A DNA stretch of 64,000 bases from Nannochloropsis oceanica. Taxonomy: Eukaryota > Sar > Eustigmatophyceae > Eustigmatales > Monodopsidaceae. Every line of letters starts with the position of its first letter. Within the stretch, counting starts at the first letter, position 1. Both the position numbers and the translations under genes were made by a program. The DNA is taken from NCBI GenBank assembly GCA_004519485.1, contig CP038118.1:372001-436000 (forward strand). The letters are read 5' to 3'. This document shows, piece after piece, positions 1 to 64,000 of this stretch. The notes under the pieces are model-generated. The model was not told the origin of the DNA, did no database searches, and saw only the letters and a program-made list of their open reading frames with translations.

Positions 1-657
1 TGAGAGCGCGTATTGCAGACGTCGGCCAATATACCCACACCAGTCCCCGTCCCTCGGAAGCAAATAGAACAGCCGGGATCTGCAGAGAAGGGTCAAATCG
101 TCGGCCTGTGGGGAAACCCAAAAAAACGAAGGACTCCTTGATTGGACACACTCACACACACGCGTCATTGCCTTCTGTGTCTGTCCGTCTTTATAGAGGT
201 AGCTGGCGATGCGAGTACCACACGTAGATCACGCGACATACACTTGCGAATGGCAGCGATAACGTACGAGCGGAGGGGCAGGCAGGGAAGCACAGAAAAG
301 CGCAGTTAATGCCGTGACGTTTGGGGCCGTTAGATTTTGAAAATCGGGTTTTAGTTGGTTCATAGGCATTTTTTTTCTTCCCGTCCAATGGGCAATAGGG
401 TGTCAGCATCCTATTGAATGGCAATGTAGATCGCATACTTGAGAGAACCCAGGCATCAAATGCCTACGCATGTCCTTGCTGTACCGAGGGTCATTAGCTT
501 TCATCGCAGCTTGAGCTTGTGCTTCGCTGCGAGTCGACTCCATGGTGTGGTTCAGCAGTGATTCTTTTTCGTGGCTTACGAAAAAGGGCATGTCCTGGAG
601 AATGAGCTTCTGTTTCCTTTCAAGCTGTCAATAGCTTGTCCGTGTCAAGAAAGCGAG
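1..657 (-). promoter_or_regulatory. Promoter and leader of a fifth dynamin-like gene lying left of the window
   Basis: Read on the minus strand this is the same promoter/leader DNA found before the four dynamin-like genes in the window. A TATAAAG box lies at 189-195 (reverse complement), and the conserved 62-codon ORF of the promoters lies at 403-591 on the minus strand. Base 1 corresponds to base 11637 in front of the type II gene at 11708. The inverted repeat is therefore cut by the window edge and another minus-strand dynamin-like gene, probably type II, should begin just to the left. What is seen is the repeat identity; the gene itself is inferred. Confidence 0.75.
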
Positions 658-1030
658 CAGTTGTCAAGCAAATACCACGTTTGGAGCAGTGAAAATATAG
701 TTCTTTGTTGTTTACAGCAGCGACACTATATACGCGGTCGGCAGTTGTAAGGGTGCATAATAGTTTACATTCTTCTTCCAGTTGGTGTGTGCATGTTATA
801 TATCCTGTCTCTTCCCTCTTGAAGGCCGTCTTGTTGTTTTTTACTTCATCATCCGTTTGGGGATAAATCGTCTTTCTATCCCTGTCTGCCTCCCTTTTTC
901 ATTGCATCCGCTTTGACATTGTCTCTGTCTGTTTCTGTCTGCCGCTGTATGCCACTCTTTGTCATGACCTCCCCCTCTTCATCATTGTCTCTGTTTCGCA
1001 TCCTTTACCTCGCATTTTCCTCTTTGTTTC

Positions 1031-1168
1031 TTCGCTTTCTTACAACGTATTGAACTTCTTCATCAAATCTATCAAAGACGCCGCCATGTGACATACGCAC
1101 GCAGCACAGGCTTGCACAACCTCTCTAATCGACGTCCGAAATAAACCATGCGCATGCGCCATCGTCGA
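1031..1168 (-). pseudogene. Internally deleted relic of a type II dynamin 3' end (left copy)
   Basis: Inverted copy of 10470-10607, downstream of the frameshifted type I gene. Read on the minus strand it joins a stretch like the type II stalk segment around LFRKSVREV directly to the type II C-terminus around SLTDLMKK. About 0.6 kb of coding sequence is missing between the two. Confidence 0.65.
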
Positions 1169-1280
1169 TCGACTTGCTGTCGGCTTACTTGTATAAAAAT
1201 ATCTATGTTGATAATAAGTATACATACATACCAACGGTGCAATCCTGAGAATCCCTGCCAACACTTAACTCCGACTCAAC

Positions 1281-3603
1281 CTACGACAGCAAGTCCAACC
1301 TGCCCATCACCTCCTCCAACGCTGCCTTGCGCATAGCGCGCTGCTGGCGGCTCTGTTCGGCCCACAGCTCTTCAGACATGAGCGCGCGGAGCTTGATATC
1401 GTCGTTATACTTGGCCGCCACGACAGACATCAGATCATGCCTGAACTCATTGATCATAACGTTCCTCGTATTCGTCGGAATCGCATAGAATACACGCCGC
1501 AGTAGCAACTGCACATAGTAATGAAGCGTGCACTGCATCACCTGCAGCTCTCTCGAGTGGCTCGACTGCAAAAACACCTTGCCACTTTTGCTCCTCCCCA
1601 GCCCCCCCCTCTCCCCCCGCCCCCCCTCCAGCCCCCCCCTCCACCCCGAGCGCATCCCACATGTCATCCGCCTCCATCCTCCCCGCACTCTCTCCTCTCT
1701 CGTTGGCCGCCACATTCTTCTCAATTTGTTGTGAAATGAACGCCAAATCCACTTCATCGACAAAATTCCAATTCAGCTCCGCTTCTAACAGCCTCCCCAC
1801 CAACCTTTCTGCCTCTTCCTTCTTCGCCGCCTGTACCTGCGTCACATCCCTCATCAACGCCTCAAGCAGCCGCGTATACGGCCTGAACCTCTCCCCCACC
1901 AGCTCCTGCGCCGTGTACTGAAGCATATCGTCCATATCCTGGATCACCCCCCTCGCATACACTCGCAACACAGGGAAAACCAACTCACGAATCGCCTTCC
2001 TAAAGACAGGATGCATCAGATAATTCGCATTCGCAATCACCCCCCTAAACTCCCCCATCTCCTTATTCAACCACTCAGCCACCTCTGCAGATGTATAGCT
2101 AGGCAACGCCCTCCTGGCCTCGGCCTCCCTCCCTTCCACTGCAAGTTGGTATCGAGGCCCCAGATTAAGCTTGCGGTCTTGCCGCGAACTACTGTTGTCG
2201 GCCAACTCCTTCACATCAAACATAACGAAGGTCATCTCCGAACACAGCCTACTAAACACGTCCTCAAACTGATCAAAAACAACAGCAGGGGCCACCGGAT
2301 GTCCTTGCGCCTTACTCATGTGCTTCTGCTGGTGCGCGTGCTGGTGATGGTACTGCTCCTGGTGGAGGTCTGCGCTCAACTCCTCAATCTCTGTTCGTAT
2401 CGCCTGGCTCAGCTCTGGAAGGCGCTGTGTGATACCATTCTTCTGATAATTCAATACCAACGACTTGAGAGAGGCCAATCCCCACCTCTCCTGTCGTAGA
2501 CCTTTCAGCAAGGGGTTGGACGAGAAGAAGGCATGTTCAAATTGCATAACTTCCTGTCGATTAGCCGCAGAGTTGTTGGGGTCCGCGGCACAGACGGCCA
2601 CATAACCCAGTGGAAGGACAAGGGGCTTGTTGCTGTTCATTTGCAGCTTTTCGACGATCCCCATGTCTTTGGTGACCAGGTGTGCTTTGGTCACGACCCC
2701 GATAGTGCGCTTGGAAGCAGGGTCGAGGCGCTTGGCGAGATGGATGATGTCAGCATGGTCAAACACGTCCTTGATTGACAGAACGGCCAAAATGAGCTTG
2801 TTGGGATCCTCATCTTCCTCTAAAACGCGGCGAAGATAAGCTTCTTGTGCAGCGTCGGGCGGACAGCTGAAAGCAGGGAAGTCAATGATGGTGTAGGTGG
2901 GGCCGGAGGGACGCACGACGCGCACATATATCAACCCAGCACTACTCTCGGTGATCGACTCGCTATGGCGATCTGGCATGTAGCGTGATGGTTGCTCAAC
3001 GTACACTCTCTCCTCTTCCTCGATGGTGGCATCCGAGGCCTCATCTTTGTCTTCCATAAAATGACCTGTAGCCGGTCGGAAGCTTCCAGCCACGTTCATC
3101 TGCTCGTTGAGTTTGACAAGCGCCGCAGGCAAATCAGCCGCGTTTTCCAGACGCTTCGTATTTTGCTTGAATAGAGGGTCACTGCCACTGACGAGGACAT
3201 ATTCCTTGACGCAGGTGGGATCGCAGACAATCTTGACCTTGACAGGGCGTCGCAGCCCGCTTGCCCGTGACAAAGGCACGCCAGTCAGGGATTCGAGGAC
3301 GGTGGACTTGCCCGCGCCCTGCATGCCGATGGCCACGATGCCCGATGCTTGCACGGTAATGGGGAGTACCTTTTTAATGTCGTCGATCAGATCCGTCTTT
3401 TCCGTCAAGTGCGTCTCCAGGCTGGTCAAGTCCGTGGGAGTGGCGTCGAGGGACTTGCCCCGCGACTTTGACCTGCCCGAGCGAAACATGGTGAGATTGC
3501 AATGGACTGTGTATACTGTGGAGGTGTGTGGGAGCAGCAGAGTTGGGGTCAGTGGTATGGCGGCACGGTCAGCGGCAGAGAACGAGCTGTCGTACGTCGA
3601 CAT
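1281..3603 (-). pseudogene. Type I dynamin-like GTPase, frameshifted copy
   Basis: Minus-strand copy of the intact gene at 8036-10357, nearly identical along its length. Translation from the ATG at 3603 follows the intact protein up to the Gly-rich linker, where the tract at 1602-1609 has eight G on the coding strand against seven in the intact copy. The frame then shifts and ends at 1447, replacing the GTPase-effector-type C-terminus with about 50 unrelated residues; the correct C-terminal frame is still open at 1281-1763. A homopolymer error in the sequence or assembly would look the same, so the break may not be real. The P-loop is intact and the other GTPase motifs are degenerate, as in the sister copy. 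An alternative start is the ATG with better context 38 codons downstream. Confidence 0.85.
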
Positions 3604-4064
3604 TCTTGTCGGCTGTGTGGCTTGTGGCTGGGGTGGTGTGTGTGGGTACGAGTGAGAGCGCGTATTGCAGACGTCGGCCAATATACCCACACCAGTCCCC
3701 GTCCCTCGGAAGCAAATAGAACAGCCGGGATCTGCAGAGAAGGGTCAAATCGTCGGCCTGTGGGGAAACCCAAAAAAACGAAGGACTCCTTGATTGGACA
3801 CACTCACACACACGCGTCATTGCCTTCTGTGTCTGTCCGTCTTTATAGAGGTAGCTGGCGATGCGAGTACCACACGTAGATCACGCGACATACACTTGCG
3901 AACGGCAGCGATAACGTACGAGCGGAGGGGCAGGCAGGGAAGCACAGAAAAGCGCAGTTAATGCCGTGACGTTTGGGGCCGTTAGATTTTGAAAATCGGG
4001 TTTTAGTTGGTTCATAGGCATTTTTTTTCTTCCCGTCCAATGGGCAATAGGGTGTCAGCATCCT
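3604..4064 (-). promoter_or_regulatory. Promoter and leader of the left type I dynamin
   Basis: Matches the promoters of the other copies but stops at 4064, where it meets the plus-oriented promoter of the next gene. A TATAAAG box is at 3841-3847 on the minus strand. The leader carries an upstream ORF (3569-3820, minus) whose ATG is the first after the TATA box and which overlaps the main start. Confidence 0.6.
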
Positions 4065-4759
4065 CGCTTTCTTGACACGGACAAGCTATTGACAGCTTGA
4101 AAGGAAACAGAAGCTCATTCTCCAGGACATGCCCTTTTTCGTAAGCCACGAAAAAGAATCACTGCTGAACCACACCATGGAGTCGACTCGCAGCGAAGCA
4201 CAAGCTCAAGCTGCGATGAAAGCTAATGACCCTCGGTACAGCAAGGACATGCGTAGGCATTTGGTGCCTGGGTTCTCTCAAGTATGCGATCTACATTGCC
4301 ATTCAATAGGATGCTGACACCCTATTGCCCATTGGACGGGAAAAAAAAAATTGCCTATGAACCAACTAAAACCCGATTTCAAAATCTAACGGCCCCAAAC
4401 GTCACGGCATTAACTGCGCTTTTCTGTGCTTCCCTGCCTGCCCCTCCGCTCGTACGTTATCGCTGCCATTCGCAAGTGTATGTCGCGTGATCTACGTGTG
4501 GTACTCGCATCGCCAGCTACCTCTATAAAGACGGACAGACACAGAAGGCAATGGCGCGTGTGTGTGAGTGTGTCCAATCAAGGAGTCCTTCGTTTTTTTG
4601 GGTTTCCCCACAGGCCGACGATTTGACCCTTCTCTGCAGATCCCGGCTGTTCTATTTGCTTCCGAGGGACGGGGACTGGTGTGGGTATATTGGCCGACGT
4701 CTGCAATACGCGCTCTCACTCGTACCCACATACACCACCCCAGCCACAAGCCACACAGC
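3612..4759. repeat. Promoter palindrome: 453-bp inverted arms around a 243-bp loop
   Basis: The promoter/leader at 3612-4064 (minus) and 4308-4759 (plus) are inverted copies separated by 4065-4307. The loop contains most of the conserved 62-codon promoter ORF. Such a long near-perfect palindrome can extrude or be cut during replication, which fits the observed inversion and amplification history. Confidence 0.85.
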
Positions 4760-4788
4760 AGTCTAAGAATCCAGCTACACACCAAGAG
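4065..4788 (+). promoter_or_regulatory. Promoter and leader of the left type II dynamin
   Basis: Full-length version of the shared promoter. The TATAAAG box is at 4524-4530. The first ATG downstream opens a 71-codon upstream ORF (4551-4766) that ends 22 bases before the main ATG at 4789, in contrast to type I leaders, where it overlaps the main start. The 62-codon ORF is at 4129-4317, upstream of the TATA box. Confidence 0.6.
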
Positions 4789-6945
4789 ATGGCATCGGTA
4801 CTGTCGGCAGAGACAAAGGGTGCCGTCTCTCTCCGGCGGCTTTCCTGGGGCAGTCAATCGGGCAAAGATGCCTTCGATACTAGCGGGCGCGAACGTAAGG
4901 GCTCCGTCGACGCGGCAATGGGATGGGAACTTGACGTACTCGAGGCCCCCCTCCAGGCCAAGACAGACTTCATCGACGACCTCTCCATCCTCTGGCCTCT
5001 TAACAAACAAGTCAAAGCCCCGGGAATCATCGTCATGGGTGCCCACGGTGCCGGCAAATCTTCGATCCTGCATGCCTTGACAGGGATGCCTTTCCCGCAT
5101 TCCTCTGCCTCGGACAGCACTAGGCGCCCCATCAAGATGCAGATCTCCTCCGATCCCACCACCGAGGCAACCTACGCCCTGGTCAGCACCGTCGATCCTG
5201 CTTGCTCCCCGGACAAGACCAGCACCCAGCGTGTCTCTAAGCTGGAGGACCTGTCCCGTGTGCTCGCCAAATTGAACGGAGACACAGAGAGGCGGATTGG
5301 GGAAGAGGAGAGGGGACAGGCGATCTATGTCAAGGTGGTACGGCCTTCGGGAACGGCGTATACGGTGGTGGATTTGCCGGGAGTGGATGAAAAAGATCCG
5401 GAATCCGTCCGTGTGGCGGAGGAGTTTATGCGTGATGAACCCAACAGCCTGATTTTGGTGGTACTGCCCTTGGTAGATGTGTTTGAGCGGGCGTTTCCCA
5501 TGGCGTTGGCCAAGAGGGTTGACCCGGAGAGTCGGCGAACCATCGGGGTGGTGACCAAGACAGACCTTGTTTAAAAAGAGATGGAGGCAGTGGAGAAGCT
5601 TCAAATGACCAGCCATACAGGCGTAAGTCTTCCTTTAGGGTATATTGCTGTGCGTTTGGCCAACGAGAAGGAGAAGCATAAGACTCGCAAGCAATTATTG
5701 GAGAAGGAGCATGCCCTTTTCACGACCAACCCGTTGCTGGCAGGCTTGAGGCCGGAAAGATGGGGCTCGGTGACATTGAAGAAATTAATTGTGGATTACC
5801 AGTGCAATGCCATCGGGCACCTTGTTCCGGATGTCTGTCGTCGGCTGCATGCAGAGCTACGGGAGCTGGAGAAAGAGGAGGAGGAGGAGGCTGCGGCAGA
5901 GCCGGAAGGGAAGAAGGGGATGGGAGGAAAGCTGCTGTCCGACCATCAAGAATTCTTCAGGAAGCTTTGCACGGATGCGAATAGCCTGGGTTTTGAAATT
6001 GGGGAGTTGGCTCTGAGCAGTGACACCCGGAAGGATCGACAGCTCAACTTAGGTGCCCGTCTGACAGGTGCGATCAAAAAGCATGAAGAGGAGGCGCGGA
6101 GAGCCTTGCCGGCAGCTGTTGCAGGCAAGGTGGGCCCTTGGTTGAACCCGTCAGAGGGGGAGGTAGAAGGGACGACTACTGAGCCGCGGGTATATGTGAG
6201 CCGGGAGACGATGTCGCATGATTTGTTTCGGAAGTCGGTGAGGGAGGTGTGCGGCCCTGTGCTGCGTGCGTATGCCACTGCCCTGCTTGGAGAGGCGACC
6301 CTGCAGTTGAAGGAAGTGACGCATGTGCTGGTGCAGGAGAAATTCCAGGAGTTCCCGTGGTTGGTCGAGAGTGTGAAGCATGAGATTAACTTGCTCTTGC
6401 AGAAGAAGAAAGGGGAAGCAGAGAGGGTGCTTGGTCGGATTGTGGCCTCCGAGATGAACTGGTGCTTCTTGAATGAGGCGGATCTGAATGCCGTCGAACG
6501 AGAAGTAGCTCTTAATATGGCGGGTAAGTCCGGGGGGGGGCTGGGGTTTGGAAAGGTGGCGCCGTCGGGAGAGCAGCCAAATCAACAGTTGCACTGGTCG
6601 GCGGAGATGTCGGAGGTGCTGAGTCCGAGTGAGCGAGACGTGGGAAGAAATGGTTTGAGTCGAGTTGACTCGACGAGGGATACGCGTATGCGGGAGTTGG
6701 CGTTGGATGCCTATGTGCGCTTGTTGTTGCGACGGGTGTTTTACGCAATTCCTATGAACATTCGAAACGTGATTTTGAATGAGTTTAGGCGTGATTTGGT
6801 GTCCATGGTAGCGGAGAAATATAACGATGAAACGAAGCTTCGTACGGTCATGTCGGAGGAGTTGTGGAAGATCCAACAGCGACAGCAAAGGGTGGAACGA
6901 AAGGCGTCTTTGACAGATTTGATGAAGAAGTTGGACATGTTGTAA
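4789..6945 (+). pseudogene. Type II dynamin-like GTPase with a nonsense codon
   Basis: Copy of the intact gene at 11708-13864, with few differences. A C-to-T change at 5572 turns the Gln codon at residue 262 into TAA, just after the G4 motif TKTD. The product would be a bare GTPase core of 261 residues. The downstream frame stays open to the normal stop at 6945, so the mutation is young or the copy is still under gene conversion. The upstream part keeps all GTPase motifs. Translation could restart at the ATG at 5581 to give the stalk and C-terminal region alone, but nothing supports this. The sequence at the stop is not in register with a known slippery heptamer. Confidence 0.88.
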
Positions 6946-6965
6946 GGGAGCGATAACGCTAGAAA

Positions 6966-7330
6966 AGGAAAATGCGAGGTAAAGGATGCGAAACAGAGAC
7001 AATGATGAAGAGGGGGAGGTCATGACAAAGAGTGGCATACAGCGGCAGACAGAAACAGACAGAGACAATGTCAAAGCGGATGCAATGAAAAAGGGAGGCA
7101 GACAGGGATAGAAAGACGATTTATCCCCAAACGGATGATGAAGTAAAAAACAACAAGACGGCCTTCAAGAGGGAAGAGACAGGATATATAACATGCACAC
7201 ACCAACTGGAAGAAGAATGTAAACTATTATGCACCCTTACAACTGCCGACCGCGTATATAGTGTCGCTGCTGTAAACAACAAAGAACTATATTTTCACTG
7301 CTCCAAACGTGGTATTTGCTTGACAACTGC
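6966..7330 (+). repeat. Array spacer
   Basis: A spacer of about 365 bp, repeated at 10617-10981 and, inverted, at roughly 657-1021. It links the 3' end of one dynamin-like gene to the promoter of the next. It holds no ORF worth calling; it is A/G-rich and contains short cagacaga-type runs. Confidence 0.85.
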
Positions 7331-8035
7331 TCGCTTTCTTGACACGGACAAGCTATTGACAGCTTGAAAGGAAACAGAAGCTCATTCTCCAGGACATGCC
7401 CTTTTTCGTAAGCCACGAAAAAGAATCACTGCTGAACCACACCATGGAGTCGACTCGCAGCGAAGCACAAGCTCAAGCTGCGATGAAAGCTAATGACCCT
7501 CGGTACAGCAAGGACATGCGTAGGCATTTGATGCCTGGGTTCTCTCAAGTATGCGATCTACATTGCCATTCAATAGGATGCTGACACCCTATTGCCCATT
7601 GGACGGGAAAAAAAAAAATGCCTATGAACCAACTAAAACCCGATTTTCAAAATCTAACGGCCCCAAACGTCACGGCATTAACTGCGCTTTTCTGTGCTTC
7701 CCTGCCTGCCCCTCCGCTCGTACGTTATCGCTGCCATTCGCAAGTGTATGTCGCGTGATCTACGTGTGGTACTCGCATCGCCAGCTACCTCTATAAAGAC
7801 GGACAGACACAGAAGGCAATGACGCGTGTGTGTGAGTGTGTCCAATCAAGGAGTCCTTCGTTTTTTTGGGTTTCCCCACAGGCCGACGATTTGACCCTTC
7901 TCTGCAGATCCCGGCTGTTCTATTTGCTTCCGAGGGACGGGGACTGGTGTGGGTATATTGGCCGACGTCTGCAATACGCGCTCTCACTCGTACCCACACA
8001 CACCACCCCAGCCACAAGCCATACAGCCGACAAGA
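7331..8035 (+). promoter_or_regulatory. Promoter and leader of the intact type I dynamin
   Basis: Shared array promoter. A TATAAAG box is at 7792-7798. The first ATG after it (7819) opens an 83-codon upstream ORF ending at 8070, overlapping the main ATG at 8036 in another frame, which would be expected to lower translation of the main ORF. Upstream of the TATA box is a 62-codon ORF (7396-7584) present in every copy. After about 450 bp of near identity, type I and type II leaders part abruptly a few bases before the start codons. Confidence 0.6.
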
Positions 8036-10357
8036 ATGTCGACGTACGACAGCTCGTTCTCTGCCGCTGACCGTGCCGCCATACCACTGACCCCAACTCT
8101 GCTGCTGCCACACACCTCCACAGTATACACAGTCCATTGCAATCTCACCATGTTTCGCTCGGGCAGGTCAAAGTCGCGGGGCAAGTCCCTCGACGCCACT
8201 CCCACGGACTTGACCAGCCTGGAGACGCACTTGACGGAAAAGACGGATCTGATCGACGACATTAAAAAGGTACTCCCCATTACCGTGCAAGCATCGGGCA
8301 TCGTGGCCATCGGCATGCAGGGCGCGGGCAAGTCCACCGTCCTCGAATCCCTGACTGGCGTGCCTTTGTCACGGGCAAGCGGGCTGCGACGCCCTGTCAA
8401 GGTCAAGATTGTCTGCGATCCCACCTGCGTCAAGGAATATGTCCTCGTCAGTGGCAGTGACCCTCTATTCAAGCAAAATACGAAGCGTCTGGAAAACGCG
8501 GCTGATTTGCCTGCGGCGCTTGTCAAACTCAACGAGCAGATGAACGTGGCTGGAAGCTTCCGACCGGCTACAGGTCATTTTATGGAAGACAAAGATGAGG
8601 CCTCGGATGCCACCATCGAGGAAGAGGAGAGAGTGTACGTTGAGCAACCATCACGCTACATGCCAGATCGCCATAGCGAGTCGATCACCGAGAGTAGTGC
8701 TGGGTTGATATATGTGCGCGTCGTGCGTCCCTCCGGCCCCACCTACACCATCATTGACTTCCCTGCTTTCAGCTGTCCGCCCGACGCTGCACAAGAAGCT
8801 TATCTTCGCCGCGTTTTAGAGGAAGATGAGGATCCCAACAAGCTCATTTTGGCCGTTCTGTCAATCAAGGACGTGTTTGACCATGCTGACATCATCCATC
8901 TCGCCAAGCGCCTCGACCCTGCTTCCAAGCGCACTATCGGGGTCGTGACCAAAGCACACCTGGTCACCAAAGACATGGGGATCGTCGAAAAGCTGCAAAT
9001 GAACAGCAACAAGCCCCTTGTCCTTCCACTGGGTTATGTGGCCGTCTGTGCCGCGGACCCCAACAACTCTGCGGCTAATCGACAGGAAGTTATGCAATTT
9101 GAACATGCCTTCTTCTCGTCCAACCCCTTGCTGAAAGGTCTACGACAGGAGAGGTGGGGATTGGCCTCTCTCAAGTCGTTGGTATTGAATTATCAGAAGA
9201 ATGGTATCACACAGCGCCTTCCAGAGCTGAGCCAGGCGATACGAACAGAGATTGAGGAGTTGAGCGCAGACCTCCACCAGGAGCAGTACCATCACCAGCA
9301 CGCGCACCAGCAGAAGCACATGAGTAAGGCGCAAGGACATCCGGTGGCCCCTGCTGTTGTTTTTGATCAGTTTGAGGACGTGTTTAGTAGGCTGTGTTCG
9401 GAGATGACCTTCGTTATGTTTGATGTGAAGGAGTTGGCCGACAACAGTAGTTCGCGGCAAGACCGCAAGCTTAATCTGGGGCCTCGATACCAACTTGCAG
9501 TGGAAGGGAGGGAGGCCGAGGCCAGGAGGGCGTTGCCTAGCTATACATCTGCAGAGGTGGCTGAGTGGTTGAATAAGGAGATGGGGGAGTTTAGGGGGGT
9601 GATTGCGAATGCGAATTATCTGATGCATCCTGTCTTTAGGAAGGCGATTCGTGAGTTGGTTTTCCCTGTGTTGCGAGTGTATGCGAGGGGGGTGATCCAG
9701 GATATGGACGATATGCTTCAGTACACGGCGCAGGAGCTGGTGGGGGAGAGGTTCAGGCCGTATACGCGGCTGCTTGAGGCGTTGATGAGGGATGTGACGC
9801 AGGTACAGGCGGCGAAGAAGGAAGAGGCAGAAAGGTTGGTGGGGAGGCTGTTAGAAGCGGAGCTGAATTGGAATTTTGTCGATGAAGTGGATTTGGCGTT
9901 CATTTCACAACAAATTGAGAAGAACGTGGCGGCCAACGAGAGAGGAGAGAGTGCGGGGAGGATGGAGGCGGATGACATGTGGGATGCGCTCGGGGTGGAG
10001 GGGGGGGCTGGAGGGGGGGCGGGGGGAGAGGGGGGGCTGGGGAGGAGCAAAAGTGGCAAGGTGTTTTTGCAGTCGAGCCACTCGAGAGAGCTGCAGGTGA
10101 TGCAGTGCACGCTTCATTACTATGTGCAGTTGCTACTGCGGCGTGTATTCTATGCGATTCCGACGAATACGAGGAACGTTATGATCAATGAGTTCAGGCA
10201 TGATCTGATGTCTGTCGTGGCGGCCAAGTATAACGACGATATCAAGCTCCGCGCGCTCATGTCTGAAGAGCTGTGGGCCGAACAGAGCCGCCAGCAGCGC
10301 GCTATGCGCAAGGCAGCGTTGGAGGAGGTGATGGGCAGGTTGGACTTGCTGTCGTAG
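8036..10357 (+). CDS. Type I dynamin-like GTPase with degenerate GTPase motifs (intact copy)
   Basis: A 773-residue dynamin-superfamily protein of Mx/dynamin build: GTPase domain about 60-330, stalk about 340-640, Gly-rich linker about 645-675, and a GTPase-effector-like C-terminus about 680-773. There is no PH domain, transmembrane segment or Pro-rich tail. The P-loop is present (GMQGAGKST, 93-101). The G2 threonine before RRP is Leu (117), the G3 DxPG is DFPA (241-244) and the G4 TKxD is TKAH (305-308). From the family these changes should weaken or abolish GTP hydrolysis and guanine selectivity. A His-rich loop lies at 414-431. The ATG at 8036 is the first in frame; the one at 8150 (caccATG context) is an alternative. 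Next to it lies an intact type II gene under the same promoter sequence, so the two proteins may work as a pair. The membrane or process they act on is unknown. Confidence 0.85.
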   Translation: MSTYDSSFSAADRAAIPLTPTLLLPHTSTVYTVHCNLTMFRSGRSKSRGKSLDATPTDLTSLETHLTEKTDLIDDIKKVLPITVQASGIVAIGMQGAGKSTVLESLTGVPLSRASGLRRPVKVKIVCDPTCVKEYVLVSGSDPLFKQNTKRLENAADLPAALVKLNEQMNVAGSFRPATGHFMEDKDEASDATIEEEERVYVEQPSRYMPDRHSESITESSAGLIYVRVVRPSGPTYTIIDFPAFSCPPDAAQEAYLRRVLEEDEDPNKLILAVLSIKDVFDHADIIHLAKRLDPASKRTIGVVTKAHLVTKDMGIVEKLQMNSNKPLVLPLGYVAVCAADPNNSAANRQEVMQFEHAFFSSNPLLKGLRQERWGLASLKSLVLNYQKNGITQRLPELSQAIRTEIEELSADLHQEQYHHQHAHQQKHMSKAQGHPVAPAVVFDQFEDVFSRLCSEMTFVMFDVKELADNSSSRQDRKLNLGPRYQLAVEGREAEARRALPSYTSAEVAEWLNKEMGEFRGVIANANYLMHPVFRKAIRELVFPVLRVYARGVIQDMDDMLQYTAQELVGERFRPYTRLLEALMRDVTQVQAAKKEEAERLVGRLLEAELNWNFVDEVDLAFISQQIEKNVAANERGESAGRMEADDMWDALGVEGGAGGGAGGEGGLGRSKSGKVFLQSSHSRELQVMQCTLHYYVQLLLRRVFYAIPTNTRNVMINEFRHDLMSVVAAKYNDDIKLRALMSEELWAEQSRQQRAMRKAALEEVMGRLDLLS

Positions 10358-10469
10358 GTTGAGTCGGAGTTAAGTGTTGGCAGGGATTCTCAGGATTGCA
10401 CCGTTGGTATGTATGTATACTTATTATCAACATAGATATTTTTATACAAGTAAGCCGACAGCAAGTCGA

Positions 10470-10607
10470 TCGACGATGGCGCATGCGCATGGTTTATTTC
10501 GGACGTCGATTAGAGAGGTTGTGCAAGCCTGTGCTGCGTGCGTATGTCACATGGCGACGTCTTTGATAGATTTGATGAAGAAGTTCAATACGTTGTAAGA
10601 AAGCGAA
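10470..10607 (+). pseudogene. Internally deleted relic of a type II dynamin 3' end (right copy)
   Basis: About 110 bp after the type I stop codon, reading LFRTSIREV then SLIDLMKKF. These match the type II stalk (LFRKSVREV) and C-terminus (SLTDLMKK) with some 0.6 kb missing between. It shows that a type II gene once stood here and was lost before the present near-identical units spread, since the inverted copy carries the same relic. Confidence 0.65.
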
Positions 10608-10981
10608 GAAACAAAGAGGAAAATGCGAGGTAAAGGATGCGAAACAGAGACAATGATGAAGAGGGGGAGGTCATGACAAAGAGTGGCATACAGCGGCAGA
10701 CAGAAACAGACAGAGACAATGTCAAAGCGGATGCAATGAAAAAGGGAGGCAGACAGGGATAGAAAGACGATTTATCCCCAAACGGATGATGAAGTAAAAA
10801 ACAACAAGACGGCCTTCAAGAGGGAAGAGACAGGATATATAACATGCACACACCAACTGGAAGAAGAATGTAAACTATTATGCACCCTTACAACTGCCGA
10901 CCGCGTATATAGTGTCGCTGCTGTAAACAACAAAGAACTATATTTTCACTGCTCCAAACGTGGTATTTGCTTGACAACTGC

Positions 10982-11707
10982 TCGCTTTCTTGACACGGAC
11001 AAGCTATTGACAGCTTGAAAGGAAACAGAAGCTCATTCTCCAGGACATGCCCTTTTTCGTAAGCCACGAAAAAGAATCACTGCTGAACCACACCATGGAG
11101 TCGACTCGCAGCGAAGCACAAGCTCAAGCTGCGATGAAAGCTAATGACCCTCGGTACAGCAAGGACATGCGTAGGCATTTGATGCCTGGGTTCTCTCAAG
11201 TATGCGATCTACATTGTCATTCAATAGGATGCTGACACCCTATTGCCCATTGGACGGGAAGAAAAAAAATGCCTATGAACCAACTAAAACCCGATTTTCA
11301 AAATCTAACGGCCCCAAACGTCACGGCATTAACTGCGCTTTTCTGTGCTTCCCTGCCTGCCCCTCCGCTCGTACGTTATCGCTGCCATTCGCAAGTGTAT
11401 GTCGCGTGATCTACGTGTGGTACTCGCATCGCCAGCTACCTCTATAAAGACGGACAGACACAGAAGGCAATGGCGCGTGTGTGTGAGTGTGTCCAATCAA
11501 GGAGTCCTTCGTTTTTTTGGGTTTCCCCACAGGCCGACGATTTGACCCTTCTCTGCAGATCCCGGCTGTTCTATTTGCTTCCGAGGGACGGGGACTGGTG
11601 TGGGTATATTGGCCGACGTCTGCAATACGCGCTCTCACTCGTACCCACATACACCACCCCAGCCACAAGCCACACAGCAGTCTAAGAATCCAGCTACACA
11701 CCAAGAG
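10982..11707 (+). promoter_or_regulatory. Promoter and leader of the intact type II dynamin
   Basis: Shared array promoter with a TATAAAG box at 11443-11449. The first downstream ATG opens a 71-codon upstream ORF (11470-11685) that ends before the main ATG at 11708. The 62-codon promoter ORF is at 11047-11235. Confidence 0.6.
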
Positions 11708-13864
11708 ATGGCATCGGTACTGTCGGCAGAGACAAAGGGTGCCGTCTCTCTCCGGCGGCTTTCCTGGGGCAGTCAATCGGGCAAAGATGCCTTCGATACT
11801 AGCGGGCGCGAACGTAAGGGCTCCGTCGACACGGCAATGGGATGGGAACTTGACGTACTCGAGGCCCCCCTCCAGGCCAAGACAGACTTCATCGACGACC
11901 TCTCCATCCTCTGGCCTCTTAACAAACAAGTCAAAGCCCCGGGAATCATCGTCATGGGTGCCCACGGTGCCGGCAAATCTTCGATCCTGCATGCCTTGAC
12001 AGGGATGCCTTTCCCGCATTCCTCTGCCTCGGACAGCACTAGGCGCCCCATCAAGATGCAGATCTCCTCCGATCCCACCACCGAGGCAACCTACGCCCTG
12101 GTCAGCACCGTCGATCCTGCTTGCTCCCCGGACAAGACCAGCACCCAGCGTGTCTCTAAGCTGGAGGACCTGTCCCGTGTGCTCGCCAAATTGAACGGAG
12201 ACACAGAGAGGCGGATTGGGGAAGAGGAGAGGGGACAGGCGATCTATGTCAAGGTGGTACGGCCTTCGGGAACGGCGTATACGGTGGTGGATTTGCCGGG
12301 AGTGGATGAAAAAGATCCGGAATCCGTCCGTGTGGCGGAGGAGTTTATGCGTGATGAACCCAACAGCCTGATTTTGGTGGTACTGCCCTTGGTAGATGTG
12401 TTTGAGCGGGCGTTTCCCATGGCGTTGGCCAAGAGGGTTGACCCGGAGAGTCGGCGAACCATCGGGGTGGTGACCAAGACAGACCTTGTTCAAAAAGAGA
12501 TGGAGGCAGTGGAGAAGCTTCAAATGACCAGCCATACAGGCGTAAGTCTTCCTTTAGGGTATATTGCTGTGCGTTTGGCCAACGAGAAGGAGAAGCATAA
12601 GACTCGCAAGCAATTATTGGAGAAGGAGCATGCCCTTTTCACGACCAACCCGTTGCTGGCAGGCTTGAGGCCGGAAAGATGGGGCTCGGTGACATTGAAG
12701 AAATTAATTGTGGATTACCAGTGCAATGCCATCGGGCACCTTGTTCCGGATGTCTGTCGTCGGCTGCATGCAGAGCTACGGGAGCTGGAGAAAGAGGAGG
12801 AGGAGGAGGCTGCGGCAGAGCCGGAAGGGAAGAAGGGGATGGGAGGAAAGCTGCTGTCCGACCATCAAGAATTCTTCAGGAAGCTTTGCACGGATGCGAA
12901 TAGCCTGGGTTTTGAAATTGGGGAGTTGGCTCTGAGCAGTGACACCCGGAAGGATCGACAGCTCAACTTAGGTGCCCGTCTGACAGGTGCGATCAAAAAG
13001 CATGAAGAGGAGGCGCGGAGAGCCTTGCCGGCAGCTGTTGCAGGCAAGGTGGGCCCTTGGTTGAACCCGTCAGAGGGGGAGGTAGAAGGGACGACTACTG
13101 AGCCGCGGGTATATGTGAGCCGGGAGACGATGTCGCATGATTTGTTTCGGAAGTCGGTGAGGGAGGTGTGCGGCCCTGTGCTGCGTGCGTATGCCACTGC
13201 CCTGCTTGGAGAGGCGACCCTGCAGTTGAAGGAAGTGACGCATGTGCTGGTGCAGGAGAAATTCCAGGAGTTCCCGTGGTTGGTCGAGAGTGTGAAGCAT
13301 GAGATTAACTTGCTCTTGCAGAAGAAGAAAGGGGAAGCAGAGAGGGTGCTTGGTCGGATTGTGGCCTCCGAGATGAACTGGTGCTTCTTGAATGAGGCGG
13401 ATCTGAATGCCGTCGAACGAGAAGTAGCTCTTAATATGGCGGGTAAGTCCGGGGGGGGGCTGGGGTTTGGAAAGGTGGCGCCGTCGGGAGAGCAGCCAAA
13501 TCAACAGTTGCACTGGTCGGCGGAGATGTCGGAGGTGCTGAGTCCGAGTGAGCGAGACGTGGGAAGAAATGGTTTGAGTCGAGTTGACTCGACGAGGGAT
13601 ACGCGTATGCGGGAGTTGGCGTTGGATGCCTATGTGCGCTTGTTGTTGCGACGGGTGTTTTACGCAATTCCTATGAACATTCGAAACGTGATTTTGAATG
13701 AGTTTAGGCGTGATTTGGTGTCCATGGTGGCGGAGAAATATAACGATGAAACGAAGCTTCGTACGGTCATGTCGGAGGAGTTGTGGAAGATCCAACAGCG
13801 ACAGCAAAGGGTGGAACGAAAGGCGTCTTTGACAGATTTGATGAAGAAGTTGGACATGTTGTAA
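11708..13864 (+). CDS. Type II dynamin-like GTPase (intact copy)
   Basis: A 718-residue dynamin-superfamily GTPase. Visible motifs are G1 GAHGAGKSS (84-92), the G2 threonine in STRRP (111), G3 DLPG (195-198) and G4 TKTD (256-259), so it should bind and hydrolyse GTP. The stalk spans about 290-600. A Gly/Ser-rich loop follows, then a C-terminal effector-like segment with the VFYAIPMNIRNVI core (about 640-718). It lacks a PH domain and membrane helices, so membrane contact, if any, would go through a stalk loop as in Mx and DRP proteins. It is clearly distinct from the canonical DRP gene at 30-34 kb. Longer non-ATG ORF extension upstream is leader sequence shared with type I and is not counted. 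Function is not known; Mx-like defence, lipid droplet or plastid membrane work are all open. Confidence 0.88.
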   Translation: MASVLSAETKGAVSLRRLSWGSQSGKDAFDTSGRERKGSVDTAMGWELDVLEAPLQAKTDFIDDLSILWPLNKQVKAPGIIVMGAHGAGKSSILHALTGMPFPHSSASDSTRRPIKMQISSDPTTEATYALVSTVDPACSPDKTSTQRVSKLEDLSRVLAKLNGDTERRIGEEERGQAIYVKVVRPSGTAYTVVDLPGVDEKDPESVRVAEEFMRDEPNSLILVVLPLVDVFERAFPMALAKRVDPESRRTIGVVTKTDLVQKEMEAVEKLQMTSHTGVSLPLGYIAVRLANEKEKHKTRKQLLEKEHALFTTNPLLAGLRPERWGSVTLKKLIVDYQCNAIGHLVPDVCRRLHAELRELEKEEEEEAAAEPEGKKGMGGKLLSDHQEFFRKLCTDANSLGFEIGELALSSDTRKDRQLNLGARLTGAIKKHEEEARRALPAAVAGKVGPWLNPSEGEVEGTTTEPRVYVSRETMSHDLFRKSVREVCGPVLRAYATALLGEATLQLKEVTHVLVQEKFQEFPWLVESVKHEINLLLQKKKGEAERVLGRIVASEMNWCFLNEADLNAVEREVALNMAGKSGGGLGFGKVAPSGEQPNQQLHWSAEMSEVLSPSERDVGRNGLSRVDSTRDTRMRELALDAYVRLLLRRVFYAIPMNIRNVILNEFRRDLVSMVAEKYNDETKLRTVMSEELWKIQQRQQRVERKASLTDLMKKLDML

Positions 13865-15466
13865 GGGAGCGATAACGCTAGAAGAGACAGGGTGATATGA
13901 GACTTATAATAAGGCGAAGAGGCAAGAAGAGGAAGGCGGGTTATGAGAAGAGAGAATCATGATACTTAAGAAACAGACAGAGACAAGAAACAAACAAACA
14001 GAGAGAAGCACGAAGAAGCAGACAGAGAGGCAGACGTAAGCAAGCAGAGACCGAGGTTTTAGAGACAACAAGACAGAATGACAGAGGAGAAGCGGGGAAA
14101 GCCGTGGTTCCGTCTTACTCGCCCATGCATTCGTTACAGATTGAAGGTAGGTAGCCGGAAGATAGTGGCTGCAACCCACGTGACGCGTGAGTGGTGGCAC
14201 AACAGTAAGTTAATCTTCCGAGTGAGTGAAGCACTAGCGCGACGAACAACCAACTGAGCCTCATTAGTACCATGTATGTAATATCAATGTGGCAGAGCGG
14301 AAAAAGAGATCGCGGAGGGCCAAGTAATGTTGTGCCTGAGCGCGTGATCAAAGTAACACAAACAAAAAGAGTGAAGAGCCAGAGAGGGCAGGGACAGGAA
14401 GAACACGCATACGCCAGCTTGGAGAAGAATGTAAACAATTATGCCCCCCATTTACAATTATATATCGCGTATATAATGTCGCTGTAAACAATGAAGACCT
14501 ATAATCTCACTGCTCCTAAAATGATATGATATCAGCTTGAAAGTTGCTCGTTTCTTGGACAAGGAATGGGTAGCTCGATGAGAAATCGAAACTTCTTTTC
14601 CGATTTTGCATAAAGCTTTTTTTTCTAATTCAGATTATCATAATATTTACATTTTTAATTACTATGTGCTGATTCAATGATGACAAAATAGCAAATACAC
14701 GAAGGATAGAAGAACGCGCGAAAACCTTGGGGGGGGAGGTTGGTATCTCGCCTTTTTCCAGCCGCCTTGTCTTGCATCTTTACGCGTTCACTGCACCCAA
14801 AGTTTGTACTTGAGTCCCAATAGCTCGCTCTCAGGACCAGACGAGCGTAGAGAATATCCCGTACAAGGTGGAATCGGCGACCAATACGGCATTGCTTAGT
14901 TGTGGCGCAACTGCTCGATCATGGAGCTGAAACGACGACCACTTCCTCTTCCTCCGTCCCTTTCTCCGTCGCTCATACGCAGAGATGTGGTGCCGGAGGA
15001 GGAGGAGGAGGAGGAGGAGGAGGAGGAGGAGGAGGAGAGAATAAGAAGGGGAAGGAGGGGTTTACGCAGTCCATCTTTTAGAGTCGGTGTTTGAATATGG
15101 CAAAGGAGATGACCGTTCATCGAGTAAGGACAATGTCTATGTGAGCTTGAAAGTGAGTCAGCTATTCCGTGGCGAGTCTAAGCTTAACAATTCAGCCAGT
15201 TACAGGAATAATTTTGGAGAGTACAATGCTGAGGAATTGAGACACTGCCTAGGGGAACGCACGAACTCAAGCCCGCTTGGTGGCGGACATGTTTGAAAAT
15301 TGGCGCGTCGTCGCTGAATCCACCGAGCGTCTCAGAGGCGGAGGAGCGAAAGCACGGCGTTGTCAGTTTTTCCCTTTCACACCACTCCTCAACACGCAGG
15401 ACCGCTTCGAGAGCGACCTACACGAGCCCAAAACTCGCAGCTCCATCCCAACCTCCAACCAGCACT
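13865..15466. other. Intergenic region right of the dynamin array
   Basis: 14415-14615 is a diverged copy of the array spacer and promoter start: the blocks around gaagaatgtaaac, cgcgtatata and cactgctcc recur in the same order and spacing. It probably marks the ancestral right edge of the array. A (GAG)n purine run lies at about 14996-15036. No gene is recognised in the rest. Confidence 0.6.
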
Positions 15467-16729
15467 ATGATCACCCCCGCTCCAGTAGCGACAAATGATG
15501 CCCAAGAGACGGAGAAGCTCCAAGATGCCCGTGTGGCGGCTCTACGCAAGGCCGTCATGAGAACCGCCCCTTCTCCTTCGATCACAGCCAGCAGCAGCAC
15601 GAACTTAAACAACGCCAACCCTTCCGTGGCCAAAAACCAAGCCTGGACCTTCGTCCGCGAGATGATGAAAGACTCGTGGATTGCACAAACCAACGCCCAA
15701 CTCCTGACTGACATCATTCCTGCCCTGGAAGGTGGTTGTATCTATCTGCCTGGATTTCTGTGTGCAGCCAACGACTTCAGTATCCTCAAGGGTTTGACTC
15801 GCGACCTACAGTATTGCCCGGCCTCCAAGGAAGGAGGTGGATTCGTCACTTGGAGCCAGCATCTCAAGTTCGAAAACCCTGGTTTTAGTCCCACCTTCCA
15901 ACAGCTTCTGGCTCGATTAGACGCGTATTTTGACGTGGAAATTCTTGCGACGCGTTTGAATTTCTACAGGGATGGAAGCGACTTTAAGCCTTTCCATCAC
16001 GATTCACACGCCTATGGCACTAATGGCAAGAAGGAGGATTTTACGATGGGTGCCTCCTTTGGGAGCACGCGTAAACTAGCCTTTAGACATGAAGTGTCGG
16101 GACAGACTTTCACGATCGCGCAGGCGAATGGTGATATTTTCGCTTTCGATTCGGAAGTAAATAGAGCGTTTACTCACGGGGTGCCCAAGATAAAGGGAGG
16201 TGCCGAGAAGGCAGGTCCCAGGTTTTCCATCATTGCTTGGGGGAGGAGGCGGACATTGAATGAACGGAATTCGACAGTGACGGCCAGGGAGACCGATAAG
16301 GGCCAGCGGCAGGAGAAGCAAGAGGGAGGGAGGGAAGGAGGCCACCGGGGGTATGGAGGGGGAGGGAGGCATCGGCAGCGAAAGAAGGAGGCTGGGAAGG
16401 AGGGAGGGAAGGAGGAGGGAGACGAGGTGATGCCAATCGGCATGGACGAGGTGGCGCGATTGGTGGAGAAAATGGTGATGAAGGCGGACCAAAAGCAAGC
16501 ACGAGAAGCCTTGCTGTCGTCGTCTTCTCACGCTGGTGGGGGAGGAAGAGGAAAGGATGGAGGTGGAGGAGGAAGCGGCGGGAAATCAGTTGGCGGAGAG
16601 GCAGCGGCGATGAAAGAAAATACGACGAGTGAGAACACAAGCGGCAGCAGCAGCAGCAGTAATATTAGCGTCATGTCGATAGGGCGCACCCGGAGAGCGG
16701 GTCGAGTTCAGCACTCATGGACTTCATGA
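15467..16729 (+). CDS. AlkB-like 2-oxoglutarate/Fe(II)-dependent oxygenase
   Basis: A 420-residue protein from the ATG at 15467; the longer frame upstream begins at a non-ATG codon. The oxygenase fold lies at about residues 90-260. The AlkB-type run NFYRDGSDFKPFHHD gives the metal ligands H177 and D179, with the distal H237 (in FTHGVPK) and the 2-oxoglutarate-binding R252 in RFSIIAWG. This family hydroxylates or demethylates nucleic acids or proteins using Fe(II) and 2-oxoglutarate. The second arginine of bacterial AlkB is not obvious, so the substrate cannot be named. The C-terminal 160 residues are Gly/Arg/Lys- and Ser-rich and look disordered, suggesting nucleic-acid or nuclear contacts. 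No targeting leader is seen. Confidence 0.8.
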   Translation: MITPAPVATNDAQETEKLQDARVAALRKAVMRTAPSPSITASSSTNLNNANPSVAKNQAWTFVREMMKDSWIAQTNAQLLTDIIPALEGGCIYLPGFLCAANDFSILKGLTRDLQYCPASKEGGGFVTWSQHLKFENPGFSPTFQQLLARLDAYFDVEILATRLNFYRDGSDFKPFHHDSHAYGTNGKKEDFTMGASFGSTRKLAFRHEVSGQTFTIAQANGDIFAFDSEVNRAFTHGVPKIKGGAEKAGPRFSIIAWGRRRTLNERNSTVTARETDKGQRQEKQEGGREGGHRGYGGGGRHRQRKKEAGKEGGKEEGDEVMPIGMDEVARLVEKMVMKADQKQAREALLSSSSHAGGGGRGKDGGGGGSGGKSVGGEAAAMKENTTSENTSGSSSSSNISVMSIGRTRRAGRVQHSWTS

Positions 16730-17505
16730 TGAGATACATATATCAATAGAGATACAAAGCACAGATGTACAAATACGAGGAAATAGAAAAGTGTAAGGAC
16801 AGCAACTGCTGCACGACAAGAGTTTGCGCTATCACATGCATACTGCATTGAAAAGAGAAAGATAAAGCATAGGCGCTAAAGGCGGCGAAAGGGTAGAGAG
16901 GTCCCGTAAGTACCCTTGCCCGATTTTTAAAGGACAAAATTTCGTTTTTTGGGTATCTGCAGTAATCGATAAAAAACCCCGCAGGCCTCTTCCCTTGCAC
17001 CTACCCAGTGCCCAGTGACAGGGCGCTTTAGGCGTCCGGCCAATCTCCCTTTTTCGCTCTATCTACACACCGATCCACCTTTTCTTTCAGGTGGACACAG
17101 GCCCTCAAAATTATCACCACAATCTACACAGCCAGACAATTCTCATTTCTCATACAGGGACGTGTGCCTCCTCTTTTCTTGCTCCGCCCCTTAATTATTG
17201 ATTATAAATGTTATGGTGATGCGTGCTTCAAAAAAGAGGGGGGAGGGGGGCAGGAAGGACCCATCTACAAAGAGGGGCAACGCTCTAGTTTAGTTGGTGT
17301 GTACTTTGAGAGTGTGCTCCAGAAGATCCCACCCACCCGTGTTTTATGTTCCCTCGAGGGTCTGTTCAGTACGATTTAAATGTTTGCATTACTGCAACGG
17401 AATGCCTGGTCTTCTTCTCTCCTCTATATCCCTTATCTCTGCTTTCTCCTCCCCCCGCCAGATCAAGAGCGAGTCTGTTTCTCCTCTTTCTCACCCACTT
17501 TCACT
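16730..17505. other. Intergenic, convergent 3' ends
   Basis: Lies between the oxygenase and lipase stop codons. AT-rich stretches suit polyadenylation. No ORF or RNA gene is recognised. Confidence 0.5.
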
Positions 17506-20500
17506 CTATTCCATCAAGGACGAGACAGAGGAGGAGGGCGAAGACGACAACGCTGCTGGCCTCTGGGCACTGGCCACAGTCAGAGGAGGAAACTTTCGCG
17601 GGCCCCTCAACCACTGACCGACAAAATAACCCATCCCTCCCGGCGCCGCTCCACCCCCGCCAGCAGGAAAGGAGGTAGATTTGACTTTTTCCTCTTTATG
17701 TTCCTCGTCATCTTCCTTGTCCTCCTCCTCTTCCACACACGACGAAATATGCGCAGCAAGCAGAGACTCAAAATATCGATGCTCCAAATGAGAGGTGAGG
17801 GCAGCGCCGCTCAGCAGTGCATTAAGCAGCTGCCACTCCGCTTCCAAAAACAATGGCTCAAGTTCGACCGGCGGAGGAGAAGGTGACGGCGCAGGAAAGG
17901 AAGTGCCGCTGCTGCTCGGCGTTACCGAGGCGACCGGCACCGCCCCTTCCACCTTTCCTCCCTCTCCAGCCACTGTCTTCTCTTTCTCCACCCAGTAGGT
18001 GGCATTGTTCAACAGAACCGTCTTTCCCGCGTGGTCGTAATTAAAAAGAGTGGGATGCACATTCCTCGGGAACCGAGCAAAAGCATCGTGCTCATTCACA
18101 ACCCTGTAACTGTCCCCATTCGCCTCCCTGTATGCCTGGGCAAACGCCGAGTTCCCCAACCGTGGAGCTCCAAAGTTATACATTGACACTTTCAGCCCTG
18201 GATGTCTCTCCGACAAATCATGCGCACATAAAGAAGCCAGCGCGCCCCCCAGGGAATGGCCGGTCGTCATAATCTCCCATTCCTCCTCACCGTCCATCCC
18301 TATTTCCAGCCCTCCTTGCGTGGCGCTGTTCAACAGCTCCAGAAGGCGCGGACGGACAGACAGGTAGGCCTCTTTGAACCCGCTGTGGACGCGAGCATCC
18401 GCACTCGCGCCAAATGATGCTGTATCCAGACGAGGGACTTGGAGAGGGAGGGGGGGCAAGGAGAGGGAGGGCAGGGAAGGAATGCCACTGCTGGGGCTAC
18501 TGCTGCTGCTGGGACTGCTGCTGCCGCTGCTGCTGCTGGTAGTGGTTGTGATGGGGGGGTTAGATGTCGCAGAGGGTTTGGCGAATTGCTGAATTTGTTT
18601 CTGTTGCATGCTAGCGACGACGTGGTCGAGGGCCTTGAAGAGGGAGGCTCGAAAGTCTGCTTCCTTAGAAATAGGGGAAGGAGGGGTGGAGGGAGGGGTG
18701 GAAGAGGAGGGCGAGGAGGAGGGAGCAGTTAAGGGTGGGAAGAACATTTTGGAGTCCATGACTTGGAGGGTTTCGTCGATGAGGGTGGCAAAGATGCCTT
18801 TGAATCGAGCCGGCAGCATCATCAACGGGCTCTTCGCTCCTTGTCCCACCAACGCCAGCAACTCGTCTCCTTCCCTTTCTTCCTCCTTCCTTTCCTCCTT
18901 CGTCCCCTTTCCTTCCTGCGTCTCCTCTTCTTCCATGTTCTCCATGCGCCTCTCCCCGAACACCTGCTCCTCCTCTTCCCTCCACTCTTCCTTCTCCCTC
19001 TTCGCGTCTGCTGCATCTTCAGCCAAAATCGAGGAAGCAAGGGAGGACGAAAAGGATGGATGGAGGGAGGGAGGGAAAAGATGATGGCTCAAAGCAGAAG
19101 CCAAGCTGTAAAATGCGGCACGGAAATCGGAGGGGCTCCACACCTTTCCCGAATTGGGCTGGATGAATAGAGAGGGAGAGGAGGAGGAAGAGAGAGGGGA
19201 AGAAGGCGAGGCCGCATTATTGCTGCCCAGGACCTTGTCAAGCACCGACATGAGCATTTGCGTGATGGCCTCTTCGTTGCTCATGGCAGCGGGGACGACG
19301 GAGGATAGGAGGTTGGGAGGGGTGGAAGGGACCTCTGGTGGGTGCATGGAAGGGGTCAGACTGGCATCCGAGGAGTGAAGACCAGGGGCAGAGAAGACCG
19401 GAGGAGACGAGGAGGAGAGAGTACTGTAGGGGGAGGACGAGGAGGCGCAAAAGGAGGAGGGGTGAGCAAAAGAGGAGGAAGGGGGTGTGGCGAGGAGTAG
19501 GTGGTGCGGGCCCGAGGCGACATGGGAGTGGGAGAGAGAGGGAGACAGGCCTGTACAGGACGACGAGAGCGAGGAGGAAGGAACGGAGGACAAGGGAGGG
19601 ATATTGCTGCTGTTCCCCCCATTGCTATTACCGAAAAACATGTTGGTACTTTTCCAGACGTAGCCGAACATGTCTTTGACGGCCCTGTCCATGTCGTTGT
19701 AGAGCAAGAAGGTCCGATTTGCCTGGGTGGCCAACGCAGCATAGAAATCCAACGCCTGCTGCTGCTGCTGGTGGTTTTGCTGTTGTTGTTGTTGTTGTTG
19801 ATGTTGTTGATGTTGCTGCTGTCCCTTAAGAATCTCTCCCTCTTTTTGTACCTCCTTCCTATCCAATCTCTTGGCATCCCAGGGCTCCTGGACGAGCTTC
19901 AAGTCTGTGATGAGGTCCCTCATCTTCCAAAACTCTGTCCCCCTGAACGCAACCAACAACCGCTTCCTGCCCCCATCTCTCCCTCTCCCCCGGTCCCTCC
20001 AGACTTTGACTTGCGTGTCCGTCTCCCTGTTTTCTAAGAAACACAACAATTCGAAATCCGCTGCAGTAGCCGCATCCCCCCCAAGAGCCTCGGCTAGATC
20101 TCTCCAATCCCTAGAGCAGCCCGTGGCACCCAACCACTCCTTCTCGAGGGGAGCAGGAGGACTGGTCTTGACGCTGTTGCTCGCACTGCTACTGGTGGCT
20201 TGTAACGACGTCATGGATGGTGTAGAATGGAGTGGGGCGGAGGAAGCGGAGGATATGGAAGAGCAAAGGTGAGAGGACGGGGGGGTGAAGCGGATATATT
20301 CCATATCGACTTCCACACGAACCCCCAGTGCTACTTCTGCCAAGCGCTGCCGAGCCTCCTCCCCCTCATCATTTCCCTCTTGGTGCTGTAATTTCACAGA
20401 GGGTCCTGGTAGATGCTGCCCCCCCCCTCTTCTTGTTCCCCCTCCTCCTCCTCCTCCTCCTCCTCCACCACCAGTCATCAAGGTCGTTAGAGACAGATCC

Positions 20501-20930
20501 CTCCGCCATGTCGTTGTGATGATACCCTTGCTGCTGCTGCTGCTGCTCTTCCGCACCTGGGATAGGAGGACAGAAAGATCCACAGACGCCACGCCAAGAG
20601 GAAGATCATCTTTGCCCTTGATCGTGATGCGCAGCTCCTTTTTCCTTTCTCCTCCACTGCCTCTGCTGCTGCTGCTTTGGCCTCTCTTCTCCCCTTCCTC
20701 CAGCAGGTGCCCCCAGGGCTCCTTTACGAATACCTCAAACATGGCACCTTTTCCTTCTGCACAAGGAACTGGGACGTACGCATGCCTCCGTCCTTCCCCT
20801 CCTTCCTCTGTTCCCTCCACCATTGAACGTCTCTGCAATTTTAGCACCCGCGTGGCCACATACTCTTCCCCCATCTCCACCGACACTGCAGCATCAATCA
20901 TCACCTTCCCGCTGCTGCTACAACCACCAA

Positions 20931-20968
<38 letters not shown>

Positions 20969-21819
20969 ATTCTGCTGGTGGTCCCACCCTTCTTCCCTCT
21001 TGCCGCCTTGACTAACAGCGCATGTCCCTCCGCCCTCGTTTCTGTCAGGCCCATTATGCTGACACGCAGTAACCCACCATACTCCTCCTGCAAGAAACCA
21101 TCGTGTAAAATAGCGACTTCGTTCTTGTCTTTCCCCAGTTGCCAGTGCCCCGCGGAACGAGGAGGGTCATTGTACGCTTCAAAAGCAAACGGACCCATGA
21201 GAACAGCTTTACTCAAGGAGAAGGGTTGCGATGTGCTAGCTGATGCTCTTGCTATAGCTGCCGGAGTCGACACATTCGAGGAGGTGTTTGATAGAAGAAT
21301 GTCCTCTATAGGGAAGATGGGTTGGTAGAAGGATGTAGTGTTGGCTTCCTGCTGCTGCTTCTGCTGCAGCTGCTGCTGCTCTTGTTGTGCCTGCTGCTGC
21401 ACTTGTTGTGACTGCTGCTGTAGTCGCTTCTCGATATGACTCTGAAGGAAGGATCTATGCTCCCCTGTCAAGAAGGGGGAGAATGACAACCCTTCGCCCC
21501 CGCCGCCAAGGAAGCTGCTTCTCTCCTCCATCCCACCGCCTGGGAAAGATTGCTCCCGTCGTGGGTCCTTGGGGGCTATGGACATGTATATGCTCCAAGG
21601 GGTTGTGTGTGTGCTCGAGGAACTGCTGCTGCTGCTAAGTGATGACCCTTTCTGTCGCTTGTGCCAGCGTGTCGTCCAAGAGGCACTCGTAACGGGGAGG
21701 GCGAAGGCCTGTCTCCTCCAGGTTATCGCGGCTGCACCCACAGCCCCTAGCAGGAGCAGCCAAAGCACTACCCTTGCAGAGCGCATCTGCCTCCTTCTGT
21801 TGCCTTGATGGGGTGTCAT
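17506..21819 (-). CDS. Large class 3 lipase with N-terminal membrane anchor or signal
   Basis: One open frame of 1437 residues. Residues about 14-34 form a hydrophobic segment, followed by RRQAFALP, which resembles the phenylalanine motif after the signal peptide of stramenopile plastid proteins; ER anchoring is the alternative. A possible C2-like region spans about 200-420. The class 3 lipase core has FRGTEFW at about 625, the nucleophile elbow GHSLGG at 1187-1192 (Ser1189), Asp1245 in NEHDAF and a likely His1347 in EHRYF. About 560 residues separate FRGTEFW from GHSLGG, where family members usually have well under 100; the extra sequence is Ser/Pro-, Gln- and acidic-rich. Such enzymes cleave acyl esters of glycerolipids, including plastid galactolipids or triacylglycerol. 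Whether any of the insert is intronic cannot be decided here; it is open throughout. Confidence 0.85.
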
Positions 21820-23897
21820 GACTGCCGCTGGTGATGGATTTGTGCTATTGGGGCATGATGGCTTGCTTGAGATCAGGAGCCTCCTCGAGTCCGGCAGATT
21901 CCTTTGTACGATTCAATTTTCTGTCTGTGGGGGTGTGGAGTCAGGATAGTAAGCATTAGGCGACCGTGAGTAGGAGCGCATGTGGCCCTGTCACTGGGCA
22001 CATGGACGGGCAGTGGGGCATACAGGGATTCACATGTGAGCCTCGTTTGTTCTGGAAACCATAAGGTTGATCGCTTACACGACCGCAAGGGAGGAGGTAA
22101 CCCTGGGAGAAACCGCCGCGACTTTAGACGAGCACAAGCATCCCACTAGAATCTGTGATGTGAGTCTATATAATGGCGTGAATGGAAAAAAACGCACAGC
22201 GAAACTAAGATAAGAGCCTATGAGTAGTGTCATGGTTGTCCACCAACCGGCCATAATGCGTTACATCACATAACGGGCCATAATGTGTCTGATTGATGTG
22301 TCTGGGTCCTGCGTCCTGCTATCAGTCCAAGCCCGCGTCGCGTCCGAGCCCAGCGTCACTCACTACACTTACTCCAGTGGATGCATGTATGCTCTCTTGT
22401 ACGCGCCCGCAATTTAATGTGGAGGATGCAAACGTCTCAAAATGCGTCCAACGCAGGACGCAAGACAGAAGAGACCACGTCGTCACGCACAACTCGGATC
22501 GACGCTGCGACCATGCGAAATTCGACATCAAAAAATACATCCGGGTACTTTGGGGACTTGGATAGATTCTTGGTGGTGTTGCTTGTTTACAAGGGCTCTC
22601 CGCATTGCTCGGGCGCCTCTGGGATCAATGGCGCTGAAACTCGATGAATGGATGGTTGTGTGGATCTTAACTTGTCCCAATCTTATAATTGATTGTAGAT
22701 CAGGAATATTTTTTTTGAGTCCAAGAGCGGCTCGGCCGGACGAACGAAGGTCAAGGATGTACCCCAAGTGATTTTGAAGCTTGCAGGAGCTTTGAGACCT
22801 CCTCCTTGATATCTTGCCGATCCCCAATATTTTTTTCTGGTTGTCGGTCCACCCCCCCAGAAACTCTTTGATGGTTGTCCAGAACGAACCACCAGATTAA
22901 TACTAGGAGCCAGTGTGTTAAGGAGGTGATGTGAGTACTTTCCGCTCATGCTTAAAGCTTGTAGATGGGTGGCAAACACTTTAGGGAGGAAACGAATTTG
23001 ATATTGCTGGACATGAAGTTGTCTCAGTGCCAGGGGCTGAAAAGAGGCGACTTTGTCAAAGTAGGCACACGATTAGACAGATAATCTTTAAAGAGAACAG
23101 CCGTCTATGGGCAATTATTTTGAGTGCAGTCCACTTATCCTTGGCGCGAAGATGCGAGAGCCATGGGTCCAAGCAAGGATTATATCTGTATCATCAAAAT
23201 CACTAGTAGTCTTGATACAAATACTGTACTAATTTCAATTAATAGCCTCAATTTCTTCATATCTGGAGCATGCAGTTCACTTGTGTCTCTTCCTTCTCTT
23301 CCTTGACTTGTCCTCGGACACTTTGGTCAACCGCTTGTTCCTCGCGAATTTCTCGATAGGATGGGGGAAGACAACCTTGGTGGTTCGTGATAAATATCAG
23401 GCGTCCTTGGGATTCGGCCATTTTATGCGCTTGCAAAAGTCCGGCTGCAAATGCCAAAATTGTTCTCGCGTTGGAAATGTAAACGGGGCTTTGACATGTG
23501 GGACAAAGTTTCGATGCTTTAGTCACATGCCCGAGAAGAGGCGGAATGGGGGAAAGTGATGCGTTTATTGATATGAGGATTGGGGGAAGTGATGCTTCAT
23601 TGATATTGAGAGAAAAGAGCACTTAGTGCAACGTGAGACGATAATAAGGCGATCAACAATGATGATATTCTCTCTTTTAAAAATAAATGAAGTCAAAAGA
23701 AAAAGCACCCTCAACACACATGAAAGAAAAGAACAAAAATTGTTATGATCCCACCTCACACAAAACCACGACAGCATTCTGCCTTTCCAATCCGTCTTCT
23801 TCGTCTTAAACCCTCCCCGCTTTTCACCCTCCTCTGTACAAACCCATCCTCCTCCTTTCCCCCTCCTCCTCCTCTCTCACTTGTTCCCTCCCCTTCC
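21820..23897. other. 2-kb gene-poor region
   Basis: Lies between the lipase start and the RPB6 stop. It should include the lipase promoter. Only short ORFs of unconvincing composition are present. A minus-strand frame at 23257-23622 has a CPTCQSP pair of cysteines but no recognisable family. No RNA gene or element end was found. Confidence 0.4.
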
Positions 23898-24356
23898 TTA
23901 CATCTCCAAACCCGGAATCTCCAGCTCCTCAATCCGCCAGTCCTCATGGCTCCCATCGGGCAGATATCGACGAATAATTATTGGAATTTTACGAGCCCGC
24001 AGTTCCAACATGGCGATTTTCAGAGGGTCTGTCTCACTCCCAGGCTTAACCATGATGGGGGCATTCATACTGATCTGTAACGCGCGTGTCCCCAAGATGC
24101 GCGCACGTTCGTACTTGGTCAAAAAGCGGGTGGTCACCCTGGTCTTATTTGCTTTGCTGGAGTTGACTCCATCGCTGGGGAGAATGTCCACGGGCTCCCC
24201 GTCTCGGCCCAGCGGCGCGGCACCATCTTGCACTCCCCCGCCTCCTATCTCTTCCTCGTCCTCATCTTGGTCCAGGGGCTCCTCCTCACCCATAAAATCG
24301 TCCTCTTCGTCGTCCATAAGGTTGTCGTAAAGTGCGTCCGCTTCATTGTCACTCAT
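23898..24356 (-). CDS. RPB6: RNA polymerase subunit RPB6/RPABC2
   Basis: 152 residues, the usual size for this subunit shared by RNA polymerases I, II and III. The N-terminal half is acidic (about 1-65). The conserved C-terminal domain follows, with [15 protein letters not shown] at about 80-94 and [16 protein letters not shown] near 125, ending in an acidic tail. RPB6 stabilises the polymerase clamp and assembly and is the counterpart of bacterial omega. It is single-exon with an ATG at 24356 and lies head-to-head with the DOT1-like gene, about 490 bp apart. Confidence 0.96.
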
Positions 24357-24849
24357 TGTTGCCGCTCGATGTGTTCCTGGGCGTGACCTGTGCGTGAGGC
24401 GTAAAAGACGAAAGGGGGAAGGTCACTTGTGACATTGATTGTGGTGCACTCTCCAGGACGGAAGGACTTTTACAGGCAAGTGCGGAGGCAGGCCGACAAT
24501 GTATCGTGTAGAGCATCGCACCTCCATGGACAGGATACTAAGGTCTCATCACTTGAGCCATTTCGGGGCTTCTGCGGCTTCTATAGATGCTGCCGACCTC
24601 CCCTAACCCCCATCCAATGCCAATGCGACACACGATGCGCGCCTTTCATCCACATGTCATGAGCACGCAAAGAAGAGCCCATGCTACAAACACAAGGGAT
24701 ATGATAATCTGTCACCGAGATCCTGAGCGCAAAGAAGTTTCATTGCCTTAATCGCCACGTGTAGTTTCCATCCACCGCACACCCCATCGATACGTCCCCC
24801 ACAATTCCACCACAACCACAATCAGTCAAACAGCCACAGCAGCAGCACC
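24357..24849. promoter_or_regulatory. Divergent promoter between RPB6 and the DOT1-like gene
   Basis: 493 bp between two divergent start codons. It contains a CACGTG-like core (gccacgtgta near 24760). No TATA box stands out. Shared control of the two genes is possible but not shown. Confidence 0.4.
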
Positions 24850-26022
24850 ATGCCTTCTTCACTATCAGAGCCTGCGAAATCAGGACCCGTGCACGCAGCA
24901 GCAGAACTAAGTTCCACCAATCCTACACTAACACAAGTAACATCAGTAACATCAGTACAAGCAGCCTCGACCCCTACCCAAGCCCGCAGCCTCCTCCTCA
25001 GCCCCAGGCAAAGGGCCCTCCTCGAGGCAAGCAACGAGCCAGACCTGGACACCTTTTCTCTATCATTATTGTCACACAAGATAAGAAGCGACAGCTGCAG
25101 CGTGCACTTGGACCTCGCCACCATCCTTGCTAGCGAAAAAGTGTACAAGGATGTAGTCGCCACCGCCTACCCTTGCAGTGTCGGTAAGGCCCTGAGTCAA
25201 GAAGACCGCGATGAGAGCATTCGCGCGACCGAGGGGAGTCTAACATACGGGGAAATACCTTTTCGCTCCATGGCTTTCATACTTGAAAAGATCCGGCAAG
25301 ATTACGGGAGGCCCCGCGCAGCAGCAGGCAAGCGCGAGGGTGCTGATCAGGGGGAGGAGGAGGAGGAGATGGAGGAAGAGGAGATGGAAGAGGACGAAAA
25401 TAAGGAAAGGAGGGATGAGATTATCCACAGCGTAATGCAGGAGCCAGGTAAGGATGTGCTCTATGACATTGGGTCCGGCACAGGGAAACCTTGCTTTGCA
25501 GCTGCTGCTCTGTTCCCTTTCCGCAAGGTGGTGGGGATCGAGCTCCTGGACAAATTGCATGAAGCAGCTATGAAAATACGGAAGAAGTGGGAGATGGAAG
25601 CAGTTTCGGCATTGGTGGAGGCTCGGAAAGGAGGGGAGGGAGGAGAGGCAAGCATAATGACGACAACGCAGCTAGAATTCTTACACGGAGATTTCAGAGA
25701 TGTGAGTCTGTGTGATTGGCCGTCGGAAGCCGATATTTGTGTGGCAAACAGCACCTGTTTTTCTCCTTTACTGATGAGGGACCTGGCGGAGTTGGCGGCA
25801 GGGATGAAGGAAGGGAGTGTGTTTGTGACATTGACCCGGAGGCTGCCCTCAGAGGAGCACTGGGAAGTGGTGGATGACACCCTGATGGTCATGTCGTGGG
25901 GGGGGGCTACTGTGTACACGCAGAGGAAGAAGACCCCGCCTGCTTTCGTCAACCGTTTTGCTGGTGTAAAGGCGACAGAGCTATCGAGAGGGCGAAGAAG
26001 AACAACTCAAAAAAGCGAATAA
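24850..26022 (+). CDS. DOT1-like lysine methyltransferase domain protein
   Basis: 390 residues from an ATG in caccATG context. After a Ser/Thr/Ala-rich N-terminus and an acidic stretch (about 170-190), the Rossmann methyltransferase core starts with the S-adenosylmethionine loop DIGSGTGK (206-213). It continues with VVGIELLD, whose Glu should hold the ribose, an acidic HGDFRD, and VANSTCF, which sits where DOT1 has its VNNFxF motif. DOT1 enzymes methylate histone H3 on Lys79 in the nucleosome core. The small size and lack of long flanks resemble protist DOT1-type proteins; a non-histone substrate is possible. It is convergent with PAF1, with 227 bp between stop codons. Confidence 0.72.
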   Translation: MPSSLSEPAKSGPVHAAAELSSTNPTLTQVTSVTSVQAASTPTQARSLLLSPRQRALLEASNEPDLDTFSLSLLSHKIRSDSCSVHLDLATILASEKVYKDVVATAYPCSVGKALSQEDRDESIRATEGSLTYGEIPFRSMAFILEKIRQDYGRPRAAAGKREGADQGEEEEEMEEEEMEEDENKERRDEIIHSVMQEPGKDVLYDIGSGTGKPCFAAAALFPFRKVVGIELLDKLHEAAMKIRKKWEMEAVSALVEARKGGEGGEASIMTTTQLEFLHGDFRDVSLCDWPSEADICVANSTCFSPLLMRDLAELAAGMKEGSVFVTLTRRLPSEEHWEVVDDTLMVMSWGGATVYTQRKKTPPAFVNRFAGVKATELSRGRRRTTQKSE

Positions 26023-26249
26023 GAACGTAGGGATGGATGCGCAAAGAAACATAAAGAGATAAGACTGGAAACTATTTGACATAAACATGAGCGAAAATGC
26101 AATTATTTGTTTGTCCTCTCTAAATTCTTGATTTTGTCGCCTTATCCCCATCATCCTCTCTCTCTTCCATGTCATAAGCTACTTAGAAAAATCTCCTCAT
26201 TTGCAACCCGGTCCGCTAGTCTTCCTCCCCTCCTTCCCTCCACCTCCCT

Positions 26250-27732
26250 TCACTTCAAGTATTCGACCGCCTCCTCCTCTTCCAACCCCGCCTTCATCAA
26301 CTTCATCACCCTTCCCATCGCCTCTTCCTCCCCCAGCGGCCGATGAACCAATTGCACCCCTCTCGCCGGCTTCCCTGACGCTGCCCTATCCACTTTCTTA
26401 ACCTTCACGTTCGCCACAGTCGGACACATAGACACCACACCCGTCTCCGGCTGTACCAATAATAACAGATACTGCTGCTGCTGCTGATCACCCTCAACAG
26501 GTGCTGCTTCTCCTCCTCCTCCGTCTGTCCTAGTGACCTCCAACTGATAATACCGCGCAGGTTCAAAGGCCTTGCTCACCACCCCCCCTCCAACTCTCGC
26601 CGCCTCTGCCGTCACATGCCCCCTGCCGCGCATGTAGCCCGCCTTGACCGTCGTCCCGTGCACTAACCCTTCCTCCCTTCCTCCTTCCAAAACGAACAAG
26701 GGCGCCTCCATGGCCGCCTCCTCCTCCCTCCCTCTCAACTCGTTGCCAAAATGAACCACCACCAGCTCATTCGCCCACTGCTCGAGATCAGGGACTATCT
26801 CCGCGACCCACAGCGGACCCTTTCCTCCCTCCTCCCGTGGCGCCAATCCCTCCCCTCGCCTTGCCTCATCAAAAGTACGCGCGATCGCAGCCTCCCATCC
26901 TTCTTGTCGACTCTCATCGAATACCTCCGCTCCCCCTTGCTCCTCCTCCTCTTCCTCGTCCTCCCCCCCCTCTGCTTTCGGAGGGTTCTTCCTTCTCCCA
27001 TGTCTCCCTCCCTCCCTTTCCTCCTGACAATCGTAAGTCACCGTCGTCTCATACCTCGGCCTCAACATCCACGGCGCTGCCACCTGCCCTGCAGTCGCCA
27101 CCCCTCCCGTATCCTCCTCTCTCTCCCCCCCTGCCTCCCTTCCTGCTTCGCTCCCTGCCTCCTCCCCATCCTCTCCCGCCCTCTTCTGCTTGCCCTTGAA
27201 CAAGTCCCATTCTAGCAATGCCATGTCATCGGGGTGAAGCGAAGGCGGGAGGGAGGAAGCGGGGGGCGGCTGCCACTTCTTCCTGTCGATTGTATCTATT
27301 TCTATCCCAAGGGAGATGTCCGAGTGCAAGGCATATTTGAACTGGGAAGCCAAGGGCACCGAGTCTTTGTAAGAGATTAAATCGCCGAGGTTCGCCAGGC
27401 TGTCGAGAGTGAGGAAGCGGGGCCCGAGGGGAACCTCGGGGAGGGGAACTTGAAATTGCATGTCGACAATAAAGTCGCTCCGTAAAGCGTCCCGCCAGCG
27501 AGCGAGTTGGACGGGTGGGTGTTTGGGAGCGGAGGATGATGGAGGGTGAGCCCGTGAGCGCTTGTCTTTGTAGGCGTGGGGTTCCACGGTTTTGCTGCTG
27601 CTGCTGGCTGTGGCGCTGAGGTGACGGGGGGGTTGCTGACCATGCTGCCCATCGCGGGGACGCTTGCTGCCACTGCTGCTGCTGCTGCTGCTGCTTTTTC
27701 CTGTACCGTTGATAGAGGACAAAGAAGGCTTA
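26250..27732 (-). CDS. PAF1: PAF1 complex subunit Paf1 (5' exon not found)
   Basis: About 490 residues of the RNA polymerase II-associated factor Paf1. The match rests on the region DMQFQVPLPEVPLGPRF, the YKDSVPLASQF segment, the SLGIEIDTID strand and the helix-like LHPDDMALLEWD, in the order of the family. A Glu/Gly-rich insert splits the middle. The frame opens with TTG, not ATG, and a good acceptor (ttcctcccacag) ends at 27733. At least one 5' exon carrying the start must therefore lie upstream of the G-rich tract. Paf1 scaffolds the PAF complex on elongating polymerase II and supports histone H2B ubiquitination and, through it, DOT1 activity. Confidence 0.82.
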
Positions 27733-28488
27733 CTGTGGGAGGAAGGTGAAAGAGGGCGTTGAGATGACGAGGAGCTTAAGCTTGTTCGCGTGCTGCTTGC
27801 AGGAGGAGCTGGACGGAGGGAAGGAGGGGGGGGGGGAGGAAGAGGTGTATGAGGCGGAGGGGGAGGAGGAGGGGGGGGAGGAGGAGGCGGGGGGGGGGGA
27901 GGAGGAGGAGGAGGCGGGGGGGGAGGAGGGGGCGGTGGTGGCGGTGGTGGCGGGGCCTGTGCGTTGGTGGTGTGGTGGGTGGGTAGCGCGGAAACTGTTA
28001 TTATAACGATGGCCCTCTCACTTTTCCCTCCACGTCAAGCAAATGCCACCCACTTAAGCTGAATGCAGACCACTCTTTCCTGTCGTCTGCCCGTTCCTGG
28101 CACTGAAGGGAGGGCATAGAATATCTGTTTGTCAGGCTCCCACCCAAGGATCAAGCATCATCATTACCACCGGCCTCATCCCTCCTCCCCTCCCCTGTCC
28201 TCACATACCTGTCCGTGCCAAGACATGAAGATGCGCGGCTCTATTCCTTGACACGAGCGATGATTATTTCGCTGCCTGAGTGGGTGCGATGCATGCGATA
28301 AAATAGGGCGTGAGACGTGGGGGCCGGCAATCCGGTGTCCTTCTTTATGATTGCCGTTCTGTTGTCAGTCGATCTCCCCATTCTTCCACGCTTGCTTACG
28401 CAGGCGTATGTTTAAACGCTCTAGCCGACGTCTTTTTTCATACCCTCTTTCCCTCCGTTGACAGGAAGCTTCGGGAGGGAAGGATAAA
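27733..28488. other. G-rich tract and intergenic region 5' of PAF1
   Basis: 27810-27950 is an almost pure purine run on the plus strand with many runs of four or more G, able to form G-quadruplexes or triplex DNA. It sits in or just before the first intron of PAF1. The rest should hold the missing PAF1 exon and the promoter of the gene at 28489; no exon could be fixed. Confidence 0.5.
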
Positions 28489-29449
28489 ATGTGCCGTCGC
28501 GTACTCGACTTTCTTCTCTTGGTGCTCGTGGTATTCAGTAGCACCACATATGCCTTTTTCCCCTCGGCAGCACTATCCTTCACAACCGCACGCACCCGCT
28601 GCTGCGCGACAGCCTCAACGTCATCGTCGTCCACATTATCAAAGCATCTCGACCGTCAGACTGCCTTGCGTTCCTTGTTTGGAGGTATAGCGCTCCCTGC
28701 TCTTGTCGTGTTGTCCCCAAGCATTGGTAGTGGCGTGCCTTCTGTCCTTGCCCAAGACTCGTCTCCTGCCGAGGAGGCTTTGACCCGCGTGATTATTGTA
28801 AAGGACTCGACAGAGCAATTGGTACGGACATCTTGATTATCTTATGCTTGCATATTATTGTAAAAGTGAGCCATGTATTTTCTTCTCTTCCTTTACTTCC
28901 GCCCCCCGCCTTTGCTTGGGCCTCTTTGCTTGCCCTCTCCAACGTGACCCACACGCCAAAATGAAGCCAAGCCTGTCTTAACAACGCACAGATGCAAGCC
29001 GTTCAATCTCAGTCTCATGGTCTTCAATCTCAACTTCCCTCCCTTCCTCTTCCACGCCGCCACTCACCATTCCCCGCCCACAGGAAGATGAGCTCACGAA
29101 CGGCAACAGCTACCCCGACGTTAAGGCCCTAGTCACCTCCCTCCTCCGGAACTATCAGCTCAAGTCCAGCCTGGATAGCGCCCTGGCCCTTCTTCCCTCC
29201 TCCATTTCTCCCAAGACAAAAGAAGACGCGAAACTGCACGCGAAAACCGCCTATGAAAATTTGATTCTTATTTTAGAATATTTTCCCGAAGATCAAAGTG
29301 GGCCCTTGGCGAACAAGACGCTCAAGCCTGAGCAGGTTACCTTCACCATAAAGGCGTTGCAGGCGACTAGGAAAGAATTGCGTGATTACATGGGATTCTT
29401 TGACGAGGGTCTGAGGGAAAAGCTGGCGGAGGGGGTGGCGAGCACGTAG
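28489..29449 (+). CDS. Plastid-targeted, probably thylakoid-lumen protein of four-helix type
   Basis: Two exons, 28489-28821 and 29084-29449, joined in phase 0 to give 232 residues. Residues 5-22 are a signal peptide ending in TYA, followed by FFPSAAL, the aromatic start of a plastid transit peptide. A second hydrophobic stretch (about 64-85, FGGIALPALVVLSP) ending near VLAQ would then direct transfer into the thylakoid lumen. The mature part (about 125 residues) is helical and charged, with LLRNYQLKSSLDSAL and LRDYMGFFDEGLREKL. Size, leader and helix pattern recall PsbQ/Psb31-type extrinsic proteins of photosystem II, but no signature proves it. The intron (262 bp) is not in frame. Confidence 0.65.
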
Positions 29450-30406
29450 GGAGGGAGGCAGACAGGCAGACAGGCAGGGAGGGAAGGAGGGGAATTTATA
29501 GAACCTGGAATAAAAGACTGTTAGTTTTATTACTATTTCATTGTCTTCTTTCCTTTGTCATTTCTTTTTTTTAAAGATGAGGGAGGCAATGAGTGAGTGA
29601 GGTAGGCTCGTGATTTTTTTGAGTGTTTGCGAGAAACGGGTCGCATAAAATGTTTATGTATAATATTTCCTATGTCATCTCTTCCCCATTCCTTCCCACT
29701 CCTGTCTTCTTCCTTGTAACCAATACTCCCTCACTCCTGTTACTCCGCTACTGCTGCTGCTCCTGCTGCTGGACTTCTTTTTGCATCATTCTTCCTCCCC
29801 CTGCACTCCCTTTTTCTGGGCACGCACGCCTGTTCTTTCGCTTATCATTCTTGCTTTTCTTCACCACCCTTCATCTTCTCATATTGTTCTATTTTTCCAT
29901 CTTCTCTTATCGTTTTAATTCCTCTTCAATACACTTGTTTTTTCTTCTTCCATGTCTTTTTGTTTCTTTTTTTAGAGGTGGGGAGGATAATCTGCTTTGA
30001 TTCTCTTGATCATTTTCTTGAGCCTTGATAACTTCTTCTTATCCCACTTCTTTATAGAGAAGCCGTCATTGTCGTCATTTTCATCTTCATCCTCGTCATA
30101 ACTTTGGTTGCGATTATCCACAGAGAAGGAGAGGGAATGGGAACACGCGGGAGGAGTACGTATACATCTCTTTTAACAGGGAGGTTCAATACCCGGCCCC
30201 TCGCCTTCTCACGCCCACCACGCTGCAGAGATCGCTGCCACTGTGCGCCAGCTAGTGCTGCTTCCCTCCTCCATCTCATTTCTTCCTTCAAGCAGACTAA
30301 ACGACCCACCCTCATTCTTACCACCCCTCCATCCTCATCCACATTTTTTATATGAACACACCCCTCCTCCCTCCCTCCCTCCATTCCTCCCTTCCTTCCT
30401 GCATCC
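29450..30406. other. Intergenic, convergent 3' ends
   Basis: T-rich on the plus strand with several polyadenylation-like AT stretches. It lies between the lumenal protein and the canonical dynamin. Nothing else is recognised. Confidence 0.5.
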
Positions 30407-33400
30407 TTATAGCTTAAATGTATTGAAGTCCCTGACCTCATTAACAATCTCCAAGGCCTTCTGCAGCAAAACCCGCATCTCCTGAGAATTCTTGCGCCTC
30501 ATCGCTACGTCCGCCGTTTCTCGCATGCTCTCCCCGATCAAATCCTCCCGGTACAAATTCGAAACCAACTCATTCTGTAAATTATCCTTCGCATGGTTCA
30601 CCAAGAAATACATTATGGTCTTAGGCACCAAATCCATGAAATTCTTCCGGACCACATCAAAATAACTCGCCGTCAAGGCCTTGATAATCTCCGTCTCAAT
30701 CTTCTCCCGATCATTCGGCCCATCACCATACCTCATCACCTCCGGGACCTGCGGCAACTTCACCACCGCCTCCCTCCCTCCCTCCCTCCCCCCATCTCTC
30801 GCTCCTACTCCTCCGAATCGCCCACTTCCTCCCAACCCCCCCCCGGCTCCTCCATTCCCTCCCTGCGCCCGAGCCCCAAAAATGTACGACATGATCCCTC
30901 CCCCCTTGTCTCCACCACTCGTGGCCGCTGCCACGCCACTCGCGACACTGCTACTGCCCATCCCAACGCTGCTGCTGCTGTTCATCAACCCTCCCCCATT
31001 GGCGTTACTGCCCCCACTCATCCCTCCATCCTCCATCCCCAGCCCCACCCCTCGACCTCCCATTGCCCCTCCTCCCGCCCCCCCCCCTACCACCCCGGTA
31101 TCCTTCTTTCTTCCCCCTCCCACATCCCCCCTCACAGGGCTCCCCCTCTCCTCCCCACCCCTCCCTCCCTCCCTCCCTCCCTCTCTTCCCCCCGCATTCC
31201 CCTTTTCTTGGGCCATTCTCTCCATGAGCTGAGCCACAGCCCGGGAGCCCCCAATGAAGTCGGGGTGGGAGGTGTTGATGTACGCTAGCTCGATGTTGAT
31301 CAGATTTGAGATCATCACCTGACCGGGGGAAGAGAGGGGGGTAGAGGCCGGTGAGTTAGGAGGGTCAGAACGGCAGGGTTTCGTGCAGCCAGCTCGATGC
31401 TGATCCGGCTCGAGACCAGACCATCGTCCACCTGAAAGAGAGCAAGTGCGAAGGAGCTAAATCTAAGTAAGACTCATCTGCACTCTCAAAAAGTGGATCT
31501 GTTTGTTCTGACCCCAGAAGCATTCTGCACTTCTTCCCCCCCCCCCCTCCCTTCCTCTCTCCCTCCTATTCCTCTCACCTGGGTGGGCCCCACGCACTTG
31601 CGGAGCATGTGGTTCACCACCTCCACCACCCGGTCCCTCAGCTCGGGGAAGCGCGTCAGCTCCGTCGTCTCGCACTGAGCGGCCATACGCAGCAACTCGT
31701 CGAAGACCAAGTCCACGCATTGGAGGCCGGGCTGGGGGGGGGGATATGGAGGGATATGGGAATAAGGAAAGGAAGGTGAGAGTCAGTTCTGGCACTGGTC
31801 GGGTGCCCGCAGGGGCTCATCGACCACTAAAGGCCATGTCCAGGCGTGCTAGGCCAGGCTAGTGAGGAAGTGAGGGGGTGGGAAGGACGGAAGGACAGAA
31901 GGAGGGAGGATAAGGGTGAGGGCTGGGCACCCAGTTCGATGTACAGCAGTACATGGCAATAGGTCAGTGGCACTTCCCCCTCCTCCCCTCTCCCGCGCCC
32001 CCTTCCCTACCTGCTCCAACCGCGAAATCTGTCTTTTCACCAGCAGATCGAAGCTGATCTCCGGCACGAACAACGCCGGCCGCGTCCCATTGGCGTTGCA
32101 GATTGCCGTCCGTATCTCCTCGTCCGTCAGGGTCGCGAACGGGTCAATGCCCATCAAGGACTTCCCGAATATCTCACTAAAAATGTAATTAATCCTCGCC
32201 CCTCCATACAACTCCAACGTCTCACCACCCCCCACAATCCCTCCCTCCCGCCCTCCCTCCCGTCCAGTCACGAAATTCCCCTTCCCCTCCACTGCGCTTT
32301 GGAAGGTGGAGGCAAAGCGCGACAAGAGCCCCAGCATGGTGCCCCCCAGCGTGGCCCGCGAGAGCTCAGTCGTGGGCTCGCCGAGGGCGTCCAGCTCGCG
32401 GGCCACCTCCATGGTCATCGCTTGGATGCGGGATTTGATCTCAGGGAGGCAGTCGCTAGGAGGGGAAGGGAGGGAGGAAAGGAGGGAGGGTGAGGTGAGC
32501 AGTGAAATTCGAAGGTAGTTGGATGCCTTTCTTTACAACTAACTCCCTCCCTCCCACCCTCCCTCGCTCCCTCCCTCTTCCTCACCGGATGTGGTGCATG
32601 AGAATGTTGTTGAGCATGCGCGTCAAGGTGGGGGTGGTGCACTGCTTCAGCAGCGACCGATATACGGGATGGGCCTTGAAAAAACTCGATTCCCTCCGCA
32701 GGGCCTCGCGGATAGTCAGGTTGTTGTCTATGTCGCGCTGGCCGCGGTTCACCACTGCTACGTAGCCGATCCGGAGGGGAATGACACGATTCAGCAGCAC
32801 GTCGGCGGCGTCTGTGCCTAGAGGGGTGGAAAGGGGGTGGTTGGGTTTCCCGAGGCGTGAGAATCCTCTTCCTAAATGAACAAAGAATCAAACAATTACA
32901 CATTGCTTTCTGAGAAAAGCAGGACACACTTAAGACCCGGGGAGCACCACTCGCATCTACCTGGGTCCATCAAGTCCATCTTAGTCAAGACGCCGATCGT
33001 CCGCAGCCCCTCGGGGTCCACTTCCCGCGCAAGCTTCAGCGAGTCTGAGTTCGCGATGTCTTTAGCAGGGAGAAGGGAGGAGGGGGAGGGAGGGAGGGCT
33101 TGCTTTGTGAGAGGAGTGGCCACGCATGTTTTGATGGCACGTACGTTTTCATGAAAACAGGCCACGTCACGCGCACCGAAAGAAGTGCCCTCGTCTTCAA
33201 GACAGTACCTGTGTTGGCCGCCGTGACTGCCAAGACGATCGAGTTGGGGTTAGCGATGTACGCCAGGCACATCTCCCGGATTTGGGCCTGGTCGGTGGGC
33301 AGGGGAGATAGGTCATATAGGTGCGAGAAAGACAAGAGTAAACGAATAAATTGCTTGTTGAATCACCTCTTGACATCCTCCCTCCGCCCTCGTGCCCTCC

Positions 33401-34335
33401 CTCCCGCTCTCCTCACCTCGATATCCACCGGCTGGTCCCCAACGGACACCTGGAGTGGACGCGGCGTGGCATACATGAATGACTCGTGAGCGAGACGTCA
33501 GTGAGACCTCCCTCCCCTCTTCCCGCCCATATTCTCCCCTATGACTTGGTGAGGAAGCGTCATGTGCTTCCCACTCTCCCCCTCCTTCACTCCCTACCTC
33601 CCTCCCTCCCTTACCTTGGTGATGCCCGGCAAGTCTACTAGGGTCAGGTTCAGGACGTAGGGCGAGTAAATCTTGAGATTGATGCTCTTGGCACTGATCC
33701 CCTTATTCTTTCCCGTCAATCGATCCGTCTCCTTCTTGATCTCCTCCCGAATCTCCATGAAGTCATAAAACCTCTCTCCAGCCCGATGCAGAAACTCCCC
33801 CCATTCCTTCCCCTCCGGCCCGCCATGCGCGCCCTCCCTTCCGCCGTCGTCCTCCCCGGCGCCGCGAAGGAAGGCCGTATTGTAGAGCTGGAGGATGAGA
33901 GGTCGGCGGGTAACAATGCCTGTGCCGCGTGGCAAGAAGTCACGACCGACTGGGGGGGGAGGGAGGAAGGGAGGGAAAGAAGAGAAGGATGAATAATTCT
34001 GCGGTCGACGTCTCAATGAAATTTGTCGAAGCCATGCTTCCCTCCCTCCCTCTTCTACCATCCTCCCCTCTTTTCCTTCCTTCCCTCCCCCTCTTTTTAC
34101 CGATATGCTCCAGCACGGAGCTCTTTCCCGAGGACTGGCTGCCGATCACCACGATTTGGGGCAAGTCCAGGGGATGCTTCCCGATGGCCGCGAAGACGTC
34201 TTGCAACTTATTGACAATCGGGATGAGTTGCTGCATCCCTCGGTCGTGCAACAAGGAAGAGGAAGAGGAAGATGAGGAGGAGGTTGAGGTTGAAGAGGAG
34301 GAGGAAGGAGGCGTGGCGGCCCCTCCGGCAGCCAT
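30407..34335 (-). CDS. Canonical dynamin-related protein (DRP1/Dnm1 type)
   Basis: Nine exons: 34335-34101, 33949-33615, 33449-33417, 33287-33209, 33059-32961, 32817-32586, 32455-32011, 31731-31579, 31318-30407. They total 2523 nt, 840 residues. After a Ser-rich N-terminus come G1 GSQSSGKSS (65-73), G2 in GIVTRRP, G3 DLPG and G4 TKMD. The stalk has RGQRDID and [16 protein letters not shown] Gly/Arg-rich variable domain replaces the PH domain, and the GTPase effector domain ([15 protein letters not shown]) ends the protein. This build matches Drp1/Dnm1 and plant/algal DRPs that pinch mitochondria, peroxisomes or plastids. Introns start with G-rich runs. The start ATG is the first in frame in exon 1; an upstream extension without ATG exists. 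It serves as a reference for how far the 1-14 kb dynamins have diverged. Confidence 0.9.
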
Positions 34336-35396
34336 GTGTGTATGACTGTGGTGTTGCGTGGGTTGAAAACGCTTGTTGCTACTACTGCTGCTGCTGCTGC
34401 TTCCGTTACTGCTGTTGCTGTTGCTGCTGAGGTCGGCTCTGGGTGGCTTGGGGACGCGCAAGGAAGGGGGTAGTTCGGGGTTGCTGCTACCGGCTGTAGG
34501 GGTTGGTGGTTGTCATAGAGAAGTGAGGAGCGGATGTTGATTAAATGTGCAAGAATACGTTGATTGCATATTGCAGGGTACCACGTGTGATCTGCGTCTG
34601 ACAATTCGAGAGTCAAATCCTAAGGCCTCATTCCTCGTGCATGAAAACGCGGTCAAATGTCAATGAGGATGAAATAAGCGCTTGCAATCATGTTGCATGT
34701 GAAGCGTCTGGCGGCAGTACAGGGTACGGTAACAAGTGCTCGCTTTGGGAGGCAAAAAGGCAAACAGAAATGCATTTTTTTAGGCCAATCTAACAACCCA
34801 CGGACATCATGCCCGTAGACCTGTTCAAAGAGCCCTGCGCTCGCGTGGGAGGATGAGTGACCGAACGTAGGGAAAGCGCAAAGGGACAGGGAACGTGAAT
34901 TTTTTCTACTCACTTACGTCCGAGTCCACGGCTGGAATCTAGCGAAGCCAGGACTGCTGCTGCTGGTAAATGCTTTACTATATGTTGGTGTTTGGTGCTG
35001 CGCCTGTTTATGCGTGGTGGCACTTTTTATTGTAAGCAGCAGAAATGATGTCCCTAAGGGGCGTGGTGAGGGAGGGAAACCGGGGAACAGGAAGAAGCTG
35101 AGCGAGGCGTATGTATGGCCATCAGGCTTGACAAATCCGCCATGAGCAATGTAAGTGTTCGAGGACCTCAAAGCATGGCGCCATTGTTGGAATAAATTAG
35201 GGACACTGGGCCAAGGGGCAGAAGAAGCAAGGCGCCATCGTCGCTCAGCGATGGTGACCCTATGATGAGAAGGGCGCACAACCGACTTGCCGCACATGAG
35301 CACAGACACCAAGAGCTTCCGTCCAAACCACGCGCTCGCTGACCTCATTTCCTTCAATCTGTCACCATCGTTCAGGTCTCCTCCTCTCGTGTAAAT
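34336..35396. other. Divergent intergenic region
   Basis: 1.06 kb between the dynamin-related protein and the SEC-C protein, presumably holding both promoters. No ORF with family resemblance or RNA gene was recognised. Confidence 0.45.
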
Positions 35397-36092
35397 ATGC
35401 CCAGCCCTTCGTGGGTCTCCTTCTTTTCTTTTCTCATTGGCTTCTTCGTTGTCTGCAGCCTCCTTGTCCTTCCACGCGTCGGCCATGCCTTCCTCCTGGC
35501 CACTCCTCCGTCCACGACCAGCACCATTAGCATCTCTACGAAGCCCAGCAACGCGTTGCACGCACGAGTCGGCGGTGGGTTTGGATTTGGCAAGCGCGTG
35601 AACGGCGCGGGGGCGGAAGACGAACCCACCACAAGCAAGTTCTTCGACGAGACCATTTTCTCCCCGTACTCCAAACGCCGCCCCGTCCCTCCCTATGACA
35701 GCACCCCTTGCGCCTGCGGCTCCGGTGAATCTTACGCCAACTGCTGCTTTCCCTTGCATAAAGGCTTGGTCAAGGCCCAGACACCCGAGGCACTGCTTCG
35801 GTCACGATACACAGCCTACCTGCACGGCTTCCCCAAGTATCTCCTCTCGTCCACTCACCCCTCCTCGGAGCCCATGCGGCCCAAGCGTGAAAAAGCATAT
35901 TTACAACTCTTGAACATTGCATGCAGTGAAGAAAATCTGAAACAGTTGCAGGTGGGAGTGCAGGAGGCGGGGGGGACGGAAGGAGAGGCTTTCATCACCT
36001 TCAGAGTGAAGCGGCATGTGTGGATGAGTGAACGGAGCAAGTTTTTGAAGGGCGAAGACGGGGGATGGTTGTTTTTGGACGAGCAGGTTTAA
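35397..36092 (+). CDS. Plastid-targeted YchJ-like SEC-C motif protein (UPF0225)
   Basis: 231 residues from the ATG at 35397. The N-terminus is a signal peptide (about 8-31) ending GHA, followed by FLLATPP, the aromatic transit motif of secondary plastids. The mature part begins near residue 95. CACGSGESYANCC at about 103-115 is the zinc-binding SEC-C motif, and TPEALLRSRYTAYLHG with YLLSSTHPS is typical of the YchJ/UPF0225 family. The C-terminal half is an NTF2-like fold with FRVKRHVW and LKGEDGGWLFLDEQV. The family is bacterial and plastid in distribution. Its biochemical role is not established, so none is assigned. Single exon. Confidence 0.85.
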   Translation: MPSPSWVSFFSFLIGFFVVCSLLVLPRVGHAFLLATPPSTTSTISISTKPSNALHARVGGGFGFGKRVNGAGAEDEPTTSKFFDETIFSPYSKRRPVPPYDSTPCACGSGESYANCCFPLHKGLVKAQTPEALLRSRYTAYLHGFPKYLLSSTHPSSEPMRPKREKAYLQLLNIACSEENLKQLQVGVQEAGGTEGEAFITFRVKRHVWMSERSKFLKGEDGGWLFLDEQV

Positions 36093-37095
36093 AGTGAGGG
36101 GGCGAATATGAATGGTGAGTCTTTGGGGTTTCTTTATGAAAGGAGACGGGTCGAAAAGAGCGAAACAGGTAGACCCAGCTGAAACCGTGGAATTGATCTA
36201 CTACCTACCGACCTACAGCCCGCAGGCAGGCAGGGTTAGGATCAAAGTCGGAGCAAAGTCAGATCACCGATGACGAGAGTTGCTGTAATTGGTACACATT
36301 CTCACATAAATGTGGAAGTGGTCGAGGGAGTGAGGAAAGCGATCGAAGCCTTTACCACCCCAATCGTTAGGCTCCTTGTCCGTTGCCGACACCACGCCGT
36401 GCAACTCGTTGATTCAGACGATACAATGGCTTCTCTTTCCCACTCCGCTTAAGACGGTCTCCTCACGACTGATTCACCACATGGACTCCTCACTTGCCTT
36501 TCTCTCAATAAGTCAGATATACAAGCGCAGATGATGGACGCGGTGCGAGGGATGTAAAACCTCATCCTTTTACCCATTTTACTCTTTAAAGCTCGTCTTG
36601 AAAGTCATCGAAAGAGAATAAAGTATCCTCAAGTACGTAGCGACAAGAAAGCGCAGGACGCATGCAAAAATCAAGATACTGGTCACCGGGGGAAGTAGCG
36701 AATTCATTCCTTTCTAACATCTTTTTTCTTCATCTCTCCTCGGAATTTTTCTTGCTCACTCCTTCTCTCCTTACTTCTTCTTCTCCTCCTGTCATAATTA
36801 TTCTCCATCCCTCCCCATCAAAAAATATATCTGGCTCCCTACCTTCTCTTCACGCATCCACCCGAAACAAACAAACACACCGCGACGCACACGGGCAAAA
36901 CAACCCATCCAGCATCGGAACGCCACGCCTCTACTCCTGCACTCTCTTATCTAAGCGCCCAGCCAGTCACCTAGCCCGATCCGCAGACTGCGCCCATTCT
37001 TCTCGTCTCCTCGTGCACTGCAGGCACTGCTTGCTTTCCCCCCCTCTCATTCGCCACAGTCAAGCTCCCCCACCACCCTGCTTTCCCTCCACCCT
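36093..37095. other. Intergenic, convergent 3' ends
   Basis: 1 kb between the SEC-C protein and the asparagine synthetase stop. Only short ORFs without support. Pyrimidine-rich around 36720-36830. Confidence 0.45.
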
Positions 37096-39473
37096 TTACT
37101 TTCCCACCACTTTTCCATTTTCCTGCGGCGTGAAGCCCTCCACGTACGCACTCTCGTGAACGGCAGCCACCGCGCGTCCACTCGGGTCCGCCCTTCCTCT
37201 GAAGGAAGCATCCCACGCCATCGCCCTGGGCGTTGAACACGCAATGGTGGGCCCCCCCGGAACGGTGGCGGCAGCCGATGGACTCGCGTAGTATTGCTCG
37301 AAAATAGAGCGATAAAAGTACGCCTCCTTCGTCTGGGGGGCGTTGTGGGGGAACCTATTCCCAGCCGCAGCAAACTGTTGGTCAGACACTTCAGCATTCG
37401 CGTGGTCCCTCAAGGCATCAATCCACCCATACCCCACCCCATCCGAAAACTGCTCCTTCTGCCGCCACAGGATTTTGTTGGGCAAGTACGGGTCGGCAGG
37501 ATCATCGAACGCCTTCCTCAAGATCCATTTTTCGATCCGTCGACCCCCCTGGCCCTCTCCTCCACTGGCACCTGCTCCTCCTCCCTTGATGATCATTTTG
37601 TCCTGAGGGTCAAGCGTCATGGCCACGTCGAGGAAGTCACGGTCGAGGAAGGGGACGCGAACTTCGACCCCCCACGCAGAGGTGGCCTTGTTGGCGCGCA
37701 GGCAGTCGAACTGGTAAAGGCCCTTGAGCTTGTCCACTGTCTCCATGTGAAGTTCCTACAGAGAGGGAGGGAATGAGGGAGGGTCAGGTGCCAGAGCGAA
37801 ACCTTGTTGGCGCGCAGGCCGTCCAATTGGTCGACTTCCTAGGCCTTAATCTTCCGACTAATCACAAACATGGCAGATGGGAGGGAGGGAGGGTCAGGGA
37901 TGAGAGAGAGAGAAACTTACCTTGCTGTTGGGCGCCTTATGGAAATATAGGTACCCTCCAAAAATCTCATCCGCCCCCTCCCCGGACAAGACCATCTTCA
38001 CCCCCCTCGCCTTGATCTTCCGGCTCATCAAGAACATGGGCGTGGCCGCCCGAATCGTGGTCACATCATACGTCTCCAAGTGGTATATGACCTCCCTGAC
38101 CGCATCCAGCCCCTCCTGGATCGTAAACACATACGAGTGGTGCACTGTTCCCACAAACTGTGCCACCTCGCTCGCAGCGGCCAAGTCCGGAGAGTTCTCC
38201 AGCCCCACCGAGAACGAGTGCAGCCGCGGCCACTCGCAGTGCGGGTCCCTCTTACTCAGCCTGCTCGCAATCGAGGCCACCAACGACGAGTCCAAGCCCC
38301 CACTCAGGAGGACCCCCCAGGGGACGTCCGACATCATCCTCCTCTTCACTGCCATCTCGAACGAGTTCCTCACGTTTAACAGCTCCACCTTTTCCGTCGG
38401 CAAGTACCCGGGGTTGTACCACACAGGGTCGTACCACTGCACAAACCCCCCATTCCCTCCCTCCCCACCTGCCTTGCTGTCATAGGCGTGACCCGGTGGG
38501 AAAACTTCCACCCGCGCCACAACGTCCGTTAGGGCCTTCATCTCACTCGCGAACCACACCGAGCCATCAGCGCCATATCCGACATAAAGAGGGGTGATCC
38601 CCATATGGTCTCTCAGCACAAAAAACGAGTCCTCCTGCTTATCGTAGAGGACGAATGAAAACATCCCTCGAAGAAGATTGGGGAAGTTGCGGCCGTGCTT
38701 GAGGTAGAGGGGAATGACCACCTCGCAGTCTGAGCCGGTCTTGGGAGTATAAAAATCGGTGCCTCCCATTTCTTCGTACAGTTCCTTGTAATTGTAGATC
38801 TCGCCGTTGGCAGCCACGATCACTGAGGGAGAGGAGGGGAAGGATGGAAGGGGGGGAAAGGGAGAGGTTAGGAAACAGGGACGCGATGGACTCAGTGTAC
38901 ACCCATTACCCATTCGCTTAAATGCTGGAGAGATGCAGTCACAAGGTGTACGTACCGTTGCCGTCTGGGCTCACCAAAGGCTGCGAGCCTGAGTCGGGGT
39001 CGATGATAGCTAGGCGCTCGTGGGCAATGGCGTTATTGCCGTACACCTATGGGTGAGGATTTTGGAATGTATGAGGAAAGGTGGTGAAAACGTGGGCAAG
39101 GCAGAAAGGAAGCGATGGAAAAAGCAAAAAGTGAGGGATGGAGAGAGCGGTGTTGTACCTTGTAGCCGCTCCAATCTGGGCCACGATGTCGCAGCCTGTG
39201 TGTTTTGTGGGAGGGAAAAGCAGACAGGAGGCAGCAAATGTTAAATTCTCTCTCTTTCGTATTCCTCAATCGCCCTGCTCTGGACTATCATAATAACAAC
39301 ATGCATGTTTGGAGAGTGCGCATGCAAAAGAGATGGTGTCTCGCACGACTTCCCTCCCATATCCCCCCCAATACACGCAGACTACACTCTTACTTGAGGG
39401 CATTCTGGATCAGAATTTTGCGAAGATCTGCCTCAGAGAGATTAGAGCGAAAGATGGCTAGAATCCCGCACAT
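37096..39473 (-). CDS. ASNS: Asparagine synthetase (glutamine-hydrolysing)
   Basis: Five exons: 39473-39394, 39195-39159, 39046-38956, 38822-37921, 37755-37096. They sum to 1770 nt, 589 residues, the usual length. MCGILAIF supplies the Cys2 nucleophile of the glutaminase domain, with LRHRGPDWSG, HERLAIIDP and NGEIYNY following in family order. The synthetase domain has the pyrophosphate loop SGGLDSS at 243-249 and GEGADEIFGGY. CLRANKATSAWGVEVRVPFLD lies in the last exon. The enzyme makes asparagine from aspartate, glutamine and ATP, normally in the cytosol; there is no targeting leader. Intron 4 (37756-37920) carries decayed pieces of the flanking exons. Confidence 0.95.
37802..37873 (-). pseudogene. 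Decayed, internally deleted copy of asparagine synthetase inside intron 4
   Basis: On the minus strand this reads MFVISRKIKA then a stop, then LDGLRANK. The first part matches the end of exon 4 (MFLMSRKIKA, 38009-38041) and the second the start of exon 5 (FDCLRANK, 37686-37717). The order is that of the gene, with everything between removed. It is a relic of a partial tandem duplication, not a usable exon. Confidence 0.7.
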
Positions 39474-42121
39474 AGTGTTCTAACTGTATGATTACTTGAT
39501 GTGACCCCGAGCTGCTGGTGCTGCTGCGAGTCCGGTTTGATGAAGGAATGGCGAAGGAGGTGCCTCACTTGGCGTACGAGGATTCCAGACACCGGATCGG
39601 GAGGGAGGAAATGATGACAACCGGTCTTACAACAGGGTGGGGAAGCCTTTCCTGTGTATTGATATGCGCGGGATGTGAGGGGTAATAGAGTTGACTATTG
39701 GGTGATGGATGATACGAGACCGGCGGGCGAGGCGATGGGATCTGCGACACAAAACTGGCAGCAAAAGAAATTCATGTCCAGGTATCGGGGACCTTCTGAC
39801 CTTCGTTAGCTGATTAGGTATTTTCAAATGGTTCTCGTGATCAAGGTAATTCGTTTAAGGCGCTCCAGGGAGACAATAAATGTGATCAAATGGCGTGTGG
39901 TGAACACGGCTTGCTCTTGCTGAGGTGTTTGACGTACCGCATAAAGCGCCAGGAAACATGACGCCGCTCGCTCTATTTTCTAGGCTGCGTGTCTGTGCAA
40001 TGGTCTCTGACTGCTCTTTCTGCCCTTTCTGCTCTATACCCTATGCCGGCACGAAAAGAGCACAAAAAGCCGAGGAACAGCAACAACAAGCCGCCAGGGA
40101 GGGATGAGACGGAGCAAAAAATGGTGCTGCATGGCCCGCTGCGTGACACCAGAAGTAGCGGCATTATTTCCAGGCATCGATACCAGCAAGACAAGCCTTT
40201 TTCGCAGGGAAAACAAGCAAGATGCTAATAGCTGCGATTGATCTTGTTGGACCGGGTGGGAGGCTGAGTCAAGTCAGCCATCCAAGGCGTGCCCTGGTTC
40301 ATGGCTCTGTAGCACACTGCTCGGTGAAGTGTTCACCTACTTTGGCGCGTGCCGTACCAAGCCCTTTCAGGTGATGTAGTTAGTCGTAACAAGTCGACTG
40401 AAGTCAAGTGAGAATTTGAGCACGAGGGGCATGGAGACGGGCCTCTTATTTTTAGACCACTAAAGGTGCGATGGCCACAGGTGCCCATAAATTGTGAGCT
40501 AGCTGGCAATGGCAATAGGTAAAGAATCAATCATTGCCTGTATACATGTCTCTCCATCACTTACAGTCAGCCTTGAGTTTTCAAACTCGACGTAGATCAA
40601 TTTTAAAATGCTGTACTCAATGAAAAAGGGGGTTGTAATTATAAATTACGTACGTGTCCGACGGCCGGCCAGATTGTGAAAGACAAGTCCCTGGAACAAC
40701 GGGATGTTAAGGTTCCAGGGTAGAAAAAGCCATCGTTCGATCATTGCACTGAAATAGGAATCATTTTTTAATTGTAAATTCGCCATGCTGGTCTCCATGC
40801 AGTCATTGGACTCCGCTCCAAGCTCTATGGCCTCCGCACCCCTTGGGGCGAGGAATGACACAACTGCCTATGGTCTCATCAGCTTATATGCCCTGGGCAT
40901 CCAGATCTGAATGTGTCTACTCAGATCGACGCCGGGTCCCACGGCAGACCCGCCCCCCGCAAGACCCCCTGGCCAGTGGCCTCCCTGAACCAGCCCGCCT
41001 TAAGGCGCTGGAGCAATTAGCCTGTCTACTCTGGGAAATCGCTACTCGCCCCACAATCTCCAAGACGTTTATTTTGTTAATTTAGCTGATAAAGAGTGTT
41101 GGAGTGCATTCCAACCGTCTTCACCGAATGCATATAGCAACCCAGTATACAGGGTGCGTATGCATATAGCAACCCAGTATACAGGGTGAAAATCCCCCAC
41201 CCTCTAAGAATGGGCATACATACAGCCATTTAACCAAACTCTATCAACCCTATTTCTATGTCATTAAGGTTTAATCATGGCCCTATTGATTTCGTCTCAA
41301 GTCAAGCAAAAACCAAAAAAGGGGGGGGAGGAGGGGGGGGCCAAAAAAAACATACCCAGCACGCCGCCTCTTCTTGTGCTCGTCGGGAATCACTACATCA
41401 ACAGTAGCGCAAATGGTTGATCAGCCATCACGCAAGGGGGGCGTCATCCTTCCAGATAGCATAAGCCTGACGTTGCTATCCGCTACCTACACTCAGGCAA
41501 GCAACAAAAGGGCCAACGGCAATAGGATAGCAGCAAGCCCACTGGAGGCAATTTAGAGATGGTCTCTCCTCGGCAGCAGCAACCCACGGCACGCAGCACC
41601 ACTCGTCGGCCAACAGCAACTGTAACAACAACAACAGCAACATGCCTTCTTTTCTTAGGTATGTACCAAGCGGGCTGGCGAAGGGCGCCGCTGAAGGTGG
41701 GAAGGATAGAAAGATTGACAGGTTGGTAGAAGGGGTAGAGTGGTCTGGGGGAATATTGCGAGGAGAGGGCCTGGACGCACTCGGTCTCGTGCCACCCCTA
41801 CCATGAAATACAAGCGTCGATGCTTCAGAAAGAGTAATGGATGGCTGGAATCGGGAACCTCTTCCCTCAAAGCACACTGACAGGAGGAGGAGGGTGCCAT
41901 TTCCCCCCTAGGTCCGTCGTGCTCGGTAATGGCGTTCCCTCCCTCCTCCTCCTGTATGCACGTCCTATTCAGCACCCACTCATCCACCCCTTCCTCTTTT
42001 CATCTTTCAACCAGCAGTTGCAACGACCTCCCCTGTCGCTGAAGCCTTCGTCCTTCCCGCATTTTCGTCCTCCACTTCCTCCACTTCCTCGCACAAAAGT
42101 CCAGCAGCCGTCCTTTCTTTT
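39474..42121. other. 2.6-kb gene-poor region
   Basis: No ORF here has a recognisable family or a convincing start. A frame at 40843-41085 has a proline/arginine-rich then leucine-rich sequence of unknown origin. A 32-bp unit is repeated in tandem at 41128-41188. Poly-G and poly-A runs lie at 41320-41350. The right end should contain the promoter of the SSB gene. Confidence 0.4.
41128..41188 (+). repeat. Tandem repeat, two copies of a 32-bp unit
   Basis: The block atgcatatagcaacccag followed by tatacagggtg occurs at 41128-41156 and 41160-41188, separated by three bases. The two copies are identical. Function unknown. Confidence 0.9.
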
Positions 42122-42901
42122 ATGTCCATTCGTCCTTTCCCCCGGGTTTTATCATCCCCAGTATCCATTCTTTGGAGTACAATAAGTATGGAAGAAGGCA
42201 GTGAAGGAGGAGGAGGGGGAGGGGGATTCTCTGTGATAAATCAAGTGATGCTTGTCGGGAACCTAGGCAGTGAGCCAGCAGTCAAGTATCTTGACAGTGG
42301 GAATTGTGTCTTATCGATCTCGCTGGCTGTGAATAAGGAGCTGCCACCTACGGCTGTGAGAGGGGTTGAGGGTGGAGGAACAAATGAGGTGGATTGGATC
42401 AGAGTGGAAGCGTGGGGGAAGATAGCTGAGAACCTAGCAGCAGGGGCGAGGAAAGGATCGAAGGTATGGGTGGTTGGTAAGCTGGTCACCAATAGCTGGG
42501 TGGATAAATACGGACAAAATAGGAGTGATTTAAAGGTACGAGTTAAGAGGGTGGAGGTACTTCAGACGGCCAGAACACAGATGCCAGCGCAGCAGATGGG
42601 AGGGGGAGGTTACTATCAACAGCAGCAGCAGCAGCAGCAGCAGTGGGACGGGCAGCAGGAGGATGAGCCGATGGTGATGGAGGGAAATATACGAGGGGCG
42701 CAACAGCAGCTACTGCCGCAGCAGCAGCTGCTGCAGCAGTATGGTAGGAACCAGGTCCCGGTGGCGGTACCTCCTGTGACTCCCCCTTACAGAAAGAAGT
42801 CGACATATGGCAATGACGGAGGAGGTGGTGGAGGAGAAAGAGAAGGAAGGGAGCAGTATAATGTGGAATCGTACGATGTGGACACTGACATCCCCTTTTA
42901 A
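42122..42901 (+). CDS. Organellar single-stranded DNA-binding protein
   Basis: 259 residues from the ATG at 42122. The first 25 residues are basic and hydrophobic (RPFPRVLSSPVSILW) and suit a mitochondrial presequence; the next ATG, at MEEGSE, would remove it. The OB fold spans about 35-150 with INQVMLVGNLGSEPAVKYL, DWIRVEAWGKIAENLA and KGSKVWVVGKLVTNSW, the bacterial-type SSB signature. A Gln-rich linker follows. The protein ends in DVDTDIPF, the acidic tip with terminal Pro-Phe through which SSBs recruit replication and repair proteins. It should coat single-stranded DNA during organelle DNA replication. Single exon. Confidence 0.9.
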   Translation: MSIRPFPRVLSSPVSILWSTISMEEGSEGGGGGGGFSVINQVMLVGNLGSEPAVKYLDSGNCVLSISLAVNKELPPTAVRGVEGGGTNEVDWIRVEAWGKIAENLAAGARKGSKVWVVGKLVTNSWVDKYGQNRSDLKVRVKRVEVLQTARTQMPAQQMGGGGYYQQQQQQQQQWDGQQEDEPMVMEGNIRGAQQQLLPQQQLLQQYGRNQVPVAVPPVTPPYRKKSTYGNDGGGGGGEREGREQYNVESYDVDTDIPF

Positions 42902-43248
42902 AGCAATAGTTGAGACGGAAATGGTGAGAACGAAAAAGAAAAAGAAGGGGAAGAAGAAAAAGAGGAAGGAGGAAAGAGATATCAACCAGCACCTGTACGT
43001 AGCAACAAAAAAATTGTGACAAGCACCTCTGTTATTTGGGTACATCCCTGTCAATCTTGCAGGAAGTAATAAAAGAAAAGAAATAAGATGAAAAGCACCC
43101 GATTGAAAAAGGCAGTGCGATATCAGGCACATACACTATTTCGGTCTGTGCCATTGGTACCTCATTTATTTTAATTCGTTTCTCGGTGTCAAACATTTAC
43201 TGCTGCGGCACCCTCACTCACACATGCACCATCTTCTCATAATTTTAG
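42902..43248. other. Intergenic
   Basis: 347 bp with the 3' end of the SSB gene and the promoter of the phosphatase gene. Nothing else recognised. Confidence 0.45.
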
Positions 43249-44585
43249 ATGACACGTTGCTCGCTTTCGCATTTGCCACGATCGTCAAGACTCTTGTTGT
43301 GCTGCCTTCTTATCACCCCAATCCACGCCTGGACTCTCCCAGCCACTCCTTCATTGAACAACCCTCGCTCTCTGCGCATGTCGTCCTCTGCGAACGGCGC
43401 GTCTATCACCAAATCCGTCTTATTTGTGTGCCTGGGAAACATATGTCGCAGCCCTTCGGTGAGTGAATAAGTCAGACACGCGGCTCAGCCAAGACCCCCC
43501 GCATCGTTTCCACCTTCATCCTCACCACCCCTCTCACACCGACCGGCGCAGGCTGAGGCCGTATTCAAGAGCATGGTAGCGAAAAAAAGTCTAGGTAAGC
43601 AACCTGAATCCTATCCTTCTTTTCTTATCCCCGTCTTTTTTGTCTCCCACGCGCACCTTTCCACAAAGCCTCCTCATTCCAATTTTGCTGCCGCCAGCCA
43701 CCTTTAACATGTATCCTCTTGTTCAACCACACCAACTCGCTTCCGTCTTTCCTTTCTGTGCGTTCATTCTGCCAGAAATGCCAGTTCCAACACACTCACA
43801 CACAATTGAAAGCCACCAGCTCCCCCATTCACACTCTGATGCTCATTCATTCTCTCACTCACTCTGCGGTTACATGTCCCAAAGCCTCACAATTTCACAT
43901 TGACAGCTGCGGCACGGGCGGAGGCAACCCGGGCTGGTATCAAGAGGGTGGCTGGAGCTATCATGAAGGCGATAGGGCCGACAGCCGCATGAGAGCCGCC
44001 GCCTCCAAACGCGGCATTGACATTACTTCGTTATCCCGCGCTCTGACAGCCGAGGATGTCGACAAATTCGATTTGTTGGTCTGCATGGATGGAGCCAACA
44101 AGAGCGCAGTGATGGAGGCAGCTGACTATTGGGGAAAAACCTCTGTAGCAGCAAGCAAAATCAGGCTCATGACTGAGTACTGCACGATCAACAAGGGAGC
44201 AAGGTAAGGAAGAGGAGGAGGAGAAGGAGGAGGAGAAAGAGAGGGGTGGGGGGCGGGGGAAGGAGGAGAGATGGTAGTCGTAGTAGTAGTGGTGGTATTG
44301 AAATTAAGGAGAGCAATTGTGCTGCTGCTGGCAGGGTGCAGCGGAGAGTGCATGCACACATCCATTTCCGCAAGTGAGTCCCATGCTTCAATTTCGAGGT
44401 CTGTTTCTCGCTCACCAAGGCCGGTTTTCACTCTTTTTCCATTAAAATTTCCTAACTTACACGTATATGCCCTTTCAATCAAAACCAGGATGGTGCCAGA
44501 CCCTTACTACGGCGGTGCAGACGGCTTCGATAAGGTGCTGGACTTACTCGAAGATGCCTGTGAGGGCCTATTGGCAAGCATGTAG
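43249..44585 (+). CDS. Low-molecular-weight protein tyrosine phosphatase with plastid-type leader
   Basis: Four exons: 43249-43458, 43552-43594, 43885-44203, 44489-44585. They total 669 nt, 222 residues. The catalytic loop CLGNICRS (C61, R67) is followed by IDSCGTGG, the [15 protein letters not shown] helix region, [12 protein letters not shown], and the DPYYGG loop whose Asp is the general acid, ending in [15 protein letters not shown]. All catalytic residues are present. The family removes phosphate from tyrosine and related small substrates. Unusually, residues 13-27 form a signal peptide ending HA, followed by WTLPATPS and a Ser/Asn/Arg-rich stretch, a bipartite plastid or secretory leader. 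The exon 3 acceptor (aaag at 43881-43884) is inferred from phase and alignment. Confidence 0.88.
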
Positions 44586-44814
44586 AGAGAGAGAAGAGGA
44601 CACAAGCAAACCTGCTTAGAGGTTTGAAAGGATGGAATCACAGATGTTGTTATAGACTTTTTTTTTGCCGCCGATGCCATTATTTTCTTGCCTAGACGAC
44701 GCCGCCATTATTTTCTTGTGTGCACACCGGAAGGCGAAAAGTCTACTATTTACGCTTCCTTCATTTCGTCGCTTGCTAACTGAACCATTCGCTTTCAGCC
44801 TCAAACCATCTCAA

Positions 44815-45435
44815 TCAGAACAAGAAGTGGCCTGCCTTGATCATTTCCGAGGCGTACTTGGTCTCCTCGCTGCTGCGGATGGCCTTGCGTTCACTCGCCG
44901 CAACGAACGCAGGGGTCTCCCAATCAATTTGCTGCTGGGCCGTCAAGGGCACTGTCTGCTTCTGCGACGGGGCACGAACGCTGGCTTTGCACTTGCGCAG
45001 GTTGCTGAAATATTCCTGCCAGGACCGGCTCTCACACGAGGGACCCGCGTCAAACCTGCGGCTGGCTATCATGGTTTCTGCCTCTGTACATGCACCTTGA
45101 ACGGCAGTGAGAAAGGCGGTAAGAGTGATGGTGGCCTCTTGAGAAGGCGGCCTCAGCCATCTTTCGAAGAGACGCTGGTCGGCAGGTGGGACAGAGCCGT
45201 GGTAAACGTCCTCCATCGTTGCGAAAACACACTTCAAGGGCAAGGCTTCTGCGGTTGCGACACAGCCGATTTTCGACCTCTTCTTCCTGTTGTGTTCTTG
45301 ATTGTTCTCGTAGAGCTGTCTGCCATAGGCCTCTTTCCAGTCTGTGTCAGTGAAAATATGCAAATGCTGGACTGCGTCTGTGGAGACTGCAAGCGGGTCC
45401 TGGGGACCAAGGGCCGTAAGCCCGAAAAAGGCCAT
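44815..45435 (-). CDS. Unrecognised 206-residue protein
   Basis: Single open frame with an ATG start at 45435. It begins MAFFGLTALGPQDPL, has basic and acidic helical segments, a Trp-rich spacing (TDWKEAYG, FERWLRP, SWQEYF) and no signal peptide, membrane helix or known motif. The composition looks like a real cytosolic protein rather than chance: charged, with few low-complexity runs. The conserved-looking N-terminus suggests a family exists, but it was not recognised and no function is proposed. Confidence 0.55.
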   Translation of the reverse strand: MAFFGLTALGPQDPLAVSTDAVQHLHIFTDTDWKEAYGRQLYENNQEHNRKKRSKIGCVATAEALPLKCVFATMEDVYHGSVPPADQRLFERWLRPPSQEATITLTAFLTAVQGACTEAETMIASRRFDAGPSCESRSWQEYFSNLRKCKASVRAPSQKQTVPLTAQQQIDWETPAFVAASERKAIRSSEETKYASEMIKAGHFLF

Positions 45436-45931
45436 GGGGTATTTTACCTGATGATAATGGTGTGCTACACGTTACATCCAACATTTTGGGGGAAAGAGGT
45501 GGGAATGTTCAGTGAGGCAGGCATGAAATCTCTGGTAACAGCGCCCGCAAAATAAACAGGGCAACGGCAAAATATCAGTTACTATTCTCTTCTTGCTTCC
45601 AACAGACCCAGTGTAGGTCAAGCAAATTCCGAAAATTTGTTGAATGTAGAGACTTATATCCAAGTTACAGAAATTTTGATGTAGATGATCAAGTATTGGC
45701 TCTCGTAAGACGGACGAAAACTGGTGGAAGTCCGTGCATAACCTCCTGCCTCTTGTACCTGCGAAGAGGAAAACCAAGGAAGACGTCGCAGCAATTTCCG
45801 TACCCTATTTTTCACATTCTCATTCGCCCTTCATATTGATTTCTTTTGTTGCTATCTAATTCCAAGCTAGAAACTCAGAAACAACACTGCTTCACTGCCT
45901 TGCACGCCAAAATTCATCCTCCCCATGTTCC
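45436..45931. other. Intergenic
   Basis: 496 bp between the start of the unknown gene and the stop of the five-exon plastid gene, both on the minus strand. No feature recognised. Confidence 0.45.
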
Positions 45932-47222
45932 TTAGTTCGTCGAAAAGTCAGGCGTCGGCCCGTCATTCCTACTTCCTGCCGGAATAAAGTCAACCGTACC
46001 ATCTGCCGGTGGAGACTCCTTCGACACCCAGTAGTTTCCTTCCACTTTGCCCTCCTTCTCTAGCTGCTTGTAGACTTTGTTGTCAATGGCGATGAATTTC
46101 CCGTCAGGCTTGACCACGAGCTTTTGGTTCTTGACCGCGAAGTAGTCCTTGAAGTTATTGAGGTTGTATTTTATCAACTTTTGCTTCTTGCTAGACTCCT
46201 TTAATTGAGCAGTAGGAAGGGAGGGAGGAAGGGAACGTGTGATTATACTAATCCATGCAACCTTGTCGTCTCTCAGTCTCACACTTGTCATTCAAGCCCC
46301 CCCCCCGAATTCGTGTAGATTAAAAACCTGCATACGTCTAGCCACAACATTTATATGCAGCAGACGATCGTTGATTTTCAATCACTACTCTCGGCTCTGT
46401 ACATACATAGTTCTTTGCCGACCGCTCCTGGAGCTTCTTCACGAGCTCGCCCTCCCCTTCCCCCATGGCTGCGCACCCTTCGCCCAGCCCGCCTTCGCAA
46501 CGAGGCAAATTGACCACTGCGGCTTGCACTGGTAGATTATATTATATGCAAAAGATACAAAGAATGTTAGCTCCTCATATTGAGATTTAGCTGATGCCTA
46601 AGAAAAGAAGTGAGTCATGCGGCGTGGAGAACGAGAAGCCTGGAAGAGGGGATGCTGGAGGCGGCACATTACTCAAACACGCGTACAAACGATAATCCTA
46701 CTACCACCCCTATACAACGTACCAGGTGCTAATAATCCGCTGCTGCTGCCCCCCATGTCCACTGCAAAGCTACCGCCAAAGACAGCACTCGCCATCATGC
46801 CGCCCTTGAGTACCAGGGATGTGAATGCATGGAAAGGTCTGGGAGGAAAGGACATGGTGGAGCGAGAAATATAACCTTAAATTAAGGCTCACCAATTGTA
46901 TATATCATGCTGGGAAAGCGGCCTACTGACATTTTCTCCGCATCCTTTCGCGCCGTTATCACCATGCTCATGCTGCTCCAAGTTCTGTGGCTTGGAGCGA
47001 ACCGCGTCATGCGCTGGGAAATCCTCCCAACCGGGCATGTAATGGGTGTGGGGACGTACCCTGTCGAGTGTGTGGTGTGAGAAGGTGGATATAGAATACG
47101 GCGTCGTGCCATCGCTGTCTGATGTCCAACCCCGACGCCTTGCTAAGCATAGTGCAACTCTAATATAGCAACGTACCTTGAGCAACACCAGCAATGAACA
47201 GGAAGGCCAAAGACGTCTTCAT
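45932..47222 (-). CDS. Plastid-targeted protein of unknown function, five exons
   Basis: Exons 47222-47177, 47060-46927, 46804-46723, 46528-46407 and 46198-45932 join in consistent phases to 651 nt, 216 residues. MKTSLAFLFIAGVAQG is a signal peptide; YVPTP and a Ser/Arg-rich stretch follow as a transit peptide. A small Gly/Ala/Met-rich hydrophobic patch comes next (GGMMASAVFGGSFAV). The mature part has PRCEGGLGEGC with two cysteines, ELVKKLQERSAKNY and a basic C-terminus around KYNLNNFKDYFAVKNQKLVVKP. This looks like a small membrane-associated or soluble plastid protein, perhaps a photosystem accessory, but no family was recognised. The exon 2 acceptor is the least certain join. Confidence 0.65.
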
Positions 47223-47441
47223 TGTTCGGCCTGTCTTGTACTGCGGTGGGATTGAGGAGCAAAAAGTGATGATGAAAGTTGGATGCAGGTAGGAGGAGGC
47301 GCAAAGAAGCTTCGTTATAAACTCCCGAGATGCATAATATATTGGGGAGCCCCCGTACCATTCTTACGCTTCCAAGCGCACCCATCCACATCAGCGACAC
47401 GCATAAGCACCAACATACCATCGGCATCGATTAGTACTTAA

Positions 47442-50190
47442 ATGGCGGCTCGGCGGACGACTCGACGCAACACAAATAGCCTTTCGCCGCCTCCCGACGA
47501 GGAGAAAGGAGATGTTGACGGGAGCAGCAGCCGGCGCAGCAGTGGAGCCAGCAGCAGTGGAGCCAGCAGCAGCGCCAGCATGGCTTCTCCGCCCTATTAC
47601 GACAGCGTCGCTCCCAGCCAAGAGTCGGAGGACTTCTTGAGTGAGCAGTTTCATCGCCAAGTGAGTCTGCAACAGCTGCAACAGGAGAATCAGATTTCTT
47701 CGTCCTCGTCCTCTTCTTCCACGGCCCCGCCTCCGCCATTGTTGACAACAGTAGTGCCCCCTCCACCGCCTTCCTTCCACCCTCCCGGCATGCACAAACG
47801 GGAGCTGTCTTCGCCTAGTATAAGTCGCCTGTGCTCCGTTAATTCAGTCGAGATGCAGCTGGAAGGCGAAGGCCAACCAGGAAGCATGCTCAACTGCGCT
47901 TTTTCCACTACTCTTCCCTCAACCAAAAAAAGTAACGGGAACGACACCCCCATGGGTATTCGGGCCCTCAAACAGAGCATACCTCCGCAATCTCCGGGGG
48001 AATCAGCCTTGTATTCTTTTGGAGGAGCGGCTTTTCCTCCCCCACCGCCGTCGCAGGAGGTGATGAGTGCCGCCATGTCGACTCGCATGCTCGTCATTTA
48101 TCCTCCTGTCTGCCTCCAACATGAGACGCTAAATCATCAAGAGAGTGTGGATCGATTAGTATGCTTGGTGGACCCGCATAAAGGGGTTTTGAGACGGAAG
48201 CGGTTTGCGAACCTGGAATGGGCAGATGGAACGAATTTCGCTCCTGCTACCACCTCGGACTTGCTTCGTGTACATGAGTATGATTACATCCGGCATTTGC
48301 AAAACATTTGCAACTCGTTGCCGCCCACCCCTTGCTGCCAGGAAAAGCAGGGAGGAGAAGGAGTGGAAGGAGATTCTTCTTCTCTCCTCGCCACCTTGCC
48401 CGCCCTCTTCCAGCCCCGGCATTCCCCCGCCCAACCTCCGGCGGAGCTGCTGCGGCCCTCTTCCTTGGCTTCCCCGAACTCCCTTTCTCCCTCTTCCTCT
48501 GAGGCACCCTCCCCTGCAGATGGTGAGAAAAATTCTACCAGAGAGGGTTCTGCCTACAACGCCAGCAGCAATATGAAAGGTAGCTGTAGCGGCAACGGCA
48601 GCAGCAGCAGCAGCAACAGCAGCAGGCGGGCGCCTCTAAGCGTGCGGCACCACACGTCTATCCGTGACTTTCCCGTGCATTTGTTGAAAGCGCTGGCGGA
48701 GGTCAGAGAGGAGGATGAGGAGGAAGGCGGGGGCGAGGAAGGAGGGCACCCTCCTACCCAGGAGCAGCAGCAGTACGGGCGAAGGCAAGGCCCGGAGGAC
48801 CGCAGCGGTGAAGCTTTTGACAAGAAGGAGCGGGCGGGAAGTCTTCCTCAAGACGAGGATGGCAAGGGCATTGTCTCTCAGTTCTTAGACTCTGACACGC
48901 GTGTTTGTCGCGAATCCTTTCAAGTGGCGTGCGTTGCTGCCGGGGCCGTCATTCAAGCCGTCGATCAAGCAGCCGCTGGTCGCAAACGTATTTTTGTTGC
49001 TACCCGTCCTCCGGGCCACCACGCCGGTCCTCGAGGCGCTGTGCCTAGCCACTGCTTTTGGAAGTCCCCCTCCTCCTGCTCCTCGGGATTTTGTTTGATC
49101 AATAACGTGGCGGTCGGCGCGGCATATGCTAGGCAAACCTATGGCCGTCCCCCCTCCGGGCCCTTCGCTCGAGTCGCCATCATCGATTTTGACATTCACC
49201 ACGGAAATGGAACGGAAGCCTGTGTAAGAGCACTGAAACCCTCGCGACTAGCTCTCCCCCTCCCTGCCTCCTGGGCACCCCAGACCTACGAACTGTTCAA
49301 GCCCTGGCTGTCCGAGGCAGAGGATGCCGACAACGTCTTCTTCGGGAGCATCAACCTGGTGGACGGCCCGCATTTCTACCCTTGTTCGGGGCGAGAAGTC
49401 GAGAATGACGAGGTCTCATACCCGAACATAATCAACGTGGAGCTCTCCCCCGTCAGGCCGCCAACAGCAACAGCAGGGTCGACCAAGGCGAAAGGGCTAG
49501 GCCCCAAAAAAGTGAGGGAGTTCTGCAGAAAGGCGAGTGAAGAGTTCAGGGACAAGGTGGAAAGGTTGTTGCTGCCGAAGCTCAAGGCTTTCAGCGCCGA
49601 TTTGTTATTCATCTCCGCAGGGTACGTTTAAGGGAAAGCGAGGGGGGGGGGAAGGGAAGGAGGAAGGGAACACGGCGGAAGCTTATTATCCGCTTGATTC
49701 ACGCGCGCCACCCACCTCTATTTCCATTAAGTCAATCTCCCCGCCCTTTCTTACCTCCTTCTTCCGCCCTAGATTTGATGGCCACGTGGATGACTTTTAT
49801 CACTACTTGACTGACGAGGACTATGCGTGGCTCACGCGCGAGTTGGTGGGCGTCATGGAGCTGACCTCTGGGAAAATCATCAGTGTGCTTGAAGGGGGTT
49901 ACCATACCCGTGCGGAGAGAGAAGGAGGGGGAGGGCTTGGGGGAGGGAAACGTTTGCCGGGTCGCCCAGTGGGCTCTAGGGGGATAGGAAAGCAGGGGGC
50001 CGTGGGTAATGCGCAAGTTTCTGAGCAGGATGATGAAGGAGGAGCAGGTGGAAGTGGGGAAAAAATTGGAGCAAGAGCAGGAGGAGGGGCTTACATTAAT
50101 TTGGAGATTGATGGGGGATTGGCGAAGGGGGTCATGGCGCATGTGATTGCTTTGATGGACGATGAGAGTATGTTGAAGACGAAGATGTAG
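47442..50190 (+). CDS. Class II histone deacetylase
   Basis: Two exons, 47442-49621 and 49773-50190, giving 865 residues. A long Ser/Pro/Gln-rich N-terminus (about 1-210) precedes the deacetylase domain. Motifs visible: RPPGHHAG (522-529) with the active-site His pair, GFCLINNVAVGAAYA, DFDIHHGNGTE with metal ligands, ISAGFDGHVDD across the exon junction (about 725-735) and LEGGY near the end. The order and spacing are those of Hda1-type zinc deacetylases. A disordered insert of about 180 residues splits the domain between HLQNICN and VHLLKALAEV. The enzyme removes acetyl groups from histone or other lysines. The 49622-49772 intron is G-rich. Confidence 0.93.
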
Positions 50191-50965
50191 GATGGGTGAG
50201 GATAGGGTTCGTATAGTTGTGTAGTCATACAGGTGCGTAAGTACAGGTACATGTAGAAGTGAAAGAGAGAGAGTGATGGAGAGATTGTCTGAAATAGAGA
50301 GGCAGAGAGGAAAGAAGAGAGAAACAGGGACAGAGAGGCAGAGACAGAAGCAGGGGTAAGGAGAGGAGAGGGTAGCGAGTTCAAGGGGTTCAAGTAATTT
50401 GAGCAGCCCTAGAACAAAGGATCACACTGGAAAGCTTATCAGCTTATTTGATATCGCACTTCATTCGTTTCATGGTCGATGGGCCAGGGCTCGATCGCTG
50501 CTTGGTTTGCAACAGCTATGGCATTTTTGAGGCCATGGGCCGAGAGGCAGGAGGTCCATGGCCAATTACCTAGTCAATCCAATGCTTGCTGATCAAGTTA
50601 GATGATAAATCACTCTTACCACGACTATGCTGTGGAGGATTATCGTTTCTCGGTCTTACATGATCCTTCAGTGCTTTGAAAAGGCACCCTTTTTTGCGGA
50701 AAGTTGGGTTGGCTGAGTGGCTGAAGGTTGGCGAGGAAGGCTTTGATGATCAGGAGGATTGTGTGCTGTTTTGGAAGCTTCCAAGGAAGCATACCGTGGG
50801 GAATCTGTGACGCATCTGGACGCCCAGTCAAATTCTGTAGTGCAACAAAAAAAGTGAGAGAGTTGCCGGCGACGGATATGCGGAATGGTTGCCTACCCAC
50901 GCAAGCGTAACTCTTCATCGTTCCTCCCCTCCCCCCCGTTAGCTATACAACGGACAGGACGCATC
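50191..50965. other. Intergenic
   Basis: 775 bp between the deacetylase and the WKF protein. A/G-rich gagaga runs lie at 50255-50360. No gene recognised. Confidence 0.45.
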
Positions 50966-52149
50966 ATGCCAACGGACGAGGAGGAGCCTGCGGCCGAGAC
51001 CGCAGCAAATGCTCGCCCGGTGGGTAAGCGGAAGAGGAAACAGAAGCGGAAGCTGGCCGCTGCCCGTCCTTCCAAGCCAAGCCCCCAAAAGAAAGCCAAA
51101 CCAAGCGCGTCCGCCGAGGCAGAGGTGCGTCCATTTGCCCAGGTGGGGGAGATTAATGCTTGCCATGTGCACCGTTTCCAGGGAAGATGGGGGCGTGCCT
51201 GTTTGCTACAGTTTTGGAAAGCGGGAAGACAGCCATCACGCTACCTCGCTCCTCCAAACGACCCCTCGTCTGCCTACTGCTCTGTCTCAACCTCTCTTCT
51301 CCTTCATACACATAATAGAAGCAACTACACCAGAGAGGAGCGCAAGCAGCCAAGGAATATCTCGAACTGTGGTCTCTACGGGTAAGCCTGCCTCCACATG
51401 TTCTGTCTTCGAAGGCATGCAGGATGAGCGAGTCCTTGACCTGGTTGCCGAGCAGGCCTGAAGGTCACGGCAACGGGGGTAATGACTGTCAGTGAGATGG
51501 GAAAACACTTGTCAATGACAAAGGTGTGATACACTCCGCCTTCATGTAGAGTTTCTATCTGTTGCAGCTTCATCACGATTTGTAAGATATCTTCTTTTGT
51601 AATTTTACCAATAGGAGCGAGGCGGCGGATGGAAGTTTCATACCAAGCGGCAAGTGTGGATTTTGAAACATATGTACACCAAAAGCACCATTGACAAGAA
51701 GTTCTTCAACAATCTGGTGCTGCCCTATGTGAGCACTCTACGAGGCGGGGCTAAGGAGGTAAGGATGGGGAAATGGGTGTTGAAAGCGGGAAGACGAGTC
51801 GTTGCCCCTTTTTTAGTATGTCGTTACCACCTTACCCCCCCTTCCCTCACTCTTTTCTCCCTTTCTTACCTTCCCTTCCATGCAGCGTGTTTTGGCGGAG
51901 GCAGAGGGCTACCTACTTGAAGGACGAAAGAGGAGACCAGGTGAAAGCGACGACGAAAATGACGAGGCCAGGGAGGAGAAGAACCTAACACAGAAGCCCC
52001 AGGAGGGAGACGATGAGGTGACAAAGCAAGCGAGGAGGAAACGGGCAAGGAAAATTGTGGCGGTCTTGTCAAGAGGTGGCAAAGGTATGAAACATGATGG
52101 AGATAACGACTTACAAAGAGAGAACAGAAAAAGAGACCAAACGAAGTAG
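50966..52149 (+). CDS. WKF-domain protein (C7orf50-like, formerly DUF2373)
   Basis: Three exons, 50966-51124, 51615-51758 and 51886-52149, joined in phase 0: 188 residues. The N-terminus is acidic then strongly basic (KRKRKQKRKL), a nuclear or nucleolar signal. Exon 2 begins with the domain signature WKFHTKRQVWILKHMY (about 58-73), followed by IDKKFFNNLVLPYVSTLRGGAKERVLAEAE, the helical remainder of the domain. The C-terminal third is charged with KQARRKRARKIV. Members are nucleolar proteins of unclear role, possibly in rRNA maturation. The first intron is long (490 bp) and could hide a small exon. Confidence 0.75.
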
Positions 52150-52362
52150 GCAAGTAAGGGTAATAACTACAAGATCTTATTATGCATGAAAGAGCATGTT
52201 TTTCAAATGTAAATTTGCTGCTGGAGATGACAAACACTGAAAAGCTGATATAAGTATTTGCTATTTCCTCTCCTTAGCTTCCATCCCGCTACGCATCACC
52301 ATTAAGTCCTCTTTTGTGTACGTTCCTCATTCAGCCTCCACATCACCTCTCTCCTCGTCCCC

Positions 52363-53864
52363 TCAGTCCCCCATATTGTCTTCTTCCTGTTGTCCGTGAT
52401 GTTCCTCGTCCGCTTTCGTCTCCACTAAGCGAGTCAAGTCGATACAATGTCGGGAAGTATACTCCACATCATGCCAGATCACCCACAACCCGCCCTTTCC
52501 CTCATTTTCCTCTGGTCGTAACACCACAACATCCACCCCCACCTCCTGTGGGCTCCAAATTCCAGGCACCATGTTAATCTGCCCTTTGCCCCGATAAACT
52601 GACTGAATCCGGCCCGCCTCCTGCGACAAGATACGAGGCCTGGGCTGCATGTGGCTGTCAAGCGTGTAGACAGGCCGCATGTCTGCTCCGAGAGCTCGAG
52701 CCTTGTCGAGTGGCCCGGTCGACACGTCCACGCGGAATGACCACTCGTTCGCGGGCACGTTGGCGTCACCCACGATCTTTATGCCCTCCATAATGACGGG
52801 TAGTGGTACTGCCACTGGTGCTACTGCTATCCCTGCTGTAGTGCTGACGTCGTCTGTTGTAGTCGCAGTCGCCTTGTTTGTGGTCGTGAAACGCACTTGG
52901 ATGATCTCCTGCCCGTGGCTCCCATACGTCCCCACCCAAAATCCACGCAGGCCCTCCAGCTCTTGGCAGTAGGCACTTTCACAGAGCATCAGTGACGGTG
53001 GCTCTGAAAGCAATGCGTGAAAACATTGTTGAATAATAATTGTCTGGCCGTCCACCATCTCATCCGGGTGAAGGGTCATGTCGAAACAAGGACTTTGCCC
53101 ATCTTCGTTAGAGTTCTGACTGCCTGCCGCATCGTCCTCGTCTTCGTGGCCTCTAACCGCAATGTGGGCGCACCATTCTATCTCGATTTTCTGGTCGACT
53201 GTGCGCCCTTTCATGCACAAGCCGTGTGCTGTCTCTCGCTGTTCACATAGCCGAAAGAAAGAAGTACCATTTGTAATACTCGTTCCTGTGGGCGTGAGAA
53301 CTTCCAGAGACAGCCCAAGCCCCGGCGTGGGACGGAAGTTGCTGCTTATCTCTACACCAACATTCACCTCGAGGGTGGGCCGCAGACGCATGAGCTGTCC
53401 TTTGTAATCCGTTCCGAAATCTCGGGGCACGCGCCGGAAGTATCCAAGGCACGGCACTCCTAGCAAGTACTTCGTGACGTGATACAGCCCTTTCCAACCG
53501 CCCGGTGGCGCCAAGGCGGTTCGCAAGGTATGGGCAGCGGCAAGGTTCTGCTGGGGCGTAAGGGGGATGGGTTGGGAGACCAGACGCTGCCTAAGCACGT
53601 GCGGGCGAAAAAGGGCCTCGTCATTCGCCTGGACAAGATGGTGGAAGGCAGAGCTAATTCGGCACATGCGCGCCGTGTCTTTGGCGCCAAGAAATTGCAG
53701 CATAAAGACCACTAGGTCAGTGGAGAGGATGGCTACGGGACAGGGGTGCGGAAGGGTTTGATGTGAAGGCGGTGGAGGGAGCGTACGCGTGGAAAGAGAA
53801 AAAAGGAAAGCCCTACGTGTGTAGACATACGAGACTCACCTACGGAAGGCGGCAACGAGGGCAT
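52363..53864 (-). CDS. F-box protein with FBXO31-like C-terminal domain
   Basis: Two exons, 53864-53840 and 53732-52363, total 1395 nt, 464 residues. Exon 1 codes only eight residues, MPSLPPSV; its donor is a strong GTGAGT. The F-box follows directly (AILSTDLVVFMLQFLGAKDTARMCRISSAFHHLV, about 9-43) and should bind SKP1 in an SCF ubiquitin ligase. The C-terminal part (about 260-440) has GFWVGTYGSHGQEIIQVRF, GDANVPANEWSF and YRGKGQINMVPG, a pattern shared by FBXO31 and the EXECUTER-type domain, likely for substrate binding. The substrate is unknown. A split N-terminal exon explains why the long frame lacks an ATG. Confidence 0.83.
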
Positions 53865-54287
53865 CGGTACTGCGTCAGCCATAGTTCACGTATTGAAGTG
53901 ACTGCCGGGCTGTGCGTGGTCGTGCTCGAAGTTTCGCTGGAGGGGGGGAATAGATCGTCCTTTAGGTGAAAATTTTAGGTGAAAACTTCGGGGCCAGGTA
54001 TATCCTCGAAGGGGTCTTCTGCAGCCAGGGGTCTTCTGCAGCCGCAAGCAGAACATACGGTGGAGAAAAAAGAACCTTTGGGAATGGACTCTTAGTCAAT
54101 CTTGAGGAATCCTCTGTCAAATAAAGTGTCGTCGAGCATCACACATGTGGGAAGGCAGGCGAAAAAAAAAAGGGGGGGCGGGCTGCTGTTGACCGTTTCC
54201 AATCCTTCAAACATATATATAGTAATTCCCCTTGCACGTCACTTTCCTCAAAAGCCTCCATTGTCCGCACGTCCTCGTCTGAGTACC
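53865..54287. other. Intergenic
   Basis: Divergent promoter region. A duplicated ggtcttctgcagcc block lies at about 54014-54046 and a TATATATA box at about 54213-54221, 70 bp before the next ATG. Confidence 0.5.
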
Positions 54288-54716
54288 ATGTCAGCACAAG
54301 CTACTTGGGAGTTGAGACACGATTACGTACCCCGCACAGCCGTCGCCCGGGCGAACCCCGTGTGCCAGTCTACGTTGTGAGGATGTCAAAAAAATATTGT
54401 ACCATTCCCATTTCAGAGACATACACTGACCACATGACCATATGAGCAAGACCAGCAGGGGGAGACGGGGAAGGGGGGTGCAAGTAGCTCTCCTTGCGTG
54501 GCGTACCCTGGCTGGTACCAGGCCACACTCGCCGATAACGCCTATATCGCTCGAGCACAGAAAAATAAGGTAAGTGTTCTGCTTATCTATATATTGAATC
54601 AATCGTATTGGAACGGCAGCAACGACTGGATGCAGGAAGCACATGATGATGCAGGGTGGTATAAGTCCGATCGATGGCTTCTCCTGATATTTAATGTGCC
54701 GGAGGAGGGTGCGTGA
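54288..54716 (+). CDS. Small putative gene, uncertain exons
   Basis: A TATA box precedes an ATG at 54288 and the frame MSAQATWELRHDYVPR. Exon-like pieces follow: PGWYQATLADNAYIARAQKNK ending at a strong donor (AAGgtaagt, 54567-54575) and EAHDDAGWYKSDRWLLLIFN ending at the stop at 54716. The Trp/Tyr-rich pieces look protein-like, but the first intron needs a weak donor (gttgtg at about 54375). The product would be roughly 85 residues. No family recognised. Confidence 0.35.
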
Positions 54717-55048
54717 GGGAATTGAGAAGTGGTCAGAGAGTAGAAAAACGAGGAATAATCGGACTAAATTTATATATGATCAAGACATGATGCTGTAAAA
54801 TGAAGCTCTGATTGCCTTGACTATAAAGTAGCCGGTTTAAGGAAGGGGGGATGTTTCAACCCATCAAATGACCTCTGAGGCTCTGCCAGAGCCGCTCTGC
54901 GTTCGCGGGTTGAACACTCGGCGCAGTGTGCATAGGACTACATGCCTAAGCCACTTAGCCGACGGATGTTCCATGGATAAGCATACATAATAAGACCAAA
55001 CACTCGTGACATTTCCCATCCCGCAATCACCACAGAGCAACCGAGACC
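54717..55048. other. Intergenic
   Basis: About 330 bp holding the promoter of the UBZ4 gene. No other feature recognised. Confidence 0.45.
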
Positions 55049-57403
55049 ATGTCATCTTCCAGGAAACGCTCGGTGAGCAGCGGCTCCCAGGCCGGAGGAG
55101 GTCCGCCACTGCCGTCTCAGAAAACCACGCTCTTCGCTTGGGCGACGACGCGCCGTACACTGACGAGCTCCACCACCAAGACCAAGGCAAATGCTGTGGC
55201 GGCCTTGCGAGCTGCAGACGGGTCTGCATTTTACACTTGTCCCCTGTGCGGGCAGGGCTTCCCCTTGACGGTGCAATCCCATGTCGATGCATGCCAAGGA
55301 GATAGAGAGCCGAGGCAAAAAATCAGGCCGGCAGTCGACAAGGTAATGATAATGTTGGGGGAAGAGGAGGAGCATGACGAATGGGAGTGGGAGAGAGAAG
55401 CAAAAGAGAAGGGAAAGAGAGCACAAACAAAAAAAGCGTCTGAAATCTCGTCAAAAACACACTCGTCGCCTCCGATCTCGCAGGCTTGTGGAGCTACGCA
55501 AATGCACTTACCGCAACGATTCCCTGGAGCAGCAGTAGCAGGTGTGTCTGCCTCTTCAATAGTGTCGCAGCCTTGTCCTCTTCTGTCCTCTCATCCTTCC
55601 TTCCAAGCGGCTGCAGCACCACCATCCCCACCACGTCCAATTGGAGTGAAGAGGAAAAACGCCTTTGACATTCTCAAGCGGGCGGTGACAGTGCAATATA
55701 GAAAGGAGATATTTACCCTCACACGCAATGCAGAGGACAGTACACTCGATTGGACATGGGACGCGCATACAAGCGCTCACTCGCAGCCATCTACGAAAAC
55801 CATGCCCCCTGTCGATTTGCGGGACAAACAGCAACAAGAATACTGGTGGGAAAAAGAAATCGTTCTCCCAGGCTCCAAAACTGCACGGCTCCTTCTCCGC
55901 ACTAATATTGCGCCCCTTCAACCCTTTTGCTCCTCTTCCCTCTCTACCTCGTTTTCCCAAAACCACCACCAACGCCACCACCTCCCACTCCCCGATATCC
56001 CCCTTTCAGTCCTCAAATCCGCGCTGCAAAAGAATATACGCCGCTCGCGAGGGGAAGCCACAGCCAAAGTCGGTCTTCAGCTATTGCATCGGGCCCCTCT
56101 CGAGCTCTATCGTCGTCTTCCTATCATCATGTTAGAAGATGGAATATGCCACCCACCGGCCTTGGTCGTCTTTACGTGGTTGATGATGGCAGGAGAAAGA
56201 TATAAACCCGATGCCGCATTAAGGAAAGTGTTAGTACGCATGCTTTACGAAATAGCCACAGGAAAATATACGGACTTCTCTCGCTCGCTTTATCACCAAA
56301 TATTGGACCCTTTGCCTGATGTCGATGATGCTATCCTGGCAGAAAAAGGCGGGGAGGAGGAGAGGAGAGAGGAGGATTTGTCATCGAGGGAATGCCAGCT
56401 ATTATTGCGGTGTATGGTGGCGAGGCGGCATTATGGAGGGATGGCATGTGATGCCCACATGCTTCGAAATCTAGCCAAACTCTGGCGTGTCCGGTTTGCG
56501 GTACAGGATAAAGACAATGAGGAGGACGAGGAGGAGGAGGAAATGGGGAAGAGAAGTAACAAGATTATTTCTTTAGTCAACACACCCATGCTGTCTGCCG
56601 CACCTCCACCCTTCTGGCAATGGCCGTCCTTCGGATCCGCCACGACCAACAACAACAAATGCAGTGACCACGGTCTTTTCAGTCTCCTTTCTCTTACTTC
56701 ACTCGACTACGTAAGCAAGAAGAAATTAAGGCAATACCTTGACTCTCCCCGTCCCTGGTGTCGGTGGTTGATTTGGCAGATCCAAGCCCATGGCCGGCCT
56801 CTACCTCAATCCTGGCTCCCCTCCTTGGTAACAATCCCTGGAGAAATGATGGCAGATGCTGCTGATCTTGTTCTTCCAGCAGCTGTTCCTGCTGCCTCTT
56901 CTTCTGCAACTGCTAGCGCTGTTGCAGTAGCTCCTCCCTTGGAAAACTGGCCAGCAGTCTGGCGGTTAAATATAGCATCGGGCGGGGAAAACGAGGAAGA
57001 CATACCTTGGTCTGCAATTGACTTCCACGTGAGTGGAGTCGTGGATGAGATATATCAATCTCGCCTGTCGTCCGAGGAGAAACGGCGGATGGCTTGTGTG
57101 GGAAGACTGGGTAGGAATAAAGCCGGGGAAGAGGGGCGGGAGGAATTTGAAGACGAGGTTGTGAAGGCTTTACTTCGTTCGGCCATGTGGCGTTTTTCTT
57201 CATCCGTGACGAACAAATTTTCAGTCCTGCTTCCTGCTCAAGAGGAGAACAAAAGGCTTTTGTGGACGCCCCATCAACAGGACTTTCAGGATCACAAGGA
57301 AGAGGTCTTGCGCGAAGCCTGGGACCTAATGCGGCCTTTGGCGCATGCGTTTGCCCAGAGCTTTATAAAGCGCCGTTATGCGAATTTGAATCGTATGCAG
57401 TAA
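55049..57403 (+). CDS. UBZ4 zinc-finger protein with uncharacterised conserved core
   Basis: Single exon, 784 residues. An N-terminal zinc finger (C64, C67, H78, C82 in FYTCPLCGQGFPLTVQSHVDAC) has the Cys2-His-Cys form of the RAD18-type UBZ4 finger, which binds ubiquitin in DNA-damage proteins. The remaining part is one globular region: KEIFTLTRN, a run reading LKSALQKNIRRSRGEATAKV with LELYRRLPIIMLEDG, CMVARRHYGGMACDAHMLRN, WPSFG, PWCRWLIWQIQAHGRPLPQSW, and near the end IPWSAIDFHVSGVVDEIYQ. The helix pair followed by RRLPIIMLED recalls helical domains of AAA-type replication proteins, but no P-loop is present. I could not name the family. A role in DNA repair or replication is an inference from the finger alone. 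Confidence 0.75.
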   Translation: MSSSRKRSVSSGSQAGGGPPLPSQKTTLFAWATTRRTLTSSTTKTKANAVAALRAADGSAFYTCPLCGQGFPLTVQSHVDACQGDREPRQKIRPAVDKVMIMLGEEEEHDEWEWEREAKEKGKRAQTKKASEISSKTHSSPPISQACGATQMHLPQRFPGAAVAGVSASSIVSQPCPLLSSHPSFQAAAAPPSPPRPIGVKRKNAFDILKRAVTVQYRKEIFTLTRNAEDSTLDWTWDAHTSAHSQPSTKTMPPVDLRDKQQQEYWWEKEIVLPGSKTARLLLRTNIAPLQPFCSSSLSTSFSQNHHQRHHLPLPDIPLSVLKSALQKNIRRSRGEATAKVGLQLLHRAPLELYRRLPIIMLEDGICHPPALVVFTWLMMAGERYKPDAALRKVLVRMLYEIATGKYTDFSRSLYHQILDPLPDVDDAILAEKGGEEERREEDLSSRECQLLLRCMVARRHYGGMACDAHMLRNLAKLWRVRFAVQDKDNEEDEEEEEMGKRSNKIISLVNTPMLSAAPPPFWQWPSFGSATTNNNKCSDHGLFSLLSLTSLDYVSKKKLRQYLDSPRPWCRWLIWQIQAHGRPLPQSWLPSLVTIPGEMMADAADLVLPAAVPAASSSATASAVAVAPPLENWPAVWRLNIASGGENEEDIPWSAIDFHVSGVVDEIYQSRLSSEEKRRMACVGRLGRNKAGEEGREEFEDEVVKALLRSAMWRFSSSVTNKFSVLLPAQEENKRLLWTPHQQDFQDHKEEVLREAWDLMRPLAHAFAQSFIKRRYANLNRMQ

Positions 57404-58215
57404 TTTCAATGAAATAAAAATGCCTGGAACTGGGAAAATATAATTTACATTAATTTGGACGTAGTAGAATAGTAGAACAACTTTAATGACATCACCCGGA
57501 GACTTTAAGTTGAGAAAGTCCACTAAGTCTCCCGAGGATGATTTTCGCCGGTTCGTATTCTGTACTCAAAACTTGGGTGGTTGGTGATGGTGATAGTGAT
57601 GGTGGTGGAGGAAATGGAGGGACACAGATCGCTGGTGAAAGAAGAGAGCAAAGCAAGGGTTGGTGAAAGATTTGTCTCAATGATAGGAAATAGTTCTTAC
57701 TTTATCTCAGCGCAAGCTTTGCCGCATCATCAACTTGTACTTTAACAAAAATAACATTTCCAGGCTATGCTAGGAAGTTGGAGACTTCGCACAGAGACTT
57801 TCATGTAATTAGAAGGTCTGGGTTCAAAATAAAGATAAATAAGTGAGAGGGTAGTAGTATCTTACTCTTTCCGAGATCGTATGGAAGAATTAATCGCTTT
57901 TGCATTTTCGAATTAATCTTATCCTCAAACAATCAAAAAATGTTAAGACTCCATATCGTTCAATTACACACACCAAGCGGTATAACTTCAAGTCAAGGGT
58001 TGATCAGGGTGATGCAAGGCACTTCTCCGCTGTGCTCCTCTTCTCTAATCTCTCATGTCGACCATATCACTGGCTTGCTGCTTTTCTATTTACATACATA
58101 ATCTGCAATTTCAAATAGCTTCTTTACTTCTCTCATTGCTTCTGAAAAAAATATTACGCGTTTATGTACGCTTCGATTACCTTTACAGGCCTCTTCCTTT
58201 CTCATCCCGTCCTAA
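57404..58215. other. Intergenic, convergent 3' ends
   Basis: 812 bp. On the minus strand around 57710-57770 a short open stretch reads GNVIFVKVQVDDAAKLALR, thioredoxin-like in rhythm, with no supporting exons. Otherwise AT-rich and empty. Confidence 0.4.
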
Positions 58216-59310
58216 TTACAGATTGAACATCACTTTCACCACATCTCCCCCTTTTTCCGACAACGCAAAGCCCTCTTTCACCAGCTCCGCCGTGAAACGC
58301 CCCTCCCCTGAAAGGTCCACACGGTGCGTAATCAGTTTCCTCACATCTATCCTCCCCGATTCTATGAGAGACAAACACGTAGGATATACATTGCGATACC
58401 TGAAACTCCCAAGTAAGTCCACTTCTCTAACAGCGGCAGATAGCAACGGCACATGCATAGTGCGGGTGCTACAGCCCATCCCAATCAATAATACTTTTCC
58501 TCCGTTGGTCGTTGCCTCCAATGCGACCTCCACAGTGGTCTCAAAACCTGCGCAGTCCATCGTGACATCCACAGAGGCTGGCCCTCCGATCATTACTAGC
58601 ACTTCAGCTGTGATCTTCCCTGCCACGCACACGGCTTTCACCCCTGGTGCGGTAGCAGCAGCAATAGCAAGTCGTCGTTCATCCACATCTGTAATTATTA
58701 TCTCTGAGGCCCCAAATGCACGGGCGCTCAAAAGAGTGACCAAGCCAATGGGTCCCGCCCCTGTGATGAGTACACGCATCCCTGGTCGAATATTGGCCTT
58801 GATGCAGGCATACACACCCACGGCAAGTGGCTCACACATGGCACCATCTTCATAGGATAAGGGGCTGGGCAAGGGGAAGCAAAGGTCCGCAGGGTGGTGG
58901 ACAAAGTGCGCGAGGGAACCATGCACGGGAGGGGTCGCAAAGAACTTCATGTCCGGACATAAATTATAAGCTCCGGTTTTACATGGCTTGCATCGCTGGC
59001 AGGATATGCCTGGTTCCATTGCCACGCGATCTCCTACGGCGAGAGCTGTGATGGCCTCCCCCACGGCTACCACCTCTCCCGCGCTCTCGTGGCCTATCAC
59101 CATGGGTTCTTTGACGATGAAGTCAGCAATGCGGCCTTTGCGCAAGTAATGTACGTCCGAGGCACATATACCCACGGCTTTAACTGCGATGCGCACGTCT
59201 TGAGCCCCCAGGGGCGGGAGGGCGTAATGTCCGATGGTCATGCAGTCGATGCCATTGAGAAAGATGGCCGGATTGTTGAGCGGCGGTGGTGGTGGACTGT
59301 CGGGCGACAT
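58216..59310 (-). CDS. Zinc-dependent medium-chain dehydrogenase (sorbitol dehydrogenase-like)
   Basis: 364 residues from the ATG at 59310; the frame extends upstream only to a TTG. Catalytic zinc ligands are C49 and the H74-E75 pair (GHESAGEV), and the structural zinc loop is GISCQRCKPCKTGAYNLC with four cysteines. CEPLAVGVYAC and the NAD-binding GAGPIGLV follow, with ITDVDERRL placing an acidic residue after the second strand, favouring NAD over NADP. These features match sorbitol/xylitol/threonine dehydrogenases of the medium-chain family; polyol oxidation is most likely. No targeting peptide and no introns seen. Confidence 0.88.
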   Translation of the reverse strand: MSPDSPPPPPLNNPAIFLNGIDCMTIGHYALPPLGAQDVRIAVKAVGICASDVHYLRKGRIADFIVKEPMVIGHESAGEVVAVGEAITALAVGDRVAMEPGISCQRCKPCKTGAYNLCPDMKFFATPPVHGSLAHFVHHPADLCFPLPSPLSYEDGAMCEPLAVGVYACIKANIRPGMRVLITGAGPIGLVTLLSARAFGASEIIITDVDERRLAIAAATAPGVKAVCVAGKITAEVLVMIGGPASVDVTMDCAGFETTVEVALEATTNGGKVLLIGMGCSTRTMHVPLLSAAVREVDLLGSFRYRNVYPTCLSLIESGRIDVRKLITHRVDLSGEGRFTAELVKEGFALSEKGGDVVKVMFNL

Positions 59311-60075
59311 GAAATCGTCGGCCTCTATGAATGGTGTAATCAAAGGAAGATAAGGGGGACAGCAAGTCACAATTTTCAAGGAGCGATCCAACAAGCTTTG
59401 GTCCAGGTGGTAGGTATTTTATGGACTGGAGAGATAAAGGAGGGGGGGTGGAAGGGAGGGGGAGGGGAGGTAGACGTGTGTTGCACCGGCCACGCAATGC
59501 ATCAAATGCTTTTGCTGGACTGCCATCGTTCATCCACCGCTTGCAATCCTGCTGGCATGCCCTGTGGTGTACTTTCTGTGAGCCCGTGTCTTGTGGTCGG
59601 CCTCACAGAATGAGGGCGCGTTGCACGGAAGCTGGGCATGTTTTTCGCCGACGGGCCCCAGCGAACTCCCTCACGCCGCAGTGTAACATATTGGCAGCTC
59701 TTTCTACATTCGCACCCCCAGATTATGCCCTTTCCGTCACTTCTACGCGAGGGATATCTGCACAACGGTGGTAGAGACACCGTAGACAACGGTGCTTGCC
59801 GGGGGATTGCCCAGAATCCAGAAATCGTAGGCAACCTTCTTTGCCTGAGGGCCTCCCACCACAGCCTCTCCACCACGGAAGCAGTACGCTGCGAGCATCA
59901 ATCGGTCCCATCCCCTCACCACACCCTTCCCTAAACTTGGTGGGCATACTTTTAATGTCGGGTATTCCTCAAGCCGGTAATATAATATTACCACACTTGT
60001 TCCTTTGCGTTCTCTCACACCACCTTCCTCCCCTACCCCACCTACGACGACACAGGCCTCAGGCCCTTGACCACA
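59311..60075. other. Divergent intergenic region
   Basis: 765 bp between the dehydrogenase and the SAC phosphatase starts. It holds both promoters; no other gene recognised. Confidence 0.4.
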
Positions 60076-63000
60076 ATGCTGGGAGGCGGAGTCTGCAAAG
60101 GCGGTCGTAAAAAAAAGAGAAATAATCTGCCAATCAATGGTGGCCTCGTGTGGGGAAACCCCATTCTTACAACTTCCAGCTCGTCTAGCACGGCCTCCTC
60201 CGGACCCTCCCCCCAAGCCCCCATCACCACACGCAAGCACTCCTTTCTGCTCTATCTTACCGTCAAGCCCGACTACCTGGTCCTCCGGGCACCTTGCGGC
60301 GCGCACTCTACGGTATGTTAGGTTCAGCTTCTTATGTTAATCCATTAATTCGAATTCGTTCCGCGCGGTATTCTTACAAGGTGGAGATTGAGGGGAGATA
60401 AGATTCAGGTCACGACATTGCCACTCTCATCCCCCCATGCCTTGTTTGCACATACGCGCACATTGTCTCTTTCCTTCGCAGAAAACACAACAAGCCTTAG
60501 ACCCGATCCTCGTTCTCCGCGCCCCGCCTGCCACCCCCCGAAGCAACGGCGTAGCACCCGCCGTCGCCTCCTCCAACCCCTCCCCCACCACCTGCCCCGA
60601 CACAAAGGTCACCTTCGAAGTGAAAGACTTCCAAACAGCCGTGCGCGATGGCGACATGCTGGGCAATGAGGTAGAGCGAGAGATTCAAGGCGTGCTCGGC
60701 CTCATCTACCTGCTAGGAGGGGCTTATCTCGTCACCATCGAAGCCTCCGAAATCGTCGGAAGCGCCCCTCATGGCAACGGCGGCAGTAGCAGAACCAACA
60801 GCAGAACCAGCCCCAGCACCGCTAGCACCAGCACCAGCACCAGCACCAATAGCACTACCTCCAGCGGTGGTAGCGGTAGCAGCAATGGCAGCAATGGCAG
60901 CAGCAGCAGCAACAACAACAACGGTAGCAGCAGCTGTAGCATTCACCGGGTGAGGAAAATGGGTTTGGTCCCCATCTCCCGCCGCCAGCAAGCACATTCC
61001 TCCTCTTCTTACTTCCAGCAGCAGCAGCACCCGTCCAGTCTAGACACGCCCGATCGAGTTTGTGACGAGGAGAGATACCTGGGCATGTTGCAAGCGCCGG
61101 TAGTGGCAGGCTCCCTCTACTTCTCCCCTCAGTACCCCCTCCATCGCCGCCTGCAGGAGAATGCCAAGCTGTGTCCTGATCTCGACTTTGACTCAACGGC
61201 GCCTTTGTTTTGGGGGAAGGAAGAGAGCGAGGAAGAGAGCGAAGGACCGAGGGGTCCGACTGATGACAATAAAAATTACATAGCTGGCAACCCCTTCCCC
61301 CCCTCACCTTCCCATTTGTCCTCGCAGTTCCTATGGAATAATTTCCTCTTGTCAGGATTGGAGTCCGCTCGCCATTTCTGGGGGACGGCGTGTATATCCG
61401 GATTCGCCTCCTCTCGCAGCATCCCGCTGCAACGAGGGAGGGCGGGGAGTGTGGCGACGCTGACTCTGATATCGAGGAGGAGCACCAGGATGCAGGGGAC
61501 GAGGTTTTGGCAGAGGGGGGGGAATGAGAGGGGAGAGGTGGCAAATTTTGTGGAGACAGAGGTGGTAATTTGCTTGCCTTTGCCACAGACAGACGAAGAA
61601 GGGAGGGGAGAAGAGGACGAGGACGAGGAGAAGAGAGAGGTACTGCTTCTGTCGTATGTACAGGTGCGGGGATCGATTCCTTTGCCATGGTCGCAGGAAC
61701 CGGAGCTTAAATGGCAGCCACGGGTGCGCTTGCCTTCCATCCTTCCTCCTTTTTCTATCTCCTCCATGCCACCAGCAGGAGGAGCAGGAACATCAGCAGT
61801 GACAGGGGTTGCCGCTGCTCATTTCCAGCAGCAGCTCCTGCCTGTGTACGGAGAGGTGCTGGCCATCAACCTCGTAGACTCCTGTGGCGAGAACTCTCAC
61901 TCCCAAGCACAAAAAACACTCGGCCGGCTGTTCCAGGAGGAGGTGGAGCGGCTCCCAGGATACACCCCTTCCTTGATCGGCGAGGGATGGAGGAAGGGAG
62001 AGAGGGAGGGAGGGGAGAAAACGGCGGCCACCAAGATGAGGTCGTCTCCGTTCGTGGGGGGGAAAGAGAGGCAGGGTGGGGGGGAGGAAAGGCCGCGGTT
62101 GTCGTTGACGTGGTTTGATTTTCACAAGGAGTGCGGGTCGTATAAGAAGTGGGGAAGGCTGCACACTCACCTGCTAGCACATTTGGATCCCCTAATTTTT
62201 GGTCAGGGCTGGACAGTTGTGCGGCTAGGAAGGGGTGGTATGATCAACAGCAGGCAGCAGCAAAAGAAGAAGCAGCAGCAGCAGCAGCTGCAACAGGAGG
62301 CCGCACTAATGATGGGAGAGGGCGAGAGAGCGAATGAGTGGGGGTCACTGCTGGTGCGGGAGCAGAGGGGAGTGGTGCGCACGAATTGCATGGACAACCT
62401 GGACCGGACCAACGTGGTGCAAAGCATGATCGCCAGCCGCGTCCTTGGGAAAGCCCTGTCTTCCCTCCCCTCCTCTTCCCCCTCCTCGCCTGACCTTCCC
62501 TCCCTAGAACAAGCGCTGATGACTCTGTGGGCGGCTAATGCCGATGCCCTGAGCACGTTGTACGCAGGCACGCCCGCGTTGAAGACTGACTTTGTCTTGA
62601 CGGGGCATCGGACGGTCAAGGGGATATTGCTCGATGGCTTCTATGCCCTCACTCGTTTGTACATCAACAATTTCTGGGACGGGTACAGACAGGATTGTGT
62701 CTCCCTCTGGCTAGGCAACTACCAACCTTCACGCTCCTCCAGCAGCAGTCCTTTCCCTCCCTATCGCCTTCCTTTCACCCCTGGTGGGTTCTGTTTTACC
62801 CTTTCTGTGGCATTGCAAGAGCTGGCCCCCTACCAGCTCACTCTCCAAGTCGGTCCCCTCTTTACCGAAGCCGTCGTCAGCCTCGCCCAGGCCCTTGCCG
62901 GCTCTGCTGCTGCTGTTTCGTCGGGACGGGAGGCAAGGGGGCAGGACGGGGAGTCACCGTCGTGGTTGGTGCAAGTGGTTTTTGGATATGTGATGTTTGC

Positions 63001-63157
63001 TCTCTTCTGGCTCGCGCTAGGGGAGTGTATTTTGTGCCTGGGGCCGTTTGCCACGCTGCGGCTGTTGCGGCGGGAGAGACATCTGCTGGTGGACCGGCCT
63101 CGTTTAGTAAGGAGGGGATGGGGGAGACAGGAGGGAAGGGTTAATATTCGCAAGTAA
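60076..63157 (+). CDS. SAC1: SAC-domain phosphoinositide phosphatase (Sac1 type)
   Basis: Two exons, 60076-60312 and 60482-63157, phase 0, giving 970 residues. The N-terminal SAC fold contains GVLGLIYLLGGAYLVTIEASE, IHRVRKMGLVPIS, LYFSPQYPLHRRLQEN and VANFVETE. The catalytic loop RTNCMDNLDRTN has C715 and R721 (CX5R). GHRTVKGILLDGFYALTRLYINNFWDGYRQD follows, and two hydrophobic segments near the C-terminus (about 910-945) anchor it in the membrane. This matches Sac1, an ER/Golgi enzyme that hydrolyses phosphatidylinositol 4-phosphate. Ser/Asn-rich and acidic inserts enlarge it beyond the usual 590 residues. The exon 1 start is the first ATG in frame; exon 1 has a basic, Ser/Thr-rich beginning. 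Confidence 0.92.
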
Positions 63158-64000
63158 GAAGATGAGGAAGATGGCCACGGGTGAAAGAGGTAACTATGGA
63201 GAGAGACTTTGTGTATGCTGGACAGACAGTGTGAGAACAACGATGCAGGAGGCCAAGATAGTGAGGGAGAAAGAGAAGAGGGAGGCAGGAGGAGGCGTGA
63301 GACCGAAAGTGCTTCCGCTCCTGCTTCCAGCGAATCAAACAAACATCCATGTGCATGTAAAATAAAAAGAAACTCATAGCATAAGACGACGCTGGCTGAA
63401 GAGGAACAAAAAAATGAGATAGGAAAGGTCAAAGTCGAAGAAGACGCGTGCAGAGAGGATAAAAGATGGAGAAGGAAAAGAAAAGGTGAAGAAGTGCAGA
63501 GATAGAGAAAGTAATCTCCGAGAGGAGTGAATACTATTCATTTAGGAAATAGAGAGGGAAATAACTATAATATTTTTGATGCGGAGAGAGAGCAATTAGA
63601 GTATCACGAGGCATCTCCTGTCACCAATTAATCAAATTTTTAGCCCATCTCCCGTGCGTGCGTTTAGGCGGCGGTGAGAAAAGAAAGGATAGATAGGGAG
63701 GCAACAATGATGAGAAGGGGGAAGCCAGGCAATGAATAACCTACATTAGCGACAAAGCAACCGCAACAACAGCAGCAGCAACGACAAAGATAAGAGAGAA
63801 AATCAAGCAAGGAAGGGACAAGGACGAGACGTTCGTTGCCTCAAGCCGGCCACTCACTCCAAGGCGTGGAGGGCAAGACGGAGATGAGGGCAGGGAGTTG
63901 CAAGCGGATGAAACCGGAGAGAAAGACAGAGGAGGCCGGAAGAACCAATTTTTGCGTAACTTGAACCTAACTTAAGCATCGAGTGTATCTTGTCTTTCTT
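63158..64000. other. Region 3' of SAC1
   Basis: 843 bp, purine-rich on the plus strand, with a short CAA/CAG repeat near 63750-63790. No gene recognised. Confidence 0.45.

Follow-up and report, generated by a model that had tools for sequence, protein, structure and literature searches.

Dynamins are usually viewed as driving membrane fission through symmetric, mutually activating G-domain dimers. Two paralogue pairs come closest to the locus described here. In Entamoeba histolytica, DrpA and DrpB are the product of a lineage-specific duplication, contain Dynamin_N, Dynamin_M and a GED, and are described as forming hetero-oligomers, presumably as a mixed complex (PMC5647421). In Dictyostelium, DlpA and DlpB are approximately 36% identical, depend on each other for reaching the cleavage furrow, and have been reported in mixed oligomers (PMC6721605). 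Beyond these points of likeness, there are clear differences from our pair. A GTPase-deficient form of either Entamoeba protein is dominant negative, both proteins are treated as GTPases, and no natural loss of the G2-G4 motifs is described in the available part of that account (PMC5647421); the GED and middle domain are unrecognised in the Dictyostelium proteins, and the available part of that publication does not report motif loss (PMC6721605). A limited literature search returned no description of a eukaryotic dynamin pair with one pseudo-GTPase member. For the interpretation of single residues, the best guide is human DNM1L, where T59A, G149A and D218A each alone leave GTPase activity unmeasurable, as does Q34A, while S35A and D190A keep basal activity and lose liposome stimulation (PMC3747075).

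We analyzed a window of 64,000 nucleotides of the Nannochloropsis oceanica genome (GCA_004519485.1, contig CP038118.1), in which two different dynamins, here called type I and type II, lie on the forward strand. The intact type I copy (8036..10357) encodes 773 aa, in a frame that is open from 7949 to 10357 with the ATG at 8036, and the intact type II copy (11708..13864) encodes 718 aa, in a frame open from 11600 to 13864 with the ATG at 11708. The two proteins are 37% identical. Both contain a Dynamin_N G domain followed by Dynamin_M, with matches above the cut-off in type I (E=5e-16 and E=6e-12) and in type II (E=8e-23 and E=3e-15), as expected for the dynamin/Vps1/Drp1/Mx class. The GED of type II (residues 636-718; 13613..13861) matches Pfam with 16.5 bits, below the cut-off of 21.4, and that of type I was recognised only through its alignment to type II, being co-linear with the GED of another dynamin of the window (see below). 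No PH domain was detected in either protein and an NCBIfam search gave nothing specific. The closest solved structures by sequence are all eukaryotic, namely the protein named Dynamin (6fgz), Vps1, dynamin-1, Drp1 and Mx. Judging from these sequence matches, both proteins are eukaryotic-type dynamins with G domain, middle domain and a probable GED, apparently sharing with human DNM1L/Drp1 and dynamin-1 the G domain-stalk-GED layout, the P-loop Lys, the switch-II Asp and the G4 Lys.

The initial annotation had compared the pair with bacterial dynamin pairs, a likeness that turned out to be poor. Campylobacter Cj-DLP1 and Cj-DLP2 are also encoded by adjacent genes, but they belong to the bacterial family, both of their P-loops are needed, and neither is a pseudo-GTPase subunit (PMC6104087), while every listed structural relative of our proteins is a eukaryotic dynamin. 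A search of 84,980 prokaryote genomes with the type I/type II alignment and the GED found no relatives at the sensitivity applied, and neither did one of viral contigs, for which the two proteins, their alignment, GED and G-domain blocks, and the third dynamin were the queries.

This third dynamin (~30410..34460, reverse strand) is a canonical, intron-rich, Drp1/Vps1-like gene about 16 kb from the dynamin array, and was used as an internal control. Its exons were joined by eye, so alignments to it are approximate. It carries the motifs GSQSSGKSS, IVTRRP, DLPG, TKMD and VVNRGQ, and is canonical at every residue changed in type I or type II, which indicates that the changes are specific to the pair. 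It is split by many introns, whereas type I and type II are each encoded in a single unbroken frame of 2.2-2.3 kb.

In type I, the motifs read GMQGAGKST, SGL-RRP, DFPA and TKAH. The P-loop (8312..8338) keeps the Lys and the Gln, with a Gly at the Ser41 position; a Leu replaces the switch-I Thr (8384..8386) beside a deletion of 3 residues; the Gly of the G3 motif is changed to Ala in DFPA (8756..8767); and the Asp of the G4 motif is changed to His in TKAH (8948..8959). These changes had been pointed out in the initial annotation and are confirmed here, the shorter switch I being an addition. The P-loop Ser and the G5 Asn are also missing, and the trans-loop Asp is replaced by Val. As type I is changed at the equivalents of DNM1L Thr59, Gly149 and Asp218, it is very probably inactive, and its Gly to Ala replacement in DxPG is the very substitution assayed as G149A. 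The earlier proposal that such losses stop hydrolysis is thus well supported, each of the three DNM1L mutants being null (PMC3747075). Type I is very probably a pseudo-GTPase, in which the fold and the phosphate-binding Lys would be kept, and the coordination of Mg2+ and the catalytic water, together with normal guanine selection, would be lost.

Type II (GAHGAGKSS, ST-RRP, DLPG and TKTD) retains the switch-I Thr, an intact G3 (DLPG, 12290..12301) and an intact G4 (TKTD, 12473..12484), as had been noted before. It is not canonical, however, since His-Gly replaces the dynamin Gln-Ser in the P-loop (11957..11983), the trans-loop has Val at the position of dynamin Asp180 and an Asp at the residue before it, as in type I, and the G5 Asn is missing in both types (AVRLANE and AVCAADP against VVNRSQ). 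In terms of DNM1L, type II lacks the equivalents of Gln34, Ser35, Asp190 and Asn246. Within the dynamin superfamily, GBPs and atlastins hydrolyse GTP without the P-loop Gln. With these residues, type II may still bind GTP and probably hydrolyse it slowly, normal assembly-stimulated hydrolysis looks unlikely, and calling this protein a GTPase is an assumption.

Type I seems to be maintained, considering the codon-position bias across the deep split between the types and the equal rates of their G domains. Differences between type I and type II at codon positions 1, 2 and 3 are 0.40, 0.27 and 0.62 in the G domain, and 0.31, 0.19 and 0.53 in the GED. In Tajima relative-rate tests with the approximately aligned third dynamin as reference, type I and type II have 23 and 21 changes in the G domain (p=0.88), and 31 and 16 in the stalk (p=0.04), type I being faster there. 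Around 7 stops would be expected in a type I frame drifting neutrally at 0.1 substitutions per site, and the intact copy has none. A fold under selection with its catalytic residues lost is what these patterns point to, and we consider it highly probable that type I is a pseudo-GTPase maintained by selection. The initial annotation had called the changes old and maintained because frameshifted and intact type I copies share them. Maintenance is borne out by the codon-position bias and the relative rates; the argument from shared copies fails, since these copies (99.8% identity) arose by recent duplication, so that shared motif changes are expected in them and carry no information on age.

The array in which these genes lie contains a second copy of each. 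The second type I copy (1281..3603, reverse strand) has an extra G at 1609, which shifts the frame ahead of the GED, and the second type II copy (4789..6945, forward strand) has a TAG at 5572-5574 (residue 262), just past the G4 motif. The two type I units are in opposite orientation and show 9 differences over 4064 bp (99.8% identity), none of which alters an amino acid ahead of the frameshift. Between the type II copies there are 4 differences, including the TAG at 5572. The second copies are recent duplicates, and the frameshift and the nonsense codon could be sequence errors.

All 4 gene copies are preceded by 0.46-1.1 kb of near-identical upstream DNA (98-99.8%), in spite of the deep divergence between the coding regions of the two types. 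This shared region is found ahead of the intact type II copy (10558..11689, forward strand; 98-99.8% identical to the other spacers), with a TATA-like CTATAAAG near 11442, and again from the end of type II to the start of type I (6905..8037, forward strand; 98% identical to 10558-11689). In the head-to-head spacer (3602..4770), it is copied on each side of a junction near 4063, about which the left half of the array is inverted. A short hairpin adjoins this junction. A simple fold-back assembly artefact was rejected as the whole explanation, since the two sides of the junction differ, with type I on the left and type II on the right; smaller assembly errors are possible. Downstream of type I there is a type II fossil (10486..10606, forward strand), a stalk piece fused to the C-terminal end, which matches 13134-13197 at 83% identity and 13824-13872 at 86%. 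Inverted and direct repeats, almost identical in sequence, span positions 1-13886, and the array extends past the left edge of the window. Past the last type II gene, an older spacer piece (14383-14565, 75% identical) marks the old end of the array. The history of the cluster is one of repeated duplication, deletion and homogenisation.

The two types are most alike in the GED (64% identity), against 48% in the G domain and 34% in the stalk (GED vs stalk, p=5e-6; GED vs G domain, p=0.02). The GED is also where type II resembles the third dynamin least (14% identity in an approximate alignment). Recent gene conversion was rejected as the origin of the similar GED, since codons at identical residues have diverged to a like extent in the GED and the G domain (0.60 and 0.62). 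A common derived GED would be expected of two proteins that assemble into one polymer or have a binding partner in common, and we take it as a hint in this direction. Together with the shared promoters, this unusually conserved GED makes co-assembly of type I with type II plausible. That type I joins type II specifically as a regulatory subunit is a proposal to which we give about an even chance. Single-chain AlphaFold2 models of both proteins, built from a two-sequence alignment, have a mean pLDDT of 39 and pTM of 0.27-0.29, at which an interface is not assessable.

We suggest, as the best explanation and with confidence evenly divided, that type I is a non-hydrolysing subunit that mixes with type II and regulates it. 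Type I and type II would be anciently diverged paralogues of a eukaryotic dynamin-related protein, kept in a continually rearranging tandem cluster and built of a G domain, a bundle-signalling element with the stalk, and a GED. Their near-identical promoters would most likely lead to co-expression, contacts through stalk and GED would give mixed hetero-oligomers of type I and type II, and type I within them would dilute or time the type II cycle. The steps of this scheme, that is, loss of activity, co-expression, co-assembly and a regulatory role, are what we infer from the comparisons above. A maintained pseudo-GTPase beside an active paralogue, both without the canonical trans-activating residues, would offer a natural test of a dynamin polymer in which only some subunits hydrolyse, and also of how the active subunits get triggered.

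A rather unlikely alternative is that the paralogues became subfunctionalised with no partnership. Type I would then work alone as a pseudo-GTPase scaffold, such as an adaptor for membranes or the cytoskeleton, and type II would be a dynamin in its own right, with adjacency and promoters left by tandem duplication and unequal crossing-over. Such a history would fit a dynamic array with near-identical inverted and direct copies, a type II fossil and homogenised spacers, where unequal crossing-over could have produced the shared promoters incidentally, and the faster evolution of the type I stalk could mean that it has a different assembly partner. However, the GED is the region most alike between the two types and yet the most derived in relation to a canonical dynamin, as would fit a contact surface common to both proteins.

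It is also conceivable, though improbable, that the two proteins form an obligate heteromer by reciprocal degeneration. The complementary losses suggest this reading, as type I keeps the P-loop Gln and lost G2-G4, type II shows the reverse, and the Ser/Asp trans network is missing in both. In that case, activation of type II would depend entirely on type I, by way of either a rewired G-interface or the shared GED, and the pair would represent an activator/pseudo-GTPase dynamin, unlike dynamins that activate themselves.

Quite improbable, in our evaluation, is a host-defence pair similar to the mouse IRG proteins, from a tandem family with fast turnover, in which type I, as a regulator with altered nucleotide binding, would restrain the effector GTPase type II on self membranes, possibly against algal viruses or parasites. 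The birth and death of genes in the array, where broken copies and fossils are left, and the presence of Mx among the matched structures agree with it, as does the regulator/effector logic of the GMS and GKS IRG proteins, a multigene family of dynamin-like GTPases split in this way (PMC4837601). On the other hand, matches to Mx are no closer than those to dynamin or Vps1, fast turnover is not specific to immunity, and the IRG proteins are a separate family of smaller GTPases whose regulators have a changed P-loop Lys, a residue that type I retains. Finally, that type I is becoming a pseudogene, with its motif losses as decay, is highly unlikely: a frameshift in one of the two type I copies and a nonsense codon in one type II copy would fit, but the broken copies are no older than the last 0.2% of divergence and may even reflect sequence errors, the intact frame runs through 773 codons without a stop, the G domain shows no more change in type I than in type II, and the codon-position bias is strong.

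The whole window has a GC content of 53%, and 53.8% is reported for the N. oceanica genome (PMC3499364). Its other genes include a histone deacetylase, Paf1, a DOT1-like methyltransferase and a SAC-domain protein; with these genes and the many introns that split the third dynamin, the window reads as eukaryotic. GGREGG-type repeats, which are common in eustigmatophytes, are found in several introns of the window, including those of the third dynamin.
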